Assembly: GCF_029893235.1 (NCBI RefSeq)
Contig: NZ_JARXWE010000002.1
Span: 124,001 to 188,000, forward strand
Reading direction: 5' to 3'
DNA: 64,000 bases
DNA from: Dysgonomonas sp. PH5-45
Lineage (GTDB): Bacteria; Bacteroidota; Bacteroidia; Bacteroidales; Dysgonomonadaceae
In this document: piece after piece, positions 1 to 64,000 of the stretch
Layout: each line of letters begins with the position of its first letter
Position numbering within the stretch: position 1 is the first letter of the stretch
Notes under the pieces: generated by a model
What the model was told of the DNA's origin: nothing
The model's database searches: none
The model's input: the letters and a program-made list of their open reading frames with translations, nothing else
Made by a program: the position numbers and the translations under genes

Positions 1-1460
1 GCATCTTTAGCCAAACCAAGTTCGGTTGTTGGATCTAAAGCAGATGTTGCCCTTGCTCTCCAGAAATAACCCAAATGACTTTCGGGAACCATTTCCGCCA
101 CTTTTGAGAAAGCTGCTACCGCTTTGTTCAGAAGTTCTTTACCCAGCTCTACATCAGCTTGATCAACTACAACCGATGCGTCTTGTTGCGCAGTCATCAG
201 AACCCTTACCTTTGGAGCACCTGCCGAATAGTAATTCCTACCCACATTGTAGTAATCCAAAGCCTGAACCTCTTCGCCTAAAAGATTAATATATTTACTA
301 TAATAATCTCCAGCTTCGGCATATAATCCGGCTTCGGCACAAGCTTCCGATACTTCCAAATACAAATCTCTGTTTTCAGGCTCCAATTCTATGGCTTTTT
401 TGTATTGAGCAACTGCAGATTCGGCTTGACCAGATTTTGCCAATAATTTTCCATATGTAATATAATCGAGAGAGATATACTTTGTTTTTGGATTTTTAGG
501 TATAGCAAAGAATCGTTCCGAATATTTTATACCACCCGCATAATCTTCTTTTTGCAAAGCGCTATAAGCAGCAAGACGGTTCAATACAAAATCATCTGGA
601 ATAGAAGCCAAACCTTCGTTGATTATTTTACTTGCCTCGTCATATTGCTCCGTAAAATATAATGCACCTGCATAACTAGTCAAATCTTTTACGGTATAGT
701 TACCACCGGCCATAAATTTCTTATATGCCTCGATAGCTTCATTATAACGTCCCGAATCGTAATAAATTCTACCAAGATATTTATATGCCAGAATGTAATC
801 AGGATTTGTTTCCAATACTTTGTTTAGCTCCTCGATAGCTGTTTCATTGCCTGAGATTCCTGTATTTTCGTACACTAAAGCATTTTTTATGTAAGCGGGC
901 ACACATTTAGAATCGAAAGCCATTGCTTGGGCATATTGAGTTGCGGCTTCTCCTTCTTTACCTTCCGACAACCAAATATCTCCTTCCAGAATATACAGAT
1001 AAGGGTATTTTTTATCCAGCTTCCGCAATTCGGCTATCTTCACCAAGGCTTGAGGCTTCATTCCCGCCTCAAAGTAAGCACGGGCTATGGCCAGATATAC
1101 CATTTTATCTTTTTTGTTCAATTTTATGGCTGCATCGAAATGATTTTCAGCAGCTTTTGGGTCAGTTTTAAGTAATAATTTACCTAAACCTACTTCGTTC
1201 AAACCTAATTTTGGATTTTGAGCCAATCCATTTTCGAAATAAGTCTTTGCTTCAGCCATTTTCCCCTCTTGTAAGGCAATATCCCCCAAATAATAAGAAG
1301 TTAATGGAGACGATTGGTCGGCTTGTTTCTCGAAATAATTTTTAGCAGCGGCATACTCTTGTGTGTAGAAATAATCTTCGCCTAAACTCCCTTGGGCAAA
1401 CGAAACCGTTGTGGCCAAGAAGAAAGACAAGCAAATTCCTAAAAAAAACTTTTTCTTCAT
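1..1460 (-). CDS. TPR-repeat periplasmic protein (C-terminal part outside window)
   Basis: The reading frame starts at the ATG at 1460-1458 and stays open to the window edge, giving about 486 codons without a stop. It begins with a clear signal peptide (MKKKFFLGICLSFF, then ...SFAQ, cleavage near residue 23). The rest is helical and dominated by tetratricopeptide-like units, for example YLGDIALQEGK, AIEAYKKFMAGG and AVAQYKKAIELEPEN, so it is probably a periplasmic scaffold. It is the last visible gene of the exbB-exbD-exbD-tonB operon on the same strand, where Bacteroidota often carry such a TPR protein. Role in TonB energy transduction is inferred from position only. The 3' end is missing here, so total length is unknown. 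Confidence 0.85.
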   Translation of the reverse strand, partial: MKKKFFLGICLSFFLATTVSFAQGSLGEDYFYTQEYAAAKNYFEKQADQSSPLTSYYLGDIALQEGKMAEAKTYFENGLAQNPKLGLNEVGLGKLLLKTDPKAAENHFDAAIKLNKKDKMVYLAIARAYFEAGMKPQALVKIAELRKLDKKYPYLYILEGDIWLSEGKEGEAATQYAQAMAFDSKCVPAYIKNALVYENTGISGNETAIEELNKVLETNPDYILAYKYLGRIYYDSGRYNEAIEAYKKFMAGGNYTVKDLTSYAGALYFTEQYDEASKIINEGLASIPDDFVLNRLAAYSALQKEDYAGGIKYSERFFAIPKNPKTKYISLDYITYGKLLAKSGQAESAVAQYKKAIELEPENRDLYLEVSEACAEAGLYAEAGDYYSKYINLLGEEVQALDYYNVGRNYYSAGAPKVRVLMTAQQDASVVVDQADVELGKELLNKAVAAFSKVAEMVPESHLGYFWRARATSALDPTTELGLAKD

Positions 1461-1512
1461 CTTAAAATTATATTTATTAAATTATTTATCATCTAAACTC
1501 AAAACACTCATA

Positions 1513-2460
1513 TCAAAACGATTCCTTTACTGATATAACCCTCATTGGGCTTACAGCGGGCAATAATCCGGCTTTAAGCACTATACGTTGCCCACGATCG
1601 CCGGCCATAAAATGTACTATCCCGGCAGGCAAGGTACCCCGTAGGTCTATCAATACAGCATACATATTCCGGGTTAAAGGGTATTCATTCAAAGCCAAAA
1701 ATGCCGGAAAAGGTTTATAACTGTTGTCGGCTGTTGCTACATCCCATTTACTTACGGAAACTACACGCACTTTTTCGGTAAATTGATTATAGGTAGTATC
1801 GGTAGGACTACTTATCCAGTTTACACCAATAACACCCAACGCATTTGGTGTATTCGAAACTTTATCCAAAACTTCCTGATTCGATTTCTGAGCCATCAGT
1901 CCATCATACATTGGTTTGTCTGTGCATATCGAATCGTGTATATATCTTACCGTGCTCGACCGCGGATTGTCGAAGTACACAGCTATTTTATCATATTTAG
2001 AGTCGGGGTTGATTTGCTTCCACGAAATAATCTCGCCTGTCATTATTTTCTTCAAAGTAGACATACTCATTAATGAGTCGTTATTTTCTTTATTGATAAT
2101 AAGAGCAATAGCATCGGTTGCTATTTTTTGCGTGCGAGGCACCAATTTTCTGCTTCTTATCACTTCTTTTTCTTTCTCCGTCAGGTCTCTTGCAGTGATT
2201 GCCAAACGGATACTATCTTTCAACAGCATATCAATAGCTGTTATCTCATCAGTATAATGAACTTCTACGGATGCTTCCTCATTCAAAGCCTCAAATATGT
2301 AGAGTTCTTCATTTACGATAGGTTCAAAACACTCGTCAGCAACCATCTTGGCAAATCCTTTAGTAAATGTATCTGTCCGTTTTGGTTTACCGCTACCATT
2401 ATGACAAGCCGATGTTATGAACATCAAAGCCACTAAGTAAAATAAACATTTTTTTCTCAT
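1513..2460 (-). CDS. PstS-like substrate-binding lipoprotein
   Basis: This encodes a periplasmic phosphate-binding-like protein of the PBP type 2 fold. I chose the internal ATG at 2460 because it gives a lipoprotein signal (MRKKCLFYLVALMFITSAC, lipobox TSAC), while an upstream in-frame start at 2505 would add 15 unlikely residues. The body shows the family pattern: IRLAITARDLTEKE, then ALIINKEN and LKKIMTGEI, and a C-terminal region with ALNEYPLTRNMY. No pstA, pstB, pstC or phoU lies nearby. Instead it follows tonB and a small membrane protein in the same orientation. It may therefore serve the TonB system rather than phosphate import, which is inference. Confidence 0.8.
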   Translation of the reverse strand: MRKKCLFYLVALMFITSACHNGSGKPKRTDTFTKGFAKMVADECFEPIVNEELYIFEALNEEASVEVHYTDEITAIDMLLKDSIRLAITARDLTEKEKEVIRSRKLVPRTQKIATDAIALIINKENNDSLMSMSTLKKIMTGEIISWKQINPDSKYDKIAVYFDNPRSSTVRYIHDSICTDKPMYDGLMAQKSNQEVLDKVSNTPNALGVIGVNWISSPTDTTYNQFTEKVRVVSVSKWDVATADNSYKPFPAFLALNEYPLTRNMYAVLIDLRGTLPAGIVHFMAGDRGQRIVLKAGLLPAVSPMRVISVKESF

Positions 2461-2512
2461 AACTAAAGATAAATATATTAAAACTCTGCTAATTGGGTCT
2501 GACAAATAGATG

Positions 2513-2731
2513 TTATTTTAATGATTTTAACAATACATACCCTCTATATAGACCATACAAAGAGAATGACACCGCTAAAAACACCCTGATAATAAGATAC
2601 TCGTCTTTTGTAGAAAAGCTATCATGAAAACTATATGGAATCAGGTAGGTTGTAAAAGCAATAACATAAGCCAAGACAATATACACTACCGCCATAAAAG
2701 CATTCCATATGTTTCGGAAATTAAATTTCAT
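2513..2731 (-). CDS. Small two-helix membrane protein
   Basis: A 72-residue protein with two hydrophobic segments (about residues 12-32 and 46-66) joined by a polar loop containing SFHDSFSTKDE. The tail RGYVLLKSLK is basic, which suggests it faces the cytoplasm. It lies between tonB and the PstS-like lipoprotein gene with 52 bp to the latter and 95 bp from tonB, so it is probably in the same operon. I do not recognise a family; similar small inner-membrane proteins occur in Bacteroidales ton operons. Confidence 0.7.
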   Translation of the reverse strand: MKFNFRNIWNAFMAVVYIVLAYVIAFTTYLIPYSFHDSFSTKDEYLIIRVFLAVSFSLYGLYRGYVLLKSLK

Positions 2732-2826
2732 TTCTCCTTTAATTTTAAAGAAGAGAAGCTAATACAGCTGATTAACCCCTCTTCTTTATTCTTATTCAAT
2801 TACTTAGATGAATGCGTTCATCCAAA

Positions 2827-3669
2827 TTATTTTTGAAGTTTAAACGTTACAGGAAGCGTATATTCTACAGGTACACTTTGTCCGTTTTGTCTACCGGGAA
2901 TCCAGGCAGGCATAGCTTTCACTACACGTAGAGCTTCCCTGTCGCACGAAGGGTCGAGCGTTTTAACCACCTTTACATTCGATATAGAACCATCTTTACC
3001 CACAACGAAAGTAATAATAACCTTACCCTCAATGTTGTTTTGTGCTGCTATATCGGGATATTTGATGTTATTAGCCAAATACTTCATCAACTCAGCCGGA
3101 CCTCCTTTAAATGTAGGCATTTGCTCTACAACCTTGAAAGGTTTCTGGACTTCGGTAGGCGTATTGGTGATTTGTTTGTTTTTAAGCAAATCTTCCGGAT
3201 TAGCCGCACCTTTTTCTTTCGATCCTTCCTCGTTTGTAGTAAACGAAACCTGCAAGTCTTTTTTAGTAGTTAACTCTTCTTGCGTTTTTATTTCATTATC
3301 TTCCTTCACTTTACTGTCTTCCACAACAACGGGAGGCGTAAACTGAATAGAAGCCTTTACGGGAGGAGGTGGCGGTGCCAATTCCTGTTGTGGAATAACT
3401 TCCTCTTCTTTTTTCTCTTCTTCGGCCTGTACATTGGTCATTTCAAAAGTATCGTCAACACCACCCAAATTTTCTTTGCTTGGTTTTACCGCTTCTATGA
3501 AATAAGGTAGTGCAATAACCACTCCAACAAAGCAAAGCATCACAATAAGTGCCACAACATGCCTTTTGGAAGACGTTTTGCGCAGCCTATAAGCTCCGTA
3601 TTCTTTGTTTTTTCCTTCAAAAACCAAATCACGCCAAGCCTCGGAATTCAAATTAATATCTTTTCCCAT
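2827..3669 (-). CDS. tonB: Energy transducer TonB
   Basis: 280-residue TonB that couples the ExbB/ExbD proton channel to TonB-dependent outer-membrane receptors. It has a short cytoplasmic N-terminus, a single membrane anchor at about residues 38-60, an acidic and proline-containing periplasmic spacer (run of five prolines near 99-103), and a C-terminal TonB domain from about 195 with the pattern YLANNIKYP...AAQNNIEGKVII and ending VEYTLPVTFKLQK. It lies 26 bp after exbD on the same strand, as the fourth gene of an exbB-exbD-exbD-tonB operon. The length and domain order are normal for Bacteroidota. Confidence 0.95.
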   Translation of the reverse strand: MGKDINLNSEAWRDLVFEGKNKEYGAYRLRKTSSKRHVVALIVMLCFVGVVIALPYFIEAVKPSKENLGGVDDTFEMTNVQAEEEKKEEEVIPQQELAPPPPPVKASIQFTPPVVVEDSKVKEDNEIKTQEELTTKKDLQVSFTTNEEGSKEKGAANPEDLLKNKQITNTPTEVQKPFKVVEQMPTFKGGPAELMKYLANNIKYPDIAAQNNIEGKVIITFVVGKDGSISNVKVVKTLDPSCDREALRVVKAMPAWIPGRQNGQSVPVEYTLPVTFKLQK

Positions 3670-3695
3670 AATCTTTTCTTTAGAGTGATTTGTAA

Positions 3696-4355
3696 TTAAT
3701 TTTTAGGTGCTGGTGCCTGTGTAGACAAAGCTCCTTTTGTTTTCAAATTTTCAACCAAATAGTTATCGGCATCGGCCATGTCTACAACTGCATATCTCGA
3801 AACACTACAGATAGCCATTTCGTCCAAAGCATCAACCAGATTCTTGTAAGTAGCTGCATCAGTTGGTTTTATTATCACAATCTGTGCACTCTCATCTTTC
3901 TTAATTTCTTCTGATTTTTCTTTAAACACTTCCTCCGATATCTTTTTCTTGGCCCGGTCAATTCTGAGCTGGGTCATTTCCTTAACGATTTTCTCGTTAC
4001 GCTCGGCCAACATTGTTCTCAAACCATTAGGAGAGTAATCTGTCTCTTTCAAGGAAGTATAATCATCAAATTTTGGTTTTCCGAAATAATAATAAACTTT
4101 ATTTTCTTCACCCAAAATCAAAGTAATAGACTTCGATTCAGGGGCAAGCGATTGATCTTCTTCCTTTAGTCCTTCGATATTTTTTGTTGGCAAAACAATA
4201 TCCATGGTTTGAGGCTTACTTAGAGTGGTACAGAACATAAAGAACGTAATCAAGAGCATATTCATGTCTACCATCGGTGTAAAGTCTACACGCAGGCTTA
4301 TCTTCTTGGGTTTACCTTTCTTTTCTTCTCCGCCACCGGTATTTACTTCTGCCAT
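3696..4355 (-). CDS. exbD: ExbD/TolR biopolymer transport protein (second copy)
   Basis: 219-residue ExbD/TolR family subunit of the proton-driven TonB motor. It has a cytoplasmic lysine-rich tail, then one transmembrane helix at about 28-46 with the conserved acidic residue in the DFTPMVD motif (Asp30) followed by MNMLLITFFMF. The remaining ~170 residues are a periplasmic domain with ...AQIVIIKPTDAATYKNLVDALDEMAI, the typical TolR fold pattern. It differs clearly from the neighbouring exbD, so the two probably form a heteromeric stator, as is usual in Bacteroidales. Confidence 0.93.
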   Translation of the reverse strand: MAEVNTGGGEEKKGKPKKISLRVDFTPMVDMNMLLITFFMFCTTLSKPQTMDIVLPTKNIEGLKEEDQSLAPESKSITLILGEENKVYYYFGKPKFDDYTSLKETDYSPNGLRTMLAERNEKIVKEMTQLRIDRAKKKISEEVFKEKSEEIKKDESAQIVIIKPTDAATYKNLVDALDEMAICSVSRYAVVDMADADNYLVENLKTKGALSTQAPAPKN

Positions 4356-4396
4356 ATTTTATTTTCTGTTTTTTTTGATTAATAAAATTATAAGAC

Positions 4397-5035
4397 TTAG
4401 TAACCTTCTGGCATACCTCTAAGTGTTGTCACCAAACTATATCTGTTTTCCTTCAAATCCTGAAGGGTCGAGAACACATTCTTAACTGTCAGATATGGAG
4501 TTCCTTGGTCTGCCTTAATAGCTAACTGCAAATTTTCATTTACATTCCTTGCAGCCTTAACCCAAACAGCAAGCTGGTTATTGGCACTTAATATAGTATC
4601 TGTTGGTACTCCTGGAGAGTTTTTCAAAATTTCATCCTGCTGTATCATAGTCAAGTCTAAAAATCCTGGTTTTCCATCAGAACCGACTAAACTTTTAATC
4701 GGCACACCAATAGATGTCAGGTTATAGAACGAGTCCATTTGTTTTTTGGTGAAATTTAGATTATAATCTTTTCCAATATTCTTCAATACTTCTTCCTTAT
4801 GTTCCGGATCGTTGAGATTTAGGAATACGCGTCCTTTGGGATCAATTAGGATTGTCATTACGTTCGCTTCCGGAATTTTTGTTTCCGATACCGAAGCAGG
4901 AGTTATTACCTGCACCGGTTCTTTGGGAAGGAAAGTGGCTGTAAGCATGAAGAATGTCAGCAGAAGCACAGTAACGTCACTCATCGCCGTCATGTCGATG
5001 AATGTACTCTGTTTTTTTACTTTTACTTTAGACAT
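4397..5035 (-). CDS. exbD: ExbD/TolR biopolymer transport protein (first copy)
   Basis: 212-residue ExbD family protein. The N-terminal motif TFIDMTAMSDVTVLLLTFFM places the proton-carrying aspartate at residue 20 inside the single membrane helix. The periplasmic part ends with QGTPYLTVKNVFSTLQDLKENRYSLVTTL, matching the TolR/ExbD C-terminal domain. It is located between exbB (73 bp upstream) and the second exbD (41 bp downstream) and is transcribed with them. It has a longer periplasmic insertion than enterobacterial ExbD (about 141 residues). Confidence 0.93.
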   Translation of the reverse strand: MSKVKVKKQSTFIDMTAMSDVTVLLLTFFMLTATFLPKEPVQVITPASVSETKIPEANVMTILIDPKGRVFLNLNDPEHKEEVLKNIGKDYNLNFTKKQMDSFYNLTSIGVPIKSLVGSDGKPGFLDLTMIQQDEILKNSPGVPTDTILSANNQLAVWVKAARNVNENLQLAIKADQGTPYLTVKNVFSTLQDLKENRYSLVTTLRGMPEGY

Positions 5036-5107
5036 ATTCTTCTGTTTTATTTATATAGAGTGGAAAGTTCATAAAATTCCACAACTACAGTTCAATTTTT
5101 TATCTGA

Positions 5108-5947
5108 TTAATGCTTTTTTGTATAAGTTTGACCAATAGCAAAGCCTACTTCGTCAACAGCATTCGTCATATCTTGAACTTTTCCAGAGAAATAGCTATA
5201 AGAAATAATAGCCAAAGCACCTGTACCGATACCCATAGCCGTATTCATCAAGGCTTCAGAGATACCCACAGCAAGAGCAGTTGAGTCTGGTGCACCTTCT
5301 TGACCCATCGCGCTAAACGACTTGATCATACCAAGTACCGTTCCGAAAAGTCCGAAAAGCGTACCCAATGTTGATATTGTTGCGATAACAGGTAGATTTT
5401 GTTCCAAATAAGGAAGTTCTAATGTTGTAGCTTCTTCAATCTCTTTTTGGATGATAGCCGCTTTTTCATCATTATTCATTCCTGCATAAGTTTCTACATC
5501 TTTGTATCTAACCAAAGCTGCTTTAAGAATGTTAGCTACCGAACCTTTTTGCTCATCGCAAAGTTTTTCAGCACCACTTACATCTCCAGCTTCAAGCTTA
5601 GCTTTTGCAGCAGCAACAAATTTACCTACATTACCTTTACCGCTTGCTCTGTTCATTGCGAAAAATCTTTCAACAGAAAGAGTAAGAACCGTAAGTAATA
5701 GGGTAATAACGATAGGAATCACCCATCCCCCTTGGTAAAGTGTACCTAACATATTCCCTGCAAGAGGATGTCCTTTATCATCAAAGTTAGTAGACAATCC
5801 AAAGACATCAAGAAAATTATCTGATCCGGCACCAGCTACTCCATAAAAAAACATGTGAGCAACAATACCACATAGTATAACTACAAGGAAAGCTGAAACC
5901 CCTTTTGATCTTGGTTTTTGACTTGTTTGTTGTTTTTTAGTCTCCAT
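5108..5947 (-). CDS. exbB: MotA/TolQ/ExbB proton channel family protein
   Basis: 279-residue ExbB homologue, first gene of the ton operon. Hydrophobic segments lie at about residues 19-42, 73-95, 185-208 and 228-255. The MotA/TolQ/ExbB signature is in the last third: NLPVIATISTLGTLFGLFGTVLG followed later by ISEALMNTAMGIGTGALAI. The extra N-terminal membrane segment (residues 19-42) is typical of Bacteroidota members. With ExbD it forms the proton-driven motor that energises TonB. The gene is preceded by a long AT-rich leader region. Confidence 0.95.
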   Translation of the reverse strand: METKKQQTSQKPRSKGVSAFLVVILCGIVAHMFFYGVAGAGSDNFLDVFGLSTNFDDKGHPLAGNMLGTLYQGGWVIPIVITLLLTVLTLSVERFFAMNRASGKGNVGKFVAAAKAKLEAGDVSGAEKLCDEQKGSVANILKAALVRYKDVETYAGMNNDEKAAIIQKEIEEATTLELPYLEQNLPVIATISTLGTLFGLFGTVLGMIKSFSAMGQEGAPDSTALAVGISEALMNTAMGIGTGALAIISYSYFSGKVQDMTNAVDEVGFAIGQTYTKKH

Positions 5948-6319
5948 AATAATTTAAAATCTTAATTTTTGTTTTTTAATAATTTAATTTAATATATTTA
6001 TTCTTGTCTCTAATTTATTCAGATAAAAGATCAAATTCATAAAAACAATAAAACTCTTCCCTGCCAATCTTTCTATTCTTAAAGACTTGACAGAAATCGT
6101 GTATAAAAGAACGAGGAATCTTTATATATATTTTATTGTATAGGGTTGTATTTCTCAATTTTTTCCTCAATGTAATATCTTGCTCAAGACAGTTTTTAAA
6201 CTTTCCATCCTACAAATTTAAAAACTTATTATTAAGTATAAATTCCTTGAAAGCAAAAAAACAATAATTTTTGTGATTAAATACCGTTTTTGCGTTACGA
6301 ATGTGCTGTACAACACGTT
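5948..6319. other. AT-rich intergenic region upstream of exbB
   Basis: These 372 bases between aspartate kinase and exbB are very AT-rich and contain no convincing coding frame. The ton operon promoter must lie here, or transcription continues from upstream. One -7-like box on the minus strand (TAAATTTG, 6220-6213) is present but I see no matching -33 element, so I do not call it a promoter. Confidence 0.5.
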
Positions 6320-7714
6320 TCATTTCAAACATAACGCTTCGTTTAATGCCAATACCGCATCTTTATAATATTCGCGCTTTATCACAAACTGCATATTAAC
6401 CTGCCTTAACGACTGCCCAAAACATTCTATATTTATATCTTTTTTGTACAATACCTTTGTTGCCCTGTATAAGAACCCTGGCATAGCTATATTTGTACCC
6501 ATCACACAGACCATAGCAACCCGTTCGGTAACCACTTTATAAAAGTTTTCTTCTAATTCCGCTATCAACTCGCGCGATTTATAATTATCCCACACAACGA
6601 CAGTGATAGAATTGGCATTTGTCGATTTTAAGATATAGCTTACTCCCACCTTTGCAAATACCTGCATGATGCGCAGGTCAAAGCCAACCTCGCCTACCAT
6701 CATGGGGTCGTGTATCTCTATGGCGATAACCCTATTGGTACCCGAAACAATTTCGACCTTAGGTTCGGGCGAGATATACTCCCGTGTAATCAGTGTACCG
6801 GGATGCTCAGGCTCGAAAGTATTTTTTATACGGATATTTATTCCCGACAATTCTAATGGCTTGGCTGCTTTAGGATGGATTGCTTCCATACCTATATCGG
6901 CCAACTGGTCGGCTATTATGAAGTTGGTATACCCTACGGGCACAACCTTGTCTACACCCACAATATTAGGGTCGGCGCTCGACAAATGGTATTCTTTATG
7001 TATCACCGCTTCAACCGCTTTTACCTGTACAGCTATTTTACTGAAAGTAACTTCGGTATACCCCCTGTCGAAAGCCCGCATAATACCTTCCGTTCCTTTC
7101 GTATATCCGGTAGCTACACAAAGTACTTTGTCGAAGTCGATGCCGGTAAAAGCTTTTCTGATACGCTCATCTATGGTTAGCGGTACAGAATCGTTAAATC
7201 CGCATAAATCTATAAAACGAGCCGATATATTATTATTGTTCAAAATATTTACCATATTCCATGCCGAATGGGCTTCGCCAACCGATGCCAGAATTTCGCG
7301 CGCTGCCAAACAAATATCTTCGTGATTAACATAGCCCGATGCCATAACTTTACTCAAGCTATGCAACATGGTTTTGGCTTGTTCTATACGGTATTCTATA
7401 AACTCACGGGCTTCGCTCAGGTTTAAACCTATTTCCTCAAAACCTTTATTGATGAGAAGTAAACGCTGGCAAAGACTATCGAGGGCGATGCTATAATCGT
7501 CGTTCTCCAAAAATTTAATGTAAACACCCGGCTCGCCTGTCTTTTTATGTTCAAGCAACCAATTTGTTACATTATTATATGCCGAAACCACGAAAATGCG
7601 GTTATACAATTCTTCAGGTTTTCGGTTGCCGATAATAATATTTGATAGTACATCTCCGAATTTACTCATAGAGGTACCACCTATTTTTTCGACCGTAAGC
7701 ATCTTTTTATCCAA
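6320..7714 (-). CDS. Aspartate kinase
   Basis: 464-residue monofunctional aspartokinase, first step of the aspartate-family amino acid pathway (lysine, threonine, methionine, diaminopimelate). The N-terminal phosphate-binding motif reads VEKIGGTSMS in place of the more usual KFGGTSV, a variant seen in Bacteroidota. The kinase core includes IARFIDLCGF and VATGYTKGTEGIMRAFDRGYTE, and AIHPKAAKPL. Two ACT-type regulatory repeats follow (from about residue 325: GEVGFDLRIMQVFAKVGVSYIL and later KVLYKKDINIECFGQSLRQ), indicating feedback control. Met1 or Met5 could be the start; the difference is four residues. Confidence 0.88.
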   Translation of the reverse strand: MDKKMLTVEKIGGTSMSKFGDVLSNIIIGNRKPEELYNRIFVVSAYNNVTNWLLEHKKTGEPGVYIKFLENDDYSIALDSLCQRLLLINKGFEEIGLNLSEAREFIEYRIEQAKTMLHSLSKVMASGYVNHEDICLAAREILASVGEAHSAWNMVNILNNNNISARFIDLCGFNDSVPLTIDERIRKAFTGIDFDKVLCVATGYTKGTEGIMRAFDRGYTEVTFSKIAVQVKAVEAVIHKEYHLSSADPNIVGVDKVVPVGYTNFIIADQLADIGMEAIHPKAAKPLELSGINIRIKNTFEPEHPGTLITREYISPEPKVEIVSGTNRVIAIEIHDPMMVGEVGFDLRIMQVFAKVGVSYILKSTNANSITVVVWDNYKSRELIAELEENFYKVVTERVAMVCVMGTNIAMPGFLYRATKVLYKKDINIECFGQSLRQVNMQFVIKREYYKDAVLALNEALCLK

Positions 7715-7835
7715 ACGCTAAAGTATTTATTGTTTTTATTTCATCATTCTTTTCGATAGCAAAAATAACAATAAAAAATCTTTGTATATCATTTATCAAA
7801 TATAAAATGGAAGGAAAGAACGGAAATAAAATACA

Positions 7836-7867
7836 AAAAGCTATTCCGGTTTTTCAGAATAGCTTTT
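7836..7867 (-). terminator. Rho-independent terminator of the SDR gene
   Basis: A perfect 11 bp inverted repeat (AAAAGCTATTC at 7836-7846, GAATAGCTTTT at 7857-7867) with a 10-base loop lies 29 bp after the SDR stop codon. Read on the minus strand it is followed by a T-rich stretch. Confidence 0.8.
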
Positions 7868-7896
7868 GGCATAAGGTTATTATTTACTACTTATTT

Positions 7897-8661
7897 CTAA
7901 ATAGCCGTCCATCCTCCATCTACAAATATGGGTTGCCCTGTTATATAACTCGACCCATCGGCTGCAAGGAATATCAAGGCTGTATCCAATTCTTGGGGTT
8001 TGCCGGTACGTTCCAAACAGCAAGTGTTTTTCACAAATTCGGAAAACTCGTTTGTTTCGATAAACGCATCTGTCATTTCCGAGTCAAAAAATCCGGGACA
8101 CAGGCTGTTCACCGTAATCTTGTGTTTTGCCCATTCGGCAGCAAGCCCCCTCGAAAGATTTATGACAGCCCCTTTCGAGGCGTGATAGCTCAAACAAGGC
8201 GTAAATTTATTCCCTACCTGCCCATACATCGAAGCAACGTTAATGATACGTCCGTATTGATTCTTTATCATATCCTTACCTGCCTCACGGGCAAAGTAGA
8301 ATACACCGTTCAGGTTCACATCCACAACACTCCGGAAATCCTTGCCCGGCACGTTCTCGGTCTCTCCGCCGATTGCTATACCTGCATTATTTACCAGAAT
8401 ATCTATTTTCCCGAAATGCGCTACTATTTTCTTCACAGCCGCAACAACCTCTTCTTCGTTTGTTGCATCACACTTCACAGGAAGACATTTCACACCCAGA
8501 GCCTCTATCGTTTTGGCATGTTCTTCCAAACGATCGAGCCTTCTGGCCACAATCGCGATATCAGCACCCTGTTTTGCCAAAACCTCGGCAAACCTTTTTC
8601 CTAAGCCCGAAGAAGCTCCCGTTACGACAGCCACTCTTCCTTTCAAACTAAATAAAGACAT
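7897..8661 (-). CDS. SDR-family NAD(P)-dependent oxidoreductase (gluconate 5-dehydrogenase-like)
   Basis: 254-residue classical short-chain dehydrogenase. The cofactor motif VVTGASSGLGKR is at about residues 12-23, the NNAG motif near 91-94 (LVNNAGIAIGG), and the catalytic Ser-Tyr-Lys set is seen in NVASMYGQ, then YHASKGA with Tyr and Lys four apart. The segment LAAEWAKHKITVNSLCPGFF and the ending SSYITGQPIFVDGGW are typical of the gluconate 5-dehydrogenase / 3-oxoacyl reductase-like branch. The exact substrate cannot be read from sequence. It stands alone with its own terminator. Confidence 0.9.
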   Translation of the reverse strand: MSLFSLKGRVAVVTGASSGLGKRFAEVLAKQGADIAIVARRLDRLEEHAKTIEALGVKCLPVKCDATNEEEVVAAVKKIVAHFGKIDILVNNAGIAIGGETENVPGKDFRSVVDVNLNGVFYFAREAGKDMIKNQYGRIINVASMYGQVGNKFTPCLSYHASKGAVINLSRGLAAEWAKHKITVNSLCPGFFDSEMTDAFIETNEFSEFVKNTCCLERTGKPQELDTALIFLAADGSSYITGQPIFVDGGWTAI

Positions 8662-8766
8662 AATCTACAAATGTTTTAAAGTTTCCGATCACTAAATTTA
8701 AGCATTATTTTTCATATATAGCAGATTTTTAGTCATTTATTTCGCTTGGGGCTAAAAACCACAAAA

Positions 8767-8792
8767 AGAGGCCACTTTCGCAAGCAGCCTCT
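8767..8792 (-). terminator. Terminator after ahpC
   Basis: Inverted repeat with AGAGGC (8767-8772) and GCCTCT (8787-8792), extended by an inner CTT/AAG pair around a TCGC loop. It lies 36 bp downstream of the ahpC stop and, on the minus strand, is followed by TTTTT. Confidence 0.75.
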
Positions 8793-8828
8793 CTTCGTCA
8801 CAAAAGATTCGATTTGTAATCTCTAAAA

Positions 8829-9464
8829 TTAATGTTTATGTGAGAGGTATTCCGAAATACCTTCCTGTGTGGCTTTCAAGCCCTCTTTTCCTTTTTCCCA
8901 GTTAGCAGGACAAACCTCCCCGTTAACTTCCGTAAACTGAAGGGCATCTATCAAGCGGAGAACCTCGTTAACATTACGTCCCAAGGGCATATCGTTAACC
9001 ACCTGGTGGCGCACTATTCCGTCTTTGTCTATCAAAAACAATCCCCGGTATGCCTGTGGTAAGCCAACAAATACTTCTTCTCCGTCTTCGTTGTAATCAA
9101 AATCGCCTGCCAAAACATCATAACTTCTGGAAATCATTAAAGTCTGGTCGGCAATGATTGGATACATTACCCCTTTAATTCCACCTTCGTTTTGTGAAGT
9201 CTGCAACCACTTCCAGTGCGAAAACATAGAGTCGGTAGACGCCCCAACAACAGCAACACCTCGTTTTTCAAATTCGCTTAATTGCTCCTGAAAAGCAATC
9301 AGCTCCGTTGGACACACAAAAGTGAAGTCGGCTGGATAGAAAAAGAGAACCACATACTTCTTCCCTATATACTGAGACAATGAAAAACCTTCTATCATCT
9401 CATTGCCGTTTACCACTGCGTTTGCCGTGAAATTCGGCGCCTTTTTTCCTACTAATACTGACAT
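8829..9464 (-). CDS. ahpC: Peroxiredoxin (typical 2-Cys, AhpC type)
   Basis: 211-residue thiol peroxidase reducing hydrogen peroxide and alkyl hydroperoxides. The peroxidatic cysteine is in FTFVCPTELIAFQ (near residue 54) and the resolving cysteine in NGEVCPANWEKG (near residue 175). The chosen start gives MSVLVGKKAPNF, the normal family N-terminus. An in-frame ATG at 9500 would add 12 residues, but those codons lie mostly inside an inserted MITE and are not genuine. No ahpF is next to it. The upstream leader is unusual: a 217 bp MITE lies between a good promoter and the gene. Confidence 0.93.
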   Translation of the reverse strand: MSVLVGKKAPNFTANAVVNGNEMIEGFSLSQYIGKKYVVLFFYPADFTFVCPTELIAFQEQLSEFEKRGVAVVGASTDSMFSHWKWLQTSQNEGGIKGVMYPIIADQTLMISRSYDVLAGDFDYNEDGEEVFVGLPQAYRGLFLIDKDGIVRHQVVNDMPLGRNVNEVLRLIDALQFTEVNGEVCPANWEKGKEGLKATQEGISEYLSHKH

Positions 9465-9487
9465 AATCTTATATTTTAAAAGTTTTA

Positions 9488-9704
9488 ACTCGTAGTGCAT
9501 TTAGAAAACAAAAGATAATTATCTGAAAAACAACATAATCATTTTTGTCATCCTGAGTGTAACGAAGGATCTTGAATAAATAACACAGAGATTCTTCACT
9601 TTGTTCAGGAACAACATTCGAGGAGCGTCGACAACTTAATGACAAATACTATAAAATATTTATAATAAGTTATTTGATACAAACTCTCTAAATGAACTAT
9701 GGGT
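9488..9704. mobile_element. MITE-like element, copy 1 (217 bp) with 8 bp target duplication
   Basis: The ends are inverted repeats: left ACTCGTAGTGCATTTAGA and right, on the opposite strand, ACCCATAGTTCATTTAGA. The element is flanked by a perfect 8 bp direct repeat AAGTTTTA at 9480-9487 and 9705-9712. A second copy lies at 51815-52020 and is alignable along its whole length. There is no coding frame inside. The interior holds a palindromic unit beginning GTCATCCTGAG and ending TTAATGACAAA. It is a non-autonomous element; the transposase that moves it is not in this window. Confidence 0.85.
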
Positions 9705-9726
9705 AAGTTTTACTGTTTTCTTACTA

Positions 9727-9758
9727 CAAAGATAAGGCTATAAACCAAAGCAGCACAA
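9727..9758 (-). promoter_or_regulatory. Promoter for ahpC, upstream of the MITE
   Basis: On the minus strand a -7 box TATCTTTG (9734-9727) is preceded by TTG at 9758-9756 with a 21-base spacer, matching the Bacteroidota TTTG / TAnnTTTG consensus. The expected transcription start is about 9720, only a few bases before the MITE's target duplication. Confidence 0.6.
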
Positions 9759-9823
9759 TAAACACAATAGATATTTATTATACAATAATAGACAAAAACT
9801 ATAATAACTAATAAAGGATGGAT

Positions 9824-10993
9824 TTATTTAGAACAGCGTATCAGCACTTTCTTTTCATCGGCCATGGTGGTAGCAAACAGGTAATTACTACCTCCGTCTT
9901 TGAGATGAATTTTTTTTCGGATATCTTCCACTTTCATAGGGAAATTCCGTACCGATATATTTGCAAAAGTTATATCCGAAAGATTAGCCTTGATATCTTT
10001 TTTGTTTAAAGAAAAAGAAGCTTCTATCGTGAAAACCCTACCGGGAAATTCTTCGCATAAACTATCGGAAGTGTATAAATGGCTATTTGGGTGCAATTTT
10101 TTCAGACCGAAACGCTGGCCAATAATCTTATAAACCCCCGCTTTCAGCAGGGAAGCATTGGGCTCGTACAGATAACGCTTCAGTGAAGAGGTGTACTGGC
10201 ATACAGCTTGTGCTTCATCTCTTTTAGAGAAAACGAGGCGAGAGGTATTTTCTCCATTTATATTTACACAAAAGATATTAGCCTCACCCTGCCAAGCTTT
10301 CTTCTTGAAAAACAGCAATTCTTTGCATTCGTTTCTGTACGAAACAATATGTACCTCAGCAATATTTTGAAGGGAATCGAGCGTTTTAGTCACATCGAGC
10401 ATTGGCGACAACTTAATGAGTATATTATCGGCCTTCTGTTCCAGCAACGATTCTATCTCTAATACATTGGGCGAACAATCTTCGAGCAAAACAACCTTAC
10501 GACCAGCCTCATTGCGGCGGGCAGGGTCGAGGTATATCATATCATAACAGCAAGCCGATCGCAAAAATTCCACACCATCGGCTTGTACAACTTCTGTATT
10601 GTTCAAACCTAATGTTGTAAAATTCTTTTTTGCAATACCTACCAATGAGGGTTGCTCTTCCACATAAACGGCATGCTTGAACTTTGACGACATAAAAGAA
10701 AAATCAACACCCAATCCGCCTGTCATATCGAGTAACGATTCGCCACCACACAAAGCGGCTTTATACGCTGCCGTAGCTTCCGACGAACACTGTTCCAACG
10801 ACAAATGCTGCGGATAAATAACCTCTCGGTTGGTATACCACGATGGGATTTTCTCTTTTGCTATTTGCCGCCCTTTTATCTGGGTTAAGGCAAACGGCAT
10901 ATCTACATCGGGATAACGTTCCGATTGCAATGCAAGCTCCCTCACATCATCAGATTCGTGCATCGTGATGAATTCCTGCATTATCTTGTTCAT
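9824..10993 (-). CDS. Class I SAM-dependent methyltransferase with THUMP-like domain
   Basis: 389-residue protein starting at the ATG at 10993 (MNKIMQEFITMHESDD), 8 bp after the tamB stop. A longer upstream frame exists only as the antisense-like overlap of tamB. The middle carries the SAM-binding motif LLDMTGGLGVDFSFM and a second acidic motif YVEEQP, then YDMIYLDPARRN, which resembles the DPPR/NPPY catalytic loop of nucleic-acid methyltransferases. The C-terminal part (LLKAGVYKIIGQRFGLKKLHPNSHLY) corresponds to the THUMP-like domain seen in Bacteroidota homologues such as P. gingivalis PG1098. Substrate, probably RNA, is inferred. Confidence 0.82.
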   Translation of the reverse strand: MNKIMQEFITMHESDDVRELALQSERYPDVDMPFALTQIKGRQIAKEKIPSWYTNREVIYPQHLSLEQCSSEATAAYKAALCGGESLLDMTGGLGVDFSFMSSKFKHAVYVEEQPSLVGIAKKNFTTLGLNNTEVVQADGVEFLRSACCYDMIYLDPARRNEAGRKVVLLEDCSPNVLEIESLLEQKADNILIKLSPMLDVTKTLDSLQNIAEVHIVSYRNECKELLFFKKKAWQGEANIFCVNINGENTSRLVFSKRDEAQAVCQYTSSLKRYLYEPNASLLKAGVYKIIGQRFGLKKLHPNSHLYTSDSLCEEFPGRVFTIEASFSLNKKDIKANLSDITFANISVRNFPMKVEDIRKKIHLKDGGSNYLFATTMADEKKVLIRCSK

Positions 10994-11001
10994 AAAAAAC
11001 T

Positions 11002-14000
11002 TTATTCTTTTATTTTTATAAAACGCCCTAAACTGCTTCCTATCATTGCTGAATCGGGGACAACGATTTTGACCGAATCCATTTTTATTAATGGTTCTTT
11101 TCTGCGGCTGAATATTTCCCGGACAACATCGAAGTCTTTTTTGAACATAATTCCCAACCCTTGTGTTTGTCCCGCGGTTTTGGTGTACCAATGTTTTTCG
11201 TTGTAATGGTTGTAGGCTTTCAGACGCCACACGCCGTTTTTATCCAACAGATATTCTATATCCACATCGCCAATAAAAGCACTTTCACGAACATCGTCGC
11301 GATAGCCAAAGTTTCCGTTTATAAGCAAACGGTCGTTGAACAAGTGGCTCGAAAGCACCAATTCAACTTCGGTTGTAGAAAAGTTTCCGTCGTTGGTACG
11401 CACATTAGCACCGAACTGCCATTTATCGTCTATCTGGCTCAACATTTTGGTCAATTGCGAAGACAATGTTGCCGAAGCTACGGAGGCAAGCTCTGTTGAT
11501 TGATTTTCGGCCAAAGCATTATTGGGTGTATAGAAACGGGATAGCAACAGCAGGTAAACAATCTGGCGGTTTTTCATGTCTTCCGTACTCATTATGTCCT
11601 TTACCTGACGCTGTATCTCGGCATCGGCAGACGGTAAAGCAATATTCAGTTTCACATTCGGTTGTTTCAACGCTCCTGTCAGATTAAGAATACACTGAAC
11701 CGGCACATTGCTCTGCCCCGAATTTTGTGCTATTGTTTGGTTAAGGTCGTTCAGATTGGCATTCAACCTGTAAATAGCTGTCACATCCAATATCGCATCG
11801 AACGGATTTCCGCTGAACTGTACCGTACTACCCGATTCTATGGCAAATATACGCTCAAATATCTTTTGGAATGTAAAGTTATAACTTCCGCTAAAGATGT
11901 TATAAATTCCATGTAACCGGGGGTCGGAGTTTGTTCCCCAGAAAAACTGCATTGCTCCGTTTCCTTTTCCGCGCAGTATATCGCCACCAACGGGGTCCAT
12001 TACCAGTTCCACCACAGCATCGGGAGTTGCGTCTATATAGAAACTCATGTTGATTTCCATACCCGAATCGGTTTTAAACTTCCGAAGGCTTTCGTTTTCT
12101 TTGGTAACAATTGTATCCGGATGATGCGCTGCATCTTTATCTCTAAAGGTTATGAAAGAATATTCGTTCACGGTTTCGTCCATAAAGTTCATACGGACTT
12201 TTGTTTTTTCGTTGGTACGGATACGCACATCCAGATTCATCTGTTGTTCATCGCCGCTTATACTACCACCGCCCGACGCAAAAACGGTTCCCGAAAACAA
12301 CGGATTCTGACTTTCGGGGACATTATAGAGCAAAAAGTTTTCGCCAACCAATTCTATCTGGTACAAGAAGTTCGAAAAATAATCGTGCGACACTTTTCCA
12401 CTGGCCAAGGCCGAATGCCCGTACTGGTCGTGAAACTTAACATCATTGAAGTAAATGAGGTCGTTCTTCATGAAAATAGAGTCGGTAAATGTGTAGGTAG
12501 TGTTCAGGAAGTTTATACCCAATGTTCCCTGCTCTACAAAAGCTTTCCCTTCGACAGTCACCCTCGAAAAATTACCGTGTAGCCTCACCTGTCCGCTACC
12601 CTTGCCCGACACATTATTGAACAACGAGGAGGTATATTTATTTAAGAAACCTACATTTATCTTATCCGCATCGAAACTTAACGACAGTTCCTGGGTTAAC
12701 GGGTTTATATATCCATCCACATCGGCCGTTTTATGACTATCATTCCAAATGGATCCTTTCATATTAACCCGCTTGGTGGCTTCGTCTAAGTCGCTGAAAA
12801 GTTCTAAATTGCCCAGATGCGCCTGATTAAATTGAAAATCCTTCACCTTCAGGTTCACCCTCGCATAAGGTTTGCCCTCTATACTCGATGCCGAAACTAC
12901 TCCTGTTGCCAAACCGCCAAACTGCAAGGCATCAATATTGAGCGATGTAAATATGTATTCCAGATTTACATTCTGTAGTGTCAGCAGCAATACGTCCGAA
13001 GGGTCGGAAGCCGAATACCTCCCGTCTAATTTCACAGACTGGCTTCTGTCTTTGCTCGACAGAAAAAAGTTATCGACCTTCAGCAAACCATCATTCAGTG
13101 TTATGTGCGATTCATTAACAACCCACACCGAGTCGTTGAAAGACATGCCACCCGGATGTACGTTTATATCCGTTCTGAGGGGTGAAGTGTTGCCGTCTCT
13201 CGAAAAAGACGTTGTAAGCGACAGTTCGCCTTTCAGCCGTTGCTGGCTATTATTCTCGAACGCTAAGTTTGTTTTTATCTCATTATTCTTTGCCTGTAAG
13301 CTGACATCAATGGTATTAACTACATTTTTCTTGCCCAATATCCTTGCTTTCAGATCCGAAACAATTGCTCCGCCACTGTTTTCCACCGAAAAACGTCCCG
13401 ATTCTATATTCATGCCCGCAGCTATAATACGGGGCATATCTACATTCAGTTTCAGTTTGTCGTCAAAGCCATTGTAGTGCCCGTTTATATCTATCGGTTC
13501 GATGACTGTTACAGGCAGCGATAGGATGGAACTCAGATTTTCCGTATTATCTATCGTAAAGTTAAAATTCAGGTTATTGTTCTGCTGGGCTTTATTGCCT
13601 GTTACCGGTTTATGGTTTGGGTATAGCGCCGGCAAAAACACATGAAGGGTGTTTTGTATGTTGCGGGCGATAGTAGAAAAAGAGCTTTTCCCCCGTACTT
13701 CGCCATTCATAATATCGGATGTTACCGTTATATGCTTATTATCGGCGTTGCCACTCACTTGCAGTAGGAATTGATTTAGTTTGAAGTCTTTTTCATTGCG
13801 CTGGAAACGCAAAGAGTCGACCGAAAGTTGACCTTGCCAGTCGTCAGGTTTCAAACCTTGGCTATTAGCCGTGATTGAAGCCGAAAGATAGGAGTTCTCA
13901 TATTTATCGTACAAGTGAAGTTTATCTAAACGCACATTTTTCAGTTGTGCCTCAAAATCGAACTTGGGAATTTTGGTCGAAAAGTCGAACACACCATCGG

Positions 14001-15516
14001 CTAATAAAAATCCGTTCTCTCCATCAACCGAAACCATTCCTTCCATCCGTTTTCCATCGAACTTTCCGTTCAAGTTCACATTGCTGTAAGTGTAGTTCCG
14101 AAAATCGAATTGCTCTACCAAACCCTCCACCAAACCATTCAGTTGTCCATGCGCAGGTTTATTGATATCGACCGACAGGTGAAACGATAGTTTGTCCATA
14201 TCGGCTTTTCCGAGGAGTTGCCCCAGCCGAAAGTCGGTTGTCGAAACATCACCCTTGAAGAAGGACGATAAACCATCGTTCGGTTTAAATCCGAAGTTAG
14301 CTTTCGCTATAATAGAGCCCAAATCTGTATTCAAAGTGCCGTTTGCATTCAGGTTTTTTGTGTATCCCGCTATTTCTCCGTTAAAAGATATCGTGCCCAT
14401 ATTAGTTATTTCTTGGGGCAGTTCTTTTTTGTTTTTCGAGAAATTATTTGCCAAACCCTCAATGCCGGCTTTGGTTATACTGAATTCCCTTACCGTTCCT
14501 TTAATATAAAGCTGCTCCGGCTTCAGTACATCATTCACGTATCCGCTGGCAAGCAGGTGCATTTTTTCGCCATAGTCTAACGCAAGGCTCGACATTTGCA
14601 GTTCGCCGATAGAGCCTTCTATTTGCGCACGTAACAGAAGCTTTTCCTTAAAGTTAGCTACTTCAGGAACAAAGGCCGCAACATCGCTCAAGGTTATATA
14701 CGATGCTCCTATCTGGCAGTCGATTGTTGTTTTCGTCAGCAAATCCACACCTTGCGGGTTTCCCTGCAAGTCGGCTTCGCAACGGTCTAAGCGCAGATGC
14801 GAATTAGGTAAATCAATCGAGAAACCTTTTACGGTCAGCTTATCTTCTTTTTTAAGAAAACGCCCAACAAGGTTATTTACTTGTAAACCGCTTTTTTCTT
14901 TTAGCGAAAGTTTCTTTACCTGCAAATTCAAAGAGTCGCCCGATATATGTCTCAAAGCCAAGCGGGTATTAAGGTCGGTTACAGACAGATGATTTTCGTC
15001 AAAGCGCCCTTGTTTTTCGGGTTGGTCTTTCACGTTGTATGTTAAGCATCCATCGCTTATGGCAACAATACTTATCTTACGGAGTTCGAATAAAGGTTTT
15101 GAATCTTTTTCCTCCGACTTAAAAGCGTCAATAACAAATTGCAGATTAAGGGGAGCATCCTTCGTTTCTTTCGAGAGGTTAATCTCGAAATCGGACAAAC
15201 GGACAGAATTGATAATAATCTCTTTATCAACCAACAACGAAACGATATCCACATTTGCATAGAAACGGTCGGCATCCAACAGCTTGTTGTTACCTTTATC
15301 GTAAAGATAAAGCCCTGTCAGTTCAATAGTATTAAACGGCTGAAAATGCAACTCGGCTATACCTAAATCCGTCCCCAGCTTTTTTTTCAGTTCCTCTACA
15401 ATTTTATCTTTGGCATATTCCTGAACAAACGGAATATTCAATAACCCATAAACCAAAATAAGGAATCCGAAAAAGATTCCTAAAGCCGTAACCGATATAT
15501 TTTTTATTTTCTTTAT
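11002..15516 (-). CDS. tamB: TamB-type translocation and assembly module protein (probable ATA start)
   Basis: Very large (about 1,500 residues) periplasm-spanning protein anchored in the inner membrane, implicated in outer-membrane protein assembly or lipid transport. The bulk is repetitive beta-structure, and the C-terminal TamB domain is recognisable by FWGTNSDPRLHGIYNIFSG and LNLTGALKQPNVKLNIALPS, then YLLLLSRFY. The first conventional start, TTG at 15456, would cut into the membrane anchor. Upstream codons continue in frame and read IKKIKNISVTALGIFFGFLI, the expected basic-plus-helix TamB N-terminus, and the first codon of that string is ATA at 15516-15514. No ATG, GTG or TTG occurs between 15457 and the in-frame stop at 15546. 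I therefore place the start there, with lower confidence. Confidence 0.85.
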   Translation of the reverse strand: MKKIKNISVTALGIFFGFLILVYGLLNIPFVQEYAKDKIVEELKKKLGTDLGIAELHFQPFNTIELTGLYLYDKGNNKLLDADRFYANVDIVSLLVDKEIIINSVRLSDFEINLSKETKDAPLNLQFVIDAFKSEEKDSKPLFELRKISIVAISDGCLTYNVKDQPEKQGRFDENHLSVTDLNTRLALRHISGDSLNLQVKKLSLKEKSGLQVNNLVGRFLKKEDKLTVKGFSIDLPNSHLRLDRCEADLQGNPQGVDLLTKTTIDCQIGASYITLSDVAAFVPEVANFKEKLLLRAQIEGSIGELQMSSLALDYGEKMHLLASGYVNDVLKPEQLYIKGTVREFSITKAGIEGLANNFSKNKKELPQEITNMGTISFNGEIAGYTKNLNANGTLNTDLGSIIAKANFGFKPNDGLSSFFKGDVSTTDFRLGQLLGKADMDKLSFHLSVDINKPAHGQLNGLVEGLVEQFDFRNYTYSNVNLNGKFDGKRMEGMVSVDGENGFLLADGVFDFSTKIPKFDFEAQLKNVRLDKLHLYDKYENSYLSASITANSQGLKPDDWQGQLSVDSLRFQRNEKDFKLNQFLLQVSGNADNKHITVTSDIMNGEVRGKSSFSTIARNIQNTLHVFLPALYPNHKPVTGNKAQQNNNLNFNFTIDNTENLSSILSLPVTVIEPIDINGHYNGFDDKLKLNVDMPRIIAAGMNIESGRFSVENSGGAIVSDLKARILGKKNVVNTIDVSLQAKNNEIKTNLAFENNSQQRLKGELSLTTSFSRDGNTSPLRTDINVHPGGMSFNDSVWVVNESHITLNDGLLKVDNFFLSSKDRSQSVKLDGRYSASDPSDVLLLTLQNVNLEYIFTSLNIDALQFGGLATGVVSASSIEGKPYARVNLKVKDFQFNQAHLGNLELFSDLDEATKRVNMKGSIWNDSHKTADVDGYINPLTQELSLSFDADKINVGFLNKYTSSLFNNVSGKGSGQVRLHGNFSRVTVEGKAFVEQGTLGINFLNTTYTFTDSIFMKNDLIYFNDVKFHDQYGHSALASGKVSHDYFSNFLYQIELVGENFLLYNVPESQNPLFSGTVFASGGGSISGDEQQMNLDVRIRTNEKTKVRMNFMDETVNEYSFITFRDKDAAHHPDTIVTKENESLRKFKTDSGMEINMSFYIDATPDAVVELVMDPVGGDILRGKGNGAMQFFWGTNSDPRLHGIYNIFSGSYNFTFQKIFERIFAIESGSTVQFSGNPFDAILDVTAIYRLNANLNDLNQTIAQNSGQSNVPVQCILNLTGALKQPNVKLNIALPSADAEIQRQVKDIMSTEDMKNRQIVYLLLLSRFYTPNNALAENQSTELASVASATLSSQLTKMLSQIDDKWQFGANVRTNDGNFSTTEVELVLSSHLFNDRLLINGNFGYRDDVRESAFIGDVDIEYLLDKNGVWRLKAYNHYNEKHWYTKTAGQTQGLGIMFKKDFDVVREIFSRRKEPLIKMDSVKIVVPDSAMIGSSLGRFIKIKE

Positions 15517-15537
15517 AAGGCTTCTTGTATTTTGTAC

Positions 15538-15546
15538 GCAAAGCTA
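15538..15546 (-). promoter_or_regulatory. -7 promoter box upstream of tamB
   Basis: TAGCTTTGC on the minus strand (15546-15538) matches the Bacteroidota -7 consensus exactly. It predicts a transcript starting near 15530, about 15 bases before the proposed tamB ATA start, which limits how far upstream the true start codon can be. Confidence 0.5.
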
Positions 15547-15717
15547 ATAAAATCAAGCTATTTTACAGTATTGTAAGCCCTCGCGGACAAGCTTTTTAAA
15601 GAAATTTAAATTTCAAGTATAAATGTAGTATTATATAGCCTTCAATTGAACTTTTAGTTCTACGATGGTGTTATTATACAATAGTTTAAAATAATCATTT
15701 ATAAAATAAATTTAGTT

Positions 15718-15978
15718 ATGGAAGGATTAGGATTTATTTGGACAATCATTGTTGGAATACTGGCAGGTGCAATAGCCGGATTAATAATGAAAGGAAAGGG
15801 ATTCGGATTTGTTTGGAATCTCATTGTAGGTCTTATCGGTAGTGTTGTTGGAGGTTGGATGTACAATCTGTTAGGATTAAGTTCCAATGGTGGAATATGG
15901 GGCAACTTAGTGATGTCGGTTGTTGGAGCAGTAGTACTATTATTTATTGTATCTTTATTTAGGAAGAAAGATAAATAA
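15718..15978 (+). CDS. GlsB/YeaQ/YmgE family small membrane protein
   Basis: 86-residue, glycine-rich integral membrane protein with three hydrophobic stretches (about 6-24, 30-50, 60-79) and a basic tail RKKDK. The patterns IIVGILAGAIAGLIMKGKG and LIVGLIGSVVGGWM are the hallmarks of the GlsB/YeaQ/YmgE ('transglycosylase-associated') family. Members are often stress-induced but their biochemical role is not established. It stands alone between a divergent tamB and the convergent LpxH-like gene. Confidence 0.9.
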   Translation: MEGLGFIWTIIVGILAGAIAGLIMKGKGFGFVWNLIVGLIGSVVGGWMYNLLGLSSNGGIWGNLVMSVVGAVVLLFIVSLFRKKDK

Positions 15979-15990
15979 GCTGTATGTCAA

Positions 15991-16812
15991 CTAATCTTGC
16001 TCAAAAACTTCGAGCAACAGCGTTTCACCATCAAAAACAGCATACGAAAAGAAGTTCAGCCAATCGCCCAAAATAACGATACGGCTGCTACGGGCAAGCA
16101 TCAAATCGAGCATGATGTGCCGATGTCCGAACACAAAATAATTGATATTGGGAGCCAACTGCAAATGCTCTTTGGCAAAAAGCACAAGATGCTCTTTGTC
16201 TTCGCCCATATAGGGAGGATTACAGCCTGTTGTTCTGTTATGGTTAGACCACCAGTTGCCGAAAGCTACCGTCCAACGGGGATGGATGGCCGCAAAAGGC
16301 ACACGGCATATTTTACTGTGGAATATCTTTCGCAACAGCTTAAAAGATTTAGACTCATCGCCCAACCCATCGCCATGAGCCATAAAAAACTTTTGTCCGT
16401 TTATATCTGCCACAAGAGGCTCCCGATGCACTATCACCCCACATTCGTTTGCCAGATAGTTGGTGAGCCAGATATCGTGGTTGCCTATAAAAAAATGAAT
16501 ATCAACACCCTTATCGGTCAGTTCGGCTATTTTACCCAAAACACGTACAAAACCACGAGGCACAACGTTACGGTATTCGAACCAGTAGTCGAAAATATCG
16601 CCCAACAGGTAGATTGTCTTCGCATCTTTACCCACCATATCGAACCAACGGCATAACTTCCGTTCTATATCATGATTTGGTATATACTCTGCCGGAGATG
16701 GTTTTACGTTAGGCAAAGTAGTCCGTTCTTTACCACCGACGTCACACCGTTGTGCGTGCAGTACAGAACCTAAATGAACATCCGACAGAAAATAAGTTTT
16801 CGTTCTTTCCAC
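15991..16812 (-). CDS. UDP-2,3-diacylglucosamine diphosphatase-type metallophosphoesterase
   Basis: 273-residue calcineurin-like phosphoesterase of the LpxH type, which hydrolyses UDP-2,3-diacylglucosamine in lipid A synthesis. All metal-binding blocks are visible in order: SDVHLGS near the N-terminus, LLGDIFDYWFE, IGNHDIW, MAHGDGLG and FGHRHI. The region WSNHNR is also typical of Bacteroidota homologues. It is 24 bp downstream of the DUF59 gene and probably co-transcribed with it. An insertion near residues 23-40 makes it longer than E. coli LpxH (about 240 residues). Confidence 0.87.
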   Translation of the reverse strand: MERTKTYFLSDVHLGSVLHAQRCDVGGKERTTLPNVKPSPAEYIPNHDIERKLCRWFDMVGKDAKTIYLLGDIFDYWFEYRNVVPRGFVRVLGKIAELTDKGVDIHFFIGNHDIWLTNYLANECGVIVHREPLVADINGQKFFMAHGDGLGDESKSFKLLRKIFHSKICRVPFAAIHPRWTVAFGNWWSNHNRTTGCNPPYMGEDKEHLVLFAKEHLQLAPNINYFVFGHRHIMLDLMLARSSRIVILGDWLNFFSYAVFDGETLLLEVFEQD

Positions 16813-16836
16813 TCAATAATTCCTTACCTCAATAGT

Positions 16837-17151
16837 TTATAAGAAACCCAATTCAAGTTTAGCCTCTTCGCTCAGCATATCCTTGTTCCATTCGGGCTCG
16901 AAAGTCAAGTTTACGATAACGTTTTTCACCTCAGGTATAGACTCTACCCTAAGACGGACATCCTCCAATATAAAATCGGCAGCCGGACAGTTTGGCGCTG
17001 TCAGCGTCATGGTTATGGTAACATTACCTTCGTCAACCTCTACATTATATATAAGACCTAAATCGTATATATTGACGGGTATTTCGGGGTCGTATACCGT
17101 TTTCAACATCCTTACGATGTTTTCTTCTATGCTTAATAGGTTCTCGCTCAT
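16837..17151 (-). CDS. DUF59 / SufT-like iron-sulfur cluster assembly factor
   Basis: 104-residue MIP18/DUF59 protein. The core reads TVYDPEIPVNIYDLGLIY and TMTLTAPNCPAADFI, with the conserved cysteine in the TAPNCPA motif. Such proteins assist maturation of iron-sulfur proteins, alone or with SUF components, but no suf genes are next to it. It lies directly upstream of the LpxH-like gene on the same strand. Confidence 0.9.
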   Translation of the reverse strand: MSENLLSIEENIVRMLKTVYDPEIPVNIYDLGLIYNVEVDEGNVTITMTLTAPNCPAADFILEDVRLRVESIPEVKNVIVNLTFEPEWNKDMLSEEAKLELGFL

Positions 17152-17246
17152 TCTTGTTTATAAAGCTAAATGAATTTCCGGGGGATAAAATTATAAAACC
17201 TTTTCGGTTTATCCCCTAAATTGCAGATAATTTTGTTTACACACAG

Positions 17247-17741
17247 TTACTCTATTACTCCATGAAACGAAATAGACTGGCGGTAATCTTGCGTAATACC
17301 CACTGTTGCGTAACCTGTTTTGCTTGCATCGATAGTGATTATCAATCCACTCAAATTAGTATCCTTCAGATCTTTGGGCACGATTACAAATTTACGACTT
17401 CCGTCTTTTGGGTTTTCTACCGACTCGCATTCAAAATCAGTACTTACAAAATTTATACCCATATCGTCCGATCCATAAGCATCCCTGTAAGCCTCGCCAT
17501 AGTACGGCAAGTAAGCCGATACGGTATCGGCAGACAGTTTCAAGGAATAAGTATAGTCGACAGATGCAGCTCCCCCACCTATTGGCGAAACTGTTCTGGG
17601 GTGGAACGTAAAATCGGGTTTCGCCAACTTCTCTATCAATGCCTCTTCTGAGGCTTGCGCGTGAACAGACGTTTGCACCGTGCTACATGCTACCAACAAG
17701 ATTGCAAGCCCAAAACTGATTATCAGAAATAACTTTTTCAT
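17247..17741 (-). CDS. DUF4251 domain lipoprotein
   Basis: 164-residue exported protein. A lipoprotein signal is present (MKKLFLIISFGLAILLVAC, Cys19). The remainder fits the Bacteroidota DUF4251 family: FTFHPRTVSPIGGG, YSLKLSADTVSAYLPYYGEAY and DMGINFVSTDFE. Function is unknown; members are small periplasmic or surface lipoproteins. It is separated by 97 bp from copA, on the same strand, so co-transcription with copA is possible but not shown. Confidence 0.88.
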   Translation of the reverse strand: MKKLFLIISFGLAILLVACSTVQTSVHAQASEEALIEKLAKPDFTFHPRTVSPIGGGAASVDYTYSLKLSADTVSAYLPYYGEAYRDAYGSDDMGINFVSTDFECESVENPKDGSRKFVIVPKDLKDTNLSGLIITIDASKTGYATVGITQDYRQSISFHGVIE

Positions 17742-17838
17742 AATCTTTAAGTTGTTTTATATACCAATAAAACGAATACTTTTCAGGTTTGGTTCACTCA
17801 ATACCAAACAATCAGGTTATTCTAAAAAGAAATCACAA

Positions 17839-20055
17839 TTAAAGGCGCTTTGCCTTCAACCGTAAACTGTTTGTAACAACGCTTATGCTGCTGAGTGCCA
17901 TAGCCAAACCTGCAATCATAGGATTAAGCAAAAAACCGTTTATAGGGTAAAGCAATCCGGCAGCAATAGGTATAGCCAACATATTGTATATGAATGCGAA
18001 AAACAGGTTTTGCTTTATCGTGGCAACTGTCTCTTTCGACAACCGCACAGCTGTATGTATCTTCCGCAAATCGCCCGAAACGATTGTAGCCGCGGCCACA
18101 TCCATCGCCACATCGCTACCCTGCCCCATGGCTATACTAACATCTGCCTGAGCCAGTGCCGCACTGTCGTTTATGCCATCGCCCACCATTGCCACAATCT
18201 TATTCTGACTTTGCAACTGTTTCACAAAATTCAATTTATCTTCGGGCAAAGCCTGTGCTACATAATGGTTTACTCCCGCTTGTTGCGCAATGGCTTGTGC
18301 CGTAGCCTCGTTATCGCCTGTGAGCATATACACCTCTATACCACTGTTTTGTAAATACTTTACGGCATCGGCCGATGCGGCCTTCAACTTATCGGACAGA
18401 GCTATTGCTGCTATAAGTTCCGACTTTGTTCCAAAAAACACAAGAGTATTAGCTGCGGATTCTTGCTTAGCTACCCAATCGTGCGCTTCATCGGTCATTA
18501 GCGTTTGAGGAAACATTGATTTACTGCCCACCAGATATTCTTTGCCTTCATAATCAGCTATAATGCCTGCTCCTACTCTGTTTTCGACCGACAAATCAGT
18601 ATTTATCAACATCGTATCGCCAAAGTAAGAACAAATAGCATCTGCCAATGGATGTGTAGACGATTTTTCTATACTATACAAAATCTGTTTTCTTTCATCG
18701 GTTTCTTCCGCAAACCATTTCACGGCAGTTACCCTTGGTTTGCCCTCGGTTAAGGTTCCTGTTTTGTCCAGAAGCACAACATTTACGTTTTTGAGGCGTT
18801 CCAAACTTTCAGCATCCTTTATCAAAATACCTTGTTCGGCTCCCCGCCCTATCCCTACCATAATGGCAGTAGGCGTGGCAAGCCCCAAAGCACAAGGACA
18901 AGCAATAATAAGTACGGTAACAAAAGCCAAGAAAGCATGCATCAACTCCGATTCACCCCCAAAAACGATCCACAAAACAGCCGAAAGGATGGCTATAAGA
19001 ATAACCACAGGCACAAAAACTCCGGCAATCTTATCTACCAACTTCTGTACGGGGGCTTTACTGCCCTGTGCCTCTTCCACCATTTTTATTATATGCGACA
19101 GTAGGGTTTCACTACCTACTTTTCCGGCTTTGAATCTGAAACTGCCTTTCTGATTTATTGTTCCCGCAAAAACCTTATCGTCTTTTTGTTTAGGCACAAA
19201 AACAGGTTCACCGGTAATCATGCTTTCGTCAACATACGACTCACCGTCAACAACAATCCCATCGACAGGTATTTTTTCGCCCGACTTAACAAGAATCGTA
19301 TCACCAACCATAATCTTATCAATAGAAACCGGAACAGCCAAAAATCCTTTTACCACAGTTGCCGTTTTTGGTTGTAGGCCTATAAGTTTTTTTAAAGAAA
19401 CAGTAGTTTTCTGCTTAGCACGTTCCTCCAAGTAACGCCCCAACAGGATGAAGGTTACAATCACTGCCGAAGCCTCGAAGTAAAGCTCAGCCGGAAGTCC
19501 CCTATCTGTCCAGAAGCGAGGGAAAAGAAGTGTAAACACACTGAACAGGTAAGCCACCCCCGTGCTCATAGCCACAAGGGTATCCATATTCATGGCTCTA
19601 TGCTTTGCCTGTTTGTAAGCACCCACAAAAAACTGTTTACCACAATAAAACAGAACAGGAGTAGTCAATATCCACATCAGGTAACGTGCCCATGTGCTGT
19701 GCATAAGGGGAGTCATAGCAAGAATAATAAGACATGCGGATAGAATAGAAGCTATCAGGGTTTTCTTCTTCAAATCCTTAAGGTATCGCTTATCGGATTC
19801 CTCTATCCGGTCTTTTACGTTTTCATCTTCGGTTACTATCAGCTCATACCCACCCGACCGTACGGCATGCTGGAGTTGAGTCAAAGAAACTTCTGCCGGA
19901 TTATACTCCACAAGAGCCGATTTTCCGGCAAAATTCACGTCTGCCCCTACCACACCTTTTTGGCTGCGAAGTATTTTCTGCACGTTTGCCGCACATCCCG
20001 CGCACGACATCCCCTGTACAGGAAAGGTTCGTTTTGTTATATCTTTTGTTGCCAT
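17839..20055 (-). CDS. copA: Copper-exporting P1B-type ATPase
   Basis: 738-residue heavy-metal ATPase that exports Cu(I). One N-terminal HMA domain carries the CxxC pair Cys18 and Cys21 in GMSCAGCAANV. The transmembrane metal site is the CPC motif at residues 386-388 (IACPCALGLATPT). The phosphorylated aspartate is Asp430 in DKTGTLTEGKPR, followed by the HP motif (STHPLADA) and the hinge GDGINDSAALAQADV. A single HMA and the CPC motif support copper rather than zinc or cadmium. It lies behind an AraC regulator with its own CxxC domain, so the pair is likely a metal-responsive unit. Confidence 0.95.
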   Translation of the reverse strand: MATKDITKRTFPVQGMSCAGCAANVQKILRSQKGVVGADVNFAGKSALVEYNPAEVSLTQLQHAVRSGGYELIVTEDENVKDRIEESDKRYLKDLKKKTLIASILSACLIILAMTPLMHSTWARYLMWILTTPVLFYCGKQFFVGAYKQAKHRAMNMDTLVAMSTGVAYLFSVFTLLFPRFWTDRGLPAELYFEASAVIVTFILLGRYLEERAKQKTTVSLKKLIGLQPKTATVVKGFLAVPVSIDKIMVGDTILVKSGEKIPVDGIVVDGESYVDESMITGEPVFVPKQKDDKVFAGTINQKGSFRFKAGKVGSETLLSHIIKMVEEAQGSKAPVQKLVDKIAGVFVPVVILIAILSAVLWIVFGGESELMHAFLAFVTVLIIACPCALGLATPTAIMVGIGRGAEQGILIKDAESLERLKNVNVVLLDKTGTLTEGKPRVTAVKWFAEETDERKQILYSIEKSSTHPLADAICSYFGDTMLINTDLSVENRVGAGIIADYEGKEYLVGSKSMFPQTLMTDEAHDWVAKQESAANTLVFFGTKSELIAAIALSDKLKAASADAVKYLQNSGIEVYMLTGDNEATAQAIAQQAGVNHYVAQALPEDKLNFVKQLQSQNKIVAMVGDGINDSAALAQADVSIAMGQGSDVAMDVAAATIVSGDLRKIHTAVRLSKETVATIKQNLFFAFIYNMLAIPIAAGLLYPINGFLLNPMIAGLAMALSSISVVTNSLRLKAKRL

Positions 20056-20092
20056 ATCATATCATGTTTTTAGTATATAACAAAGTTCGCCC

Positions 20093-20150
20093 CAAAAATA
20101 CATTTGTGCGTTACATAATTCGGGATAAGATTTATATAATATTGGGATAA
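20093..20150 (-). promoter_or_regulatory. copA promoter with direct-repeat candidate operator
   Basis: On the minus strand, a -7 box TATTTTTG (20100-20093) lies 38 bp before the copA start. Upstream of it are two direct copies of GGGATAA (plus-strand notation) at 20122-20128 and 20144-20150, 22 bp apart, about two helical turns. This spacing and position suit an AraC-type activator; the AraC/HMA gene ends immediately beyond. Binding is inferred. Confidence 0.5.
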
Positions 20151-20152
20151 AC

Positions 20153-20716
20153 TCAGGAAAGCTTGTCTATAAAACGGCGGTTTTCCTTATTTTGGTTTTT
20201 AAATTGCGTGGGAGTAAGTCCTGTTATCCGTTTAAACTGAGCCGACAGGTGCGCCACACTACTATAACCCAATCGGAAAGCAATTTCACCGAGCGTAAGC
20301 TCATTATAACTCAACAGTTCTTTTGCCTTTTCTATCTTTTGGAGGATGGTAAATTGCTCTATCGTGATTCCGGTTGTTGCGGAAAACAGCTTGCTCAGAG
20401 ATGAATAATCCCTATGAAGCCTGCTTGCCAATAAATCTGAGATTGTTTGATGTTGGTCTTGTTTGTAGTGAATTTGCTCTATGATGATAAGCTTTATCTG
20501 TTCTATAAGTTTTTTGTTTTCATCATCGAGCAACTCAAAGCCCAAAGCCTCTAAATCGGCTTTCACCAATACAATTGCTGCATCATCAACAGCTTCGCTC
20601 GTAATAACCTCCCCAAGCTGAATATGCGCTAACTCAATATTGTAGTTTTCGAAAACGCTCTTCACAGCAAGAATACAACGAGGACAAACCATATTTTTGA
20701 TATAGAACTTCATCAT
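20153..20716 (-). CDS. AraC-family regulator with N-terminal HMA-like CxxC domain
   Basis: About 188 residues. The start ATG at 20716 overlaps the stop of the upstream gene (ATGATG arrangement); a longer frame upstream would overlap that gene fully. Residues 1-65 look like a heavy-metal-associated fold with MVCPRC (Cys11, Cys14), the same position as the metal loop of copper chaperones. Residues ~95-187 form an AraC DNA-binding domain (KAKELLSYNELTLGEIAFRLGY, then SVAHLSAQFKRITGLTP). The domain order suggests direct metal sensing. It precedes copA on the same strand with a 97 bp gap. Metal identity is inferred from copA. Confidence 0.85.
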   Translation of the reverse strand: MMKFYIKNMVCPRCILAVKSVFENYNIELAHIQLGEVITSEAVDDAAIVLVKADLEALGFELLDDENKKLIEQIKLIIIEQIHYKQDQHQTISDLLASRLHRDYSSLSKLFSATTGITIEQFTILQKIEKAKELLSYNELTLGEIAFRLGYSSVAHLSAQFKRITGLTPTQFKNQNKENRRFIDKLS

Positions 20717-21444
20717 TCTTTTTTTAGCAAGATGGTTTTTATTTCTTCGTCGTCGAGCAATTTCACGTTGGTCAGCAAAAATTTTGTATCGAAGTGGCAA
20801 CCCAGTTCGTTGCACTCTTTTATGGCTTCTTCAACAGCAACTCTGGGGTCGTGATTTAAGCCGCAAAACAAAAACATTTTCAGATAAGATGGCTTAAAAT
20901 CTATCGACTCTATTTCAATCTCATTTTTTTCGAACGAAAATTGCAATTCACGCTTCAGTGTATCTTTCTGAAAACAGGAAAGTTCCGTGCGGTCATCTGT
21001 GGTAATTATCAGAAAATAGCGCAGTTTACCCTCCTTGCCACCTAAACCCGTGGATACGAAGAATTGTCTTTCGCCCGACAAATCGGAGTCCAGCAAAATG
21101 CGGCTTTCCATCAAAGCCAACGTAGACCAGTTTGCCAGTTCCGGTTCAAGCGGACTGCTATGGTAAGTTTCTATTGCCCTATATACTGCCACATCGGGCA
21201 TGGCAGCCAACAATGCAAGATAAAAACGCTTGCTCTCCACACCCAACTCCGGGGTAAAAAGCCTTGCTATCAGGTATTCTTTCGTGAAATGCGAATCTAC
21301 GGTTTCGGTACGTACATTTTTTACATAATCGAAATACCTCATTTGTTCCTCGATGGGGATAATCTCTCTGAGCATATGTAGGTTCGATTTCATCTCGCCC
21401 GACGAATCCCGCAATTTATCCAGCATTTCATTAAAGTTATCCAT
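20713..21444 (-). CDS. Hypothetical protein overlapping the AraC/HMA regulator
   Basis: 243-residue soluble protein with no signal peptide or membrane segment and no family I recognise. It is rich in charged residues, with helices in the first half (DNFNEMLDKLRDSSGEMKSN) and mixed structure later. The stop overlaps the start of the AraC regulator, indicating translational coupling. This suggests a joint function with the regulator or copA, which is inference. Confidence 0.75.
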   Translation of the reverse strand: MDNFNEMLDKLRDSSGEMKSNLHMLREIIPIEEQMRYFDYVKNVRTETVDSHFTKEYLIARLFTPELGVESKRFYLALLAAMPDVAVYRAIETYHSSPLEPELANWSTLALMESRILLDSDLSGERQFFVSTGLGGKEGKLRYFLIITTDDRTELSCFQKDTLKRELQFSFEKNEIEIESIDFKPSYLKMFLFCGLNHDPRVAVEEAIKECNELGCHFDTKFLLTNVKLLDDEEIKTILLKKE

Positions 21445-21485
21445 AACAATATATTTTCTCTATATTGAAAACAACAAATGCAGGT

Positions 21486-22166
21486 TTATTGTTCTGCCAA
21501 GGCCTCCAAAGCTTTCCACAAATTATCGTCCGGAACGGGAGCCGCAACTTCTATCAGTATTTTAGATACAGGATGAACGAAACTTATCTTCCGCGCATGC
21601 AGGCTTATGCCCCCATCCGGGTTTGAGCGCTCGGCTCCGTATTTCAAATCCCCTTTTATGGGGCAACCTATTTTTGCCAATTGGCAACGTATCTGATGAT
21701 GGCGACCGGTTTCGAGATCTATTTCCAGAAGATTATATTTGTCCGAACGGGTCAGCAACCGATAATGCAGCACCGCTTTCTTAGAGTTTGGCTTCTCGGC
21801 ATCGTATGCGTACGACTTATTCTGCTTTTCGTTGCGCGCCAAGTAATGAACCAATGTGCCTTCGGTTTTTTCCGGCAGATTTTTAACCACAGCCCAATAT
21901 GTTTTTGTTACCTCTTTGTTTTTAAACATATCGTTCAGCCGTGGCAGAGCCTTGCTTGTTTTAGCAAAAACCACTATTCCGCTGGTAGGCCTGTCAAGGC
22001 GATGTACTACTCCGCAAAACACATTCCCCGGTTTGTTGTACTTGGCTTTGAGCCACTCTTTCACGGTTTCGGACAGAGGTTTATCGCCCGTTTTATCGCC
22101 TTGCACAATTTCACGGCAAGTTTTGTTGACGATAATTATATGATTGTCTTCGTACAGAACTGTCAT
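21486..22166 (-). CDS. RluA-family pseudouridine synthase
   Basis: 226-residue RNA pseudouridine synthase. The catalytic aspartate lies in GVVHRLDRPTSGIVVFAKT, the RluA signature, and the later LLEIDLETGRHHQIRCQLAKIGCPIKGDLKYG block is the conserved second half of the catalytic domain. There is no N-terminal S4 domain, so it is of the short type. The particular rRNA or tRNA target cannot be assigned. It is 15 bp upstream of... the RDD gene ends just before it on the same strand, so the two may share a transcript. Confidence 0.9.
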   Translation of the reverse strand: MTVLYEDNHIIIVNKTCREIVQGDKTGDKPLSETVKEWLKAKYNKPGNVFCGVVHRLDRPTSGIVVFAKTSKALPRLNDMFKNKEVTKTYWAVVKNLPEKTEGTLVHYLARNEKQNKSYAYDAEKPNSKKAVLHYRLLTRSDKYNLLEIDLETGRHHQIRCQLAKIGCPIKGDLKYGAERSNPDGGISLHARKISFVHPVSKILIEVAAPVPDDNLWKALEALAEQ

Positions 22167-22181
22167 CTGAAAAAGAAAAAT

Positions 22182-22913
22182 TTAAAGGTTCACAGAGAGG
22201 TAATTATAATCGTCAACGATTTTCTTCAGAAAGGCATAGTTAGAGCCTTGATATTCGTAGCCCGTTACCGATTTTACTTTGCTGGTCAGTTGCTCAATCA
22301 TATGCTGATTGGCCAGAAAATTAGGATTGTTCATTGCCGAACGGATTATACGGATATCCTTGTCGTCAAGTTTGTCCATCACATCGGGATAGGCCACCGT
22401 GTAATTTTCGTGAAACTCCAGGTCGGGCAACGAAAGTATCTGATCACGCTGCGTAGCTTTCAGGTTCACAACGGTTGTTCCGGCCAAATAATCGCCCAGC
22501 CGTTGCGAGTTTTTGGTACTGAGAATCATTATAAAAGCCAGCAGGTTGTATGTTATCGCAAAATCGACCAACCTGAAAAGCCATCTCACTAAGAAACTGC
22601 TTAACGAAGGTTTTGTACCGTCAACGTTCACAACCCGTATACTCATAATTTTTTTACCGGGAGTTTGCCCGTTCCATAAAATCTCGAACAACAGGTCGTA
22701 AAACACAAGCGGAACAATCATCAAAAACAGTATAACAAAACCGGCACTTGCGCCCAAATCGGCCCCTACCGAATATATCAGTACCGCAAAGACACCAAAA
22801 TACCAAACCAAGAGTATAACCCAGTCGAGCAGATATGCCGCTATACGGAGCCCAACGCCGGCAGGCTCTTGCTCTAAAACAACATTCTGTGTAGTTTCTA
22901 TTTGTATTGCCAT
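22182..22913 (-). CDS. RDD-family membrane protein
   Basis: 243-residue integral membrane protein. The RDD pattern is seen in GVGLRIAAYLLDWVILLVW (first helix with Arg and Asp) and GQTPGKKIMSIRVV, with four likely membrane helices between residues 20 and 135. The C-terminal ~100 residues are cytoplasmic and polar. It is divergent from the SpoIIM-like gene with 111 bp between them, and forms the left arm of a conserved Bacteroidota RDD/SpoIIM/MoxR neighbourhood. Function unknown; RDD proteins have been linked to transport and ion stress. Confidence 0.88.
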   Translation of the reverse strand: MAIQIETTQNVVLEQEPAGVGLRIAAYLLDWVILLVWYFGVFAVLIYSVGADLGASAGFVILFLMIVPLVFYDLLFEILWNGQTPGKKIMSIRVVNVDGTKPSLSSFLVRWLFRLVDFAITYNLLAFIMILSTKNSQRLGDYLAGTTVVNLKATQRDQILSLPDLEFHENYTVAYPDVMDKLDDKDIRIIRSAMNNPNFLANQHMIEQLTSKVKSVTGYEYQGSNYAFLKKIVDDYNYLSVNL

Positions 22914-22992
22914 TCCTGTTTACCTTCTTTTTTTTGACGTTTCAAAATTAGAAATATTTATGTTATTAGCCTAACTAAACCAGCCAAAATAC

Positions 22993-23001
22993 TATATTTG
23001 C
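22993..23001 (+). promoter_or_regulatory. -7 promoter box for the SpoIIM-MoxR operon
   Basis: TATATTTGC matches the Bacteroidota -7 consensus and lies 24 bp upstream of the chosen ATG of the SpoIIM-like gene. No clear TTG at -33 is present. Confidence 0.5.
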
Positions 23002-23024
23002 ATCTTGTTACGTTAACACAAAGT

Positions 23025-23990
23025 ATGAGAGAAGCTCTGTTCATCAAACAAAACAAAGACAAATGGCAGAAAATTGACGAAGCGGCAACGCTCCGCAATA
23101 TTTCGGCCAAAGAATTGGCCGATAACTACATCGAACTGACAGACGACCTCTCGTATGCCCGCACCTTTTATCCGAAATCGAATACCGAGCGATACCTTAA
23201 CCAACTGGCAAACAAATATTTTACACAAATATATTCTCATAAAAAGAAAGAAAAAGGCCGCTTCAAACGCTTTTGGGTAACGGATCTGCCGCTTATCATG
23301 TATCAGTATCGGAAAATGATGCTTCTCTCGTTTATCATATTTGCGGTGAGCATGTTTCTGGGTGCTTTTTCGATGAGTGTAGACAGTTCGTTTGCCGAGG
23401 CGGTTATGGGCAAGGATTACGTAAACATGACGCAGCACAATATCAACAAGAACGACCCGATGGCAGTTTATAAGGATGCCGACTCGGGGCTTATGTTCGG
23501 ATATATTACTACCAACAACATAAAAGTGGCATTCATGGCTTTCATCTTCGGGATATTTTTCTCGGTAGGTTCGGCTTATATTATGTTCAGTAATGGTGTT
23601 ATGCTGGGTACTTTCATGTATTTTTTCTATCAGAAAGGGCTTCTTGGCGTTGCCTTGCCAGCCGTATGGCTGCACGGAACGCTCGAAATATCGGCTATCA
23701 TCATTGCCGGAGGAGCAGGCATGGTTTTAGGTAACAGTTTTCTGTTTCCGGGCACATACTCGCGAGCCGTATCCATGAAGAAGGGAGCTTTAGACAGCGT
23801 TAAGATTGTTGTGGGGCTGGTTCCTGTTTTTGTGGTTGCCGGATTCATAGAAAGCTATCTGACCCGTCTCACAGAGATGCCCCTTGCTTTCAACCTTACC
23901 ATTATCGGGCTATCGGCTCTGTTCATAATACTATATTTTATATATTACCCATACAAATTAAACAAAAGGATAAATGCAACAACAAACTGA
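23025..23990 (+). CDS. SpoIIM-like (stage II sporulation protein M family) membrane protein
   Basis: 321-residue membrane protein. The chosen ATG gives MREALFIKQNKDKWQ; an earlier TTG at 22998 falls within the promoter box and is rejected. After a ~100-residue cytoplasmic N-terminus come six hydrophobic segments, with the SpoIIM pattern NNIKVAFMAFIFGIFFSVGS and LPAVWLHGTLEISAIIIAGG. Bacteroidota do not sporulate; here the gene is the first of a six-gene operon with MoxR and DUF58. It overlaps the next gene by 17 bp. Confidence 0.88.
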   Translation: MREALFIKQNKDKWQKIDEAATLRNISAKELADNYIELTDDLSYARTFYPKSNTERYLNQLANKYFTQIYSHKKKEKGRFKRFWVTDLPLIMYQYRKMMLLSFIIFAVSMFLGAFSMSVDSSFAEAVMGKDYVNMTQHNINKNDPMAVYKDADSGLMFGYITTNNIKVAFMAFIFGIFFSVGSAYIMFSNGVMLGTFMYFFYQKGLLGVALPAVWLHGTLEISAIIIAGGAGMVLGNSFLFPGTYSRAVSMKKGALDSVKIVVGLVPVFVVAGFIESYLTRLTEMPLAFNLTIIGLSALFIILYFIYYPYKLNKRINATTN

Positions 23991-24846
23991 TTTTGTTTTT
24001 TATAAACAAAGGGATTTTTCAGAAAAACTTTCGGCAACGATGGATTTTATTAAAATTCATTGGAGGCCTCTTATCATAAACCTGCTTTATTTACTGCCTG
24101 CCTTGCTCATTGCTTCCTATTTAGGAGTAAATCAGATTTCGCACGCTTTATCAGACCCTTATTCTTTCGATGGATATTCGAACATGATGATTGGAGGCGT
24201 ATTTATAGCAAACATCATTTATTACATTACATATTTTGTTGCCATACTGTTTACCGTATCGTACATTGCCGAATGCACCTTTGCTTCGGATGGGCGCACC
24301 ATCAATACCAAAGACGTTTGGCGGCGGGTAGGCTCTTCTTTTTTCAGAACGTTAGGGGCAGGTTTTTTGGCAGGAATTGCTACCGTTTTGGGGGCAATGC
24401 TCTGTATTATTCCCGGAGTGTTTGTAGGCGTATGCTTTTCTTTATATGCGTATTACTGCATTATAGACGAAGAATCGGCCGTGAGCAGTCTTACTTCGTC
24501 GTACGACGTTGTTAAAAGCCAATGGTTCCCAACTTTCGGTTATATGATTGTTTTGGGTATCATAGGCTATATGGTGAATATGATATTCAGCATTCCTGCC
24601 GGACTCACAACATTTGGTCTTTTTTTGGGGGGTGCTGATATGTATATTTCAGTTTTTTCTAACCCAATATTCATAACCATCACCAACTTTATTTCGTATT
24701 CGGGAATGATTGTTGTAGTTCCTTTCATCCAGATAGCTATGTCGTTCCAGTACTTCAACCTAAAAGAAATAGAAACCGGAACAGGCATAGAGCGCGAAAT
24801 AGAGATGATTGGTAAACGAAACGAAAACGACTATAAATCTTACTAA
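23974..24846 (+). CDS. Multi-pass membrane protein of the SpoIIM-MoxR cluster
   Basis: 290-residue protein with about six membrane helices (first at ~34-54, last at ~250-270) and a short charged cytoplasmic tail. Its start overlaps the end of the SpoIIM-like gene by 17 bp. A similar protein without a settled name is found between SpoIIM and DUF4129 genes in many Bacteroidota. I do not assign a function; the position suggests a membrane partner in the MoxR system. Confidence 0.82.
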   Translation: MQQQTDFVFYKQRDFSEKLSATMDFIKIHWRPLIINLLYLLPALLIASYLGVNQISHALSDPYSFDGYSNMMIGGVFIANIIYYITYFVAILFTVSYIAECTFASDGRTINTKDVWRRVGSSFFRTLGAGFLAGIATVLGAMLCIIPGVFVGVCFSLYAYYCIIDEESAVSSLTSSYDVVKSQWFPTFGYMIVLGIIGYMVNMIFSIPAGLTTFGLFLGGADMYISVFSNPIFITITNFISYSGMIVVVPFIQIAMSFQYFNLKEIETGTGIEREIEMIGKRNENDYKSY

Positions 24847-24848
24847 AC

Positions 24849-25589
24849 TTGCTAAAAAAGATATTCATATATGTTCTTTTTGCGGTATTAACCCTACCTG
24901 CGGTTGCCGACACCATTCAGTCTGCCCCTGTGGTTCAGGAGGCGGTACAACCGTCTTCCATGCAGTTGCGCCAAACAACACTGCGCATCCCCCAAAAACA
25001 GGTTATTGAAGAATACAAAAAGGATAGCGACTTCAATTACGAGCGTACCCCTTACAAAAAATCGTGGTGGGACACCTTCATGGCATGGTTCAACAGCCTC
25101 TTAGGCAAGGGAATGTCGGGGCTATTCAAAATGCACTTTTTCGAAGTGGGTGTAATCGTGTTGGTTATCATCTTACTGGTCGTTATCGTTCTGCGTATAA
25201 CAAATACAAACATCAAAGCTATCTTTGGAAAACAAAAGCTCGAAAACGACGGGGTTGAAGTAAACTCCGAAGACGTGAACGAAATGAATTTCCCCGCACT
25301 CATTTCGACCGCCATTGCCGGAAAAAACTACCGATTGGCTGTCAGATACATGTACCTGCAATGCTTGAAGCAGATGTCCGACAAGCTGATTATAACATGG
25401 AATCCCAATAAAACAAACAGAAGCTATCAGCACGAAATAAAAAGCGACAGCCTTCGCCTGCAATTTCTGAAAACAACACAAGTATTCGACTATGTTTGGT
25501 ATGGCGAGCAAGACCTATCGACATCCGACTTCAATACAGCCCAAGCACAGTTTAACGACTTCAACCGAATGATTGACAATGAAAAATAA
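24849..25589 (+). CDS. DUF4129 domain membrane protein (TTG start)
   Basis: 246 residues. The start is the TTG at 24849, 2 bp after the preceding stop; it yields LKKIFIYVLFAVLTLPAVAD, a good signal peptide, and there is no ATG that would do so. One membrane helix follows at about 98-118 (VGVIVLVIILLVVIVLRI). The cytoplasmic C-terminus carries the DUF4129 pattern: AIAGKNYRLAVRYMYLQCLKQM and later FDYVWYGEQ. DUF4129 is regularly linked to MoxR/DUF58 operons. It overlaps the next gene by 11 bp. Confidence 0.85.
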   Translation: MLKKIFIYVLFAVLTLPAVADTIQSAPVVQEAVQPSSMQLRQTTLRIPQKQVIEEYKKDSDFNYERTPYKKSWWDTFMAWFNSLLGKGMSGLFKMHFFEVGVIVLVIILLVVIVLRITNTNIKAIFGKQKLENDGVEVNSEDVNEMNFPALISTAIAGKNYRLAVRYMYLQCLKQMSDKLIITWNPNKTNRSYQHEIKSDSLRLQFLKTTQVFDYVWYGEQDLSTSDFNTAQAQFNDFNRMIDNEK

Positions 25590-26823
25590 AAGCTTCAAAA
25601 TATTGCTCATTGTTATATCCGTGCTCATGGCAGGGCTTATTTATGTGGAATCGGTCAGGGAAAAACCCGTCGATTGGACTCCTACCTTCTACAATACCGA
25701 CAAGATACCTTTCGGCACTTACATTACGTACAATCTTCTGGATTCGGTCTTTCCCAAGGGTTCGGTTCAATCTACCCGGAATACTGTTTACGAAGAACTT
25801 TATTACCCCGACTATTCCGGACGGAACAACGACAGCATATACCTCAATGCCGCGGAAGACGAAACGGGTATGGCATATATATTCATCGAAAAAGATTTCA
25901 GTATCAATAAGCTCGATCTGGAATGTCTGCTTAATTTTGTTTATGTAGGTAATGATGTATTCATTTCTGCCGAAGCTTTCAGCAAAAACATATTAGATTC
26001 CTTACAGATAAAGGCAAACACATCGGCCAGTTTCCTTAATAAAGACACTCTATATACACTGAAGGAGTATAATAAAAAACAATATGCCTTCCAATCAATA
26101 GAAGATAAAACAGGTTTACAAACTGACTCTGCCTCCTCGAACTACCATGTTTTAGGCATGAGTTCCCAGAACGATACTACCTTTGTTCGTATTGGTTACG
26201 GAGGTGGGAATTTTTACCTACACACTGTGCCTTATGCTTTCACCAATGTAGCTTTGCTCAATACCGATAAATACGATTATGCTTTCCGTTGCCTGTCGTA
26301 CCTGCCTCAAGACAGTTATGTGATATGGGACGAATATCATAAACGGGGCGATGCCGGGCAGCAGGGGTTGCTGCAAGTAGCAAAGAGGTATCCTCCGCTC
26401 AAAATGGCCATCACCCTCACCGGGATAGGCATATTCCTGTTCCTTCTGTTCCGTTCAAAACGGGTACAACGCATCATCCCTGTTATAAAGCCTCCTGTTA
26501 ATTCTTCGCTCGAATTTTTGAGTACCATAAGCAATGTATTTTACAAGAAACGCGACTACCTTAGCATAGCCGAAAACAGATATAACTTCTTCTTAGACAA
26601 AGTACGTAACCGTTACTATATGCGTACCGAACAGCTCGACGGAGAGTTTATGAAAACACTGAGCTTGAAATCGGGTGTGGAACAACCCTCTGTGGAGCGC
26701 ATCTTTTACCGATACAACCGCCTGCGGCAGGAAACGCCGGTCAGCAACGCTACTTTCATAGCTTTTAACGAGGCCTTGGAGGAGTTTTATAAAAAAATTG
26801 AAATAACAAACAAAACCAGATAA
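25579..26823 (+). CDS. DUF4350 domain membrane protein
   Basis: 414 residues from the ATG at 25579, which lies inside the 3' end of the DUF4129 gene (11 bp overlap). An N-terminal anchor (ILLIVISVLMAGLIYVESV) is followed by a large extracytoplasmic region and a second membrane helix at about 273-290 (MAITLTGIGIFLFLLFRSKR), then a ~120-residue cytoplasmic C-terminus with PPVNSSLEFLSTISNVFYKKRDY. This arrangement is that of DUF4350 proteins in MoxR clusters. Function unknown. Confidence 0.82.
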   Translation: MKNKSFKILLIVISVLMAGLIYVESVREKPVDWTPTFYNTDKIPFGTYITYNLLDSVFPKGSVQSTRNTVYEELYYPDYSGRNNDSIYLNAAEDETGMAYIFIEKDFSINKLDLECLLNFVYVGNDVFISAEAFSKNILDSLQIKANTSASFLNKDTLYTLKEYNKKQYAFQSIEDKTGLQTDSASSNYHVLGMSSQNDTTFVRIGYGGGNFYLHTVPYAFTNVALLNTDKYDYAFRCLSYLPQDSYVIWDEYHKRGDAGQQGLLQVAKRYPPLKMAITLTGIGIFLFLLFRSKRVQRIIPVIKPPVNSSLEFLSTISNVFYKKRDYLSIAENRYNFFLDKVRNRYYMRTEQLDGEFMKTLSLKSGVEQPSVERIFYRYNRLRQETPVSNATFIAFNEALEEFYKKIEITNKTR

Positions 26824-26827
26824 AACT

Positions 26828-27802
26828 ATGTCGGATTTAAATTTTCAGTCGAGAATAGATTTCAGCCAACTGAGCCAAAGCGTTCAGCAAATGAGGCACG
26901 AGATAAGCAAAGTAATAGTTGGCCAGCACCAACTCATAGAGCAAATGATTGTAGCCATTCTTGCCAACGGACATATTCTGATAGAAGGCGTTCCGGGTGT
27001 AGCTAAAACACTGTCGGCAAAGCTATTGGCAAGAACACTGAAAGCCGATTTTCATCGCATACAGTTCACGCCCGATATGATGCCCTCGGATATACTCGGA
27101 ACAAGCGTTTACCTGCAAGGCGAAGGCAGATTCGAGTTCAAGAAAGGCCCTATATTCTCGAACATAGTACTGATTGACGAAATTAACCGTGCCCCTGCAA
27201 AAACACAATCGGCACTTTTTGAGGTAATGGAAGAGCGCCAGATAACAAACGATGGCACAACCTACCCTCTTGGTTATCCTTTCCTTGTGGTTGCAACTCA
27301 AAACCCTGTAGAACAAGAAGGTACATATCGCCTACCCGAAGCACAGTTAGACCGTTTTCTGTTTAAAATTGTGGTAGATTATCCCAACCTGAACGAGGAA
27401 GTTACGATACTTGAACGCCAAAACAGCGGTGAACTGCTGGCAGGAAACGATATTCAACCGATAATAGATGCCGAAACACTATCCCGCCTACGAGCTGATA
27501 TAGAGAAAGTTCACGTTGAACACAATTTGTTGGAATATATTGCCCAGATAGTAGGTTCTACACGTCAAAGTTCGTGGATAACATTGGGAGCATCGCCCCG
27601 TGCGTCGCTTGCCATACTCAACTCGGCAAAAGCATTGGCTGCCATCCGTGGCCGCGACTTCATTACGCCCGATGATATCAAGGAGATGGCTTTGCCCGTT
27701 CTTCGTCACAGAGTTATCCTCACGCCCGAAAAAGAGATGGAAGGCACATCAACCGATACCATTATATGCCAGCTAATAGACAAGACACAAGTTCCCCGTT
27801 AA
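26828..27802 (+). CDS. MoxR-family AAA+ ATPase
   Basis: 324-residue AAA+ ATPase. Walker A is in EGVPGVAKTLSAKLLAR (near residues 58-65), Walker B in VLIDEINRAPAKTQSALFE, sensor 1 in VVATQNPVEQEGTYRLPEAQ, and the C-terminal lid contains LGASPRASLAIL. MoxR ATPases act as chaperones assembling or activating vWA-domain partners; the partner here is probably the DUF58 protein encoded next. The start ATG follows the preceding stop by 4 bp. Confidence 0.95.
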   Translation: MSDLNFQSRIDFSQLSQSVQQMRHEISKVIVGQHQLIEQMIVAILANGHILIEGVPGVAKTLSAKLLARTLKADFHRIQFTPDMMPSDILGTSVYLQGEGRFEFKKGPIFSNIVLIDEINRAPAKTQSALFEVMEERQITNDGTTYPLGYPFLVVATQNPVEQEGTYRLPEAQLDRFLFKIVVDYPNLNEEVTILERQNSGELLAGNDIQPIIDAETLSRLRADIEKVHVEHNLLEYIAQIVGSTRQSSWITLGASPRASLAILNSAKALAAIRGRDFITPDDIKEMALPVLRHRVILTPEKEMEGTSTDTIICQLIDKTQVPR

Positions 27803-29136
27803 TCAGGTTTTTCAGAGATTTGTATCTGCCCAACCGCTTCTTCATCGCACTGGCCGTTTGTGTGGTGGGCTTCGTTGTGAGCTATATCGTAGGACGGTAT
27901 TTCTTCACGATGCAACTGCTGGCACTTGTGTTTTTCTTTATTTTTTTGATAGACCTTGTCTCCCTGTATAGGGTAAAACAAGGCGTGCTGGCTAAGAGAA
28001 TCTGCCCCGAACGCTTGTCGAACGGCGATAAGAACCCTGTGGCAATAGAGGTTACCAACCGTTACCCCATACCCATAGGAATTGAAGTTGTAGACGAATT
28101 TCCTATTCAGTTTCAAGACCGGAAAACCAGTTTTAAAAAGAATATACTGGGACGCAAAAAATCGGTGATTTTCAGCTACACCCTGCGCCCAACGAAACGG
28201 GGTGTATATGGTTTCGGGCGGCTCAATGTATATGTATCGTCCGGTTTAGGGTTGGTAAGGCGGCGTTACAGGTTTAACCAATACGCAAATGTTGCTGTCT
28301 ATCCCTCGTTTATCGAAATGCACAGATACGAACTTATTGCCGCATCCCATAGGCTTACAGAATACGGAATAAAAAAGATAAGGCGTATAGGCCATGCCTC
28401 GGAATTCGATCACATAAAGCATTACGTTATGGGCGACGACCCACGTACTATAAATTATAAAGCATCGGCACGTACAGGTCAACTCATGGTCAACACTTAT
28501 CAGGAAGAACGTTCACAACAGGTCTACTGTATCTTAGACAAGGGCAGAACAATGAAGATGCCTTTCCGTGGAATGACGCTTCTTGACTATGCCATCAATT
28601 CGTCTCTGATGGTGTGTAGCACCGCTCTGAACAAAAGTGATAAGGCGGGGCTAATAACTTTTTCAAGCAAGATTGATGAAATGCTGCCTGCCGACCGCCG
28701 CCAAGGTCAAAAAAATAAGATTCTGGAAACGCTCTACGGGCAACAAACCAACTTTAGGGAATCGGACTACGAACGGCTTTACATTACCCTTAAAAATAAA
28801 ATCACACAGCGAAGCCTTATCGTGCTTTATACGAACTTCGAAACAGTGAACGGTATGCGCCGCCAACTGAAATATCTGAGCCGTTTGGCAAAAGATCATC
28901 TGGTTTTGGTAGCTTTCTTCTTGAATTCGGAATTTAATGAAGTTTTAAACACCGAACCCGAAGATATTGAGGCCACTTTCCGAAAAGGTATGGCCGAAAA
29001 ACTGTCGTACGACAAAGAATTGATAGTTAAAGAACTGAATCGTTACGGCATACACGCCCTGCTGACAACGCCCGAAGAGCTGACAATCAATTCAATTAAT
29101 AAATACTTGGAATTTAAATCGCGCGGACTAATCTGA
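27766..29136 (+). CDS. DUF58 domain protein (MoxR partner)
   Basis: 456 residues. The ATG at 27766 lies 37 bp inside the MoxR gene in another frame; no ATG after the MoxR stop would preserve the two N-terminal membrane helices (about 20-60). The DUF58 signature ASEFDHIKHYVMGDDPRTINYKASAR-type block is present near residues 208-233, followed by a vWA-like domain with CILDKGRTMKM. Its 3' end overlaps the convergent murQ by 9 bp. It is probably remodelled by MoxR (family knowledge). Confidence 0.9.
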   Translation: MPANRQDTSSPLIRFFRDLYLPNRFFIALAVCVVGFVVSYIVGRYFFTMQLLALVFFFIFLIDLVSLYRVKQGVLAKRICPERLSNGDKNPVAIEVTNRYPIPIGIEVVDEFPIQFQDRKTSFKKNILGRKKSVIFSYTLRPTKRGVYGFGRLNVYVSSGLGLVRRRYRFNQYANVAVYPSFIEMHRYELIAASHRLTEYGIKKIRRIGHASEFDHIKHYVMGDDPRTINYKASARTGQLMVNTYQEERSQQVYCILDKGRTMKMPFRGMTLLDYAINSSLMVCSTALNKSDKAGLITFSSKIDEMLPADRRQGQKNKILETLYGQQTNFRESDYERLYITLKNKITQRSLIVLYTNFETVNGMRRQLKYLSRLAKDHLVLVAFFLNSEFNEVLNTEPEDIEATFRKGMAEKLSYDKELIVKELNRYGIHALLTTPEELTINSINKYLEFKSRGLI

Positions 29137-29949
29137 TTCTTTGCTGTAAGCATCCATTGCCTTCTGTACCGAACCATGTTTTAAGAGCAGTTGCTCGGCT
29201 TGGCTATAACCGATATTTAATTCGTCGGAAAGCATACGAGTACCCCTGTCTACAAGCTTATTGTTCGATAGTTGCATATTTACCATACGGTTACCTTTAA
29301 CCCTGCCCAATTTTATCATCGTTGCGGTAGAAATCATATTCAAAACCATTTTTTGCGCCGTTCCCGACTTCATACGTGAACTTCCCGTAACAAATTCAGG
29401 CCCTACAAGCGTTTCGATGGCTATATCAGCCTCCTGTGCTATTGGTGAGTGCGGATTACTGCTGATGGAGGCTGTGAGGATTCCCCTTTTGCGGGCTTCT
29501 TTCAAAGCACCAACAACATAAGGTGTAGTGCCCGATGCGGCTATACCCACAACAACATCTTGTTCCGTAACATCGTGAGTCAAAAGTTCTTCCCAACCAG
29601 CTATGGTATTATCTTCGGCTTTTTCCACAGGGTTACGCAGTGCCTTATCGCCTCCCGCAATCAGTCCTATCACATACGTGGCAGGCATACCAAAAGTCGG
29701 GGGAATTTCAGAAGCATCGAGAACACCCAATCGCCCACTTGTTCCGGCTCCTAAGTAAAACAACCGCCCTCCACACTGCATACGCAAAACGATTTGCTCC
29801 ACAAGCTTTTCTATCTGCGGAATGGCCTTCCCGACGGCTAAAGCGACTTTCTGGTCTTCGGTATTTATATCTACAAGCAGTTCGTGTATGGTCTTATTTT
29901 CCAGATCATCATACAGCGATGGCTGTTCGGTAATCTTTACAAATGTCAT
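29128..29949 (-). CDS. murQ: N-acetylmuramic acid 6-phosphate etherase
   Basis: 273-residue SIS-domain enzyme that cleaves the D-lactyl ether of MurNAc-6-phosphate, giving GlcNAc-6-phosphate in peptidoglycan recycling. The sugar-phosphate motif reads FYLGAGTSGRLGVLDASEIPP, and TGSSRMKSGTAQKMVLNMIST is the other strongly conserved block. It overlaps the upstream kinase gene by 4 bp (ATGA), so the two are translationally coupled. The usual family length is about 300; it is slightly short but complete. Confidence 0.95.
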   Translation of the reverse strand: MTFVKITEQPSLYDDLENKTIHELLVDINTEDQKVALAVGKAIPQIEKLVEQIVLRMQCGGRLFYLGAGTSGRLGVLDASEIPPTFGMPATYVIGLIAGGDKALRNPVEKAEDNTIAGWEELLTHDVTEQDVVVGIAASGTTPYVVGALKEARKRGILTASISSNPHSPIAQEADIAIETLVGPEFVTGSSRMKSGTAQKMVLNMISTATMIKLGRVKGNRMVNMQLSNNKLVDRGTRMLSDELNIGYSQAEQLLLKHGSVQKAMDAYSKESD

Positions 29950-30788
29950 GCCCGTGTATGGTATTGTAGTAAGCCTTCCATTGGCGACTGAAGGATTGTA
30001 GCGATAGTTAAACCATATTCGGCTGCTACTTCTTTCAGTATATCGGCATAATAATAAGCTATCGAACCGGTAAAACTAAGTTTGCATGTCTGATAGTTTT
30101 CGTATTTTACGATATTGTATTCGAAAAACTCACGGAATGTTTTTCTTACTATATCGCCAATCTCCTTCACGTTTATATGTTCAAGTACAAAAGGTGATAC
30201 ACTTGCCATAAAACGGCTTGCCTGCGGTTGCTTATACACCCTGTCGAGCAGAATCTCTACCGTCAGTTTATATTCGGCAATAAATTTATCGGCTATATCC
30301 TTAGGCATGTTTTTTTTAAAACAAGATTTCAGAAACTCCCGACCCAAGGCCGAACCACTCCCCAAATCGTCGAGAATGAAGCCAAGCGAAGTTATATTAT
30401 CAACGATGTCCGTCCCATCATACAGGCAAGAGTTTGAACCCGTACCCAATATGCAGGCAATACCCCGTTCCTTGCCCAATAGGGAACGTGCCGCAGCAAT
30501 CAAATCACTACCCACCTCAATCCACGGGGCGTTTATGCTTAAAGCTATAGCACGGCGCACATCTTCTTTCTTGTCATACTCGCAACCCGCACCATAGAAA
30601 TATACAGCCTTGATTTTATGCTGCCTGATTTCGTTCATCAAGTTCATTTCGATCTCGTGGGCAATGGAGTCGGTTGTCTGATGGTAAGGATTTAATCCTT
30701 TCGTATATACTCTTTTTACAAGCTCTCCTTTATCGTTCACCAAACACCAATCTGTTTTGCTTGCTCCGCTATCTGCTATCAGTTTCAT
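29946..30788 (-). CDS. BadF/BadG/BcrA-type N-acetylglucosamine/muramic acid kinase
   Basis: 280-residue sugar kinase of the ASKHA fold. The phosphate-1 motif is at the N-terminus (LIADSGASKTDWCLV), and the second nucleotide motif is GIACILGTGSNSCLYDG followed by LGFILDDLGSGSALGR. Since it is coupled to murQ, it may phosphorylate MurNAc and GlcNAc for recycling (MurK-like); the exact sugar is inferred from context. The start ATG at 30788 is well supported by the family N-terminus. Confidence 0.9.
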   Translation of the reverse strand: MKLIADSGASKTDWCLVNDKGELVKRVYTKGLNPYHQTTDSIAHEIEMNLMNEIRQHKIKAVYFYGAGCEYDKKEDVRRAIALSINAPWIEVGSDLIAAARSLLGKERGIACILGTGSNSCLYDGTDIVDNITSLGFILDDLGSGSALGREFLKSCFKKNMPKDIADKFIAEYKLTVEILLDRVYKQPQASRFMASVSPFVLEHINVKEIGDIVRKTFREFFEYNIVKYENYQTCKLSFTGSIAYYYADILKEVAAEYGLTIATILQSPMEGLLQYHTRA

Positions 30789-30845
30789 TGATATCGTTTT
30801 AGTTATGAAGTTATCTTGGTCTTTTCTACTTATTAATATATTCGA

Positions 30846-30916
30846 TTGTCATTCTGAGCTTTAGTGAAGAATCAGTTTTGTGTAACAACAGATGCTTCCT
30901 ATCGTCAGCATGACAA
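30846..30916. repeat. Palindromic intergenic repeat (GTCATTCTGA type)
   Basis: A 71 bp unit with ends TTGTCATTCTGA (30846-30857) and TCAGCATGACAA (30905-30916), inverted with 11 of 12 matches. The inner arms (TTTAGTGAAGAATC versus GATGCTTCCTATC) also pair partly. It resembles the interior of the two MITE copies, which start GTCATCCTGAG and contain GATTCTTCACTTTG. Confidence 0.65.
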
Positions 30917-30973
30917 AATACTATAAGTAAAAGGTTCCTAATACATATTTATCCTTTTTCAAAGAAAATAAAA

Positions 30974-31002
30974 AAAGCGTAACATCCGAAATGTTACGCT
31001 TT
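30974..31002 (-). terminator. Terminator of PPi-phosphofructokinase
   Basis: A perfect 12 bp stem (AAAGCGTAACAT / ATGTTACGCTTT) with a 5-base loop lies 22 bp after the stop codon. On the minus strand the stem ends in a run of T. Confidence 0.9.
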
Positions 31003-31024
31003 AATATTTCGCAAAGCTTATTTT

Positions 31025-32671
31025 TTATTTAGTTTGTTCCAGTTTCAATGTTTTTGTTGGCTGATCGCAAACTTCGGTCGGCCCAAAGTATTGGATGGGA
31101 CCCGGATACACATACTCGGTGTTTATAGCCCAGTTTTCGCGATTGGCAGCAAAGTACTTAAAGGGAGCACCATCAAGCATTACCAATGCTTTCTGTATAA
31201 CGGGTTTAAGTTCGCCATGACGGCGTTCCATATTCATCATCATCGTAACCGGAACCCCGCCTGCAATCCACTCTTCGGCCGGAGCCGTTGTGTTGCGTAC
31301 AGATGCCATATATCCCGTTTTGCCTGCACCGATAAGAGCCGAAGCCGTATATCCGAGTGCATAGCAATAATCGGCATCGTAGTTCGATGGTGCGGCACAA
31401 CGGCCTTCGTAACCAAAGAAGTGTACCTGAGTAGAAAACTTACCGGTGTATTTTCCGTCCTGCTTCCATGCAGCCAATTTTGCGGCAACCATTTCGGCAA
31501 GCAATTTTTCTGTTTCGATAAGCGAAACCTGAACATTTCCGTGAGGGTCGCGGTCGAGCGTCAACTGACGGGCAACACCCTCAGGAAGGCTTGCATATAC
31601 CTCTGAGTTTTCAGCGGATAAATGGTCTATAATATATTGACGCTGACGGTCTTTTTCGATAGCATTAAACTCATCCTGATGGTGTGCAAGGAAGTCGTTG
31701 AGTTCAGCAATAAGAGCCTTCATGGCAGGGATAAACTCAATCAGCCCTTCCGGGATAAGCACCGTACCAAAGTTATTTCCGTTCTTAGCACGAGCAGCCA
31801 CTACATGGGCTATATCGGTAACGATTTCGTCCAGCGACTGGCCTTTTGCTTCAACTTCTTCCGAAATTAAACAATAATTTGGTTGTACTTGCAAAGCGCA
31901 TTCCAAGGCAATGTGCGATGCCGAACGACCCATCAATTTGATGAAATGCCAATATTTACGAGCCGAATTACAGTCGCGCTGAATATTACCGATAACTTCC
32001 GAATAAACCTTACAGGCAGTATCGAAACCGAAAGATGTTTCTATCATTTCGTTTTTCAAGTCGCCATCTATCGTTTTGGGGCAACCTATCACTTGTACTC
32101 CGGCGTTGATCGATTTGTAATACTCTGCCAACACACAGGCGTTGGTATTTGAGTCGTCTCCCCCGATAATAACCAAGGCTTTGATGTCCAGACTTTTCAG
32201 AATTTCAAGTCCTTTGTCGAATTGTTCTTTTGTTTCCAACTTTGTACGTCCCGAACCGATGATATCAAAGCCACCCGTGTTACGGTATTCGTCAATAATG
32301 TCGGCCGTAAGTTCTATATATTTATGGTCGATAAGCCCTCCGGGACCCATCAAAAAACCATAAAGTTTACTATCCGGATTGGATTTCTTAATGCCATCAA
32401 AAATACCGGCAATAACATTATGCCCTCCCGGTGCTTGCCCCCCAGAAAGGATTACCCCTACATTAGCTGCCGGACTATTCACTTTTTCGCCCGATTCAAC
32501 AAATTTGATGATAGGCATACCATAAGTGTTTGGGAAAAGCTGTTTCACGGCTTCCTGATCGGCTACCGATTGTGTTGCAGCACCTTCTTCTACTCTAACC
32601 GCCCCATACAACGCCTTAGGCATCTTAGGCTTGTAAGCAGATCTTGCTATTTGCAATGCACTTTTTGTCAT
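31025..32671 (-). CDS. pfp: Pyrophosphate-fructose 6-phosphate 1-phosphotransferase
   Basis: 548-residue PPi-dependent phosphofructokinase interconverting fructose-6-phosphate and fructose-1,6-bisphosphate. The start is ATG at 32671 ([19 protein letters not shown]); a frame 23 residues longer has no support. Key motifs: [29 protein letters not shown], where Asp-Asp marks PPi rather than ATP use, and [11 protein letters not shown]. The long form (about 550 residues) is the usual glycolytic enzyme of Bacteroidales. It has its own terminator and stands alone. Confidence 0.95.
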
Positions 32672-32788
32672 CTCAAAAATCGTTTTATTGTTATTATAAT
32701 TCAATTTCTTAAAAATCCGAAAGCATTGGTTTATATACACATACCAATGCTTCTGCTTTGTAATACCTTTTTTATTAAAAGGTTTATT

Positions 32789-33226
32789 TTATAAAGAACT
32801 TATCTGATCGTAAGGTAAGCGTGCCAAAGTGTCGGCAACTTTTGCTATGCCTTCCTGCAAGGGTTTAGACAGCATCGGCTTCAAAAACGGATTCAGATTC
32901 ACCTTAACGGTGAGCTTCATCGCTGTTTCGGTTTCGGACTTAGCCTTCAATTGCACCCACATATTAATGTCGAAAGGCAGTTTTTCACCCTGCAATTTTA
33001 TTGTTGAGTTTGGCTCACGTTCCACAATCACAAAACGAATGCTTCCTACCGGATCGACCGAAACCGTAAATGAATCCCTGTCGCACGAAAAGTTTTTCAT
33101 TTTCTCCAGTTTATCTTCCGGCAAACGGTCTCTCACCAACTCCAGTTTACTTAAATCGGATAATACCGGAAATATAACCTCATCCGAGTATGGTATAATT
33201 TTTATTTCACTGGTAAATTCTGTCAT
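32789..33226 (-). CDS. SRPBCC-fold (polyketide cyclase-like) protein
   Basis: 145-residue soluble protein. The pattern of an N-terminal strand and helix (IKIIPYSDEVIFPVLSDLSKLE), a central sheet (GSIRFVIVEREPNSTIKLQ) and a long C-terminal helix fits the START/SRPBCC ligand-binding fold. It lies 20 bp after pyrE on the same strand, an arrangement common in Bacteroidales. Ligand and role are unknown. Confidence 0.8.
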   Translation of the reverse strand: MTEFTSEIKIIPYSDEVIFPVLSDLSKLELVRDRLPEDKLEKMKNFSCDRDSFTVSVDPVGSIRFVIVEREPNSTIKLQGEKLPFDINMWVQLKAKSETETAMKLTVKVNLNPFLKPMLSKPLQEGIAKVADTLARLPYDQISSL

Positions 33227-33246
33227 TCCCCTTCAATTTATCAGTT

Positions 33247-33876
33247 TTATTTCCAATCGGCCGGAGCTTTTCTCCATTCTTGCAGTGTGGCCAAATCTTC
33301 CTTTGCTATATATTCTATTCTTACAGCTTCCTGCAATACTGCTTCGTAGTTTGTAAGGGTGGTTAGTTCTACCTTAGCATCGGCAAAACGTTCGGATGCA
33401 ATAGGGAAACCATAGGTAAAATTGGCAACCATACCTATCACTTCCGAGCCATCGTTGCGTATAGCCTCAACAGCTTTCAGACTGCTGCTTCCTGTGGAAA
33501 CAAGGTCTTCAACTACTACTACTTTGCTTCCTTGTTTTAAATCGCCCTCAATAAGGTTTTCCAAACCATGATCTTTTGGTGTAGCACGGACATAAACAAA
33601 TGGCAATCCTAAAGCATCGGCAACCAAAGCACCGGGAGCAATAGCTCCTGTTGCAACTCCGGCAATAGCGTCAACTTCGGGGTATTTTTCCATGATAACG
33701 CGCGCCAACTCTATCTTGATAAAGCTTCTGATTGTAGTGTAAGACAGTAACCTACGATTATCACAATAAATCGGAGACTTCCATCCCGAAGCCCAAGTAA
33801 ACGGGTTTGATGGTTGAAGCTTAATTGCTTTTATACGAAGTAATTTTTCGGCTGTGATAATTTCTAAAGAACTCAT
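33247..33876 (-). CDS. pyrE: Orotate phosphoribosyltransferase
   Basis: 209-residue enzyme of pyrimidine synthesis converting orotate and PRPP to orotidine 5'-phosphate. The PRPP-binding motif is VVVVEDLVSTGSSSLKAVEA, and the N-terminal part contains NPFTWASGWKSPIYCDNR and AGVATGAIAPGALVADALGLPF, all characteristic. A -7 promoter box lies 37 bp upstream. SRPBCC follows in the same transcript. Confidence 0.96.
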   Translation of the reverse strand: MSSLEIITAEKLLRIKAIKLQPSNPFTWASGWKSPIYCDNRRLLSYTTIRSFIKIELARVIMEKYPEVDAIAGVATGAIAPGALVADALGLPFVYVRATPKDHGLENLIEGDLKQGSKVVVVEDLVSTGSSSLKAVEAIRNDGSEVIGMVANFTYGFPIASERFADAKVELTTLTNYEAVLQEAVRIEYIAKEDLATLQEWRKAPADWK

Positions 33877-33912
33877 AAGGCTTTAAATATCTAAATATTG
33901 AATTTCTGAATT

Positions 33913-33921
33913 GCAAATATA
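33913..33921 (-). promoter_or_regulatory. -7 promoter box for pyrE
   Basis: TATATTTGC on the minus strand (33921-33913), a full match to the Bacteroidota -7 consensus, 37 bp before the pyrE ATG. Confidence 0.55.
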
Positions 33922-34042
33922 ATATAACAAAGGTAGAATAAAGCCGAAAAAACGAAAATTATTTTCTTTAATACTCGCCAATGCTTCACTTAAAAAATAT
34001 TATTGAATACTAAGCATAAGTATCTGTACCAAAAATATTGCA

Positions 34043-34050
34043 TATATTTG
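34043..34050 (+). promoter_or_regulatory. -7 promoter box for the FAH-like/porU operon
   Basis: TATATTTG on the plus strand, 35 bp before the start codon of the FAH-family gene. It likely drives that gene and porU. Confidence 0.5.
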
Positions 34051-34084
34051 TTCTTAAATATTATAAAGCAGCTTTAAAGCAAAA

Positions 34085-34723
34085 ATGAAGATAATTTGCA
34101 CAAAATTTGGCTATTACAATTCACTGCACAATAATAACATAAAAAAAACGTTAATTGAGAGTAGTGCAAAGACGGAATATCCGGTTCTGTATCTGAAACC
34201 CGACTCTTCGATACAGAAAGGCGGGAAACCGTTTTACATCCCCGATTTCTCGGCCGACATCCGTTGTAAAATCGGGCTAATTGTAAAAATAGACCGTTTG
34301 GGAAAGAATATTGGCAAGAAGTTTGCGCATCGTTACTATAATGAGATTGCTGTTGGGGTAAACTTAACGGCGCACGATGTGGAGATAGACCTGAAAGAAA
34401 GAGGATTGCCCGGCGACTTGTCGCAAAATTTCGATTATTCGACTATTTTAGGCGATTTCGTTGGCATTAAAACTCTCGGTAAAGGCCTAAACGATTTGTC
34501 TTTATCGTTGTCTGTAAACGAAAGTGTTCAACAAAAATCGGCCATTGATAACTTGGAGGATATTATAGATAAAACCATTGCGTATGCCAGTTGTTTTTTT
34601 ACACTGAAAATAGGTGATTTGTTTTTCTTCGATTTGCAAGAATCGGAAACAGCCCTGAAAATAGGCGACCATGTAACAGGAAAAACAGAAAACCAATTAC
34701 TTGTTGATTTTCACGTACGGTAA
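34085..34723 (+). CDS. Fumarylacetoacetate hydrolase-family protein with degenerate metal site
   Basis: 212 residues, recognisable as FAH fold from YLKPDSSI, FYIPDFS, AHRYYNEIAVGVNLTAHDVE and ERGLPGDLSQNFDYSTILGDFV. In active members the metal is held by a Glu-x-Glu pair and the first Asp of a DxTARD motif. Here the corresponding positions read RCK and NLTAHD, so all three ligands appear lost, and the C-terminal GTPxG loop is replaced by QESETALKIGD. It lies 39 bp upstream of porU; the same order (FAH-porU-porV, PG0025-27) is known in Porphyromonas. A non-enzymatic role is inferred. Confidence 0.75.
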   Translation: MKIICTKFGYYNSLHNNNIKKTLIESSAKTEYPVLYLKPDSSIQKGGKPFYIPDFSADIRCKIGLIVKIDRLGKNIGKKFAHRYYNEIAVGVNLTAHDVEIDLKERGLPGDLSQNFDYSTILGDFVGIKTLGKGLNDLSLSLSVNESVQQKSAIDNLEDIIDKTIAYASCFFTLKIGDLFFFDLQESETALKIGDHVTGKTENQLLVDFHVR

Positions 34724-34762
34724 ACTGAACAAAAGGTATAAGCCCATTTTTAAAAATCTGTC

Positions 34763-37700
34763 ATGACAAGAAAAAATATTAGATATTACATTCATCTGTT
34801 CATCATTACGCTTACCTTTCTTTTTTGCAACTTACAGCAAACACAGGCTGCAATGAATGATGGAAACCGTTATGCGGCAAATTCTGTTTTGGCAGAAAGC
34901 GATTGGTATAAAATACAGATAGCCGAAACAGGTGTTTATAAACTTACTTACGAAGACCTGAAAAAGATGGGGTTGCAGAATCCTCAGAATGTTCAGATAT
35001 ACGGCTACGGTGGATGGATTCTTGACGAAAACTTTGTAAAGCCTTATGTTGACGACCTTCCCCAAATATCTATATGGATGAGTAAAGAGCCCGCCAATTT
35101 TGGAGCAGGCGATTACATCCTCTTTTACGGGCGTGGAGATGTGAAATGGGAGTATAGCAACAGTTTACAGAAATTCATACAGACACAAAACCCTTACTCG
35201 CTCGAATCTTTTTATTTTGTAACAGAAAAAGCAACCGGGCAAAAACGCGTTGAAACAATCCCTTCCGACGAAGAAACCACAGCCACAATATCAACATCTA
35301 CTTTCAACGATTATGCCCTGCACGAAAAAGAATTAATAAATCTGGGCGAAACAGGACGGCAGTTCTTTGGCGAAAGCTTTAATGTAACTACCAGCCAATC
35401 ATTTCCTTTCACCCTTACAGGAAATATTGCCGACTCGATTACCATCATCGACTATAACTTCGCTTATGCCACAGGCTCCTCTGCCGCTGCAAAATTGGAG
35501 CTAAGTGCTAATGGTACAATTATCAATACCGCCGCTCTAAGCAGCAGTAACCTTGGCGATTATATAGTAGCTTTCGAAAAAAGCGGCTCGTTTTCAGAAA
35601 AAAATATCGGGGAAAACCCTTCGTTCAAATTGGCGGTCACAAAAGGGTCGTCGGCCGATAAAAACTTGTATCTCGACTACATTCGCATAAATTATACCCG
35701 CAAGCTAAAGCCTTATGGAGCATCAACCCTTTTCCGTAGTAAAAAAAACAGTCCGAGCTTAAAGTTCGAAGTCGCTAACGCAAACAGCAACACACTTATA
35801 TTTGATGTTACCGACAATACAACAATAAAACAGATAAAGGGCAACCTCTCAGGGACAAATCTGTCGTTCGTTGCATCGAACACTGTGATGAGGGAATACG
35901 CGTTGGTCGATCTCAACCAAAGTTTTTCTAAACCCACGGTTATAGGAAAAATCAACAATCAGAACTTACATGCAGCCGAAACGCACGACATGGTTATCAT
36001 AGTTCAGCCTTATCTGCAAAAATATGCCGAGCAATTGGCTCAAATACATGCCGACGATTCGGGGCTGACCTCTCTTATTGTTAACCCACAAGATATTTAC
36101 AACGAATTTTCTTCGGGCAAACCCGATGTAATGGCATACCGCCGTTTTCTGAAAATGTTTTACGACCGTAAACAATCGGGAATGATAGACGAAAGCCCTA
36201 AATACCTGCTTCTGTTTGGAGATGGCTCGTACGACAATCGCTTTATTACCAACGAATGGAATAAAGCCGAAAAGAGAGGTATATTGCTTACATATCAGTC
36301 TGTTATTTCACTAACCAACAACGGATCTATCTGTACTGACGACAATATAGGGCAATTGAACGATGAAGAAACAACAAACAACAAACTACAGATTGGCATC
36401 GGGCGAATACCTGTACGCACTACCAGCGAAGCAGCAATTGCTGTAAATAAAATAGAAAAATATATCAAAAACGAAAATCCCGGAATTTGGCAAAATTCAA
36501 TCACCTTGATTTCTGATGACCTATTGGGTGGAAAAAGTAGTACAATAAGTAGCGAAAGAAATCACATAAATGGCTCTGAGATTATTGCCAACAATATAAA
36601 AAAGAACTTTCCGGAAGTTATTACTCAAAAAGTGTACGAAGACGCTTACGAGCGGGTGATAACATCCAACGGTCCCCGCTACCCCGAGGCTCAGAAAGCG
36701 ATGTTCGACTATATAGACAAAGGAACATTAGTACTTAATTATATTGGGCATGGTTCTCCGCGCGATTGGGCACACGAGTATATAATTGTACAGCAAGACA
36801 TTGAAAATATGACTAATACATGCCTGCCTTTGTGGATTACCCAAACTTGCGACTTTGGCCGCTTCGATGCAAACGACCTTAACTATGCCTCGTCGGCCGA
36901 AACAGCATTGCTCAACCCAAAAGGAGGGGCTATTGCTTTATTTGCAACAACAAGAGTGATAGGTATTAGTGGGTCTAAATTACTAAACAATAATTTCTTT
37001 ACCGAAATGTTTACCCCAAATAAGGATGGCAGCATGCCCCGCCTTGGAGATATCATCATGAAAGCAAAAAATCAAACAATAAATAGCGACAATAAAGTAT
37101 TCATTCTATTGGGCGATCCTGCTTTGCGGCTCAACTATCCCAAACAAGAGTTCAAGGTAAAGGTTACTGAAATAAATGATAAACCTATTGGGAGCAGCAA
37201 TTACCAGATGAAGGCTCTGTCGTACAACAAAATAAAAGGACAGATTGTAGATGCCGGCGGCAATCCGGTTACAGACTATAACGGAACGCTTCGCTCTATT
37301 GTTTACGACAGCGAGCAGGAGTTAAAAACACGGGGTAACCAACGGAATGGAACAGACCCTTCAATAGCAACAAACTATACAGATTTCACGAATACAATCT
37401 TTACCGGAAACGCCCAAATAGTGGATGGCGAGTTTGAGTTCGCCTTTGTTACCCCAAAAGACATTCTCTATACCGATGGACAGGGAAAAATGAACTTCTA
37501 TGCATATTCCGACGAGATGGGCGATGCCAATGGTTACTTCAGCCAATATGTTGTTGGTGGTACAGATGGTTCGGCTGTTGAAGAAAATAACCCGCCGGTA
37601 ATAGAAGCATTGTATCTGAATAAAGAATCGTTCAAGTCGGGCGACGTTGTCAACGCCACTCCTGTGTTCTATGCCCAGGTATCGGACGATACGGGCATCA

Positions 37701-38242
37701 ACCAATCGAGTGCCATCGGCCATAATATATCAGTGATGATAGACGGAAAAGACAGTTACGACCTTACATCTTACTTTCAGTTGAACGATTCATTGCCAAC
37801 CGTAGGGTCGGTCAGATACCAACTGCCCGAAATGAGCAACGGAAAACATAGCCTTATGTTTAAGGTATGGGATGTATGGAATAATTCGCAAACACAAAAC
37901 GTAGAATTCGAAGTTTCGGATAACTATAAACCTAATATCTACGACTTCAAGATATGGGGCAACCCTGCACGGACAAGTACTAAATTTGTATTCACGTCCG
38001 ACGTTCCGGGGTCAACGCTTAAAGTCAAGTACCAAGTATTTACAATGACAGGAGCTATGGTGTGGCAGCACGAAGAAAGCGGCACATCATCGACCATGAG
38101 CAATTACGTGTACGAATGGGATTTAAGAGGGGGCAACGGAGCGCGTATAGAAGCCGGAGTGTACATCTGCCGTGTTACGATAAGCATTGACGGAAAAGGC
38201 GAATCGGCAAAATCAGAAAAATTAATCGTATTAGGACAATAA
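34763..38242 (+). CDS. porU: Type IX secretion system sortase PorU
   Basis: 1159-residue C25-family (gingipain-like) cysteine protease that removes C-terminal signals from type IX cargo and attaches it to lipopolysaccharide at the cell surface. A signal peptide is present (RKNIRYYIHLFIITLTFLF, ending near TQA). The catalytic pair is visible: His663 in LNYIGHGS and Cys696 in ITQTCDFGRFD. The C-terminus (NPARTSTKFVFTSD ... GVYICRVTISIDG) resembles a type IX C-terminal domain, as known for PorU. porV, its partner, follows. Confidence 0.93.
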   Translation: MTRKNIRYYIHLFIITLTFLFCNLQQTQAAMNDGNRYAANSVLAESDWYKIQIAETGVYKLTYEDLKKMGLQNPQNVQIYGYGGWILDENFVKPYVDDLPQISIWMSKEPANFGAGDYILFYGRGDVKWEYSNSLQKFIQTQNPYSLESFYFVTEKATGQKRVETIPSDEETTATISTSTFNDYALHEKELINLGETGRQFFGESFNVTTSQSFPFTLTGNIADSITIIDYNFAYATGSSAAAKLELSANGTIINTAALSSSNLGDYIVAFEKSGSFSEKNIGENPSFKLAVTKGSSADKNLYLDYIRINYTRKLKPYGASTLFRSKKNSPSLKFEVANANSNTLIFDVTDNTTIKQIKGNLSGTNLSFVASNTVMREYALVDLNQSFSKPTVIGKINNQNLHAAETHDMVIIVQPYLQKYAEQLAQIHADDSGLTSLIVNPQDIYNEFSSGKPDVMAYRRFLKMFYDRKQSGMIDESPKYLLLFGDGSYDNRFITNEWNKAEKRGILLTYQSVISLTNNGSICTDDNIGQLNDEETTNNKLQIGIGRIPVRTTSEAAIAVNKIEKYIKNENPGIWQNSITLISDDLLGGKSSTISSERNHINGSEIIANNIKKNFPEVITQKVYEDAYERVITSNGPRYPEAQKAMFDYIDKGTLVLNYIGHGSPRDWAHEYIIVQQDIENMTNTCLPLWITQTCDFGRFDANDLNYASSAETALLNPKGGAIALFATTRVIGISGSKLLNNNFFTEMFTPNKDGSMPRLGDIIMKAKNQTINSDNKVFILLGDPALRLNYPKQEFKVKVTEINDKPIGSSNYQMKALSYNKIKGQIVDAGGNPVTDYNGTLRSIVYDSEQELKTRGNQRNGTDPSIATNYTDFTNTIFTGNAQIVDGEFEFAFVTPKDILYTDGQGKMNFYAYSDEMGDANGYFSQYVVGGTDGSAVEENNPPVIEALYLNKESFKSGDVVNATPVFYAQVSDDTGINQSSAIGHNISVMIDGKDSYDLTSYFQLNDSLPTVGSVRYQLPEMSNGKHSLMFKVWDVWNNSQTQNVEFEVSDNYKPNIYDFKIWGNPARTSTKFVFTSDVPGSTLKVKYQVFTMTGAMVWQHEESGTSSTMSNYVYEWDLRGGNGARIEAGVYICRVTISIDGKGESAKSEKLIVLGQ

Positions 38243-38246
38243 AAAG

Positions 38247-38254
38247 TATCTTTG
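38247..38254 (+). promoter_or_regulatory. Candidate -7 box upstream of porV
   Basis: TATCTTTG lies 38 bp before the porV ATG and just after the porU stop. There is no clear -33 TTG, so porV may have its own promoter or be read from upstream. Confidence 0.4.
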
Positions 38255-38292
38255 TCTGTTTATTTAGAAGATTGATAATTTAAAATACAAGA

Positions 38293-39468
38293 ATGAAGAA
38301 CGTAATAAAAAGATCGCTGCTGTGTGCATTGTTTGCTATGTGTGGAACGGTTGCTTTTGCCGATGATGATATAAAAGAAACAAAGCTTAACCCTATTATA
38401 ACAGCTATGCCTTCGCTCTCTATAGCCCCCGATGCTGTGGGCGGAGCTATGGGTGATGTTGGTGCGGCAACAATGCCTAATATATTTTCGCAACACTGGA
38501 ATCCCGCCAAATATGCCTTTATAAACAGTAAGGCAGGGGCTTCCATATCGTACACCCCTTGGCTTAGAAAGTTGGTAAACGATATCGCACTTATATACGG
38601 TGTTGGATATTACAAGATAGGGAGTGACGACAATCAGGCAATCAGCGCCTCGGTGCGTTATTTTACTATGGGTGACGTTCCCTTAACCAGCGAAACCGGT
38701 TTTGAAGACTATAAAGCAAGTCCTCACGAAATGGCTATTGACATTGCGTATTCAAGAAAACTGACCGAAACCTTTTCTGGTAGTATCGCTTTTCGCTACA
38801 TAAGAGGTGACTATACAACCGGAACAGATGGCGACGATGGTACCCCCGGAAATGCCTTTGCCGCGGATATTGCCGGATACAACGAATCGTACCTCATGCT
38901 TGGCGACCGTGAATGTATGTTAGGTCTTGGATTTAATATCTCGAACATAGGTAGTAAAATATCGTACGACGACGGAAATACTTACAATTTCCTTCCAACT
39001 AATATGCGTTTAGGTGGTTCGTTAACCGTTCCAATCGACGATTACAACTCTTTCAGCATCAGCGCCGACATAAACAAGCTTTTGGTACCAAGTAAGCCCG
39101 AAATAAAAGAAGGCGAAACTGCAACCGAAAGAGACCAACGCTACAGCGATATGAGTTCTATCAGCGGTATATTCAAATCTTTTGGTGACGCACCCGGTGG
39201 ATTCAAAGAAGAGCTGAAAGAGGTAATGTGGTCGATAGGTGCTGAATATCTGTATAACAATCAGTTTGCTATCCGTGGTGGTTATTATTACGAAAACAAG
39301 GAAAAAGGTAATAGAAATTATTTCTCTGTAGGTGCCGGTTTCAAGATGAGCGTATTTCAACTGGACGCCGCTTACCTAATATCTACAGCACAGTCTAACC
39401 CGTTAGATCAAACGTTGCGTTTCTCAATATCGTTCGATATGGATGGTTTACGTAATCTGATGAAGTAA
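38293..39468 (+). CDS. porV: Type IX secretion outer-membrane protein PorV (LptO)
   Basis: 391-residue outer-membrane beta-barrel of the FadL-like PorV/PorP group. After a signal peptide (...LCALFAMCGTVAFA) comes the conserved PorV opening: PSLSIAPDAVGGAMGDVGAATMP and QHWNPAKYAFI. The remainder has alternating strands and ends with an aromatic-rich terminal strand (TLRFSISFDMDGLRNLMK). PorV carries cargo from the translocon to PorU. The pairing with porU is the standard layout. Confidence 0.94.
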   Translation: MKNVIKRSLLCALFAMCGTVAFADDDIKETKLNPIITAMPSLSIAPDAVGGAMGDVGAATMPNIFSQHWNPAKYAFINSKAGASISYTPWLRKLVNDIALIYGVGYYKIGSDDNQAISASVRYFTMGDVPLTSETGFEDYKASPHEMAIDIAYSRKLTETFSGSIAFRYIRGDYTTGTDGDDGTPGNAFAADIAGYNESYLMLGDRECMLGLGFNISNIGSKISYDDGNTYNFLPTNMRLGGSLTVPIDDYNSFSISADINKLLVPSKPEIKEGETATERDQRYSDMSSISGIFKSFGDAPGGFKEELKEVMWSIGAEYLYNNQFAIRGGYYYENKEKGNRNYFSVGAGFKMSVFQLDAAYLISTAQSNPLDQTLRFSISFDMDGLRNLMK

Positions 39469-39479
39469 AGACAAAAACT

Positions 39480-39959
39480 ATGCAGATAAGAGTTGGTTTT
39501 GGATACGATGTACACCGCTTAGCCGAAAACAGGGAACTGTGGCTGGGCGGCGAAAAAATAGAGCACGAAAAAGGCTTGCTGGGACATTCGGATGCGGATG
39601 TCCTTCTGCATGCTATCTGCGATGCTATGCTCGGTGCTGCAAACATGCGCGATATAGGTTTTCACTTCCCCGACACAGCCGGAGAGTACAAAAATATTGA
39701 CAGTAAAATACTTTTGGCACGTACTTCGGAAGTCATCGGGCAGAAAGGATACCGGGTAGGTAACATTGACGCTACCATTTGTGCCGAAAAGCCCAAAATA
39801 AACCCTCATATCCCCAAAATGCAAGAAACCATTGCACGGATACTGAACATAGAAACAGACTGCGTATCTATAAAAGCTACTACTTCCGAAAAAATGGGCT
39901 TCGTTGGCCGTGAGGAGGGATTCTCGGCCTATGCAGTAGTACTTATCGAAAAAGATTAA
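39480..39959 (+). CDS. ispF: 2-C-methyl-D-erythritol 2,4-cyclodiphosphate synthase
   Basis: 159-residue enzyme of the MEP isoprenoid pathway. Zinc ligands are in the N-terminal GFGYDVHRL (Asp10, His12) and in GLLGHSDADVLLHAICDA (His44). Later blocks IGFHFPDTAGEYKNIDS and SIKATTSEKMGFVGREEG complete the family signature. It starts 11 bp after porV and is followed closely by mnmD, so all are likely on one transcript. Confidence 0.97.
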   Translation: MQIRVGFGYDVHRLAENRELWLGGEKIEHEKGLLGHSDADVLLHAICDAMLGAANMRDIGFHFPDTAGEYKNIDSKILLARTSEVIGQKGYRVGNIDATICAEKPKINPHIPKMQETIARILNIETDCVSIKATTSEKMGFVGREEGFSAYAVVLIEKD

Positions 39960-39964
39960 GAACG

Positions 39965-40651
39965 ATGCTTCAATCTGCTCGAATTGAATCTACAGCCGAT
40001 GGCTCTCCTACTTTATATATACCCGAGTTAGACGAACATTATCACTCCGTTAACGGGGCAATACAAGAGTCCAAGCATGTATTTATAGATGCAGGGTTGC
40101 GTCCGATTGCTCAAAAAAGTAAAAATATATCTGTCTTGGAAATAGGCTTTGGTACAGGGCTGAATGCTCTGCTTACTCTGCTGGAAGGAAAAAAACTGAA
40201 CCTTAATATACATTATACAACCTTAGAACTATATCCCCTGCCCTTAAATCTGGCCGAACAATTAAATTACCCCGAAGTTTTACAAACTAAAGATGAAAAC
40301 CTTTTCATTAACTTACATCAGGCAGAATGGGGAAAGGTGGTAGAAATAACACCCAACTTCACTCTCCACAAAATCGAAACCGACTTTAGCAAGCCCAACT
40401 TCGAGACAGGAAACGAAGCGTTTAACCTCATATACTTAGATGCTTTTGCTCCCAATAAACAAAATGGCGTATGGACACAAACCGTCTTTAACCGTCTTTT
40501 CGGCAAAACCATCCAAGGTGGAATACTTACCACCTACTGCGCTAAGGGAATAGTAAGGCGAATGATGCAGCAGGCAGGATATACGGTTGAACGCCTTCCC
40601 GGACCTCCCGGTAAAAGAGAAATGCTCAGAGCATTCCGGCCAGGAGGATGA
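39965..40651 (+). CDS. mnmD: tRNA (5-methylaminomethyl-2-thiouridylate)-methyltransferase MnmD
   Basis: 228-residue SAM methyltransferase of the DUF752 family. The SAM motif is LEIGFGTGLNALLTLL, the acidic motif YTTLELYPLP, and the catalytic-region block NLIYLDAFAPNKQNGVWTQ matches the MnmD/MnmC N-terminal domain, followed by GGILTTYCAKGIVRRMMQQAGY. It makes the final methylation of mnm5(s2)U34 in tRNA. Here it is stand-alone, not fused to an MnmC2 oxidase domain, as is usual in Bacteroidota. It starts 5 bp after ispF. Confidence 0.92.
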   Translation: MLQSARIESTADGSPTLYIPELDEHYHSVNGAIQESKHVFIDAGLRPIAQKSKNISVLEIGFGTGLNALLTLLEGKKLNLNIHYTTLELYPLPLNLAEQLNYPEVLQTKDENLFINLHQAEWGKVVEITPNFTLHKIETDFSKPNFETGNEAFNLIYLDAFAPNKQNGVWTQTVFNRLFGKTIQGGILTTYCAKGIVRRMMQQAGYTVERLPGPPGKREMLRAFRPGG

Positions 40652-40694
40652 AAATTAATATTCTTCATAATTCCCGAATATGCTAAAAAAGCAA

Positions 40695-40703
40695 TATATT
40701 TGC
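40695..40703 (+). promoter_or_regulatory. -7 promoter box for the lipid kinase gene
   Basis: TATATTTGC, 25 bp before the kinase ATG, with a full match to the consensus. Confidence 0.55.
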
Positions 40704-40728
40704 TTAACAAACTTTTAACAAAAGCTCT

Positions 40729-41676
40729 ATGGTTAGCAATAAGAAGAAAGTATATGCAATAATCAATCCCGTATCAGGAACATCGTCAAAACACAGTCTG
40801 CCTCATCATTTGGCCGAAGAACTTGATGCACACCGTTTTGAGTTACATATATTTATCACCGGATATGCCGGTCATGGTTCAGAGATTGCACAATTGGCCA
40901 TAGATAACAACGTAGATTATGTTATCGCTGCCGGAGGCGACGGTACTGTAAACGAAGTGGCCCGCACCCTTATCGGCTCCGACACTGCTTTGGCTATCAT
41001 TCCGTTGGGCTCGGGTAATGGGTTGGCTCGCGACCTGCACATTCCTCTTAACCCCAAGGCAGCCATCCAGATTATAAAGGAAGAGAATGTCAACGCCATC
41101 GACTATGGCATTGCCAACGATCATATATTTTTCTGTACGTGTGGTATGGGCTTCGATGCCATGGTAAGTCAAAAAGCAGCCAACGAGAAAAAAAGAGGTT
41201 CTATAATGTACCTGAAAACCATGCTCGAATCCTTTTTTCAGCTAAAGCCACAAGAATACGAAATTATCTGCGCCGAAGGCACACTGAAAGATAAAGCCTT
41301 TGTTGTTACCTGTGCCAATGCCAGTCAATATGGGTACAATGCTTACATTGCGCCAAATGCCGATATTCAAGACGGTTTGATGAACATTGCCATACTAAAA
41401 CCACTCAACATATTGGATGTGCCGCAAACAACCTTGCAGCTTTTCTCCAAAAATATGGACAACAACAATAAATTAATAGAAATACTTACCAACGAGGTAA
41501 CTATAAAAAGAGAAAAAGAAGGGGTTATTCATGTTGATGGCGATCCTGTTGAAACAAGTAAAGATATCCATGTCAGGATCATACCTAAGGGCTTGAAAGT
41601 TCTGACACCCACAAACGTAACTAACAGCAAATTTACACCTACCGAAATACTATCTAATATACTCCGTTGGGTTTAG
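40729..41676 (+). CDS. Diacylglycerol kinase-family lipid kinase
   Basis: 315-residue DAGK_cat/YegS-type kinase. The N-terminus has AIINPVSGTSSK, the nucleotide loop is VIAAGGDGTVNEVA, and PLGSGNGLARDLHIP and GMGFDAMVS are conserved downstream blocks. The C-terminal domain contains GVIHVDGDPVE, typical of this family. The likely substrate is diacylglycerol or a related lipid; YegS, sphingosine or undecaprenol specificity cannot be separated from sequence alone. Confidence 0.9.
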   Translation: MVSNKKKVYAIINPVSGTSSKHSLPHHLAEELDAHRFELHIFITGYAGHGSEIAQLAIDNNVDYVIAAGGDGTVNEVARTLIGSDTALAIIPLGSGNGLARDLHIPLNPKAAIQIIKEENVNAIDYGIANDHIFFCTCGMGFDAMVSQKAANEKKRGSIMYLKTMLESFFQLKPQEYEIICAEGTLKDKAFVVTCANASQYGYNAYIAPNADIQDGLMNIAILKPLNILDVPQTTLQLFSKNMDNNNKLIEILTNEVTIKREKEGVIHVDGDPVETSKDIHVRIIPKGLKVLTPTNVTNSKFTPTEILSNILRWV

Positions 41677-41679
41677 CCA

Positions 41680-44238
41680 TCAGAAAGCCACATCGAGGCT
41701 TATCCTTATACCATGTTTATCTATATTGGGATGGTCTAAATAATTAAGGCGGCGCACATAATCTATGCGGAATATTTTGAGTATATTTTCCAAGCCAATA
41801 TTGATTTCCATATAGGGCTTTTTATCTATTGTATAAACTTCTTCGGGAAAAGCCAATAGTTTTCTGTTATGATCCGGATTGTTCTTTTTAGACAATGAGC
41901 CCCAAACACCTCTGAAACCAAATATCTCGCGCCAACCGAAATGCTTAATAAGAGGTATGCGGTTCAGCAACCATCCTCCCATCCTATAATTTATATCCCA
42001 TGTTACTTGTGCATCGCTGACAAACTCCATCGGGTTCAGCAAATAGAACGATCCCTTTTGTACGGTGTAAGATGTATTGGCATTGGGCGACACCAAGGCT
42101 GTAAAAGGTGCTTCGCCAAACAGTTTTTCGGCAGTTACGTTTGTATAAACCTTGCCAAAGGGGGCTATCCAAAACTCTTTTGTCATCGAAAAATTAAGAC
42201 GGTGGTATGCGAAATCGCCTCCCATAACATCTTTCAGACTTGCCAAATACGACAGGTTATAAATAAACCCTGAGGTAGAAAGTGTTCGCCTGATACGCCT
42301 CTGTTGAAAGAATTTTTCTTTGTAGGCATAACGCAAGTCGAGTCCTACTTCCGTAGTTTTCAGCCTATCCCAGATATGCGAATTTCCATATTCATCTATT
42401 TGTTTGAACACCAAATTCTTGACTGGCTTTTCATCGTGTGTACGGGCAAAAAGGTTGTATGAAAAACCGCTGTGATATTCACGCTTATAGGCTATTTGTG
42501 TCGAAAAATCGTAAGTCATACGGTCGTATTTACCCGATTTGCCCGACATAAATATATTATCTCTTTCGGCTTGCAAAAAGCGTTGTCCCAGAGCATTAAG
42601 ATCGTATTTTACGGTAGCGCTCAGGTTATTGACCGGAAATTCATCTTTATGATATTTCGGCTTATTAAACGCCCAGTTTACTTCGCCCATATATTTAAAT
42701 TTCTGATCCTTTATACCGTAAGCCCCATAACCGTACAAGAAAAGGTGCGGATGAAAATGGCTTGTAGTAGTCCCCGTTAGCCTGAAACGTGCCCCTTCAA
42801 TATCGTTATAACTGAAAAAAGTCAGCACAGTACCTATATCAAATTTATTTTTCTCTTCATCCTTCGATGTAGGTATGTAAGACGATGACAATATGTTAGC
42901 AGCTCCTACGGCAATTTTGAAGAACCGCTTTTTCATCAACTCTTCCATCATTTCGCCAACCTCATAATCTTTATTGAAGGTTGTTGGCCGGCTCGCATCC
43001 CAATATTCTTTCGACATCTTATCGTAGCCCGAAAGATACAATACAGGGTTCGGATTTATAAAGACAGCATCCATCGGCTGATTGAATTCAAAATCGTTGA
43101 AGTCTTTTACTTTTTCTACATAAAATTTGGCAACATCCACCAACGACAAATCCATAGCCATAATATATTGCTTGGGAATCCACACACCGGGTTTTGTTTC
43201 CTCAAACTCCTGCTCTATAAGCATAGCTTCAACAAAGTTCAGGTTCGCATTTGTAGGCACACGCATCGAAAGCCGCTTTATGGCATACGCAGAGTCGGTC
43301 GACACATACAGATTGCCCATAAAACCTACATCGCGTGTATTGAAAGGCACAAAGCCCAGATTTACATACTGCCGTTGGTCTATACTCACAGTATCAATGA
43401 TATACCACTTATAAAAATTGACCGAAGCAACCGAACTGAGTGGCCCTACAAAGTCGCGAAAAAGGATATTTATACTATTATCGGTTATATCTACGTCTTT
43501 AATTACCTCCTTCAGAACGGCGTCGATCGACTCAAGGTTCATTCCTTGATCCAGACCTTCCGTTTTATGTGCTTTAACAATACGTTTGGTATCTTTTGGC
43601 GATTTACGGTAATAGAAACTCGACAAGGTTTCGCGCAAAGACAGAGGCAGGATAGGTTTATTATCAATCCTTGAAGTATCGCCATATTTTGCGAGGAACT
43701 GCATGTTTTTCTTTTCGGCCTTTGTTTCATCAAACTCGTTCAAGGCTATAAAAACACGGTCGAACTCCTCTACCTGATAGTTATTTTGTGCCGTGGCCAG
43801 ATGTTCGTGCTTATGCTCAATTACTTTCTTTATGAGTTCTACGGCAGGATTATTCTTTTTGGAGTATTTTTCTTTTTTTGGGCGGATTATTACTTCATCA
43901 AGTTTTATGCCTTCGGGCTTCAGCCTGATATCCAAATTTGTGTTTTTTCCAATGGGTACGGTTATCGTGTCGCTTACATATCCCATATAGGATACTATAA
44001 CCCTGTTTTTTTGGTTGCGATTACTGAATTTAAATTTTCCCTTCTCGTCGGTATTACCGCCAATCGTAGAATCGTCAAAACGTACTGTGGCAAACTCTAC
44101 CGGATCGCCCGAAACAGCATCCCTAACCACTCCGTTTACAGTTGTTGTTTGTGCAGAAACACTTATCTGAACAGCAAAAATAAAAACAAGAAAGATGGCA
44201 AACCTAATGATAATATTCGTAATAATGTTTGTGTGCAT
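41680..44238 (-). CDS. DUF5686/carboxypeptidase-regulatory-like outer-membrane protein
   Basis: About 852 residues from the ATG at 44238. The signal peptide (IIIRFAIFLVFIFAVQISVSAQ) is followed by a CarboxypepD_reg-like domain at ~30-110 (VNGVVRDAVSGDPVEFATVRF, GNTDEKGKFKFS, VSYMGYVSDTI) as found at the N-terminus of TonB-dependent receptors. The rest fits DUF5686, with ~16 beta-strands and an aromatic-rich C-terminal strand (RISLDVAF). There is no TonB plug. It is probably an outer-membrane barrel of unknown cargo. A start at 44259 would fall inside a hairpin. Confidence 0.87.
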   Translation of the reverse strand: MHTNIITNIIIRFAIFLVFIFAVQISVSAQTTTVNGVVRDAVSGDPVEFATVRFDDSTIGGNTDEKGKFKFSNRNQKNRVIVSYMGYVSDTITVPIGKNTNLDIRLKPEGIKLDEVIIRPKKEKYSKKNNPAVELIKKVIEHKHEHLATAQNNYQVEEFDRVFIALNEFDETKAEKKNMQFLAKYGDTSRIDNKPILPLSLRETLSSFYYRKSPKDTKRIVKAHKTEGLDQGMNLESIDAVLKEVIKDVDITDNSINILFRDFVGPLSSVASVNFYKWYIIDTVSIDQRQYVNLGFVPFNTRDVGFMGNLYVSTDSAYAIKRLSMRVPTNANLNFVEAMLIEQEFEETKPGVWIPKQYIMAMDLSLVDVAKFYVEKVKDFNDFEFNQPMDAVFINPNPVLYLSGYDKMSKEYWDASRPTTFNKDYEVGEMMEELMKKRFFKIAVGAANILSSSYIPTSKDEEKNKFDIGTVLTFFSYNDIEGARFRLTGTTTSHFHPHLFLYGYGAYGIKDQKFKYMGEVNWAFNKPKYHKDEFPVNNLSATVKYDLNALGQRFLQAERDNIFMSGKSGKYDRMTYDFSTQIAYKREYHSGFSYNLFARTHDEKPVKNLVFKQIDEYGNSHIWDRLKTTEVGLDLRYAYKEKFFQQRRIRRTLSTSGFIYNLSYLASLKDVMGGDFAYHRLNFSMTKEFWIAPFGKVYTNVTAEKLFGEAPFTALVSPNANTSYTVQKGSFYLLNPMEFVSDAQVTWDINYRMGGWLLNRIPLIKHFGWREIFGFRGVWGSLSKKNNPDHNRKLLAFPEEVYTIDKKPYMEINIGLENILKIFRIDYVRRLNYLDHPNIDKHGIRISLDVAF

Positions 44239-44248
44239 ATAAACTTCA

Positions 44249-44282
44249 AAAATGCCCAAGATTGGATGTTCTCGGGCATTTT
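44249..44282. terminator. Hairpin between ettA and the DUF5686 gene
   Basis: AAAATGCCC (44249-44257) pairs with GGGCATTTT (44274-44282). It lies 117 bp after ettA and 10 bp before the DUF5686 start on the same strand, so it could end ettA transcription or act as a leader hairpin. The T-rich flank is better on the plus strand. Confidence 0.45.
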
Positions 44283-44399
44283 ATTTATTTGATATAATAA
44301 TTACCTCGGTCAAAGATATTTCTATTTAAGCTGAAATCAATAACTATAAGGTTATATTTATCTATTTTTTTCAAAAAAAACGGTTCTTTATACCAGAGT

Positions 44400-46085
44400 T
44401 TACTCCATTAGCTTACGGTAGCGTACCCTTTTGGGCTCAACATTACCCAGACGGGCTTTTTTGTTTTCTTCGTATTCGCTATACGAACCTTCAAAGAAAA
44501 ACACTTCCGAGTTGCCCTCGAATGCCAAAATGTGAGTACAAATACGATCGAGAAACCAACGGTCGTGCGAAATTACAACAGCACAGCCCGCGAAATTTTC
44601 CAGACCCTCTTCCAAAGCCCGCAATGTGTTCACGTCAATATCGTTGGTAGGTTCGTCCAGAAGCAGCACATTGGCCTCGGCTTTCAACGTTAAAGCCAAA
44701 TGCAAACGGTTACGTTCTCCACCCGACAGTACCCCGCAAAGTTTTTCCTGATCGGCTCCCGCAAAGTTGAAGCGCGACAGATAAGCCCGTGAGTTTATTT
44801 CCTTGCCTCCTACCCTCACAAACTCCGAACCACCCGATACAACCTGATAAACAGATTTATTCGCGTCAATATCTTCGTGTTCTTGGTCAACATAAGCCGT
44901 TTTCACCGTCTCACCAACTTCAAACGTTCCTTTATCGGCTTTTTCCAAGCCTTGAATCAAACGGAAAAGCGTAGTTTTACCCGCACCGTTAGGGCCTATA
45001 ACACCAACAATACCATTCGGAGGAAGCATAAAGTTTAGGTCGTCAAACAGCAATTTGTCGCCATAAGCCTTAGCAACACCGTGTGCCTCTATTACTTTGT
45101 TTCCCAAACGGGGACCGTTAGGAATAAATATTTCAAGTTTTTCTTCACGTTCTTTTTGGTCGGCATTCAATAATTTCTCGTAATCATTAAGACGTGCCTT
45201 TCCTTTTGCTTGGCGGGCTTTAGGAGCCATGCGTACCCACTCTAACTCACGTTCGAGGGTTTTGCGACGCTTACTCACTTGCTTTTCCTCTTGTTCCATG
45301 CGTTTGGTTTTCTGCTCCAACCACGATGTATAGTTTCCTTTCCAAGGAATACCTTCGCCACGGTCAAGTTCAAGAATCCACCCTGCCACATGGTCAAGGA
45401 AGTAACGGTCGTGCGTGATGCAGATAACCGTTCCGGCATATTGTTGCAAGTGCTGCTCCAACCAGTCGATAGATTCGGCGTCCAAGTGGTTGGTAGGCTC
45501 GTCCAAAAGCAACACATCGGGTTGCTGAAGCAACAAACGGCAAAGAGCCACACGGCGTTTTTCACCTCCCGAAAGGTGTTCTGTCAGTTGGTCTTCGGGC
45601 GGGCAACGAAGAGCGTCCATGGCACGCTCCAGCTTATTGTCCAGATTCCAAGCATCGGTAGCGTCTATTTTATCTTGCAACTCGGCCTGACGGGCAAACA
45701 AGGCATCCATCTTATCGGGATCTTCGTAATACTCCGGAAGTCCGAATTTTGCATTAATTTCTTCATATTCGTTCAAAACATCAAGAACGGGTTGCACACC
45801 TTCCTGCACAACTTCGCGAACGGTTTTCGTAGGGTCAAGCTTAGGGTCTTGCTCCAAATAACCTACCGAAAAACCTTTGTCCGAAACTATTTCTCCCTGA
45901 TATTCTTTGTCGATGCCTGCTATTATTTTCAGCAAAGACGACTTACCCGATCCGTTCAGGCCGATAATACCAATCTTTGCTCCATAATAGAACGACAGGT
46001 AAATGTTTTTAAGTACTTGTTTTTGGGGTGGATAGATTTTGTTAACCCCAATCATCGAAAATATAATTTTCTTATCGTCAGCCAT
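44400..46085 (-). CDS. ettA: Energy-dependent translational throttle protein EttA
   Basis: 561-residue ABC-F ATPase with two nucleotide-binding domains and no membrane segments. First domain: GLNGSGKSS (about residues 42-50), LSGGEKRRVAL and LLLDEPTNHLD. Second domain: GPNGAGKTT, LSGGERNRLHL and LLLDEPTNDID. The linker between them is charged and helical (KQVSKRRKTLERELEW). Length and the C-terminal GNVEPKRVRYRKL match EttA rather than Uup or drug-resistance ABC-F proteins. It binds the ribosomal E site and couples initiation to energy state (family knowledge). Confidence 0.95.
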   Translation of the reverse strand: MADDKKIIFSMIGVNKIYPPQKQVLKNIYLSFYYGAKIGIIGLNGSGKSSLLKIIAGIDKEYQGEIVSDKGFSVGYLEQDPKLDPTKTVREVVQEGVQPVLDVLNEYEEINAKFGLPEYYEDPDKMDALFARQAELQDKIDATDAWNLDNKLERAMDALRCPPEDQLTEHLSGGEKRRVALCRLLLQQPDVLLLDEPTNHLDAESIDWLEQHLQQYAGTVICITHDRYFLDHVAGWILELDRGEGIPWKGNYTSWLEQKTKRMEQEEKQVSKRRKTLERELEWVRMAPKARQAKGKARLNDYEKLLNADQKEREEKLEIFIPNGPRLGNKVIEAHGVAKAYGDKLLFDDLNFMLPPNGIVGVIGPNGAGKTTLFRLIQGLEKADKGTFEVGETVKTAYVDQEHEDIDANKSVYQVVSGGSEFVRVGGKEINSRAYLSRFNFAGADQEKLCGVLSGGERNRLHLALTLKAEANVLLLDEPTNDIDVNTLRALEEGLENFAGCAVVISHDRWFLDRICTHILAFEGNSEVFFFEGSYSEYEENKKARLGNVEPKRVRYRKLME

Positions 46086-46144
46086 AGATGTATTTAAATA
46101 TATATTTTAATGTTTTGATAATTTCGGTTTTCTTTTCTGCGAGT

Positions 46145-46177
46145 GCAAAGATAAGGCAATTTAAGAGGTTAGACAAA
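46145..46177 (-). promoter_or_regulatory. Promoter for ettA
   Basis: On the minus strand TTTG (46177-46174) and TATCTTTGC (46153-46145) are separated by 20 bases, a full match to the Bacteroidota promoter. It lies 60 bp before the ettA start. Confidence 0.7.
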
Positions 46178-46189
46178 CACCCTGACAAA

Positions 46190-47194
46190 TCAGTGCATTA
46201 TTTTAAAGAGTAACTCTTTCAGCAGCTCGCCATCGCCTACCGAGGCATTGTTCACGCCTTTGCATTTAGCATCGTAGGCTCGCAACAGCGATATCACCTC
46301 CATCGATTTGAACGCGTTATAACTTCTTAAAGCAGCCACATAATCCTTTGCCTGATAAGGGTTGCGAAAACCCAGTTCGGAGGCAATGCCATTTTCCGAT
46401 TTATCTTTTGCCCAATAACAAACCATCAGGTTACTGAAAAAATTGAACAATACGACCAAGGTAACAATCAATGGATTGTTTTTGGGGTTTTTCTCAAAAT
46501 AATCGGCTATCCGGTTAGCTTTGAAAGTATTTCGTTCTATAACGGCTTTCAGCAACTCGAAATTATTGAAGTCTTTGCTGATGCCAACATTTCGCTCTAT
46601 GAGGTCGGCTGTTATGCGTTTCTCACCTTCGGGCAACGACAACAGAAGTTTTTCCAGCTCGTTTACCAATCGACTGAGGTCGTTCCCTACAAAGTCGGTT
46701 AGCATTTGCGATGATTTCTGATCAATACCCAACCCCTTCATCGTGAAGTACGACTGAATAAAAGCCGGTAGTTTATATTCGGGTATCTTTTTCGACTCAA
46801 AAACAACCCCGTTTTTTTCTATCTCCGCATACAATTTTTTACGCTTATCCAGATTCCCATTCTTATAGTTAAGGATAAGTATAGTTGAGGCAAGAGGATT
46901 TTTTACATAAACCTCAAGTTCTTCAATTTTCTTCAGATTTTGAGCCTCTTTCACCACTACCAACTGATAATCAGACATCATGGGAAAACTGCGGCACAGC
47001 GTCACCACTTGCGCCACATCGGTTTCCATGCCATAAAGTATGGTTTGGTTAAAGTCACGCTCTTCTTCGGGTAGTACTGTATCGACTAATAAATCTGTCA
47101 GTTCGTCTATATAATAAGGCTCATCGCCCATAAACAGATAAACAGGACGAAATTTGCGTTCTTGTATGTCTTTTCTCAGGTGATCGAAATTCAT
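46190..47194 (-). CDS. holA: DNA polymerase III subunit delta
   Basis: 334-residue clamp-loader wrench. The N-terminal block PVYLFMGDEPYYIDELTDLL and the following FNQTILYGMETDVAQVVTLCRSFPMMSD are typical of HolA, as is the middle LTDFVGNDLSRLVNELEKL. It opens the sliding clamp during loading onto primed DNA. It sits 18 bp downstream of amn on the same strand. The conserved neighbourhood with an HsdR_N-type gene is recognised from other Bacteroidota. Confidence 0.93.
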   Translation of the reverse strand: MNFDHLRKDIQERKFRPVYLFMGDEPYYIDELTDLLVDTVLPEEERDFNQTILYGMETDVAQVVTLCRSFPMMSDYQLVVVKEAQNLKKIEELEVYVKNPLASTILILNYKNGNLDKRKKLYAEIEKNGVVFESKKIPEYKLPAFIQSYFTMKGLGIDQKSSQMLTDFVGNDLSRLVNELEKLLLSLPEGEKRITADLIERNVGISKDFNNFELLKAVIERNTFKANRIADYFEKNPKNNPLIVTLVVLFNFFSNLMVCYWAKDKSENGIASELGFRNPYQAKDYVAALRSYNAFKSMEVISLLRAYDAKCKGVNNASVGDGELLKELLFKIMH

Positions 47195-47212
47195 AGCGCA
47201 GGGAAAGGGGGA

Positions 47213-47983
47213 TTAGAAACGCAAGTGTTTTACGGTCGACCCATTATTTATCAGTGTAGTAAGGGCCTTGATGCCTATTCTGACATGTTCCTCCACAAAA
47301 TTATCGGTAACCACCTGATCGCTTTTTTCGGTTTTAATGCCCGACGATATCATCGGTTGGTCTGAAACCAACAACAAAGCCCCCGTTGGTATCTGATTGG
47401 CAAAACCACAGGTAAACAGCGTGGCGGTTTCCATATCGACAGCCATCGCCCTAATGCTGCGTAGGTACTCTTTAAATTCTTCGTCATGCTCCCACACCCG
47501 GCGGTTGGTTGTATAAACCGTTCCTGTCCAATAATCGTGGTTAAAGTCGCGAATGTTTGACGATAACGACCGCAACAAACTAAATGCGGGCAGCGAAGGT
47601 ACTTCCGGAGGAAAATAGTCGTTAGACGTTCCTTCGCCTCTTATGGCTGCAATAGGTAAGATATAATCGCCCAGCCTGTTATGTCTCTTTAAGCCTCCGC
47701 ACTTACCTAAAAACAATACAGCTTTTGGCGATATGGCACTCAGCAAGTCCATAACAGTAGCCGCATTGGCGCTACCCATTCCGAAGTTGATGATGGTTAT
47801 TCCCCCACCCGATGCGTTGGGCATATTCCCGTCAAGCCCCAATATCGGCACTTTAAAATGCTCGGCAAATATCTCAACATAGCGGCTGAAATTTGTCAAT
47901 AATATATATGGTGTAAAATCTTCGAGCGCCCTTTTGGTGTACCGGGGCAGCCAATTTTTAACGATTTCTTGCTTTGTCTTCAT
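47213..47983 (-). CDS. amn: AMP nucleosidase
   Basis: 256 residues from the ATG at 47983 (MKTKQEIVKNWLPRYT); a longer frame to 48043 is not supported by the family. It belongs to the nucleoside phosphorylase fold: TIINFGMGSANAATVMDLLSA, VLFLGKCGGLKRHNRLGDYILP and AVDMETATLFTCGFAN, where the MET segment binds ribose. Bacteroidota AMP nucleosidases are of this short type. The enzyme cleaves AMP to adenine and ribose 5-phosphate. A -7 box (TATCTTTG, 48048-48041) lies upstream. Confidence 0.92.
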   Translation of the reverse strand: MKTKQEIVKNWLPRYTKRALEDFTPYILLTNFSRYVEIFAEHFKVPILGLDGNMPNASGGGITIINFGMGSANAATVMDLLSAISPKAVLFLGKCGGLKRHNRLGDYILPIAAIRGEGTSNDYFPPEVPSLPAFSLLRSLSSNIRDFNHDYWTGTVYTTNRRVWEHDEEFKEYLRSIRAMAVDMETATLFTCGFANQIPTGALLLVSDQPMISSGIKTEKSDQVVTDNFVEEHVRIGIKALTTLINNGSTVKHLRF

Positions 47984-48055
47984 TTTAATCCTAATTTTAC
48001 GTTCACGGATTCCCGCTTTCAAGAACAAATCAGCAGAAAACAAAGATACAAAAAA

Positions 48056-48514
48056 ATGCTTGCGCTTAACTTACCCCCTTTCAATATAAAGCTAAAGAAA
48101 GCTAATGGAAAAATCATGGTTTGGGATGGTTTACGTGGCAAGTACGTTGTTCTCACACCCGAAGAATGGGTACGCCAACATTTTGTAAACTATCTGGTAC
48201 ACGAAAAAGGTTATCCGCCAGCTTTGATGGCCAACGAAGTACAAATAGAGCTGAATAACCTAAAAAAAAGATGCGATACCATTATATATAATCGCAACCT
48301 TACTCCATTAGCAGTAGTTGAATATAAAGCGCCCGATGTGAAGGTAAGTCAGGAAACCTTCGACCAGATAATCCGTTATAATATGGCGCTAAAGGTCGGT
48401 TACCTGATAGTATCCAACGGTTTGGAACATTACTGTTGTTGCATTGATTATCAAAAACAAACTTTCTCTTTTATGGAAGATATACCTCACTACGGCTGCT
48501 TGCATCAACTATAA
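48056..48514 (+). CDS. Stand-alone HsdR_N-type (PD-(D/E)xK) nuclease-domain protein
   Basis: 152 residues from the ATG at 48056 (MLALNLPPFNIKLKK). It matches the HSDR_N_2 domain: GKYVVLTPEEWVRQHFVNYL, then the nuclease core RCDTIIYN followed by LAVVEYKAP, giving the Asp...Glu-x-Lys set, and QIIRYNMALKVGYLIVSNG. There is no helicase or methylase gene nearby, so it is not part of a type I restriction system. It is divergent from amn and near holA. DNA repair or RNA/DNA processing is possible; nothing is established. Confidence 0.85.
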   Translation: MLALNLPPFNIKLKKANGKIMVWDGLRGKYVVLTPEEWVRQHFVNYLVHEKGYPPALMANEVQIELNNLKKRCDTIIYNRNLTPLAVVEYKAPDVKVSQETFDQIIRYNMALKVGYLIVSNGLEHYCCCIDYQKQTFSFMEDIPHYGCLHQL

Positions 48515-48536
48515 TTTTGTTTTGAAGAGCAAGTTA

Positions 48537-48569
48537 TTTGAATTCGGGTCTTAAATAATTTACCTTTGC
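48537..48569 (+). promoter_or_regulatory. Promoter for the DUF3109 gene
   Basis: TTTG (48537-48540) and TACCTTTGC (48561-48569) with a 20-base spacer match the Bacteroidota consensus; the ATG is 22 bp downstream. Confidence 0.75.
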
Positions 48570-48590
48570 GTAAAAAAATTTCCAATTAGA

Positions 48591-49175
48591 ATGATTCAGA
48601 TAGACGATACAATAATATCGCTCGATATTGTTGAAGAAAATTTCCTGTGTAACCTTTCGGCATGTAAAGGCGAATGTTGTGTAGATGGCGACTCAGGCGC
48701 ACCCTTAGAACCCGAAGAAGTAAAACTTCTGGAAGAAGCATTGCCCCATGTCTGGGACAGCCTCTCGCCTCAGGCACAAGCCCTGATTAAAGAGCAAGGT
48801 GTTGCCTACAAAGATCGTGATGGCGACATGGTTACATCCATCGTGAATGGTAAGGACTGTGTTTTCACTTATTACGATAGCGACGGAACGTGTAAATGTG
48901 CAATAGAAAAAGCTTACCGCGAGGGCCGTATCGGTTTCTACAAACCAGTTTCGTGCCACCTCTACCCCATCCGCCTTGGCAAATATAGGGAATTCACAGC
49001 CTTGAACTACCACCGTTGGAGGGTATGCAAAGCCGCCGTTGAATTGGGCAACCAGAAAGGGCTAAAAATATACCAGTTTCTGAAAGAACCACTCATCAGA
49101 CGTTTTGGGCAAAAATGGTACGACGAATTATGTCTCGTAGCCGAAGAATATCTTAATAGCAAAATGAAAGACTAA
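48591..49175 (+). CDS. DUF3109 (YkgJ-like cysteine cluster) protein
   Basis: 194-residue cytoplasmic protein. The conserved cysteines are seen in CNLSACKGECCVDGDSG (four Cys), CVFTYYDSDGTCKCAI, SCHLYPIRL and WRVCKAA, a pattern of the DUF3109/CxxCxxCC group suggesting a zinc or iron-sulfur site. Function is not known. It has its own good promoter and is followed by topA. Confidence 0.9.
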   Translation: MIQIDDTIISLDIVEENFLCNLSACKGECCVDGDSGAPLEPEEVKLLEEALPHVWDSLSPQAQALIKEQGVAYKDRDGDMVTSIVNGKDCVFTYYDSDGTCKCAIEKAYREGRIGFYKPVSCHLYPIRLGKYREFTALNYHRWRVCKAAVELGNQKGLKIYQFLKEPLIRRFGQKWYDELCLVAEEYLNSKMKD

Positions 49176-49216
49176 TATATTGTCAAACATATCCTTTGAC
49201 CCATAAAAAAATAAAT

Positions 49217-49252
49217 TTTTGTTCATTTAACGAACAAAATCATTACTTTTGC
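49217..49252 (+). promoter_or_regulatory. Promoter for topA with overlapping inverted repeat
   Basis: TTG (49219-49221) and TACTTTTGC (49244-49252) form a promoter with a 22-base spacer, 54 bp before the topA ATG. An 8 bp inverted repeat TTTTGTTC (49217-49224) / GAACAAAA (49232-49239) covers the -33 region and could be a repressor site. Confidence 0.6.
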
Positions 49253-49305
49253 GTTTCAAAAAAAGCAAAAGAACAAGTTGCGGAGAAGAAAGAAACACTG
49301 AGCAA

Positions 49306-51720
49306 ATGCAGAAAAATTTAGTCATAGTTGAGTCGCCGGCAAAGGCCAAAACAATAGAAAAATTTCTTGGTAAAGATTTTAAAGTAATGTCGAGCTACGG
49401 GCACATACGTGACCTCAAGAAAAAAGACTTAGGTATCGATATCAAGCATAATTTTATGCCCATATACGAAATATCGCCCGACAAAAAAAAGCTGGTCTCC
49501 GAACTAAAAAGCGCTGCTAAAGATGCTGAAATAATATGGCTTGCTTCCGATGAAGACCGCGAAGGAGAAGCCATATCATGGCACTTGTTCGAAACTTTGG
49601 GTCTCGACAAAAAAGACACCCGGCGTATCGCTTTTCACGAAATAACGAAAGATGCGATTCTGCATGCCATCGAAAATCCACGCAATATAGACCAAAATCT
49701 GGTTGATGCACAACAGGCACGCCGTATTCTTGACCGCATTGTAGGGTTCGAGCTATCGCCCGTTCTCTGGAAAAAAGTAAAGCCTGCCCTTTCGGCAGGA
49801 CGTGTACAGTCGGTTGCCGTACGGCTCATTGTGGAACGCGAACGGGAAATACACAACTTCAAAGCCGAAAGCGCGTACCGGATTATTGCCTTTTTTACTA
49901 AAACAGACGAAAAAGGTAAAATCCAGGAAATAAAAGCGGAACTAAACAACCGTCCCAAAACAAAAGCTGAGGCGATGGCTCTTCTCGAAAAGCTGAAATC
50001 GTCTCATTTTTCGATAGAAAGCATACAAACCCGTCCTACAAAAAAGTCGCCTGCCGCACCTTTTACCACATCAACACTGCAACAAGAAGCCTCGCGTAAG
50101 TTGGGTTATTCGGTAAGTCAAACCATGATGTTGGCACAAAAACTGTACGAGTCGGGAAAGATAACATATATGCGTACCGATTCGGTAAACCTATCTGGGC
50201 TGGCAATAAACACATCGAAAGCCGAAATATCATCGACCTATGGCGATCGTTATGTAAAAACACGCCAGTACGCAACTAAATCGAAAGGCGCACAAGAGGC
50301 TCACGAAGCCATACGCCCCACATACATAAGCGAGCACGAAACTACAGGTACAGCTCAAGAAAAAAAACTATATGAGCTTATCTGGAAAAGAACCATAGCA
50401 TCGCAAATGGCTGATGCCGAATTCGAAAAAACTACGGCAACCATAAACTTTGGCGATAACCAACTGAAATTTATAGCCGAAGGCGAAGTAATGAAGTTCG
50501 ATGGTTTTCTGCACGTATACCTCGAAAGTACGGACGATGAAGAAATAATAGAAACAGAAGAAGGTATATTGCCTCCCATGAAGGAGAACGAAGAATTGGG
50601 CTTCAAGGATATAACTGCAACCCAACGTTTCAGTCAGCGTCCACCCCGTTATACAGAAGCATCGCTCGTACGCAAACTGGAAGAACTGGGTATTGGCCGC
50701 CCCTCTACTTATGCCCCCACCATCTCTACTATACAAAACAGGGAGTATGTTATTAAAAATTCGCTGGAAGGAACCGAGCGAGCGTATAATGTATTGCAAC
50801 TAAAACGCAAGCAAATAACAGATAGCGAAAAAACCGAAGTGTATGGTGCAGATAAAAATAAGTTGATGCCAACCGATATAGGTATGGTTGTTAACGATTT
50901 CTTGATTGAGTTTTTTCCCGATATAATGAACTATAACTTTACGGCAAACGTAGAAAAACATTTCGACGATATTGCCGAGGGGAATTCAGAATGGACATCG
51001 GTTATTGATGGTTTTTATAAACACTTCCACCCGATTGTAGAAAACGCAATGGATACCCAAACCGAACGCAAAGTGGGCGAACGGGTATTGGGTACAGATC
51101 CTAAAACAGGGAAACAGGTTTCGGTTAAAATAGGACGTTTCGGGCCAATGGCGCAAATAGGTACGCAAGACGAAGAAGAAAAACCACAGTTTGCAAGCCT
51201 GCAAAAAAATCAGTCGTTAGCAACAATCACACTCAACGAAGCATTAAAGCTGTTTGACCTACCTCGTACCTTAGGTACATTCGAGGATAAGGAAATGACC
51301 GTTGCCGTTGGACGCTTTGGACCTTATGTAAAGCACGATAATAAATTTGTATCTCTGCCCAAAACAAGCGACCCTTATCAGATAACAGGCGAAGAAGCCA
51401 TTGAGTTAATTATCGACAAACGGCGCAAAGATAAGGAACGAATCATCAAAACGTTTGAACAAGATGCCGATATGCAACTGCTTAACGGACGATTTGGCCC
51501 CTATTTGGTATATAAGAAAAAGAACTACAAACTGCCAAAAGGTGTAGATCCTAACGAAATGACATTCGAAAGTTGCATGAAAATAGTTGAGATAACCGAT
51601 AAAAAGGACGACAAAAAACCTGCAAAAAAAACTAAAGCATCTACAAAAGAAAAGGTAGATAAAGAGGTTAAAACAACAACCAAAAAGAAAACAACCTCAA
51701 GCAAGGCTAAAGCAAAATAA
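49306..51720 (+). CDS. topA: DNA topoisomerase I
   Basis: 804 residues from the ATG at 49306 (MQKNLVIVESPAKAKTIEKF). A Toprim domain is at the N-terminus with WLASDEDREGEAISWHL, and the active-site tyrosine is Tyr288 in GKITYMRTDSVN. The C-terminus lacks zinc fingers; instead it has repeats around RFGPMAQIG, RFGPYVKHD and RFGPYLVYK, then a lysine-rich tail. It relaxes negative supercoils. The frame extends upstream to 49249, but that part overlaps the promoter region and is not family-like. Confidence 0.96.
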   Translation: MQKNLVIVESPAKAKTIEKFLGKDFKVMSSYGHIRDLKKKDLGIDIKHNFMPIYEISPDKKKLVSELKSAAKDAEIIWLASDEDREGEAISWHLFETLGLDKKDTRRIAFHEITKDAILHAIENPRNIDQNLVDAQQARRILDRIVGFELSPVLWKKVKPALSAGRVQSVAVRLIVEREREIHNFKAESAYRIIAFFTKTDEKGKIQEIKAELNNRPKTKAEAMALLEKLKSSHFSIESIQTRPTKKSPAAPFTTSTLQQEASRKLGYSVSQTMMLAQKLYESGKITYMRTDSVNLSGLAINTSKAEISSTYGDRYVKTRQYATKSKGAQEAHEAIRPTYISEHETTGTAQEKKLYELIWKRTIASQMADAEFEKTTATINFGDNQLKFIAEGEVMKFDGFLHVYLESTDDEEIIETEEGILPPMKENEELGFKDITATQRFSQRPPRYTEASLVRKLEELGIGRPSTYAPTISTIQNREYVIKNSLEGTERAYNVLQLKRKQITDSEKTEVYGADKNKLMPTDIGMVVNDFLIEFFPDIMNYNFTANVEKHFDDIAEGNSEWTSVIDGFYKHFHPIVENAMDTQTERKVGERVLGTDPKTGKQVSVKIGRFGPMAQIGTQDEEEKPQFASLQKNQSLATITLNEALKLFDLPRTLGTFEDKEMTVAVGRFGPYVKHDNKFVSLPKTSDPYQITGEEAIELIIDKRRKDKERIIKTFEQDADMQLLNGRFGPYLVYKKKNYKLPKGVDPNEMTFESCMKIVEITDKKDDKKPAKKTKASTKEKVDKEVKTTTKKKTTSSKAKAK

Positions 51721-51754
51721 AAATCAGTTCCTCTGGACTTGAGAGTAATGATAT

Positions 51755-51795
51755 AAGCCCCAAAGGCGACAGGATTTTTCTATCGCCTTTGGCTT
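51755..51795 (+). terminator. Hairpin after topA
   Basis: AAGCC-CAAAGGCGA (from 51755) pairs with TCGCCTTTGGCTT (51783-51795) around a T-rich loop, 34 bp after the topA stop. The following tract is only moderately T-rich. Confidence 0.65.
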
Positions 51796-51814
51796 TCATA
51801 GACCATTATAGAGA

Positions 51815-52020
51815 ACTCGTAGTACATTTAGAAAATAAAAACTAATTATCTAAAAATAACATATATCCAGTTTGTTATCCTGAGTGCAATGAAGGATCTT
51901 GAATAAAAACAGAGAGATTCTTCACTTTGTTCAGAAACAACGTTCGAGGAGCGTAGGTAACTCAATGACAGACATTTATAATGAGTGCTTTGATATAAAC
52001 TCTCTAAATGCACTACAGGT
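51815..52020. mobile_element. MITE-like element, copy 2 (206 bp) with 8 bp target duplication
   Basis: It has the same terminal inverted repeats as the copy at 9488-9704 (left ACTCGTAGTACATTTAGA; right, opposite strand, ACCTGTAGTGCATTTAGA) and is flanked by perfect TATAGAGA at 51807-51814 and 52021-52028. It aligns with copy 1 along its whole length with substitutions and small gaps. It has no coding capacity and sits between topA and the cobalamin riboswitch. Confidence 0.85.
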
Positions 52021-52128
52021 TATAGAGAACAACCATGTACACACAGGCAAATGACATCCAAGCTGATACATTCTCAACATTGCAATAAATAACTCTGCTT
52101 GTTTCGTTTTTATCAGAAAAAAAATATG

Positions 52129-52136
52129 TATGTTTG
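52129..52136 (+). promoter_or_regulatory. Candidate -7 box for the cobalamin riboswitch transcript
   Basis: TATGTTTG matches TAnnTTTG and would start transcription near 52143, at the 5' edge of the riboswitch. A -33 element at normal spacing is not evident. Confidence 0.4.
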
Positions 52137-52139
52137 TAC

Positions 52140-52330
52140 CCAGTATTGGTTTTGCTTTTCCTTATCAGGATGGCGAATGAAAAGGGAATTAGGTGAAAAT
52201 CCTAAACAGTCCCGCTGCGGTGTGTTTTTTATGAAATTTGTGCAACTCTGTTTGCCACTGTTCTTATGGAAGAATGGGAAGGCGCACAAATAATGAAACG
52301 AGTCCGAAGACCTGCCAGTATTATTTTAGA
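52140..52330 (+). ncRNA. Cobalamin riboswitch without a downstream protein gene
   Basis: All conserved blocks of the adenosylcobalamin aptamer are present in order: AAAAGGGAATTAGGTGAAAA with TCCTAAACAGTCCCGCTGCG (52187-52220), the B12 box TTTGCCACTG (52251-52260), GGGAAGGCGC (52275-52284), and GAGTCCGAAGACCTGCCAG (52300-52318). In Bacteroidota such elements precede btuB or cobalamin synthesis genes. Here the plus strand has no gene before the convergent methyltransferase gene at 52599. The role of this copy is therefore open. Confidence 0.9.
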
Positions 52331-52598
52331 TATCTTTTATTTTAGCGAGGAACGAATAAAAGAATGGTATTTAAAATCAATGTGAATATTTTTATAATTG
52401 GGAGATGAAAATTCTTTTGTGAAAAAGGATTCTTTGTCTGAGTTTATTAGTATATAGGTTTCTTATTTCTGCAATCTATTACGGTCATGGCACTTCTTTT
52501 AAAAGAAAGTTTGTGTCTATTACGTGAAACAGATTGCATGAACAAAACGGTGTGAAATTGGCGTTTCATGCCGTTTTGTTTAAAAGACTTTCTTACCC
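52331..52598 (+). other. Structured non-coding tail of the riboswitch transcript
   Basis: No coding frame above 23 codons exists on the plus strand. The stretch contains an inverted repeat TGCAATCT (52470-52477) / AGATTGCA (52531-52538), a 14 bp palindrome TTCTTTTAAAAGAA (52494-52507) inside it, a direct repeat CTATTACG (52476, 52517), and a terminal hairpin. It may be a small regulatory RNA or a remnant of a lost gene. Confidence 0.5.
52541..52580. terminator. Strong, probably bidirectional terminator
   Basis: 17-base arms (52541-52557 and 52564-52580) pair with only a two-base mismatch around a short TTGGCG loop; the outer arms are AACAAAACGG and CCGTTTTGTT. It lies between the riboswitch transcript and the end of the convergent methyltransferase gene and could serve both. 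Confidence 0.8.
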
Positions 52599-53303
52599 TC
52601 ACTTATAAATCAAGAAAATACAAGGTTTCTTACCCATATCCGGCATTTGTTTTGCCCAATCCTTAACAGGAAGGGTTTTTATAAACTCATCCTCGCAGGT
52701 AATATTCATGGCAATACAAAGCTTGGTAGACGGTGTGCAGTTCCGCACAATATCTTCTACCAATTTAGTGTTCCGATAAGGTGTCTCTATAAATATTTGT
52801 GTCTGATGCTCGCTATATATTCTTTGCTCCAACTGCTTTATTTTCTTTATACGATCGGCTGTTTCAATCGGCAAATAACCATGAAAAGCAAAGCTTTGCC
52901 CATTAAATCCCGAAGCCATCAACGACATCAGTATGGACGAAGGCCCTACAAGGGGAATAACCCTTATGTTTTTCCGTTGGGCTATTGCTACTATATCAGC
53001 ACCCGGATCGGCAATAGCAGGGCAACCCGCTTCCGATATCACTCCCACATGAAAGCCTTTACCAATAGGTTGCAGATAGGTTTCAATCTGACGAGCATCG
53101 GTATGTTTGTTCAATTCATAAAAGGTAAGTTCGTCAATATTGATTGCCTGATCGGTCTTTTTAAGAAAACGGCGAGCCGAACGCACATTCTCTACAACGA
53201 AATGTTTTATGGTAAGGATTATTTCCTTGTTGTAAGATGGGAGAACATTCCCGACAGGAGTCTCGCCCAATGTAACAGGAATAAGGTATAACGATGCTTG
53301 CAT
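52599..53303 (-). CDS. RsmI-like SAM-dependent methyltransferase (tetrapyrrole methylase fold)
   Basis: 234 residues from the ATG at 53303 (MQASLYLIPVTLGETPVG); the longer frame to 53372 overlaps the divergent promoter and is rejected. It resembles RsmI (16S rRNA C1402 ribose methylation): GFHVGVISEAGCPAIADPGADIV, then IRVIPLVGPSSILMSLMASGFNGQSFAFHGYLP. Bacteroidota often carry this short RsmI relative in addition to true RsmI, so the exact target is uncertain. A candidate -7 box TATTTTTG lies at 53328-53321. Confidence 0.88.
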   Translation of the reverse strand: MQASLYLIPVTLGETPVGNVLPSYNKEIILTIKHFVVENVRSARRFLKKTDQAINIDELTFYELNKHTDARQIETYLQPIGKGFHVGVISEAGCPAIADPGADIVAIAQRKNIRVIPLVGPSSILMSLMASGFNGQSFAFHGYLPIETADRIKKIKQLEQRIYSEHQTQIFIETPYRNTKLVEDIVRNCTPSTKLCIAMNITCEDEFIKTLPVKDWAKQMPDMGKKPCIFLIYK

Positions 53304-53357
53304 TACTATTGAAATTTCGACAAAAATACATATTTTTACGCTAAAAACAGAGAAATT

Positions 53358-54755
53358 ATGCTCCTGCCCCAATCTTTCGAAGACCAGATAAAACCCTTAC
53401 TAAAGGACGAGTGGGATATTTTTGCTGATGCCCTTTCCACAGAAGCCCCTGTCAGTATCCGCTTGAATCCTGCTAAAGGCAAACTATTTTCGCCCAAACT
53501 CACAAATGTAGGTTGGTGTTCAATAGGTTTTTATCTCGAAAAACGACCCTCCTTCACGTTCGATCCACTTTTCCACGCAGGAACCTATTACGTACAAGAA
53601 GCTTCGTCTATGTTCGTCGAGCAGGCAGTAAAGCAGCATCTTGAAGGGGATGTGCGTTTTCTGGACCTCTGCGCAGCACCGGGCGGTAAATCGTCGCACA
53701 TAATATCTTTACTTTCGCCTAACAGCCTATTGGTATCGAACGAAGTTATAAGAAGCCGTTCGGAAGTTTTGGCCGAGAATATGACGAAAACTGGCTACCC
53801 GAACATTATCGTTACCTCAAACGACCCTTCCGAGATAGGCCGCAAAATGACTGATTATTTTGATGCTATTCTGGTCGATGCTCCTTGTTCGGGCGAAGGA
53901 ATGTTCCGCAAAGACAAGAACGCCATTGAAGAATGGTCGCCCGCCAATGTGCAGCTTTGCAAGGAACGGCAACAACGCATTCTCGCAGATGTGTGGGCTG
54001 CACTTAAACCCGGAGGATTACTAATTTACAGTACATGTACTTTCAATAAGGAAGAAAACGAAGAAAACATACTATGGATATGCGATAAACTCGGAGCAAA
54101 AACACTTTCGGTAAAAACCAACCCCGAATGGAATATATCACCTGCATACCAAGAATATGATATTCCCTGCTACCACTTTTTTCCTCACAAAACAAAAGGC
54201 GAAGGTTTGTTTCTTGCCGTATTAAGGAAAGACGGAACAATCACACAATCAATAAGTTCACTGAATTTAAAGAGCAAAAAGGGAAAAAACAGCGAAAAAA
54301 AATCTGTTCTCGCTCCTGAACATAAAGCTTATTTACGCGATAGCGACAGCTATCATTTTTTCGCTAAAGGAAATAACTGGTTTGCCTTTCCCAAGAGTTT
54401 ATATCCAGATTTTGAATATGTAACGTCCCACATGTACCTTATATCGGCAGGTATATGTATGGGTGAGTATAAAGGTAAAGATTTTATACCCCACCAATCA
54501 TTGGCGTTGTCAATTGCTCTTAATGATACTGTTTTTCAAAGTTACGAGGTAGATAAACCAACAGCAATAGCTTACCTCCGGAAGGAAGCCTTGTCGCTTC
54601 CTGATATTGCCAAAGGTTACATTCTGCTCACATTTCAGGGTATACCGTTAGGCTTTGTGAAAAACATAGGCAACAGGGCTAATAACCTGTATCCTCAAGA
54701 TTGGCGTATACGTTCGGGGCATATTCCCGAAAACACGGAAAATCCTTTACTTTAA
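53358..54755 (+). CDS. RsmF/NOL1-type RNA cytosine-C5 methyltransferase
   Basis: 465-residue enzyme of the NOL1/NOP2/Sun family. SAM motif: LDLCAAPGGKSSHI; catalytic motifs: ILVDAPCSGEGMFRKD with the Cys of PCSGEG, and LIYSTCTFNKEENE with the second Cys of the TCTF motif. The C-terminal ~190 residues contain the RsmF-type additional domain (KGNNWFAFPKSLYPDFEY, then LPDIAKGYILLTFQGIPLGFVKN). It modifies rRNA or tRNA; RsmF of E. coli acts on 16S C1407. It is divergent from the RsmI-like gene. Confidence 0.92.
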   Translation: MLLPQSFEDQIKPLLKDEWDIFADALSTEAPVSIRLNPAKGKLFSPKLTNVGWCSIGFYLEKRPSFTFDPLFHAGTYYVQEASSMFVEQAVKQHLEGDVRFLDLCAAPGGKSSHIISLLSPNSLLVSNEVIRSRSEVLAENMTKTGYPNIIVTSNDPSEIGRKMTDYFDAILVDAPCSGEGMFRKDKNAIEEWSPANVQLCKERQQRILADVWAALKPGGLLIYSTCTFNKEENEENILWICDKLGAKTLSVKTNPEWNISPAYQEYDIPCYHFFPHKTKGEGLFLAVLRKDGTITQSISSLNLKSKKGKNSEKKSVLAPEHKAYLRDSDSYHFFAKGNNWFAFPKSLYPDFEYVTSHMYLISAGICMGEYKGKDFIPHQSLALSIALNDTVFQSYEVDKPTAIAYLRKEALSLPDIAKGYILLTFQGIPLGFVKNIGNRANNLYPQDWRIRSGHIPENTENPLL

Positions 54756-54780
54756 AAACGTGCAGACGGATATAAAAAAA

Positions 54781-54813
54781 CAAAGATGTCCCAAAAAGTA
54801 GATATCTTCTTTG
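54781..54813 (+). terminator. Possible terminator after the RsmF-type gene
   Basis: CAAAGAT...TC pairs imperfectly with GATATCTTCTTTG and is followed by CTTTTTATCC, 25 bp after the stop. Confidence 0.4.
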
Positions 54814-54885
54814 CTTTTTATCCATTTATAAAGCACTTATTATCAAGGATGATTAATAATATTCTAAAAAAACTTCTTAAAGATA

Positions 54886-54917
54886 TTGCAAAATTGAAAA
54901 TCTTGCCCTATCTTTGC
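54886..54917 (+). promoter_or_regulatory. Promoter for tRNA-Asp
   Basis: TTG (54886-54888) and TATCTTTGC (54909-54917) with a 20-base spacer, a full match to the Bacteroidota consensus, 34 bp before the tRNA. Confidence 0.75.
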
Positions 54918-54951
54918 ATCGCATTTCAGAGGAAATGACACTCCAAAAAAC

Positions 54952-55025
54952 GGTGTGGTAGTTCAGCTGGTTAGAATACCTGCCTGTCACGCAGGGGGTC
55001 GCGGGTTCGAGTCCCGTCCATACCG
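54952..55025 (+). tRNA. tRNA-Asp (anticodon GTC)
   Basis: A complete cloverleaf: acceptor GGTGTGG pairs with CCATACC (one G-T), the anticodon stem CCTGC/GCAGG encloses loop CTGTCAC with anticodon GTC, and the T arm is GCGGGTTCGAGTCCCGT. The discriminator base is G and no CCA is encoded. A mobile element begins directly after its 3' end, with an integrase gene 298 bp downstream, so the tRNA is the probable integration site and remains intact at this junction. Confidence 0.97.
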
Positions 55026-55061
55026 CGGAAAGCCTAAGTCAATAGGCGCCAAAAAAGAGAC

Positions 55062-55094
55062 AAGTCCTTCATATTCAGTGAATATGAGGGACTT
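55062..55094 (+). terminator. Terminator after tRNA-Asp
   Basis: A 15 bp stem (AAGTCCTTCATATTC / GAATATGAGGGACTT, one G-T pair) with a 3-base loop is followed by TTTTTTT. It ends the tRNA transcript or insulates the element's integrase genes. Confidence 0.9.
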
Positions 55095-55152
55095 TTTTTA
55101 TTTATGTTGTCTTAGGAAAAAGCCAAAATAAAGCCAAAAAAAGACATTTAGT

Positions 55153-55266
55153 GTGTCCCATTTCATACCCCAAACCAAAAAGGGACACAGGGGGTACGAG
55201 AAATCAAAGAAAAAGGGGTACGAATTGTCCAAAATTGGCAGTGTGTTGTCGGGAATTGGCAGTCTG
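55153..55266. repeat. Cluster of short repeats upstream of the integrase (probable attachment/arm sites)
   Basis: Three repeat families are packed in 114 bp: GGGGTACGA at 55191 and 55215 (24 bp apart) with an inverted near-copy TCATACCCC at 55163; AATTGGCAGT at 55233 and 55254 (21 bp apart); and an inverted pair GTGTCCC (55153) / GGGACAC (55182). Helical-turn spacing next to an integrase gene and a tRNA suggests recombinase arm sites or excisionase sites. No coding frame is present from 55026 to 55323. Confidence 0.6.
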
Positions 55267-55323
55267 CATAAAACTCATTAACAGATAGTTTACTTTAATT
55301 TTGTAACATTAAAAAATGAGTTT

Positions 55324-56766
55324 ATGAAAAGTACATTTAAAGTTCTTTTCTTTTTGAAAAGAGACAAGCAAAAATCCGATGGCAGTGTTCCTATCATGTG
55401 CCGGATTACAATCGACGGACAAATAAGCCGTTTCAGTACCAAATTAAATGTGCATCCTAAATCATGGGATGTAAAGTCGTCAATGGCTCTGGGCAGAACA
55501 AAAGAAGCTGTCGAGATAAATACCTTTCTGGAAACAATTAAAACAGGCTTATACAACGTTTACCATGATTTACTCACCAAAGAGAACAATGTTAATCCTG
55601 ATCGGGTTAAAAATATCTTTCTTGGTCTTGAAATTAAAAACCAAACCGTACTCGAATTATTCCAACGGCATGTTGATGATATCGCTAAATTGGTTGGTAT
55701 AAGCAGGGCAAAAGGTACACTTCAAAAATATGACGTAGCCCGTAGGCACATGGCTAATTTTATTAAAGAGTATTATAATGTTGCTGATATTTCTTTGAAA
55801 GAGGTAAATCACTCCTTTTTGAGAAATTTTGAAGTGTACCTAATGACAAGCTGCAAATGTAAGGAAAATACTACTGCTAAATTCTTACAGCGATTCCGCA
55901 CTATTATTCTTTTCGCCAAAAATAACGGTTGGATTCACATTGATCCTTTTGCCAACTATAAAATAAAGTTTAAGAAAGTCGATAGAGGCTATTTAATGCA
56001 AGAACAAATAGACGAAATCATGAAGAAACAATTCTCTTCTGAACGTTTGGAGCGAGTAAGAGATATCTTTATTTTTAGCTGTTATACCGGACTTTCCTAT
56101 ATAGACGTAAAAGGATTGGATGAAAGTAATATCCGCATTTCATTTGATAATAATTTGTGGATAATGGGGAAACGTGAAAAGACAGGTACAAGCTACAATA
56201 TTCCATTACTCGACATTCCAAAGCAAATTATTGAGAAGTATAAAGGGACGATGCCCAATAAGAAAGTTCTCCCTGTTCCAAGCAATCAAAAAGTGAATGA
56301 ATATCTCAAAGAAATCGGAGCTGTTTGCGGTATTGACAAAGATTTAACATTTCATCTTGCAAGACACACTTTCGCCACTCTTACGCTTACAAAAGGAGTT
56401 TCCATTGAAAGTGTATCAAAAATGTTAGGTCATACAAACATAAAAACTACCCAAATTTATGCAAGAATTACCGATGTTAAGGTAAGCAACGATATGGCTT
56501 CTTTTGCTGAAAAACTTGAAGAAAGGCGAATCAAATCTAAATCTAATTTAGATAAACTTTTTGAATGCCTTTCATTGCATGAAAAAATGGCTTTATTTAA
56601 TCTTCCCGGCACTCTGTCTGATGATCCCGAAAGATTAAAGCGTATATCTGTCATGTGGCATAGCCTTTCAGAAGAAGAAAAATTATCTCTCTGGTCTAAT
56701 ACTTTTGAAAATGAAGGCAATCTCACTTTTAAATCGGAAAAAGCCAATACTCAATTAGCTGTTTAA
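55324..56766 (+). CDS. Tyrosine recombinase / integrase (catalytically intact)
   Basis: 480-residue Bacteroidota-type site-specific recombinase. An arm-binding domain occupies ~1-95 (STFKVLFFLKRDKQKSDGSVP), a SAM-like core-binding domain ~110-210, and the catalytic domain ~220-395. Catalytic residues seen: Lys in GKREKTGTSYNIPL, HLARH with His344 and Arg347, GHTN, and Tyr379 in TTQIYARI. The first catalytic Arg is replaced by Ser (YTGLSYIDV), as is known for IntDOT. About 100 residues follow Tyr379, a longer C-terminal tail than usual. It probably catalyses integration into tRNA-Asp. Confidence 0.93.
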   Translation: MKSTFKVLFFLKRDKQKSDGSVPIMCRITIDGQISRFSTKLNVHPKSWDVKSSMALGRTKEAVEINTFLETIKTGLYNVYHDLLTKENNVNPDRVKNIFLGLEIKNQTVLELFQRHVDDIAKLVGISRAKGTLQKYDVARRHMANFIKEYYNVADISLKEVNHSFLRNFEVYLMTSCKCKENTTAKFLQRFRTIILFAKNNGWIHIDPFANYKIKFKKVDRGYLMQEQIDEIMKKQFSSERLERVRDIFIFSCYTGLSYIDVKGLDESNIRISFDNNLWIMGKREKTGTSYNIPLLDIPKQIIEKYKGTMPNKKVLPVPSNQKVNEYLKEIGAVCGIDKDLTFHLARHTFATLTLTKGVSIESVSKMLGHTNIKTTQIYARITDVKVSNDMASFAEKLEERRIKSKSNLDKLFECLSLHEKMALFNLPGTLSDDPERLKRISVMWHSLSEEEKLSLWSNTFENEGNLTFKSEKANTQLAV

Positions 56767-56786
56767 CCCACTAATTTTTAATAGTA

Positions 56787-57683
56787 ATGAAAAAAAATGA
56801 ATATTCAACAGTAATAGCTCTGTTCGACGAGTATAATAAGAATGTATATAAGGTTAAAGCCTTATCTACCTACCTGAAATATGAAGCGGTGAGAAACTAT
56901 ATCGCTGATTACATTAAACAACGATATGGGAAAGTTGATTACTTGCTGTCCGAAATCGACGTCAATTTCATAATAGGTTTTGAAAATTACCTGATGAAGT
57001 TTCGCAAATATAACGTAAACACAGCCGCCAAGAAAATAGAATTATTCCGTCGTATTGTAAATATAGCCTGTGAAAAACAGGCTATATCCAACAACCCTTT
57101 TAGCCATTACCGGATTAAAAGGCAAGAGGTAGTTCGTGCCTTCCTTTCGGAAAAGGAGTTACAGTCTATTTTGAGCAAAAAGTTTTCGACTAAAAGACTT
57201 GAACAAGTAAGGGATGTATTTATCTTTTCCTGTTTTACAGGTCTGAATTATTCAGACTTATCAATGCTAACAACCGAAAATTTTGAAACAGATAAAGACG
57301 GTAATCCTATTATCAAAATTATGCGGAGCATGACATATACACCTGTTATAATCCCTTTGCTTTCAGTTCCGCAGAAAATTTTGAATAAGTACAGTCAAAA
57401 TTTACCGATAGCAAGTAATCAAAAGATGAATGATTATTTGAAAGAAATCGGTGATATTTGCGGTATTGGTAAAAATCTCACTTTCAGGGTTGCAAGAAAC
57501 ACATTTGCGACTACTATTACCTATATGAATGGGGTACCCATTGAAACAATATCCCGAATGTTAGGACATACCAATATAAATACAACCCAAACATTGGTAC
57601 GAATGGATAACGGAAAGATTGGGCGGGATATGTTGAAATTATCAGAACACCTTACAGGTATGGATACTGCATTAAACCTCTAA
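56787..57683 (+). CDS. Inactive tyrosine-recombinase paralogue
   Basis: 298 residues, clearly related to the integrase just upstream (shared VRDVFIFSC, ...KMNDYLKEIGDICGI..., GVPIETISRMLGHTNI), but lacking the ~100-residue N-terminal arm-binding domain. The active site is lost: the catalytic Tyr is Leu270 (TTQTLVRM), His of box II is Arg234 (FRVARN), the beta-strand Lys is Met (RSMTYT) and Arg I is Asn (TGLNYSD). Only Arg237 and the GHTN His remain. The frame is fully open and starts 20 bp after the first integrase. It could modulate recombination or regulate the module; this is inference. Confidence 0.85.
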   Translation: MKKNEYSTVIALFDEYNKNVYKVKALSTYLKYEAVRNYIADYIKQRYGKVDYLLSEIDVNFIIGFENYLMKFRKYNVNTAAKKIELFRRIVNIACEKQAISNNPFSHYRIKRQEVVRAFLSEKELQSILSKKFSTKRLEQVRDVFIFSCFTGLNYSDLSMLTTENFETDKDGNPIIKIMRSMTYTPVIIPLLSVPQKILNKYSQNLPIASNQKMNDYLKEIGDICGIGKNLTFRVARNTFATTITYMNGVPIETISRMLGHTNINTTQTLVRMDNGKIGRDMLKLSEHLTGMDTALNL

Positions 57684-57694
57684 AAATATTTATC

Positions 57695-58219
57695 ATGGAA
57701 TTACAAATTATTCAAAGCAAGATTTATGAAATCCGAGGTATGCGAGTTATGTTGGATTACGATTTGGCTGAATTATATCAGGTTGAAACCAAAAATCTGA
57801 AACGTTCTGTTCGTCGGAACATAGACCGTTTTCCTCCGGATTTTATGATTGAACTCTCAAAGGAAGAGTACGATTTTTTAAGGTGCAATTTTGGCACCTT
57901 AGAAAATCAAGGACAAGGGCAACACGTAAAATACTTACCTTTTGCATTTACTGAACAGGGTATAGCCCAACTGTCAAGCGTTCTTAACAGCACGTTGGCC
58001 ATTCAGGTTAATATATCTATTATCAGAGCTTTTGTCGCTTTACGACAATATGCACTGGGTTATGCGGAATTAAATCGTAAATTGGAGGAATTTATGGTGG
58101 AAACAAATATGCAGTTTAGTGATATTTACCAAGCTCTTACCGAACTTGCATCACAAAAGGAACTGGAAAATAAACCCCGTAAGCGTATTGGTTATAATGT
58201 TCAACAGGATGAAGAATAA
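57695..58219 (+). CDS. ORF6N-domain protein
   Basis: 174 residues. The ORF6N domain occupies ~1-90: IYEIRGMRVMLDYDLAELYQVETKNLKRSVRRN and RFPPDFMIELS, followed by YLPFAFTEQGIAQLSSVLNS. This domain occurs in phage antirepressors and in mobile elements as a DNA-binding module. A helical C-terminus follows. It is 11 bp after the inactive recombinase gene and 6 bp before the RhuM-like gene, so a single operon is likely. Confidence 0.88.
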   Translation: MELQIIQSKIYEIRGMRVMLDYDLAELYQVETKNLKRSVRRNIDRFPPDFMIELSKEEYDFLRCNFGTLENQGQGQHVKYLPFAFTEQGIAQLSSVLNSTLAIQVNISIIRAFVALRQYALGYAELNRKLEEFMVETNMQFSDIYQALTELASQKELENKPRKRIGYNVQQDEE

Positions 58220-58225
58220 TATATT

Positions 58226-58645
58226 ATGGAACGAGGATATATAAATATTAAAGAAAATAGTGAAAATCAACTGATTGTTGAAGCAAAACTTGTAAATTGC
58301 ACCCTGTGGGTAACGAAACATCAAATTGCCGACTTATTTAATGTATTTGTCAATACGATTGGTAACAATCTACGGAGTATATTCAAATCCGGCTTGCTCC
58401 GTGAAGAAGATGTTACCCGAATACATAAATTTGAGAGCAACGGGCACCCATGCGAAACGGTACTGTATAATCTGGAAGCACTGATATTTGTCAGCTACCG
58501 TGTAGCATCTTTTGAAGCAAAAGCATTTCGGGAATGGGTAATGAAAGCATTAACCGAATATACCCGGACTGATAATAAAAAATCAACAGAAGTTCTGATA
58601 GTATATAACCTACACTCAAAACTTCCGGCTATTTCGATGAATTAA
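58226..58645 (+). CDS. RhuM-like DNA-binding protein
   Basis: 139 residues with the N-terminal pattern of RhuM-family proteins: LWVTKHQIADLFNVFVNTIGNNLRSIFKSGLL (helix-turn-helix-like) and TVLYNLEALIFVSYRVASFEAKAFREWVM. It is much shorter than full RhuM (over 300 residues), as are many Bacteroides mobile-element homologues. It follows ORF6N closely. Function unknown; probably regulatory. Confidence 0.82.
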   Translation: MERGYINIKENSENQLIVEAKLVNCTLWVTKHQIADLFNVFVNTIGNNLRSIFKSGLLREEDVTRIHKFESNGHPCETVLYNLEALIFVSYRVASFEAKAFREWVMKALTEYTRTDNKKSTEVLIVYNLHSKLPAISMN

Positions 58646-58667
58646 TAAACGTTTAATACATTTAGAT

Positions 58668-59198
58668 ATGAAACACGTATTTTATTTACTTATCGCTGTT
58701 TTTATGGTTTCCTGCGGTTCAAACTCATCAACGAGTAATTACGAAAAAACCATTACTGATAACCTGTTAAAAGGGAGCGACACAAAAGAAAATCTCAACT
58801 TCAAAATTATTGAGATTAGCGAAACCGGCAACGTTACGGTTGCCGACAGTATCGCCTATCTTACTGATGAATTTCAGAAAAATAATCAACCTAACATCAG
58901 TAAGATTGAGCTGGCTAAAAAAATGAGTGAAGATCTACTGGCAAGAGAAAAAAATCAAGCTAAAATTGATAAATACAATGCTGATATTGCACGGATGAGC
59001 AATACTATTGATTCTCTAAAAAATCTTACTCCGGATAATCTTAACGGATATGACAGTAAGAATCCGAATGATGTTCTTGCCGTAATTGTTAGATGCAAAT
59101 ACTCAATCGCTCCGGGTGGAACAGCCGTTGAAGAAACATTTGATTTCTACTTATCTCCTGACGGCAGCAAATGCTACGGAAAAACCAGAGCAAAATAA
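58668..59198 (+). CDS. Hypothetical lipoprotein of the element
   Basis: 176 residues with a lipoprotein signal (HVFYLLIAVFMVSCGS, Cys16). A helical region follows (~85-125, REKNQAKIDKYNADIARMSN), then a C-terminal beta part with VIVRCKYSIAPGGTAVEETFDFY. I do not recognise a family. It is the last gene before a strong terminator, so it closes the integrase operon. Confidence 0.8.
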   Translation: MKHVFYLLIAVFMVSCGSNSSTSNYEKTITDNLLKGSDTKENLNFKIIEISETGNVTVADSIAYLTDEFQKNNQPNISKIELAKKMSEDLLAREKNQAKIDKYNADIARMSNTIDSLKNLTPDNLNGYDSKNPNDVLAVIVRCKYSIAPGGTAVEETFDFYLSPDGSKCYGKTRAK

Positions 59199-59222
59199 AA
59201 ATACATATCACAATCCAAATGG

Positions 59223-59251
59223 AGCCTGTATCGTAAAAATCGGTACAGGCT
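59223..59251 (+). terminator. Terminator after the lipoprotein gene
   Basis: AGCCTGTATCG (59223-59233) pairs with CGGTACAGGCT (59241-59251), one mismatch, followed by TTTTTTT. Confidence 0.9.
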
Positions 59252-59257
59252 TTTTTT

Positions 59258-59705
59258 GTATATAGCTTTCCTTTCTGTGAGGAAAGTTCTGCGTTTTATT
59301 ATGATAAACGCAAAGCAGACAACCAAATTTCCTTTTTTCTGTACTTCCCTCGGTATAATTTCTTCCTCATTTAGTTATGACCATAAAAAAGGAGGGGTTC
59401 GGAGTGAACGAGTATCAGGCGCGAATTTATTTCATGTTTATTGGCTGCACAAGATCAGACGTGTTTTTAAAAAAATCTTCCTCGATTCAAAATCTCTTTT
59501 GTAATAGATTTTAAGAAATTATCCGGGCAATAATTATAGCCTCTTTTCTTAAAGAAATGTATCTGCACCCCAATCAGGTACAGGAAAGCGAGTGTATTTT
59601 TTTGAAAAATCTTGATGCTGCCAAAAAGCACTGCGTGAGTAAGGCACCTGAAACTCGATCACACCTCACCCTCTCCATACTGGCATAAAAAAAAAGTCAG
59701 AAATT
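59258..59705. other. Non-coding gap with two tandem hairpins
   Basis: No well-supported gene is seen in these ~450 bases. Just after the terminator are two hairpins: CTTTCCT/AGGAAAG (59266-59286) and TGCGTTT/AAACGCA (59290-59312). An 82-codon frame at 59256-59504 starts inside the terminator tract and lacks a ribosome-binding context. The next operon's promoter should be here, but I find no clear box. Confidence 0.5.
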
Positions 59706-59942
59706 ATGAGAAGTACAGAAAAAAATAGGAAACAACGACCGACAGCCTACCATCCAATTAGCATAAAATTGGTTTTAAAAATCGTTTTGGCGGTTTTGGG
59801 CTTCTGTGTGTGGGGAACAGGGTTTATTTGGGCTTTAGTGGGCTTGTATCTCTTTCTTCCTGTTATACGGGGTATCCTCTCCTTTTTCGTGGGTATGGGT
59901 GCTATAATCCTCTTTATTCTCGCAATGCTGACCTTTTTATAA
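59706..59942 (+). CDS. Small two-helix membrane protein
   Basis: 78 residues, basic N-terminus (MRSTEKNRKQRPTAYHP) and two hydrophobic segments (about 22-48 and 52-76). I do not recognise a family. It starts the second gene block of the element, 19 bp before the next gene. Confidence 0.7.
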   Translation: MRSTEKNRKQRPTAYHPISIKLVLKIVLAVLGFCVWGTGFIWALVGLYLFLPVIRGILSFFVGMGAIILFILAMLTFL

Positions 59943-59961
59943 TCCCTTAAAATTTAGAGTT

Positions 59962-60954
59962 ATGAGCAAAGTATTTTTATTAGGAGCAAACAAGGAAATT
60001 GACAAGGCTATACAGGTTGTTCAAGTCAATCAGGTTATCCAAATGGAGGGTTATAGCTATGACAGATATGTAGTCTATGACATCGTTAAAAATAACTGGG
60101 GTATCACTTACAAGCTGATTAACCTACGGAAAAAAGTTTTTCAGACAGCAGACATAATCAGACCATTAAGCGAAAAATTCGGTATCGGTTATTATTACGA
60201 CAGCGAAAATCCTGAATTTATGGATGGTTTTGAAGTGGCGTTACTTCTTCAGGAAGCGAAAGACATAGTTAAAGCGGAAACAGACGAAGCCGAAAAAGAG
60301 AAGATAAGAGTAGAAGAAGTTAAGGTAATAGGGCGTAAACGTTTTGCCGAGATATTTCCCGAAGATGCGCAAGCGGTAATCGTGGCACGTCTGAAACAAA
60401 ACGAAAGCGATAGTCAAACCGACTATTACGGAAGTAGCACACAACGCACCGTCATTTTAGGCTTTTCCAAACATAAAAGGGATATTTTTTCCGAAATGCG
60501 TAAATACGCATCAAACTTCGAGGAAACCGCCTATTTAGCCGAGTTTAACGAGGATTACGAAAATAGGGAAAAATACTCTATGGGTGCAGGGTATTATTTA
60601 GGAGAATATAGGCATAGCGGTTGGATAATTAAAAAAGTGCCAGTATATAACCGTGAACGCACTATTGAAGATTTTGCATACACAGCAGGAAGCGAAGATA
60701 ATATACATATCAGTAAGTCCAACACAACGCCACCAACCAACCAGACAGGGGAAAGTAAATGCGGTTGTACAATGGTTGAGTATTCAGCCAAAGCAGTAGC
60801 GGTATTCGGGGAAACCAAAGCAATTAAAGACGAACTAAGAGCAATGGGAGGACGCTTCAACAGTCGATTAACCTTTAATGGGAAAAAAATTAAAGGATGG
60901 ATTTTCCCGAAATCACAAGAGCAAAGGTTAGCCTATTATTTCGGATTGGATTAA
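59962..60954 (+). CDS. Hypothetical mobile-element protein with GGRFN/GWIF C-terminal domain
   Basis: 330 residues. The N-terminal two-thirds contain LLLQEAKDIVKAETDEAEKE and SSTQRTVILGFSKHKRDIFSEMRKYA, found in my memory in Bacteroides mobile-element proteins of unknown role. The last ~55 residues form a separate small domain: AVAVFGETKAIKDELRAMGG, RFNSRL, GWIFPKSQE, joined by a linker with TPPTNQTGESKCGC. That ending is reminiscent of modules attached to other mobile-element enzymes. No function is assigned. Confidence 0.75.
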   Translation: MSKVFLLGANKEIDKAIQVVQVNQVIQMEGYSYDRYVVYDIVKNNWGITYKLINLRKKVFQTADIIRPLSEKFGIGYYYDSENPEFMDGFEVALLLQEAKDIVKAETDEAEKEKIRVEEVKVIGRKRFAEIFPEDAQAVIVARLKQNESDSQTDYYGSSTQRTVILGFSKHKRDIFSEMRKYASNFEETAYLAEFNEDYENREKYSMGAGYYLGEYRHSGWIIKKVPVYNRERTIEDFAYTAGSEDNIHISKSNTTPPTNQTGESKCGCTMVEYSAKAVAVFGETKAIKDELRAMGGRFNSRLTFNGKKIKGWIFPKSQEQRLAYYFGLD

Positions 60955-60968
60955 ACAATGTAGAACAC

Positions 60969-60989
60969 AGGGCAGAGCCTATCTGCCCT
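60969..60989. other. Intercistronic GC-rich hairpin 1
   Basis: AGGGCAGA / TCTGCCCT, perfect 8 bp arms with a 5-base loop, between the stop of the 330-residue gene and the next start. There is no T-tract, so it is not an ordinary terminator. Confidence 0.65.
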
Positions 60990-61005
60990 ACTAAAAACAA
61001 TCACC

Positions 61006-61212
61006 ATGAGAGTAGATATAGATATGAAATTCATCCACAGGTATAATAAAAACCTATCCTGTATAATTCTCGCAGAAACTGCAAAAGGGTGGAAAGTCAG
61101 CCAAACGGAAACCTTTGCCAACCCAAGAAAGAAGCCAAAAGTAACCGTCCAATTCTATCATGCAATTTGGTTTGATGACCAAAAAGGAGAATGGGACGCA
61201 GTAAATAATTAA
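61006..61212 (+). CDS. Small hypothetical protein (68 aa)
   Basis: 68 residues, soluble, basic in the middle (ANPRKKPKVTVQF) and acidic at the end. It starts after a hairpin with an A-rich leader (CAATCACC before ATG). It resembles no family I know. Same strand and spacing as the neighbours support that it is real. Confidence 0.6.
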   Translation: MRVDIDMKFIHRYNKNLSCIILAETAKGWKVSQTETFANPRKKPKVTVQFYHAIWFDDQKGEWDAVNN

Positions 61213-61232
61213 CAATCAAAAAACAATATATC

Positions 61233-61793
61233 ATGTATTACGGATTAAAGAACCCCAATAGAAAACAAGAGTTCATTAATAGAATGAACCAACAAATTAA
61301 AGTAAATGAGAACCTTATAAAAGGTTTGGAAACGTGTGAGCCGTTTATCAGAGCCTTTAATGGCAAGGTAGCCAATTCAAAGCTAATTAAAGCCATATAC
61401 ACCGCAGAGAACCCGAACAACCTTTCTTACAGCATCACCGAAAAAAGAGGATGTAAAGGCATTGCAATCGGTATATCTGACAATAATCACAGAATGTATG
61501 CAAGTGTGGAGGGCAAAACATGGAATTATCTGACATCATACAACTGCGTTTTTCTCCTGCCAACAACCAAGCCTGATGAAAATTCACAAGACAGGATAAA
61601 TGCGGATGAAGCAATCAAGCAAATTGAAATAGAAAAAGAATACCTCACAATTCTAATACAAGAATGTAAAGCCGATTTACAGATGTATGATGAAGAAATA
61701 ACCGCATGGGAAGAACTTGAAAGGCAGATTGAAGCCTATGAACAAAAGTTCTCACCCAATCTGCGAGGAACTATAACAATGAGTGCAAGATAA
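61233..61793 (+). CDS. Hypothetical protein (186 aa)
   Basis: 186 residues, soluble. Start YGLKNPNRKQEFINRMNQQI is helical; a central part with YSITEKRGCKGIAIGISDNN and MYASVEGKTWNYL looks like beta-structure; the C-terminal ~60 residues are a charged helix, probably coiled coil (QIEIEKEYLTILIQECK, EELERQIEAYEQK). I do not recognise a family. It starts 20 bp after the previous gene. Confidence 0.7.
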   Translation: MYYGLKNPNRKQEFINRMNQQIKVNENLIKGLETCEPFIRAFNGKVANSKLIKAIYTAENPNNLSYSITEKRGCKGIAIGISDNNHRMYASVEGKTWNYLTSYNCVFLLPTTKPDENSQDRINADEAIKQIEIEKEYLTILIQECKADLQMYDEEITAWEELERQIEAYEQKFSPNLRGTITMSAR

Positions 61794-61807
61794 AAGAAGT
61801 CAAACAC

Positions 61808-61826
61808 GGGGCAGTAACCCTGCCCC
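61808..61826. other. Intercistronic GC-rich hairpin 2
   Basis: GGGGCAG / CTGCCCC, perfect 7 bp arms with a 5-base loop, 14 bp after one stop and 14 bp before the next start. Confidence 0.65.
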
Positions 61827-61840
61827 ACAAAATAACAGTC

Positions 61841-62434
61841 ATGAAATACAGAGAATTGTCAGCATACGAAAAATTGCAAAAGATACAGGACATCAATTTT
61901 TGCAGGGCAGAACGCCACAATGTAGCTATATATCTGAACGCATTAAGACGTAACGACAGGGCGATAATAGAGGAATACGAGAGTTTTGGAAATACCCCTC
62001 GCCAGTTATTAATGAATAAACGAGAGTACGAAAGACATTTAGTATTTGGCTTCATTAAAAAGGAATTTAACGAATACGGTTGGTTGGAAAGACCTGATTT
62101 TTTGGAACGTGAAGAAATACAATTCCCACATCGGGACGGTTGGGCGGTATCTAACCATATCACACTGGGTAAAGGCTTAAACGGAAAATGGACTTATGGA
62201 ATGAGTTACTCTCACAGTACAGGCGGATCAGGCTATGGGCTTAATGTATGGGGTAAAATATTCGACAATAGAAAAGACTGCCTGAAAGCAGCATTAAATG
62301 AAATGCTTACAGGACTTGAAAAAGACAGCAGTAAGACCGACCGATATGCAATCAATGTATTAAAACAAGCGAAAGCCTTATTTGACGAGATTACAGGGCG
62401 TAAACCTGTACAATTAGAATTATCATTCTTTTAA
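61841..62434 (+). CDS. Hypothetical protein (197 aa)
   Basis: 197 residues, soluble. The N-terminus (ELSAYEKLQKIQDINFCRAE) is helical and a glycine-rich centre (YGMSYSHSTGGSGYGLNVW) suggests a loop or beta region. The end PVQLELSFF is a hydrophobic tail like the C-terminal clamp-binding peptides (QLxLF-type, here QLELSFF), which would fit a DNA-metabolism role; this is tentative. No family recognised. Confidence 0.7.
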   Translation: MKYRELSAYEKLQKIQDINFCRAERHNVAIYLNALRRNDRAIIEEYESFGNTPRQLLMNKREYERHLVFGFIKKEFNEYGWLERPDFLEREEIQFPHRDGWAVSNHITLGKGLNGKWTYGMSYSHSTGGSGYGLNVWGKIFDNRKDCLKAALNEMLTGLEKDSSKTDRYAINVLKQAKALFDEITGRKPVQLELSFF

Positions 62435-62448
62435 TAAATCCAATCAAT

Positions 62449-63381
62449 ATGAAACCGAATAAAATAGCAATTATGTATAAGGGAGTTGTACATTTCCTGA
62501 ACAGGGTAACAGGCGAAAGCAAGCATTATCAAATAGCTTTTGAAACTGACCGTTGGAGCATCCGTTTTTATCTGTTACAGAACGGTCAAATCCGAATAAT
62601 CATAAATAAGTCTATCAAAAAGAGCGAAACGGAATATCATACGCATTTCTGCTATGACTGTTATTGCACACTTGATAAGAATGGTTTATTTCTCGATGAC
62701 GTTCACGATCCTGCCACTTGCCGAAAGATAACCAACCCTACTAAATGGTTTACCATTGAACCCATGTTAAGGGATATTCACAACCAGTTAAAAGAAGAAC
62801 TGGAAGCCTTGCACCCTTTCGACCTGATACACGATATAAGAGATTTAGAACACTTCATATACAGGAAAATGGAAGAATACGGAAAGGTAGAATTTACCGT
62901 AAACAACTCCCTACGTTTCGGTATCGGTGAAAATGCCTATACCACAAGCGAAGAAGCATTGAAAGCCAAAGAAAAAGAACCTGTTGTTTTGCTAAATCTA
63001 TTCAATGGCAATCATATAATATCTAAAGACACTATCATCTTTTTCCTGTACTGGCTTTTGGACAGGGATAAAGAATTAAGTGTATCAGACGGACAAAAAT
63101 TGAAAACGGTTGTCAGATCATTTGAGGAAAGTCCCAAAAAGCCGAATGAATGGTCTTTGCAAACTCTTAATACGTGGTGGCAATGGCTTAGTTTTGATGA
63201 ATTTGAAGATATTACAGGTATAGAGCAGGACAGAGACGGCAATAATGAAATAGATGCAAAATTCCTTGATGATGCCAACCAATTTTGGCAAAATAAAACC
63301 TTTCAAGAAAAAATCAAAATTTATCAATCCAATTCACACTTACATGAGATTGTAAAAGAAAGGATTGAAGCATATGAATAA
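62449..63381 (+). CDS. Hypothetical protein (310 aa)
   Basis: 310 residues, soluble. A cysteine/histidine cluster occurs early (THFCYDCYCTLDKNG), followed by helical segments; the C-terminal region has NTWWQWLSFDEFEDITGIEQDRDGN. I do not recognise a family. It begins 14 bp after the preceding stop with no hairpin in between. Confidence 0.68.
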   Translation: MKPNKIAIMYKGVVHFLNRVTGESKHYQIAFETDRWSIRFYLLQNGQIRIIINKSIKKSETEYHTHFCYDCYCTLDKNGLFLDDVHDPATCRKITNPTKWFTIEPMLRDIHNQLKEELEALHPFDLIHDIRDLEHFIYRKMEEYGKVEFTVNNSLRFGIGENAYTTSEEALKAKEKEPVVLLNLFNGNHIISKDTIIFFLYWLLDRDKELSVSDGQKLKTVVRSFEESPKKPNEWSLQTLNTWWQWLSFDEFEDITGIEQDRDGNNEIDAKFLDDANQFWQNKTFQEKIKIYQSNSHLHEIVKERIEAYE

Positions 63382-63386
63382 CCAAA

Positions 63387-63404
63387 GGGCGGAGTAATCC
63401 GCCC
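63387..63404. other. Intercistronic GC-rich hairpin 3
   Basis: GGGCGGA / TCCGCCC, perfect 7 bp arms with a GTAA loop, 5 bp after the stop of the 310-residue gene and 15 bp before the next start. Confidence 0.7.
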
Positions 63405-63419
63405 ATAATCTCAAAAAGC

Positions 63420-63653
63420 ATGAAATTGAAAGTAAATAAAACAAATAAGACCTGCACAATTAGCGGACTAACTTCAACCGAAGTTGATGTAATATTGGGA
63501 ATCGTAGATACTGCTAACAGGCGATGTTTCCGAGAACAAGAAGATAGCGGAGAATGGTATAGCAACGATGATTTTGTACTATCACTTACCGATGAACAAC
63601 GACAAGCGTTGTCAAAAATCGGAGAAGAAATACAGCAAATTTATAACAGTTAA
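63420..63653 (+). CDS. Small hypothetical protein (77 aa)
   Basis: 77 residues, soluble. It consists of a short beta part (LKVNKTNKTCTISGL) and helices (EVDVILGIVDTANRRC, DEQRQALSKIGEEIQQIY). No family recognised. It is preceded by hairpin 3 and followed within 11 bp by the next gene. Confidence 0.6.
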   Translation: MKLKVNKTNKTCTISGLTSTEVDVILGIVDTANRRCFREQEDSGEWYSNDDFVLSLTDEQRQALSKIGEEIQQIYNS

Positions 63654-63664
63654 TTATCAATATC

Positions 63665-64000
63665 ATGGCACAGGAAAAAATAGACGATTGGATGCAAGAT
63701 GCCAAAGACCTTGCAAAAGCGGAACGGGAACTCAAAATAGAACATTGGGTATATATAACCTTTGAAGTAAGGGACGAGGACAGAAACCGTGAAATACTAC
63801 ATATAATCGACATCCCTCGTGCCATGTTAGACCGTTGGCGGTGGGTTATTGAGTGGCGCAGGGCAAAATTGGTATGTAAATACCCCCGTAAGAAAATTTG
63901 GGTATATCACTGTGCATACGACAAGCGGACGGGATTGCAAACAGGTTTTGACTTCCTTTTAGGCAAAGTAGCTTCGGCAAAAGCGCAGATAACTAAGGTA
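63665..64000 (+). CDS. Hypothetical protein, 3' end outside window
   Basis: The frame from ATG 63665 stays open for 112 codons to the window edge. It begins AQEKIDDWMQDAKDLAKAER and contains LDRWRWVIEWRRAKLVCKYP, tryptophan- and arginine-rich. Nothing in it is recognised. It continues the element's gene train. Confidence 0.65.
   Translation, partial: MAQEKIDDWMQDAKDLAKAERELKIEHWVYITFEVRDEDRNREILHIIDIPRAMLDRWRWVIEWRRAKLVCKYPRKKIWVYHCAYDKRTGLQTGFDFLLGKVASAKAQITKV

Follow-up and report, generated by a model that had tools for sequence, protein, structure and literature searches.

A Cobalamin Riboswitch Without a Downstream Gene in Dysgonomonas sp. PH5-45 and a Gene-Less Riboswitch RNA of a Sister Genus

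What does a cobalamin riboswitch regulate when no gene follows it? A B12 riboswitch is usually interpreted as controlling the adjoining downstream gene. The question is raised by positions 52129–52583 of a 64,000-nt stretch, called the window here, on contig C2 of the 2.65-Mb genome of Dysgonomonas sp. PH5-45. The initial annotation of this stretch described a complete B12 aptamer, about 210 bases with nested inverted repeats and a strong terminator, and then a gene in the opposite direction; it proposed either a small RNA under B12 control, as in some Firmicutes, or the deletion of a btuB-like gene. If the former is true, the influence of a riboswitch could extend to distant genes and have the opposite sign, and riboswitches annotated without a gene in gut and environmental Bacteroidota genomes merit re-examination.

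In Enterococcus, EutX is a trans-acting gene-less RNA behind a B12 riboswitch. Rli55 of Listeria is reported to be likewise a gene-less, trans-acting RNA behind such a riboswitch, and AspocR of Listeria monocytogenes a noncoding RNA under a B12 riboswitch that is made at full length without B12 (PMC8079631). From Bacteroidota, no B12-riboswitch-driven noncoding RNA was found in the open-licence PMC papers searched.

Parts of the Locus

The observation as a whole is confirmed, and the parts of the locus are collected in Table 1. The aptamer is indeed complete, covering positions 1–189 of the RF00174 model (cmscan E-value 6.3e-25; gathering cut-off 31.5 bits), and the nested inverted repeat, the strong terminator and the oppositely directed gene are all present. 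The tail is gene-free and terminated, at about 250 bases (52334–52583) and not about 210.

Table 1. Features of the riboswitch locus, in window coordinates.
Feature	Position	Strand	Basis
Promoter -7-type motif TATGTTTG (TAnnTTTG)	52129..52136	+	sequence
Cobalamin riboswitch aptamer RF00174, full length	52130..52333	+	cmscan, 103.9 bits
P13-like hairpin immediately 3′ of the aptamer, CGAGG in loop	52334..52363	+	fold, -4.0 kcal/mol
A+T-rich, weakly structured stretch, no long ORF	52364..52469	+	sequence, ORF list, folding
Nested inverted repeat/long hairpin TGCAATCT...AGATTGCA	52470..52538	+	folding
Intrinsic-terminator-like hairpin AACAAAACGG...CCGTTTTGTT, then TTAAAAG	52541..52580	+	hairpin scan
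ORF taken to be rsmI (16S rRNA methyltransferase), convergent, outside riboswitch control	52599..53372	-	ORF

The TAnnTTTG sequence, which we take to be the Bacteroidota promoter motif, is present around the start of the aptamer in 121 of 146 riboswitches of the family Dysgonomonadaceae, against 7/177 and 12/439 control windows. The P13-like hairpin was equalled in stability by 4 of 200 shuffles. At the P13 position, TTCGNG is present in 129 of 147 family riboswitches and absent from 18; the window belongs to these 18, and to the eight of them that retain CGNGG.

Folding of 52320–52600 gives -76.4 kcal/mol (z = -5.98), and none of 200 dinucleotide shuffles was as stable; with the terminator excluded (52364–52540), z is -3.17 and two of 200 shuffles were as stable. 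The T-run of the terminator sits largely within the 3′ arm of the hairpin, and a simple terminator scan reports a shorter stem at 52559–52573 followed by TTTTGTTTAA. Among the 146 family riboswitches with usable downstream sequence, only two have a stronger hairpin adjoining a T-rich stretch in the first 330 nt past the aptamer.

The tail has no sense ORF of at least 40 aa. ATG ORFs starting in it encode 14 aa (at 52364), 22 aa (at 52487) and otherwise at most 5 aa, and a 32-aa ATG ORF begins within the terminator at 52568 and extends beyond it. It would be conceivable that the riboswitch controls translation of the 14-aa or the 22-aa peptide, as Cys-rich small proteins (71–99 aa) stand behind six of the 148 cobalamin riboswitches listed for the family. 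Both candidates are far shorter than these proteins, however, the 22-aa ORF lies within the strong hairpin, and no relative was found in which coding could be assessed; we regard a peptide product as very improbable.

The Aptamer and the Locus Compared With Relatives

The window aptamer appears largely intact, and by score it is not decayed: it reaches 103.9 bits, and the genome's two other riboswitches, both upstream of TonB-receptor-like genes, reach 100.3 and 99.3. Standard pairs are formed at 43 of the 51 model pairs; for some of the remaining eight, the consensus itself is not standard. Aligned with 150 other aptamers, the window aptamer agrees at 48 of the 52 columns whose conservation is at least 95%; three other aptamers equal or exceed its four deviations, one of which changes an A that is invariant in the other 150. 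Two of the deviations may compensate each other: at two columns, T and A are universal among the other 150 aptamers, and the window carries G and C instead. Read as CUG/CAG to CGG/CCG, in a register of our choice, this double change would keep a Watson-Crick helix, which suggests covariation. Because Rfam pairs the positions in a different register, with their neighbours, where its consensus itself is not Watson-Crick, the double change is a hint of covariation and not a proof.

These features bear on the explanation by deletion. In this account, the riboswitch-controlled gene, most likely for a btuB-type receptor, was lost, and the promoter, aptamer and leader were left at a terminator shared with rsmI, so that an RNA would still be made but would be functionless. 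The changed invariant A and the branch length of the aptamer, the third longest of the 151, agree with such a relic, as does the number of RF00174 riboswitches in this genome (three, versus 10 and seven in two nominal genus mates). Presumed TonB-receptor genes of the family start 48–346 nt 3′ of the aptamer, a range of leader lengths into which the remaining tail fits. On the other hand, the aptamer score is undecayed, the double change may keep the helix, and no sense ORF of at least 40 aa remains. We consider gene loss a serious contender at somewhat less than an even chance. The Rfam register of the double change shifted our estimates, lowering that for a B12-controlled RNA slightly from an even chance and raising that for gene loss slightly.

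Conservation of the tail was the check proposed in the initial annotation, and the tail proved not to be conserved. In the 100 other genomes of the family it has a single 38-nt match, to an unrelated hairpin, and in 294 other genomes of the order only matches of 27–51 nt, in 12 genomes, none of them credible. This agrees with gene loss. The window RNA is like AspocR and the Rli55/EutX kind in being gene-less with its own terminator; its noncoding part is without the conservation seen as typical of a B12-riboswitch-controlled noncoding RNA, and thus the window is not classed as a proven case.

The locus itself was seen in this genome only, among the loci scanned, which again fits gene loss. A match to rsmI is present in 98 of 101 family genomes, in some of them as a distant paralogue only. 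Near rsmI, a search with a riboswitch regular expression, which detects 30 out of 33 loci that are positive in Rfam, was negative for 27 other family loci (L070–L096), for both genus mates (L036, L037) and for 80 named loci; the flanks searched measured 1.5 kb, or 6 kb if the contig was long enough. An Rfam scan of the rsmI loci of both genus mates also gave no riboswitch, and a different gene lies behind rsmI in these two. Near topA, 30 loci including that of the window were scanned, and the 29 others have no credible aptamer core. A loose match at the topA locus L376 was rejected, having no Rfam match; the same loose pattern matches 11 of 109 further rsmI loci by chance. A gene directly after the same aptamer in relatives, which would have spoken for deletion, was thus found at none of the rsmI or topA loci scanned.

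The RsmI and TopA proteins of this genome are nearer to those of three other genera (g6, g14 and g15; up to 82%/79%) than to those of the genus mates G001 and G002 (74–77%/69–71%), and from these identities the genus assignment of the genome may be off.

The convergent arrangement invites another explanation, in which readthrough of the terminator would yield a B12-controlled antisense RNA to rsmI. There is a precedent in Listeria, where AspocR, of 1,400 nt and antisense to pocR, is reported to be shortened to 230 nt by B12 (PMC8079631). In the window, a strong terminator lies between the RNA and rsmI, 242 nt past the aptamer and ahead of the convergent gene, and no riboswitch stands beside rsmI in the other loci scanned. 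We also know of no link between rsmI and B12, and we give this explanation very little credence.

Riboswitches Without a Gene in the Dysgonomonadaceae

RF00174 matches are found in 94 of the 101 family genomes. Among the matches listed, 148 riboswitches were taken into the census, of which 146 have usable downstream sequence and two end at contig ends. The genes behind those listed fall into groups that we name by presumed function: 61 TonB receptors, 22 reductase-like, 12 thrE-like, and smaller groups including an mmdA-like one. In two genomes (L012/L014 in G001 and G002), a pair of cobalamin riboswitches is spaced by about 400 nt; a gene for a Cys-rich small protein follows the first and an mmdA-like carboxyltransferase gene the second.

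Four of the 146 riboswitches are gene-less: the window, L054 (in G032), L282 (in G020) and L272 (in G026, with a tandem aptamer). ORFs of at least 60 aa that start within 500 nt are absent behind L261, L272 and L282, and those behind L054 and the window are all spurious; L261 is followed by a gene at +534. Protein starts were read for one member per group and for singletons, so that the count of four could miss copies behind spurious ORFs. At L272 (G026:C1:390213-390417), cobalamin aptamers stand in tandem; the stretch between them has a terminator-like hairpin but no gene.

The strongest terminators within 330 nt downstream of the 146 riboswitches are those of L054 (-25.7 kcal/mol), L282 (-22.4 kcal/mol) and the window (-20.5 kcal/mol), at 279, 268 and 242 nt from the aptamer, respectively. 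Because any gene-less copy is expected to end in a terminator, these three show likeness and not function.

There is a conserved case. A search with the L282 tail showed that its 3′ module also occurs once each in G026, G032, G007 and G082, that is, altogether in five of the six genomes of one sister genus; the sixth (G083), without a module match, is 62% complete. Rfam confirms an aptamer upstream of the module in all five (loci L302–L306: G020, G026, G032, G007, G082), with the module match beginning 373–418 nt past the start of the aptamer-core match. Three of these five riboswitches lie outside the 148 of the census. The layout of the unit is a promoter region, aptamer, P13, a gene-free stretch of about 250–300 nt and a strong terminator. 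Its 3′ module consists of a hairpin, an invariant unpaired GTGTTTTAGTATT and the terminator.

The unit is found in two genomic settings, behind a thrE-like operon (G032, G007 and G082) or beside another shared gene (G020 and G026). Between the settings, identity is 78–85% in the module (65 columns), 68–72% in the aptamer and 31–35% in the middle, while the flanks reach 30–53% upstream and 25–46% downstream. Two of the 23 module pairs are changed on both sides. The downstream genes differ across the copies, which argues against a protein product, and a convergent gene is next to the unit in three of the five genomes. A same-strand ORF lies about 330 nt further on in G026 and about 75 nt in G082, and for these two genomes the module could also serve as a conditional terminator for same-strand genes.

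A covariance model of the module (R1) scores the five copies at 89–103 bits, with one strong match per genome. In G007 (41 bits) and G082 (34 bits), a weaker match closes the neighbouring thrE-like operon; the unit may therefore derive from that operon, an origin at which these copies hint. Other candidates were rejected as members of the unit: a match in G016 (36.5 bits) has other genes around it and no aptamer, one in G033 (13.9 bits) is inside a carboxylase-like gene with no riboswitch, and 13 further genomes matching the L282 tail are similar at P13 or over short stretches only.

The window tail, too, was considered as a homologue of the sister-genus RNA, and this homology is unproven. R1 has no match in the window's own genome at E 0.001 with strict filters, and nothing on the rest of contig C2 at E 1; within the window its best match (10.1 bits, E 2.3) is far from the riboswitch locus. 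The likeness of 52440–52458 to the unpaired stretch is by eye only. The window and the unit share the promoter region, aptamer, P13, gene-free stretch and strong terminator; they differ in the tail, which has no model match, and in their neighbours, and in the tree of 151 aptamers that of the window stands apart from those of the sister genus. Ordinary riboswitch leaders of the family have the same aptamer, promoter position and P13 as the window, but a gene follows them, and their terminators are weaker than those of L054, L282 and the window.

Possible Roles of the RNAs

Since gene-less, terminated B12-riboswitch RNAs are conserved in five of six genomes of another genus, the small-RNA alternative of the initial annotation becomes credible for the window; that two other gene-less copies of the family belong to this conserved unit also speaks against gene loss. 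Lack of conservation of the window tail weighs on the other side, and deletion of a btuB-like gene keeps the standing given above. On balance, we lean slightly towards a B12-controlled RNA and away from a relic of gene loss: the chance that the locus makes a noncoding RNA of about 440 nt under B12 control, with a tail acting in trans, seems to us just short of even.

Such an RNA would comprise, in order from the promoter, the cobalamin aptamer, the P13 hairpin, a tail of about 220 nt with the long hairpin, and the terminator. Full-length RNA would accumulate without B12, and on binding of B12 it would be destabilised or ended early. The tail would act in trans on another mRNA or on a protein; with the riboswitch OFF in the presence of B12, the effect on the target would be ON, that is, its sign would be inverted. 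The parallel with Firmicutes drawn earlier is apt in this logic and not in architecture. As with AspocR, Rli55 and EutX, a B12 riboswitch would lead into a noncoding, gene-less RNA. Rli55, however, sequesters EutV via an ANTAR element, and no ANTAR-type hairpin pair was recognised by eye in the window tail.

The gene-less riboswitch RNA of the sister genus is probably a more important finding than the window locus. Its conservation makes the idea testable in a named isolate: G026 matches Dysgonomonas capnocytophagoides DSM 22835, now Indolivaga in the NCBI taxonomy, at 100% over 1200 bases. The best candidate target of this RNA is the translation start of metH, the gene for the B12-dependent methionine synthase, and by its complementarity we rate it a lead. 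GGTGTTTTAGTATT in the RNA is the exact complement of metH codons 6–10 in I. capnocytophagoides (G026, L399 on G026:C3).

The pairing was compared in G026 and G007, the two genomes in which metH was located, against 1314 gene starts from loci of many genomes. The G026 score is reached by one of the 1314 gene-start windows, metH itself being among the loci sampled; in G007, the pairing run with metH is 10 nt, and equally long runs occur in 29 of the 1314. A duplex-energy comparison did not decide the matter, with 21% and 2% of random stretches being as good. With at most one mismatch, the complement pattern has 107 matches in five genomes versus 112 for the reversed control, showing no enrichment, and of the 75 distinct matches whose surroundings were inspected, four are in sense near a start codon. 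Exact complement matches outside the RNA itself number four, one being the G026 metH start and the rest lying within or across from other genes. Matches to AATACTAAAACAT in the four other sister genomes, considered as candidate metH sites, were not metH on inspection.

Taken further, B12 riboswitches of the Dysgonomonadaceae would control small RNAs that act in trans by pairing with the metH start, being made without B12 and silencing metH, and disappearing with B12; the window RNA would be a fast-evolving member of this group or a convergent second case. We consider this broader scheme unlikely.

Two observations concern other parts of the window. Similar intergenic stretches at 51875–51965 and about 30850–30900 (TCCTGAGTGCAATGAAGGATC and TCATTCTGAGCTTTAGTGAAGAATC) resemble a dispersed repeat. 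At 54952–57683, a tRNA-Asp gene is followed by two ORFs, presumably tyrosine-recombinase-like, and the region resembles a site of mobile-element integration.
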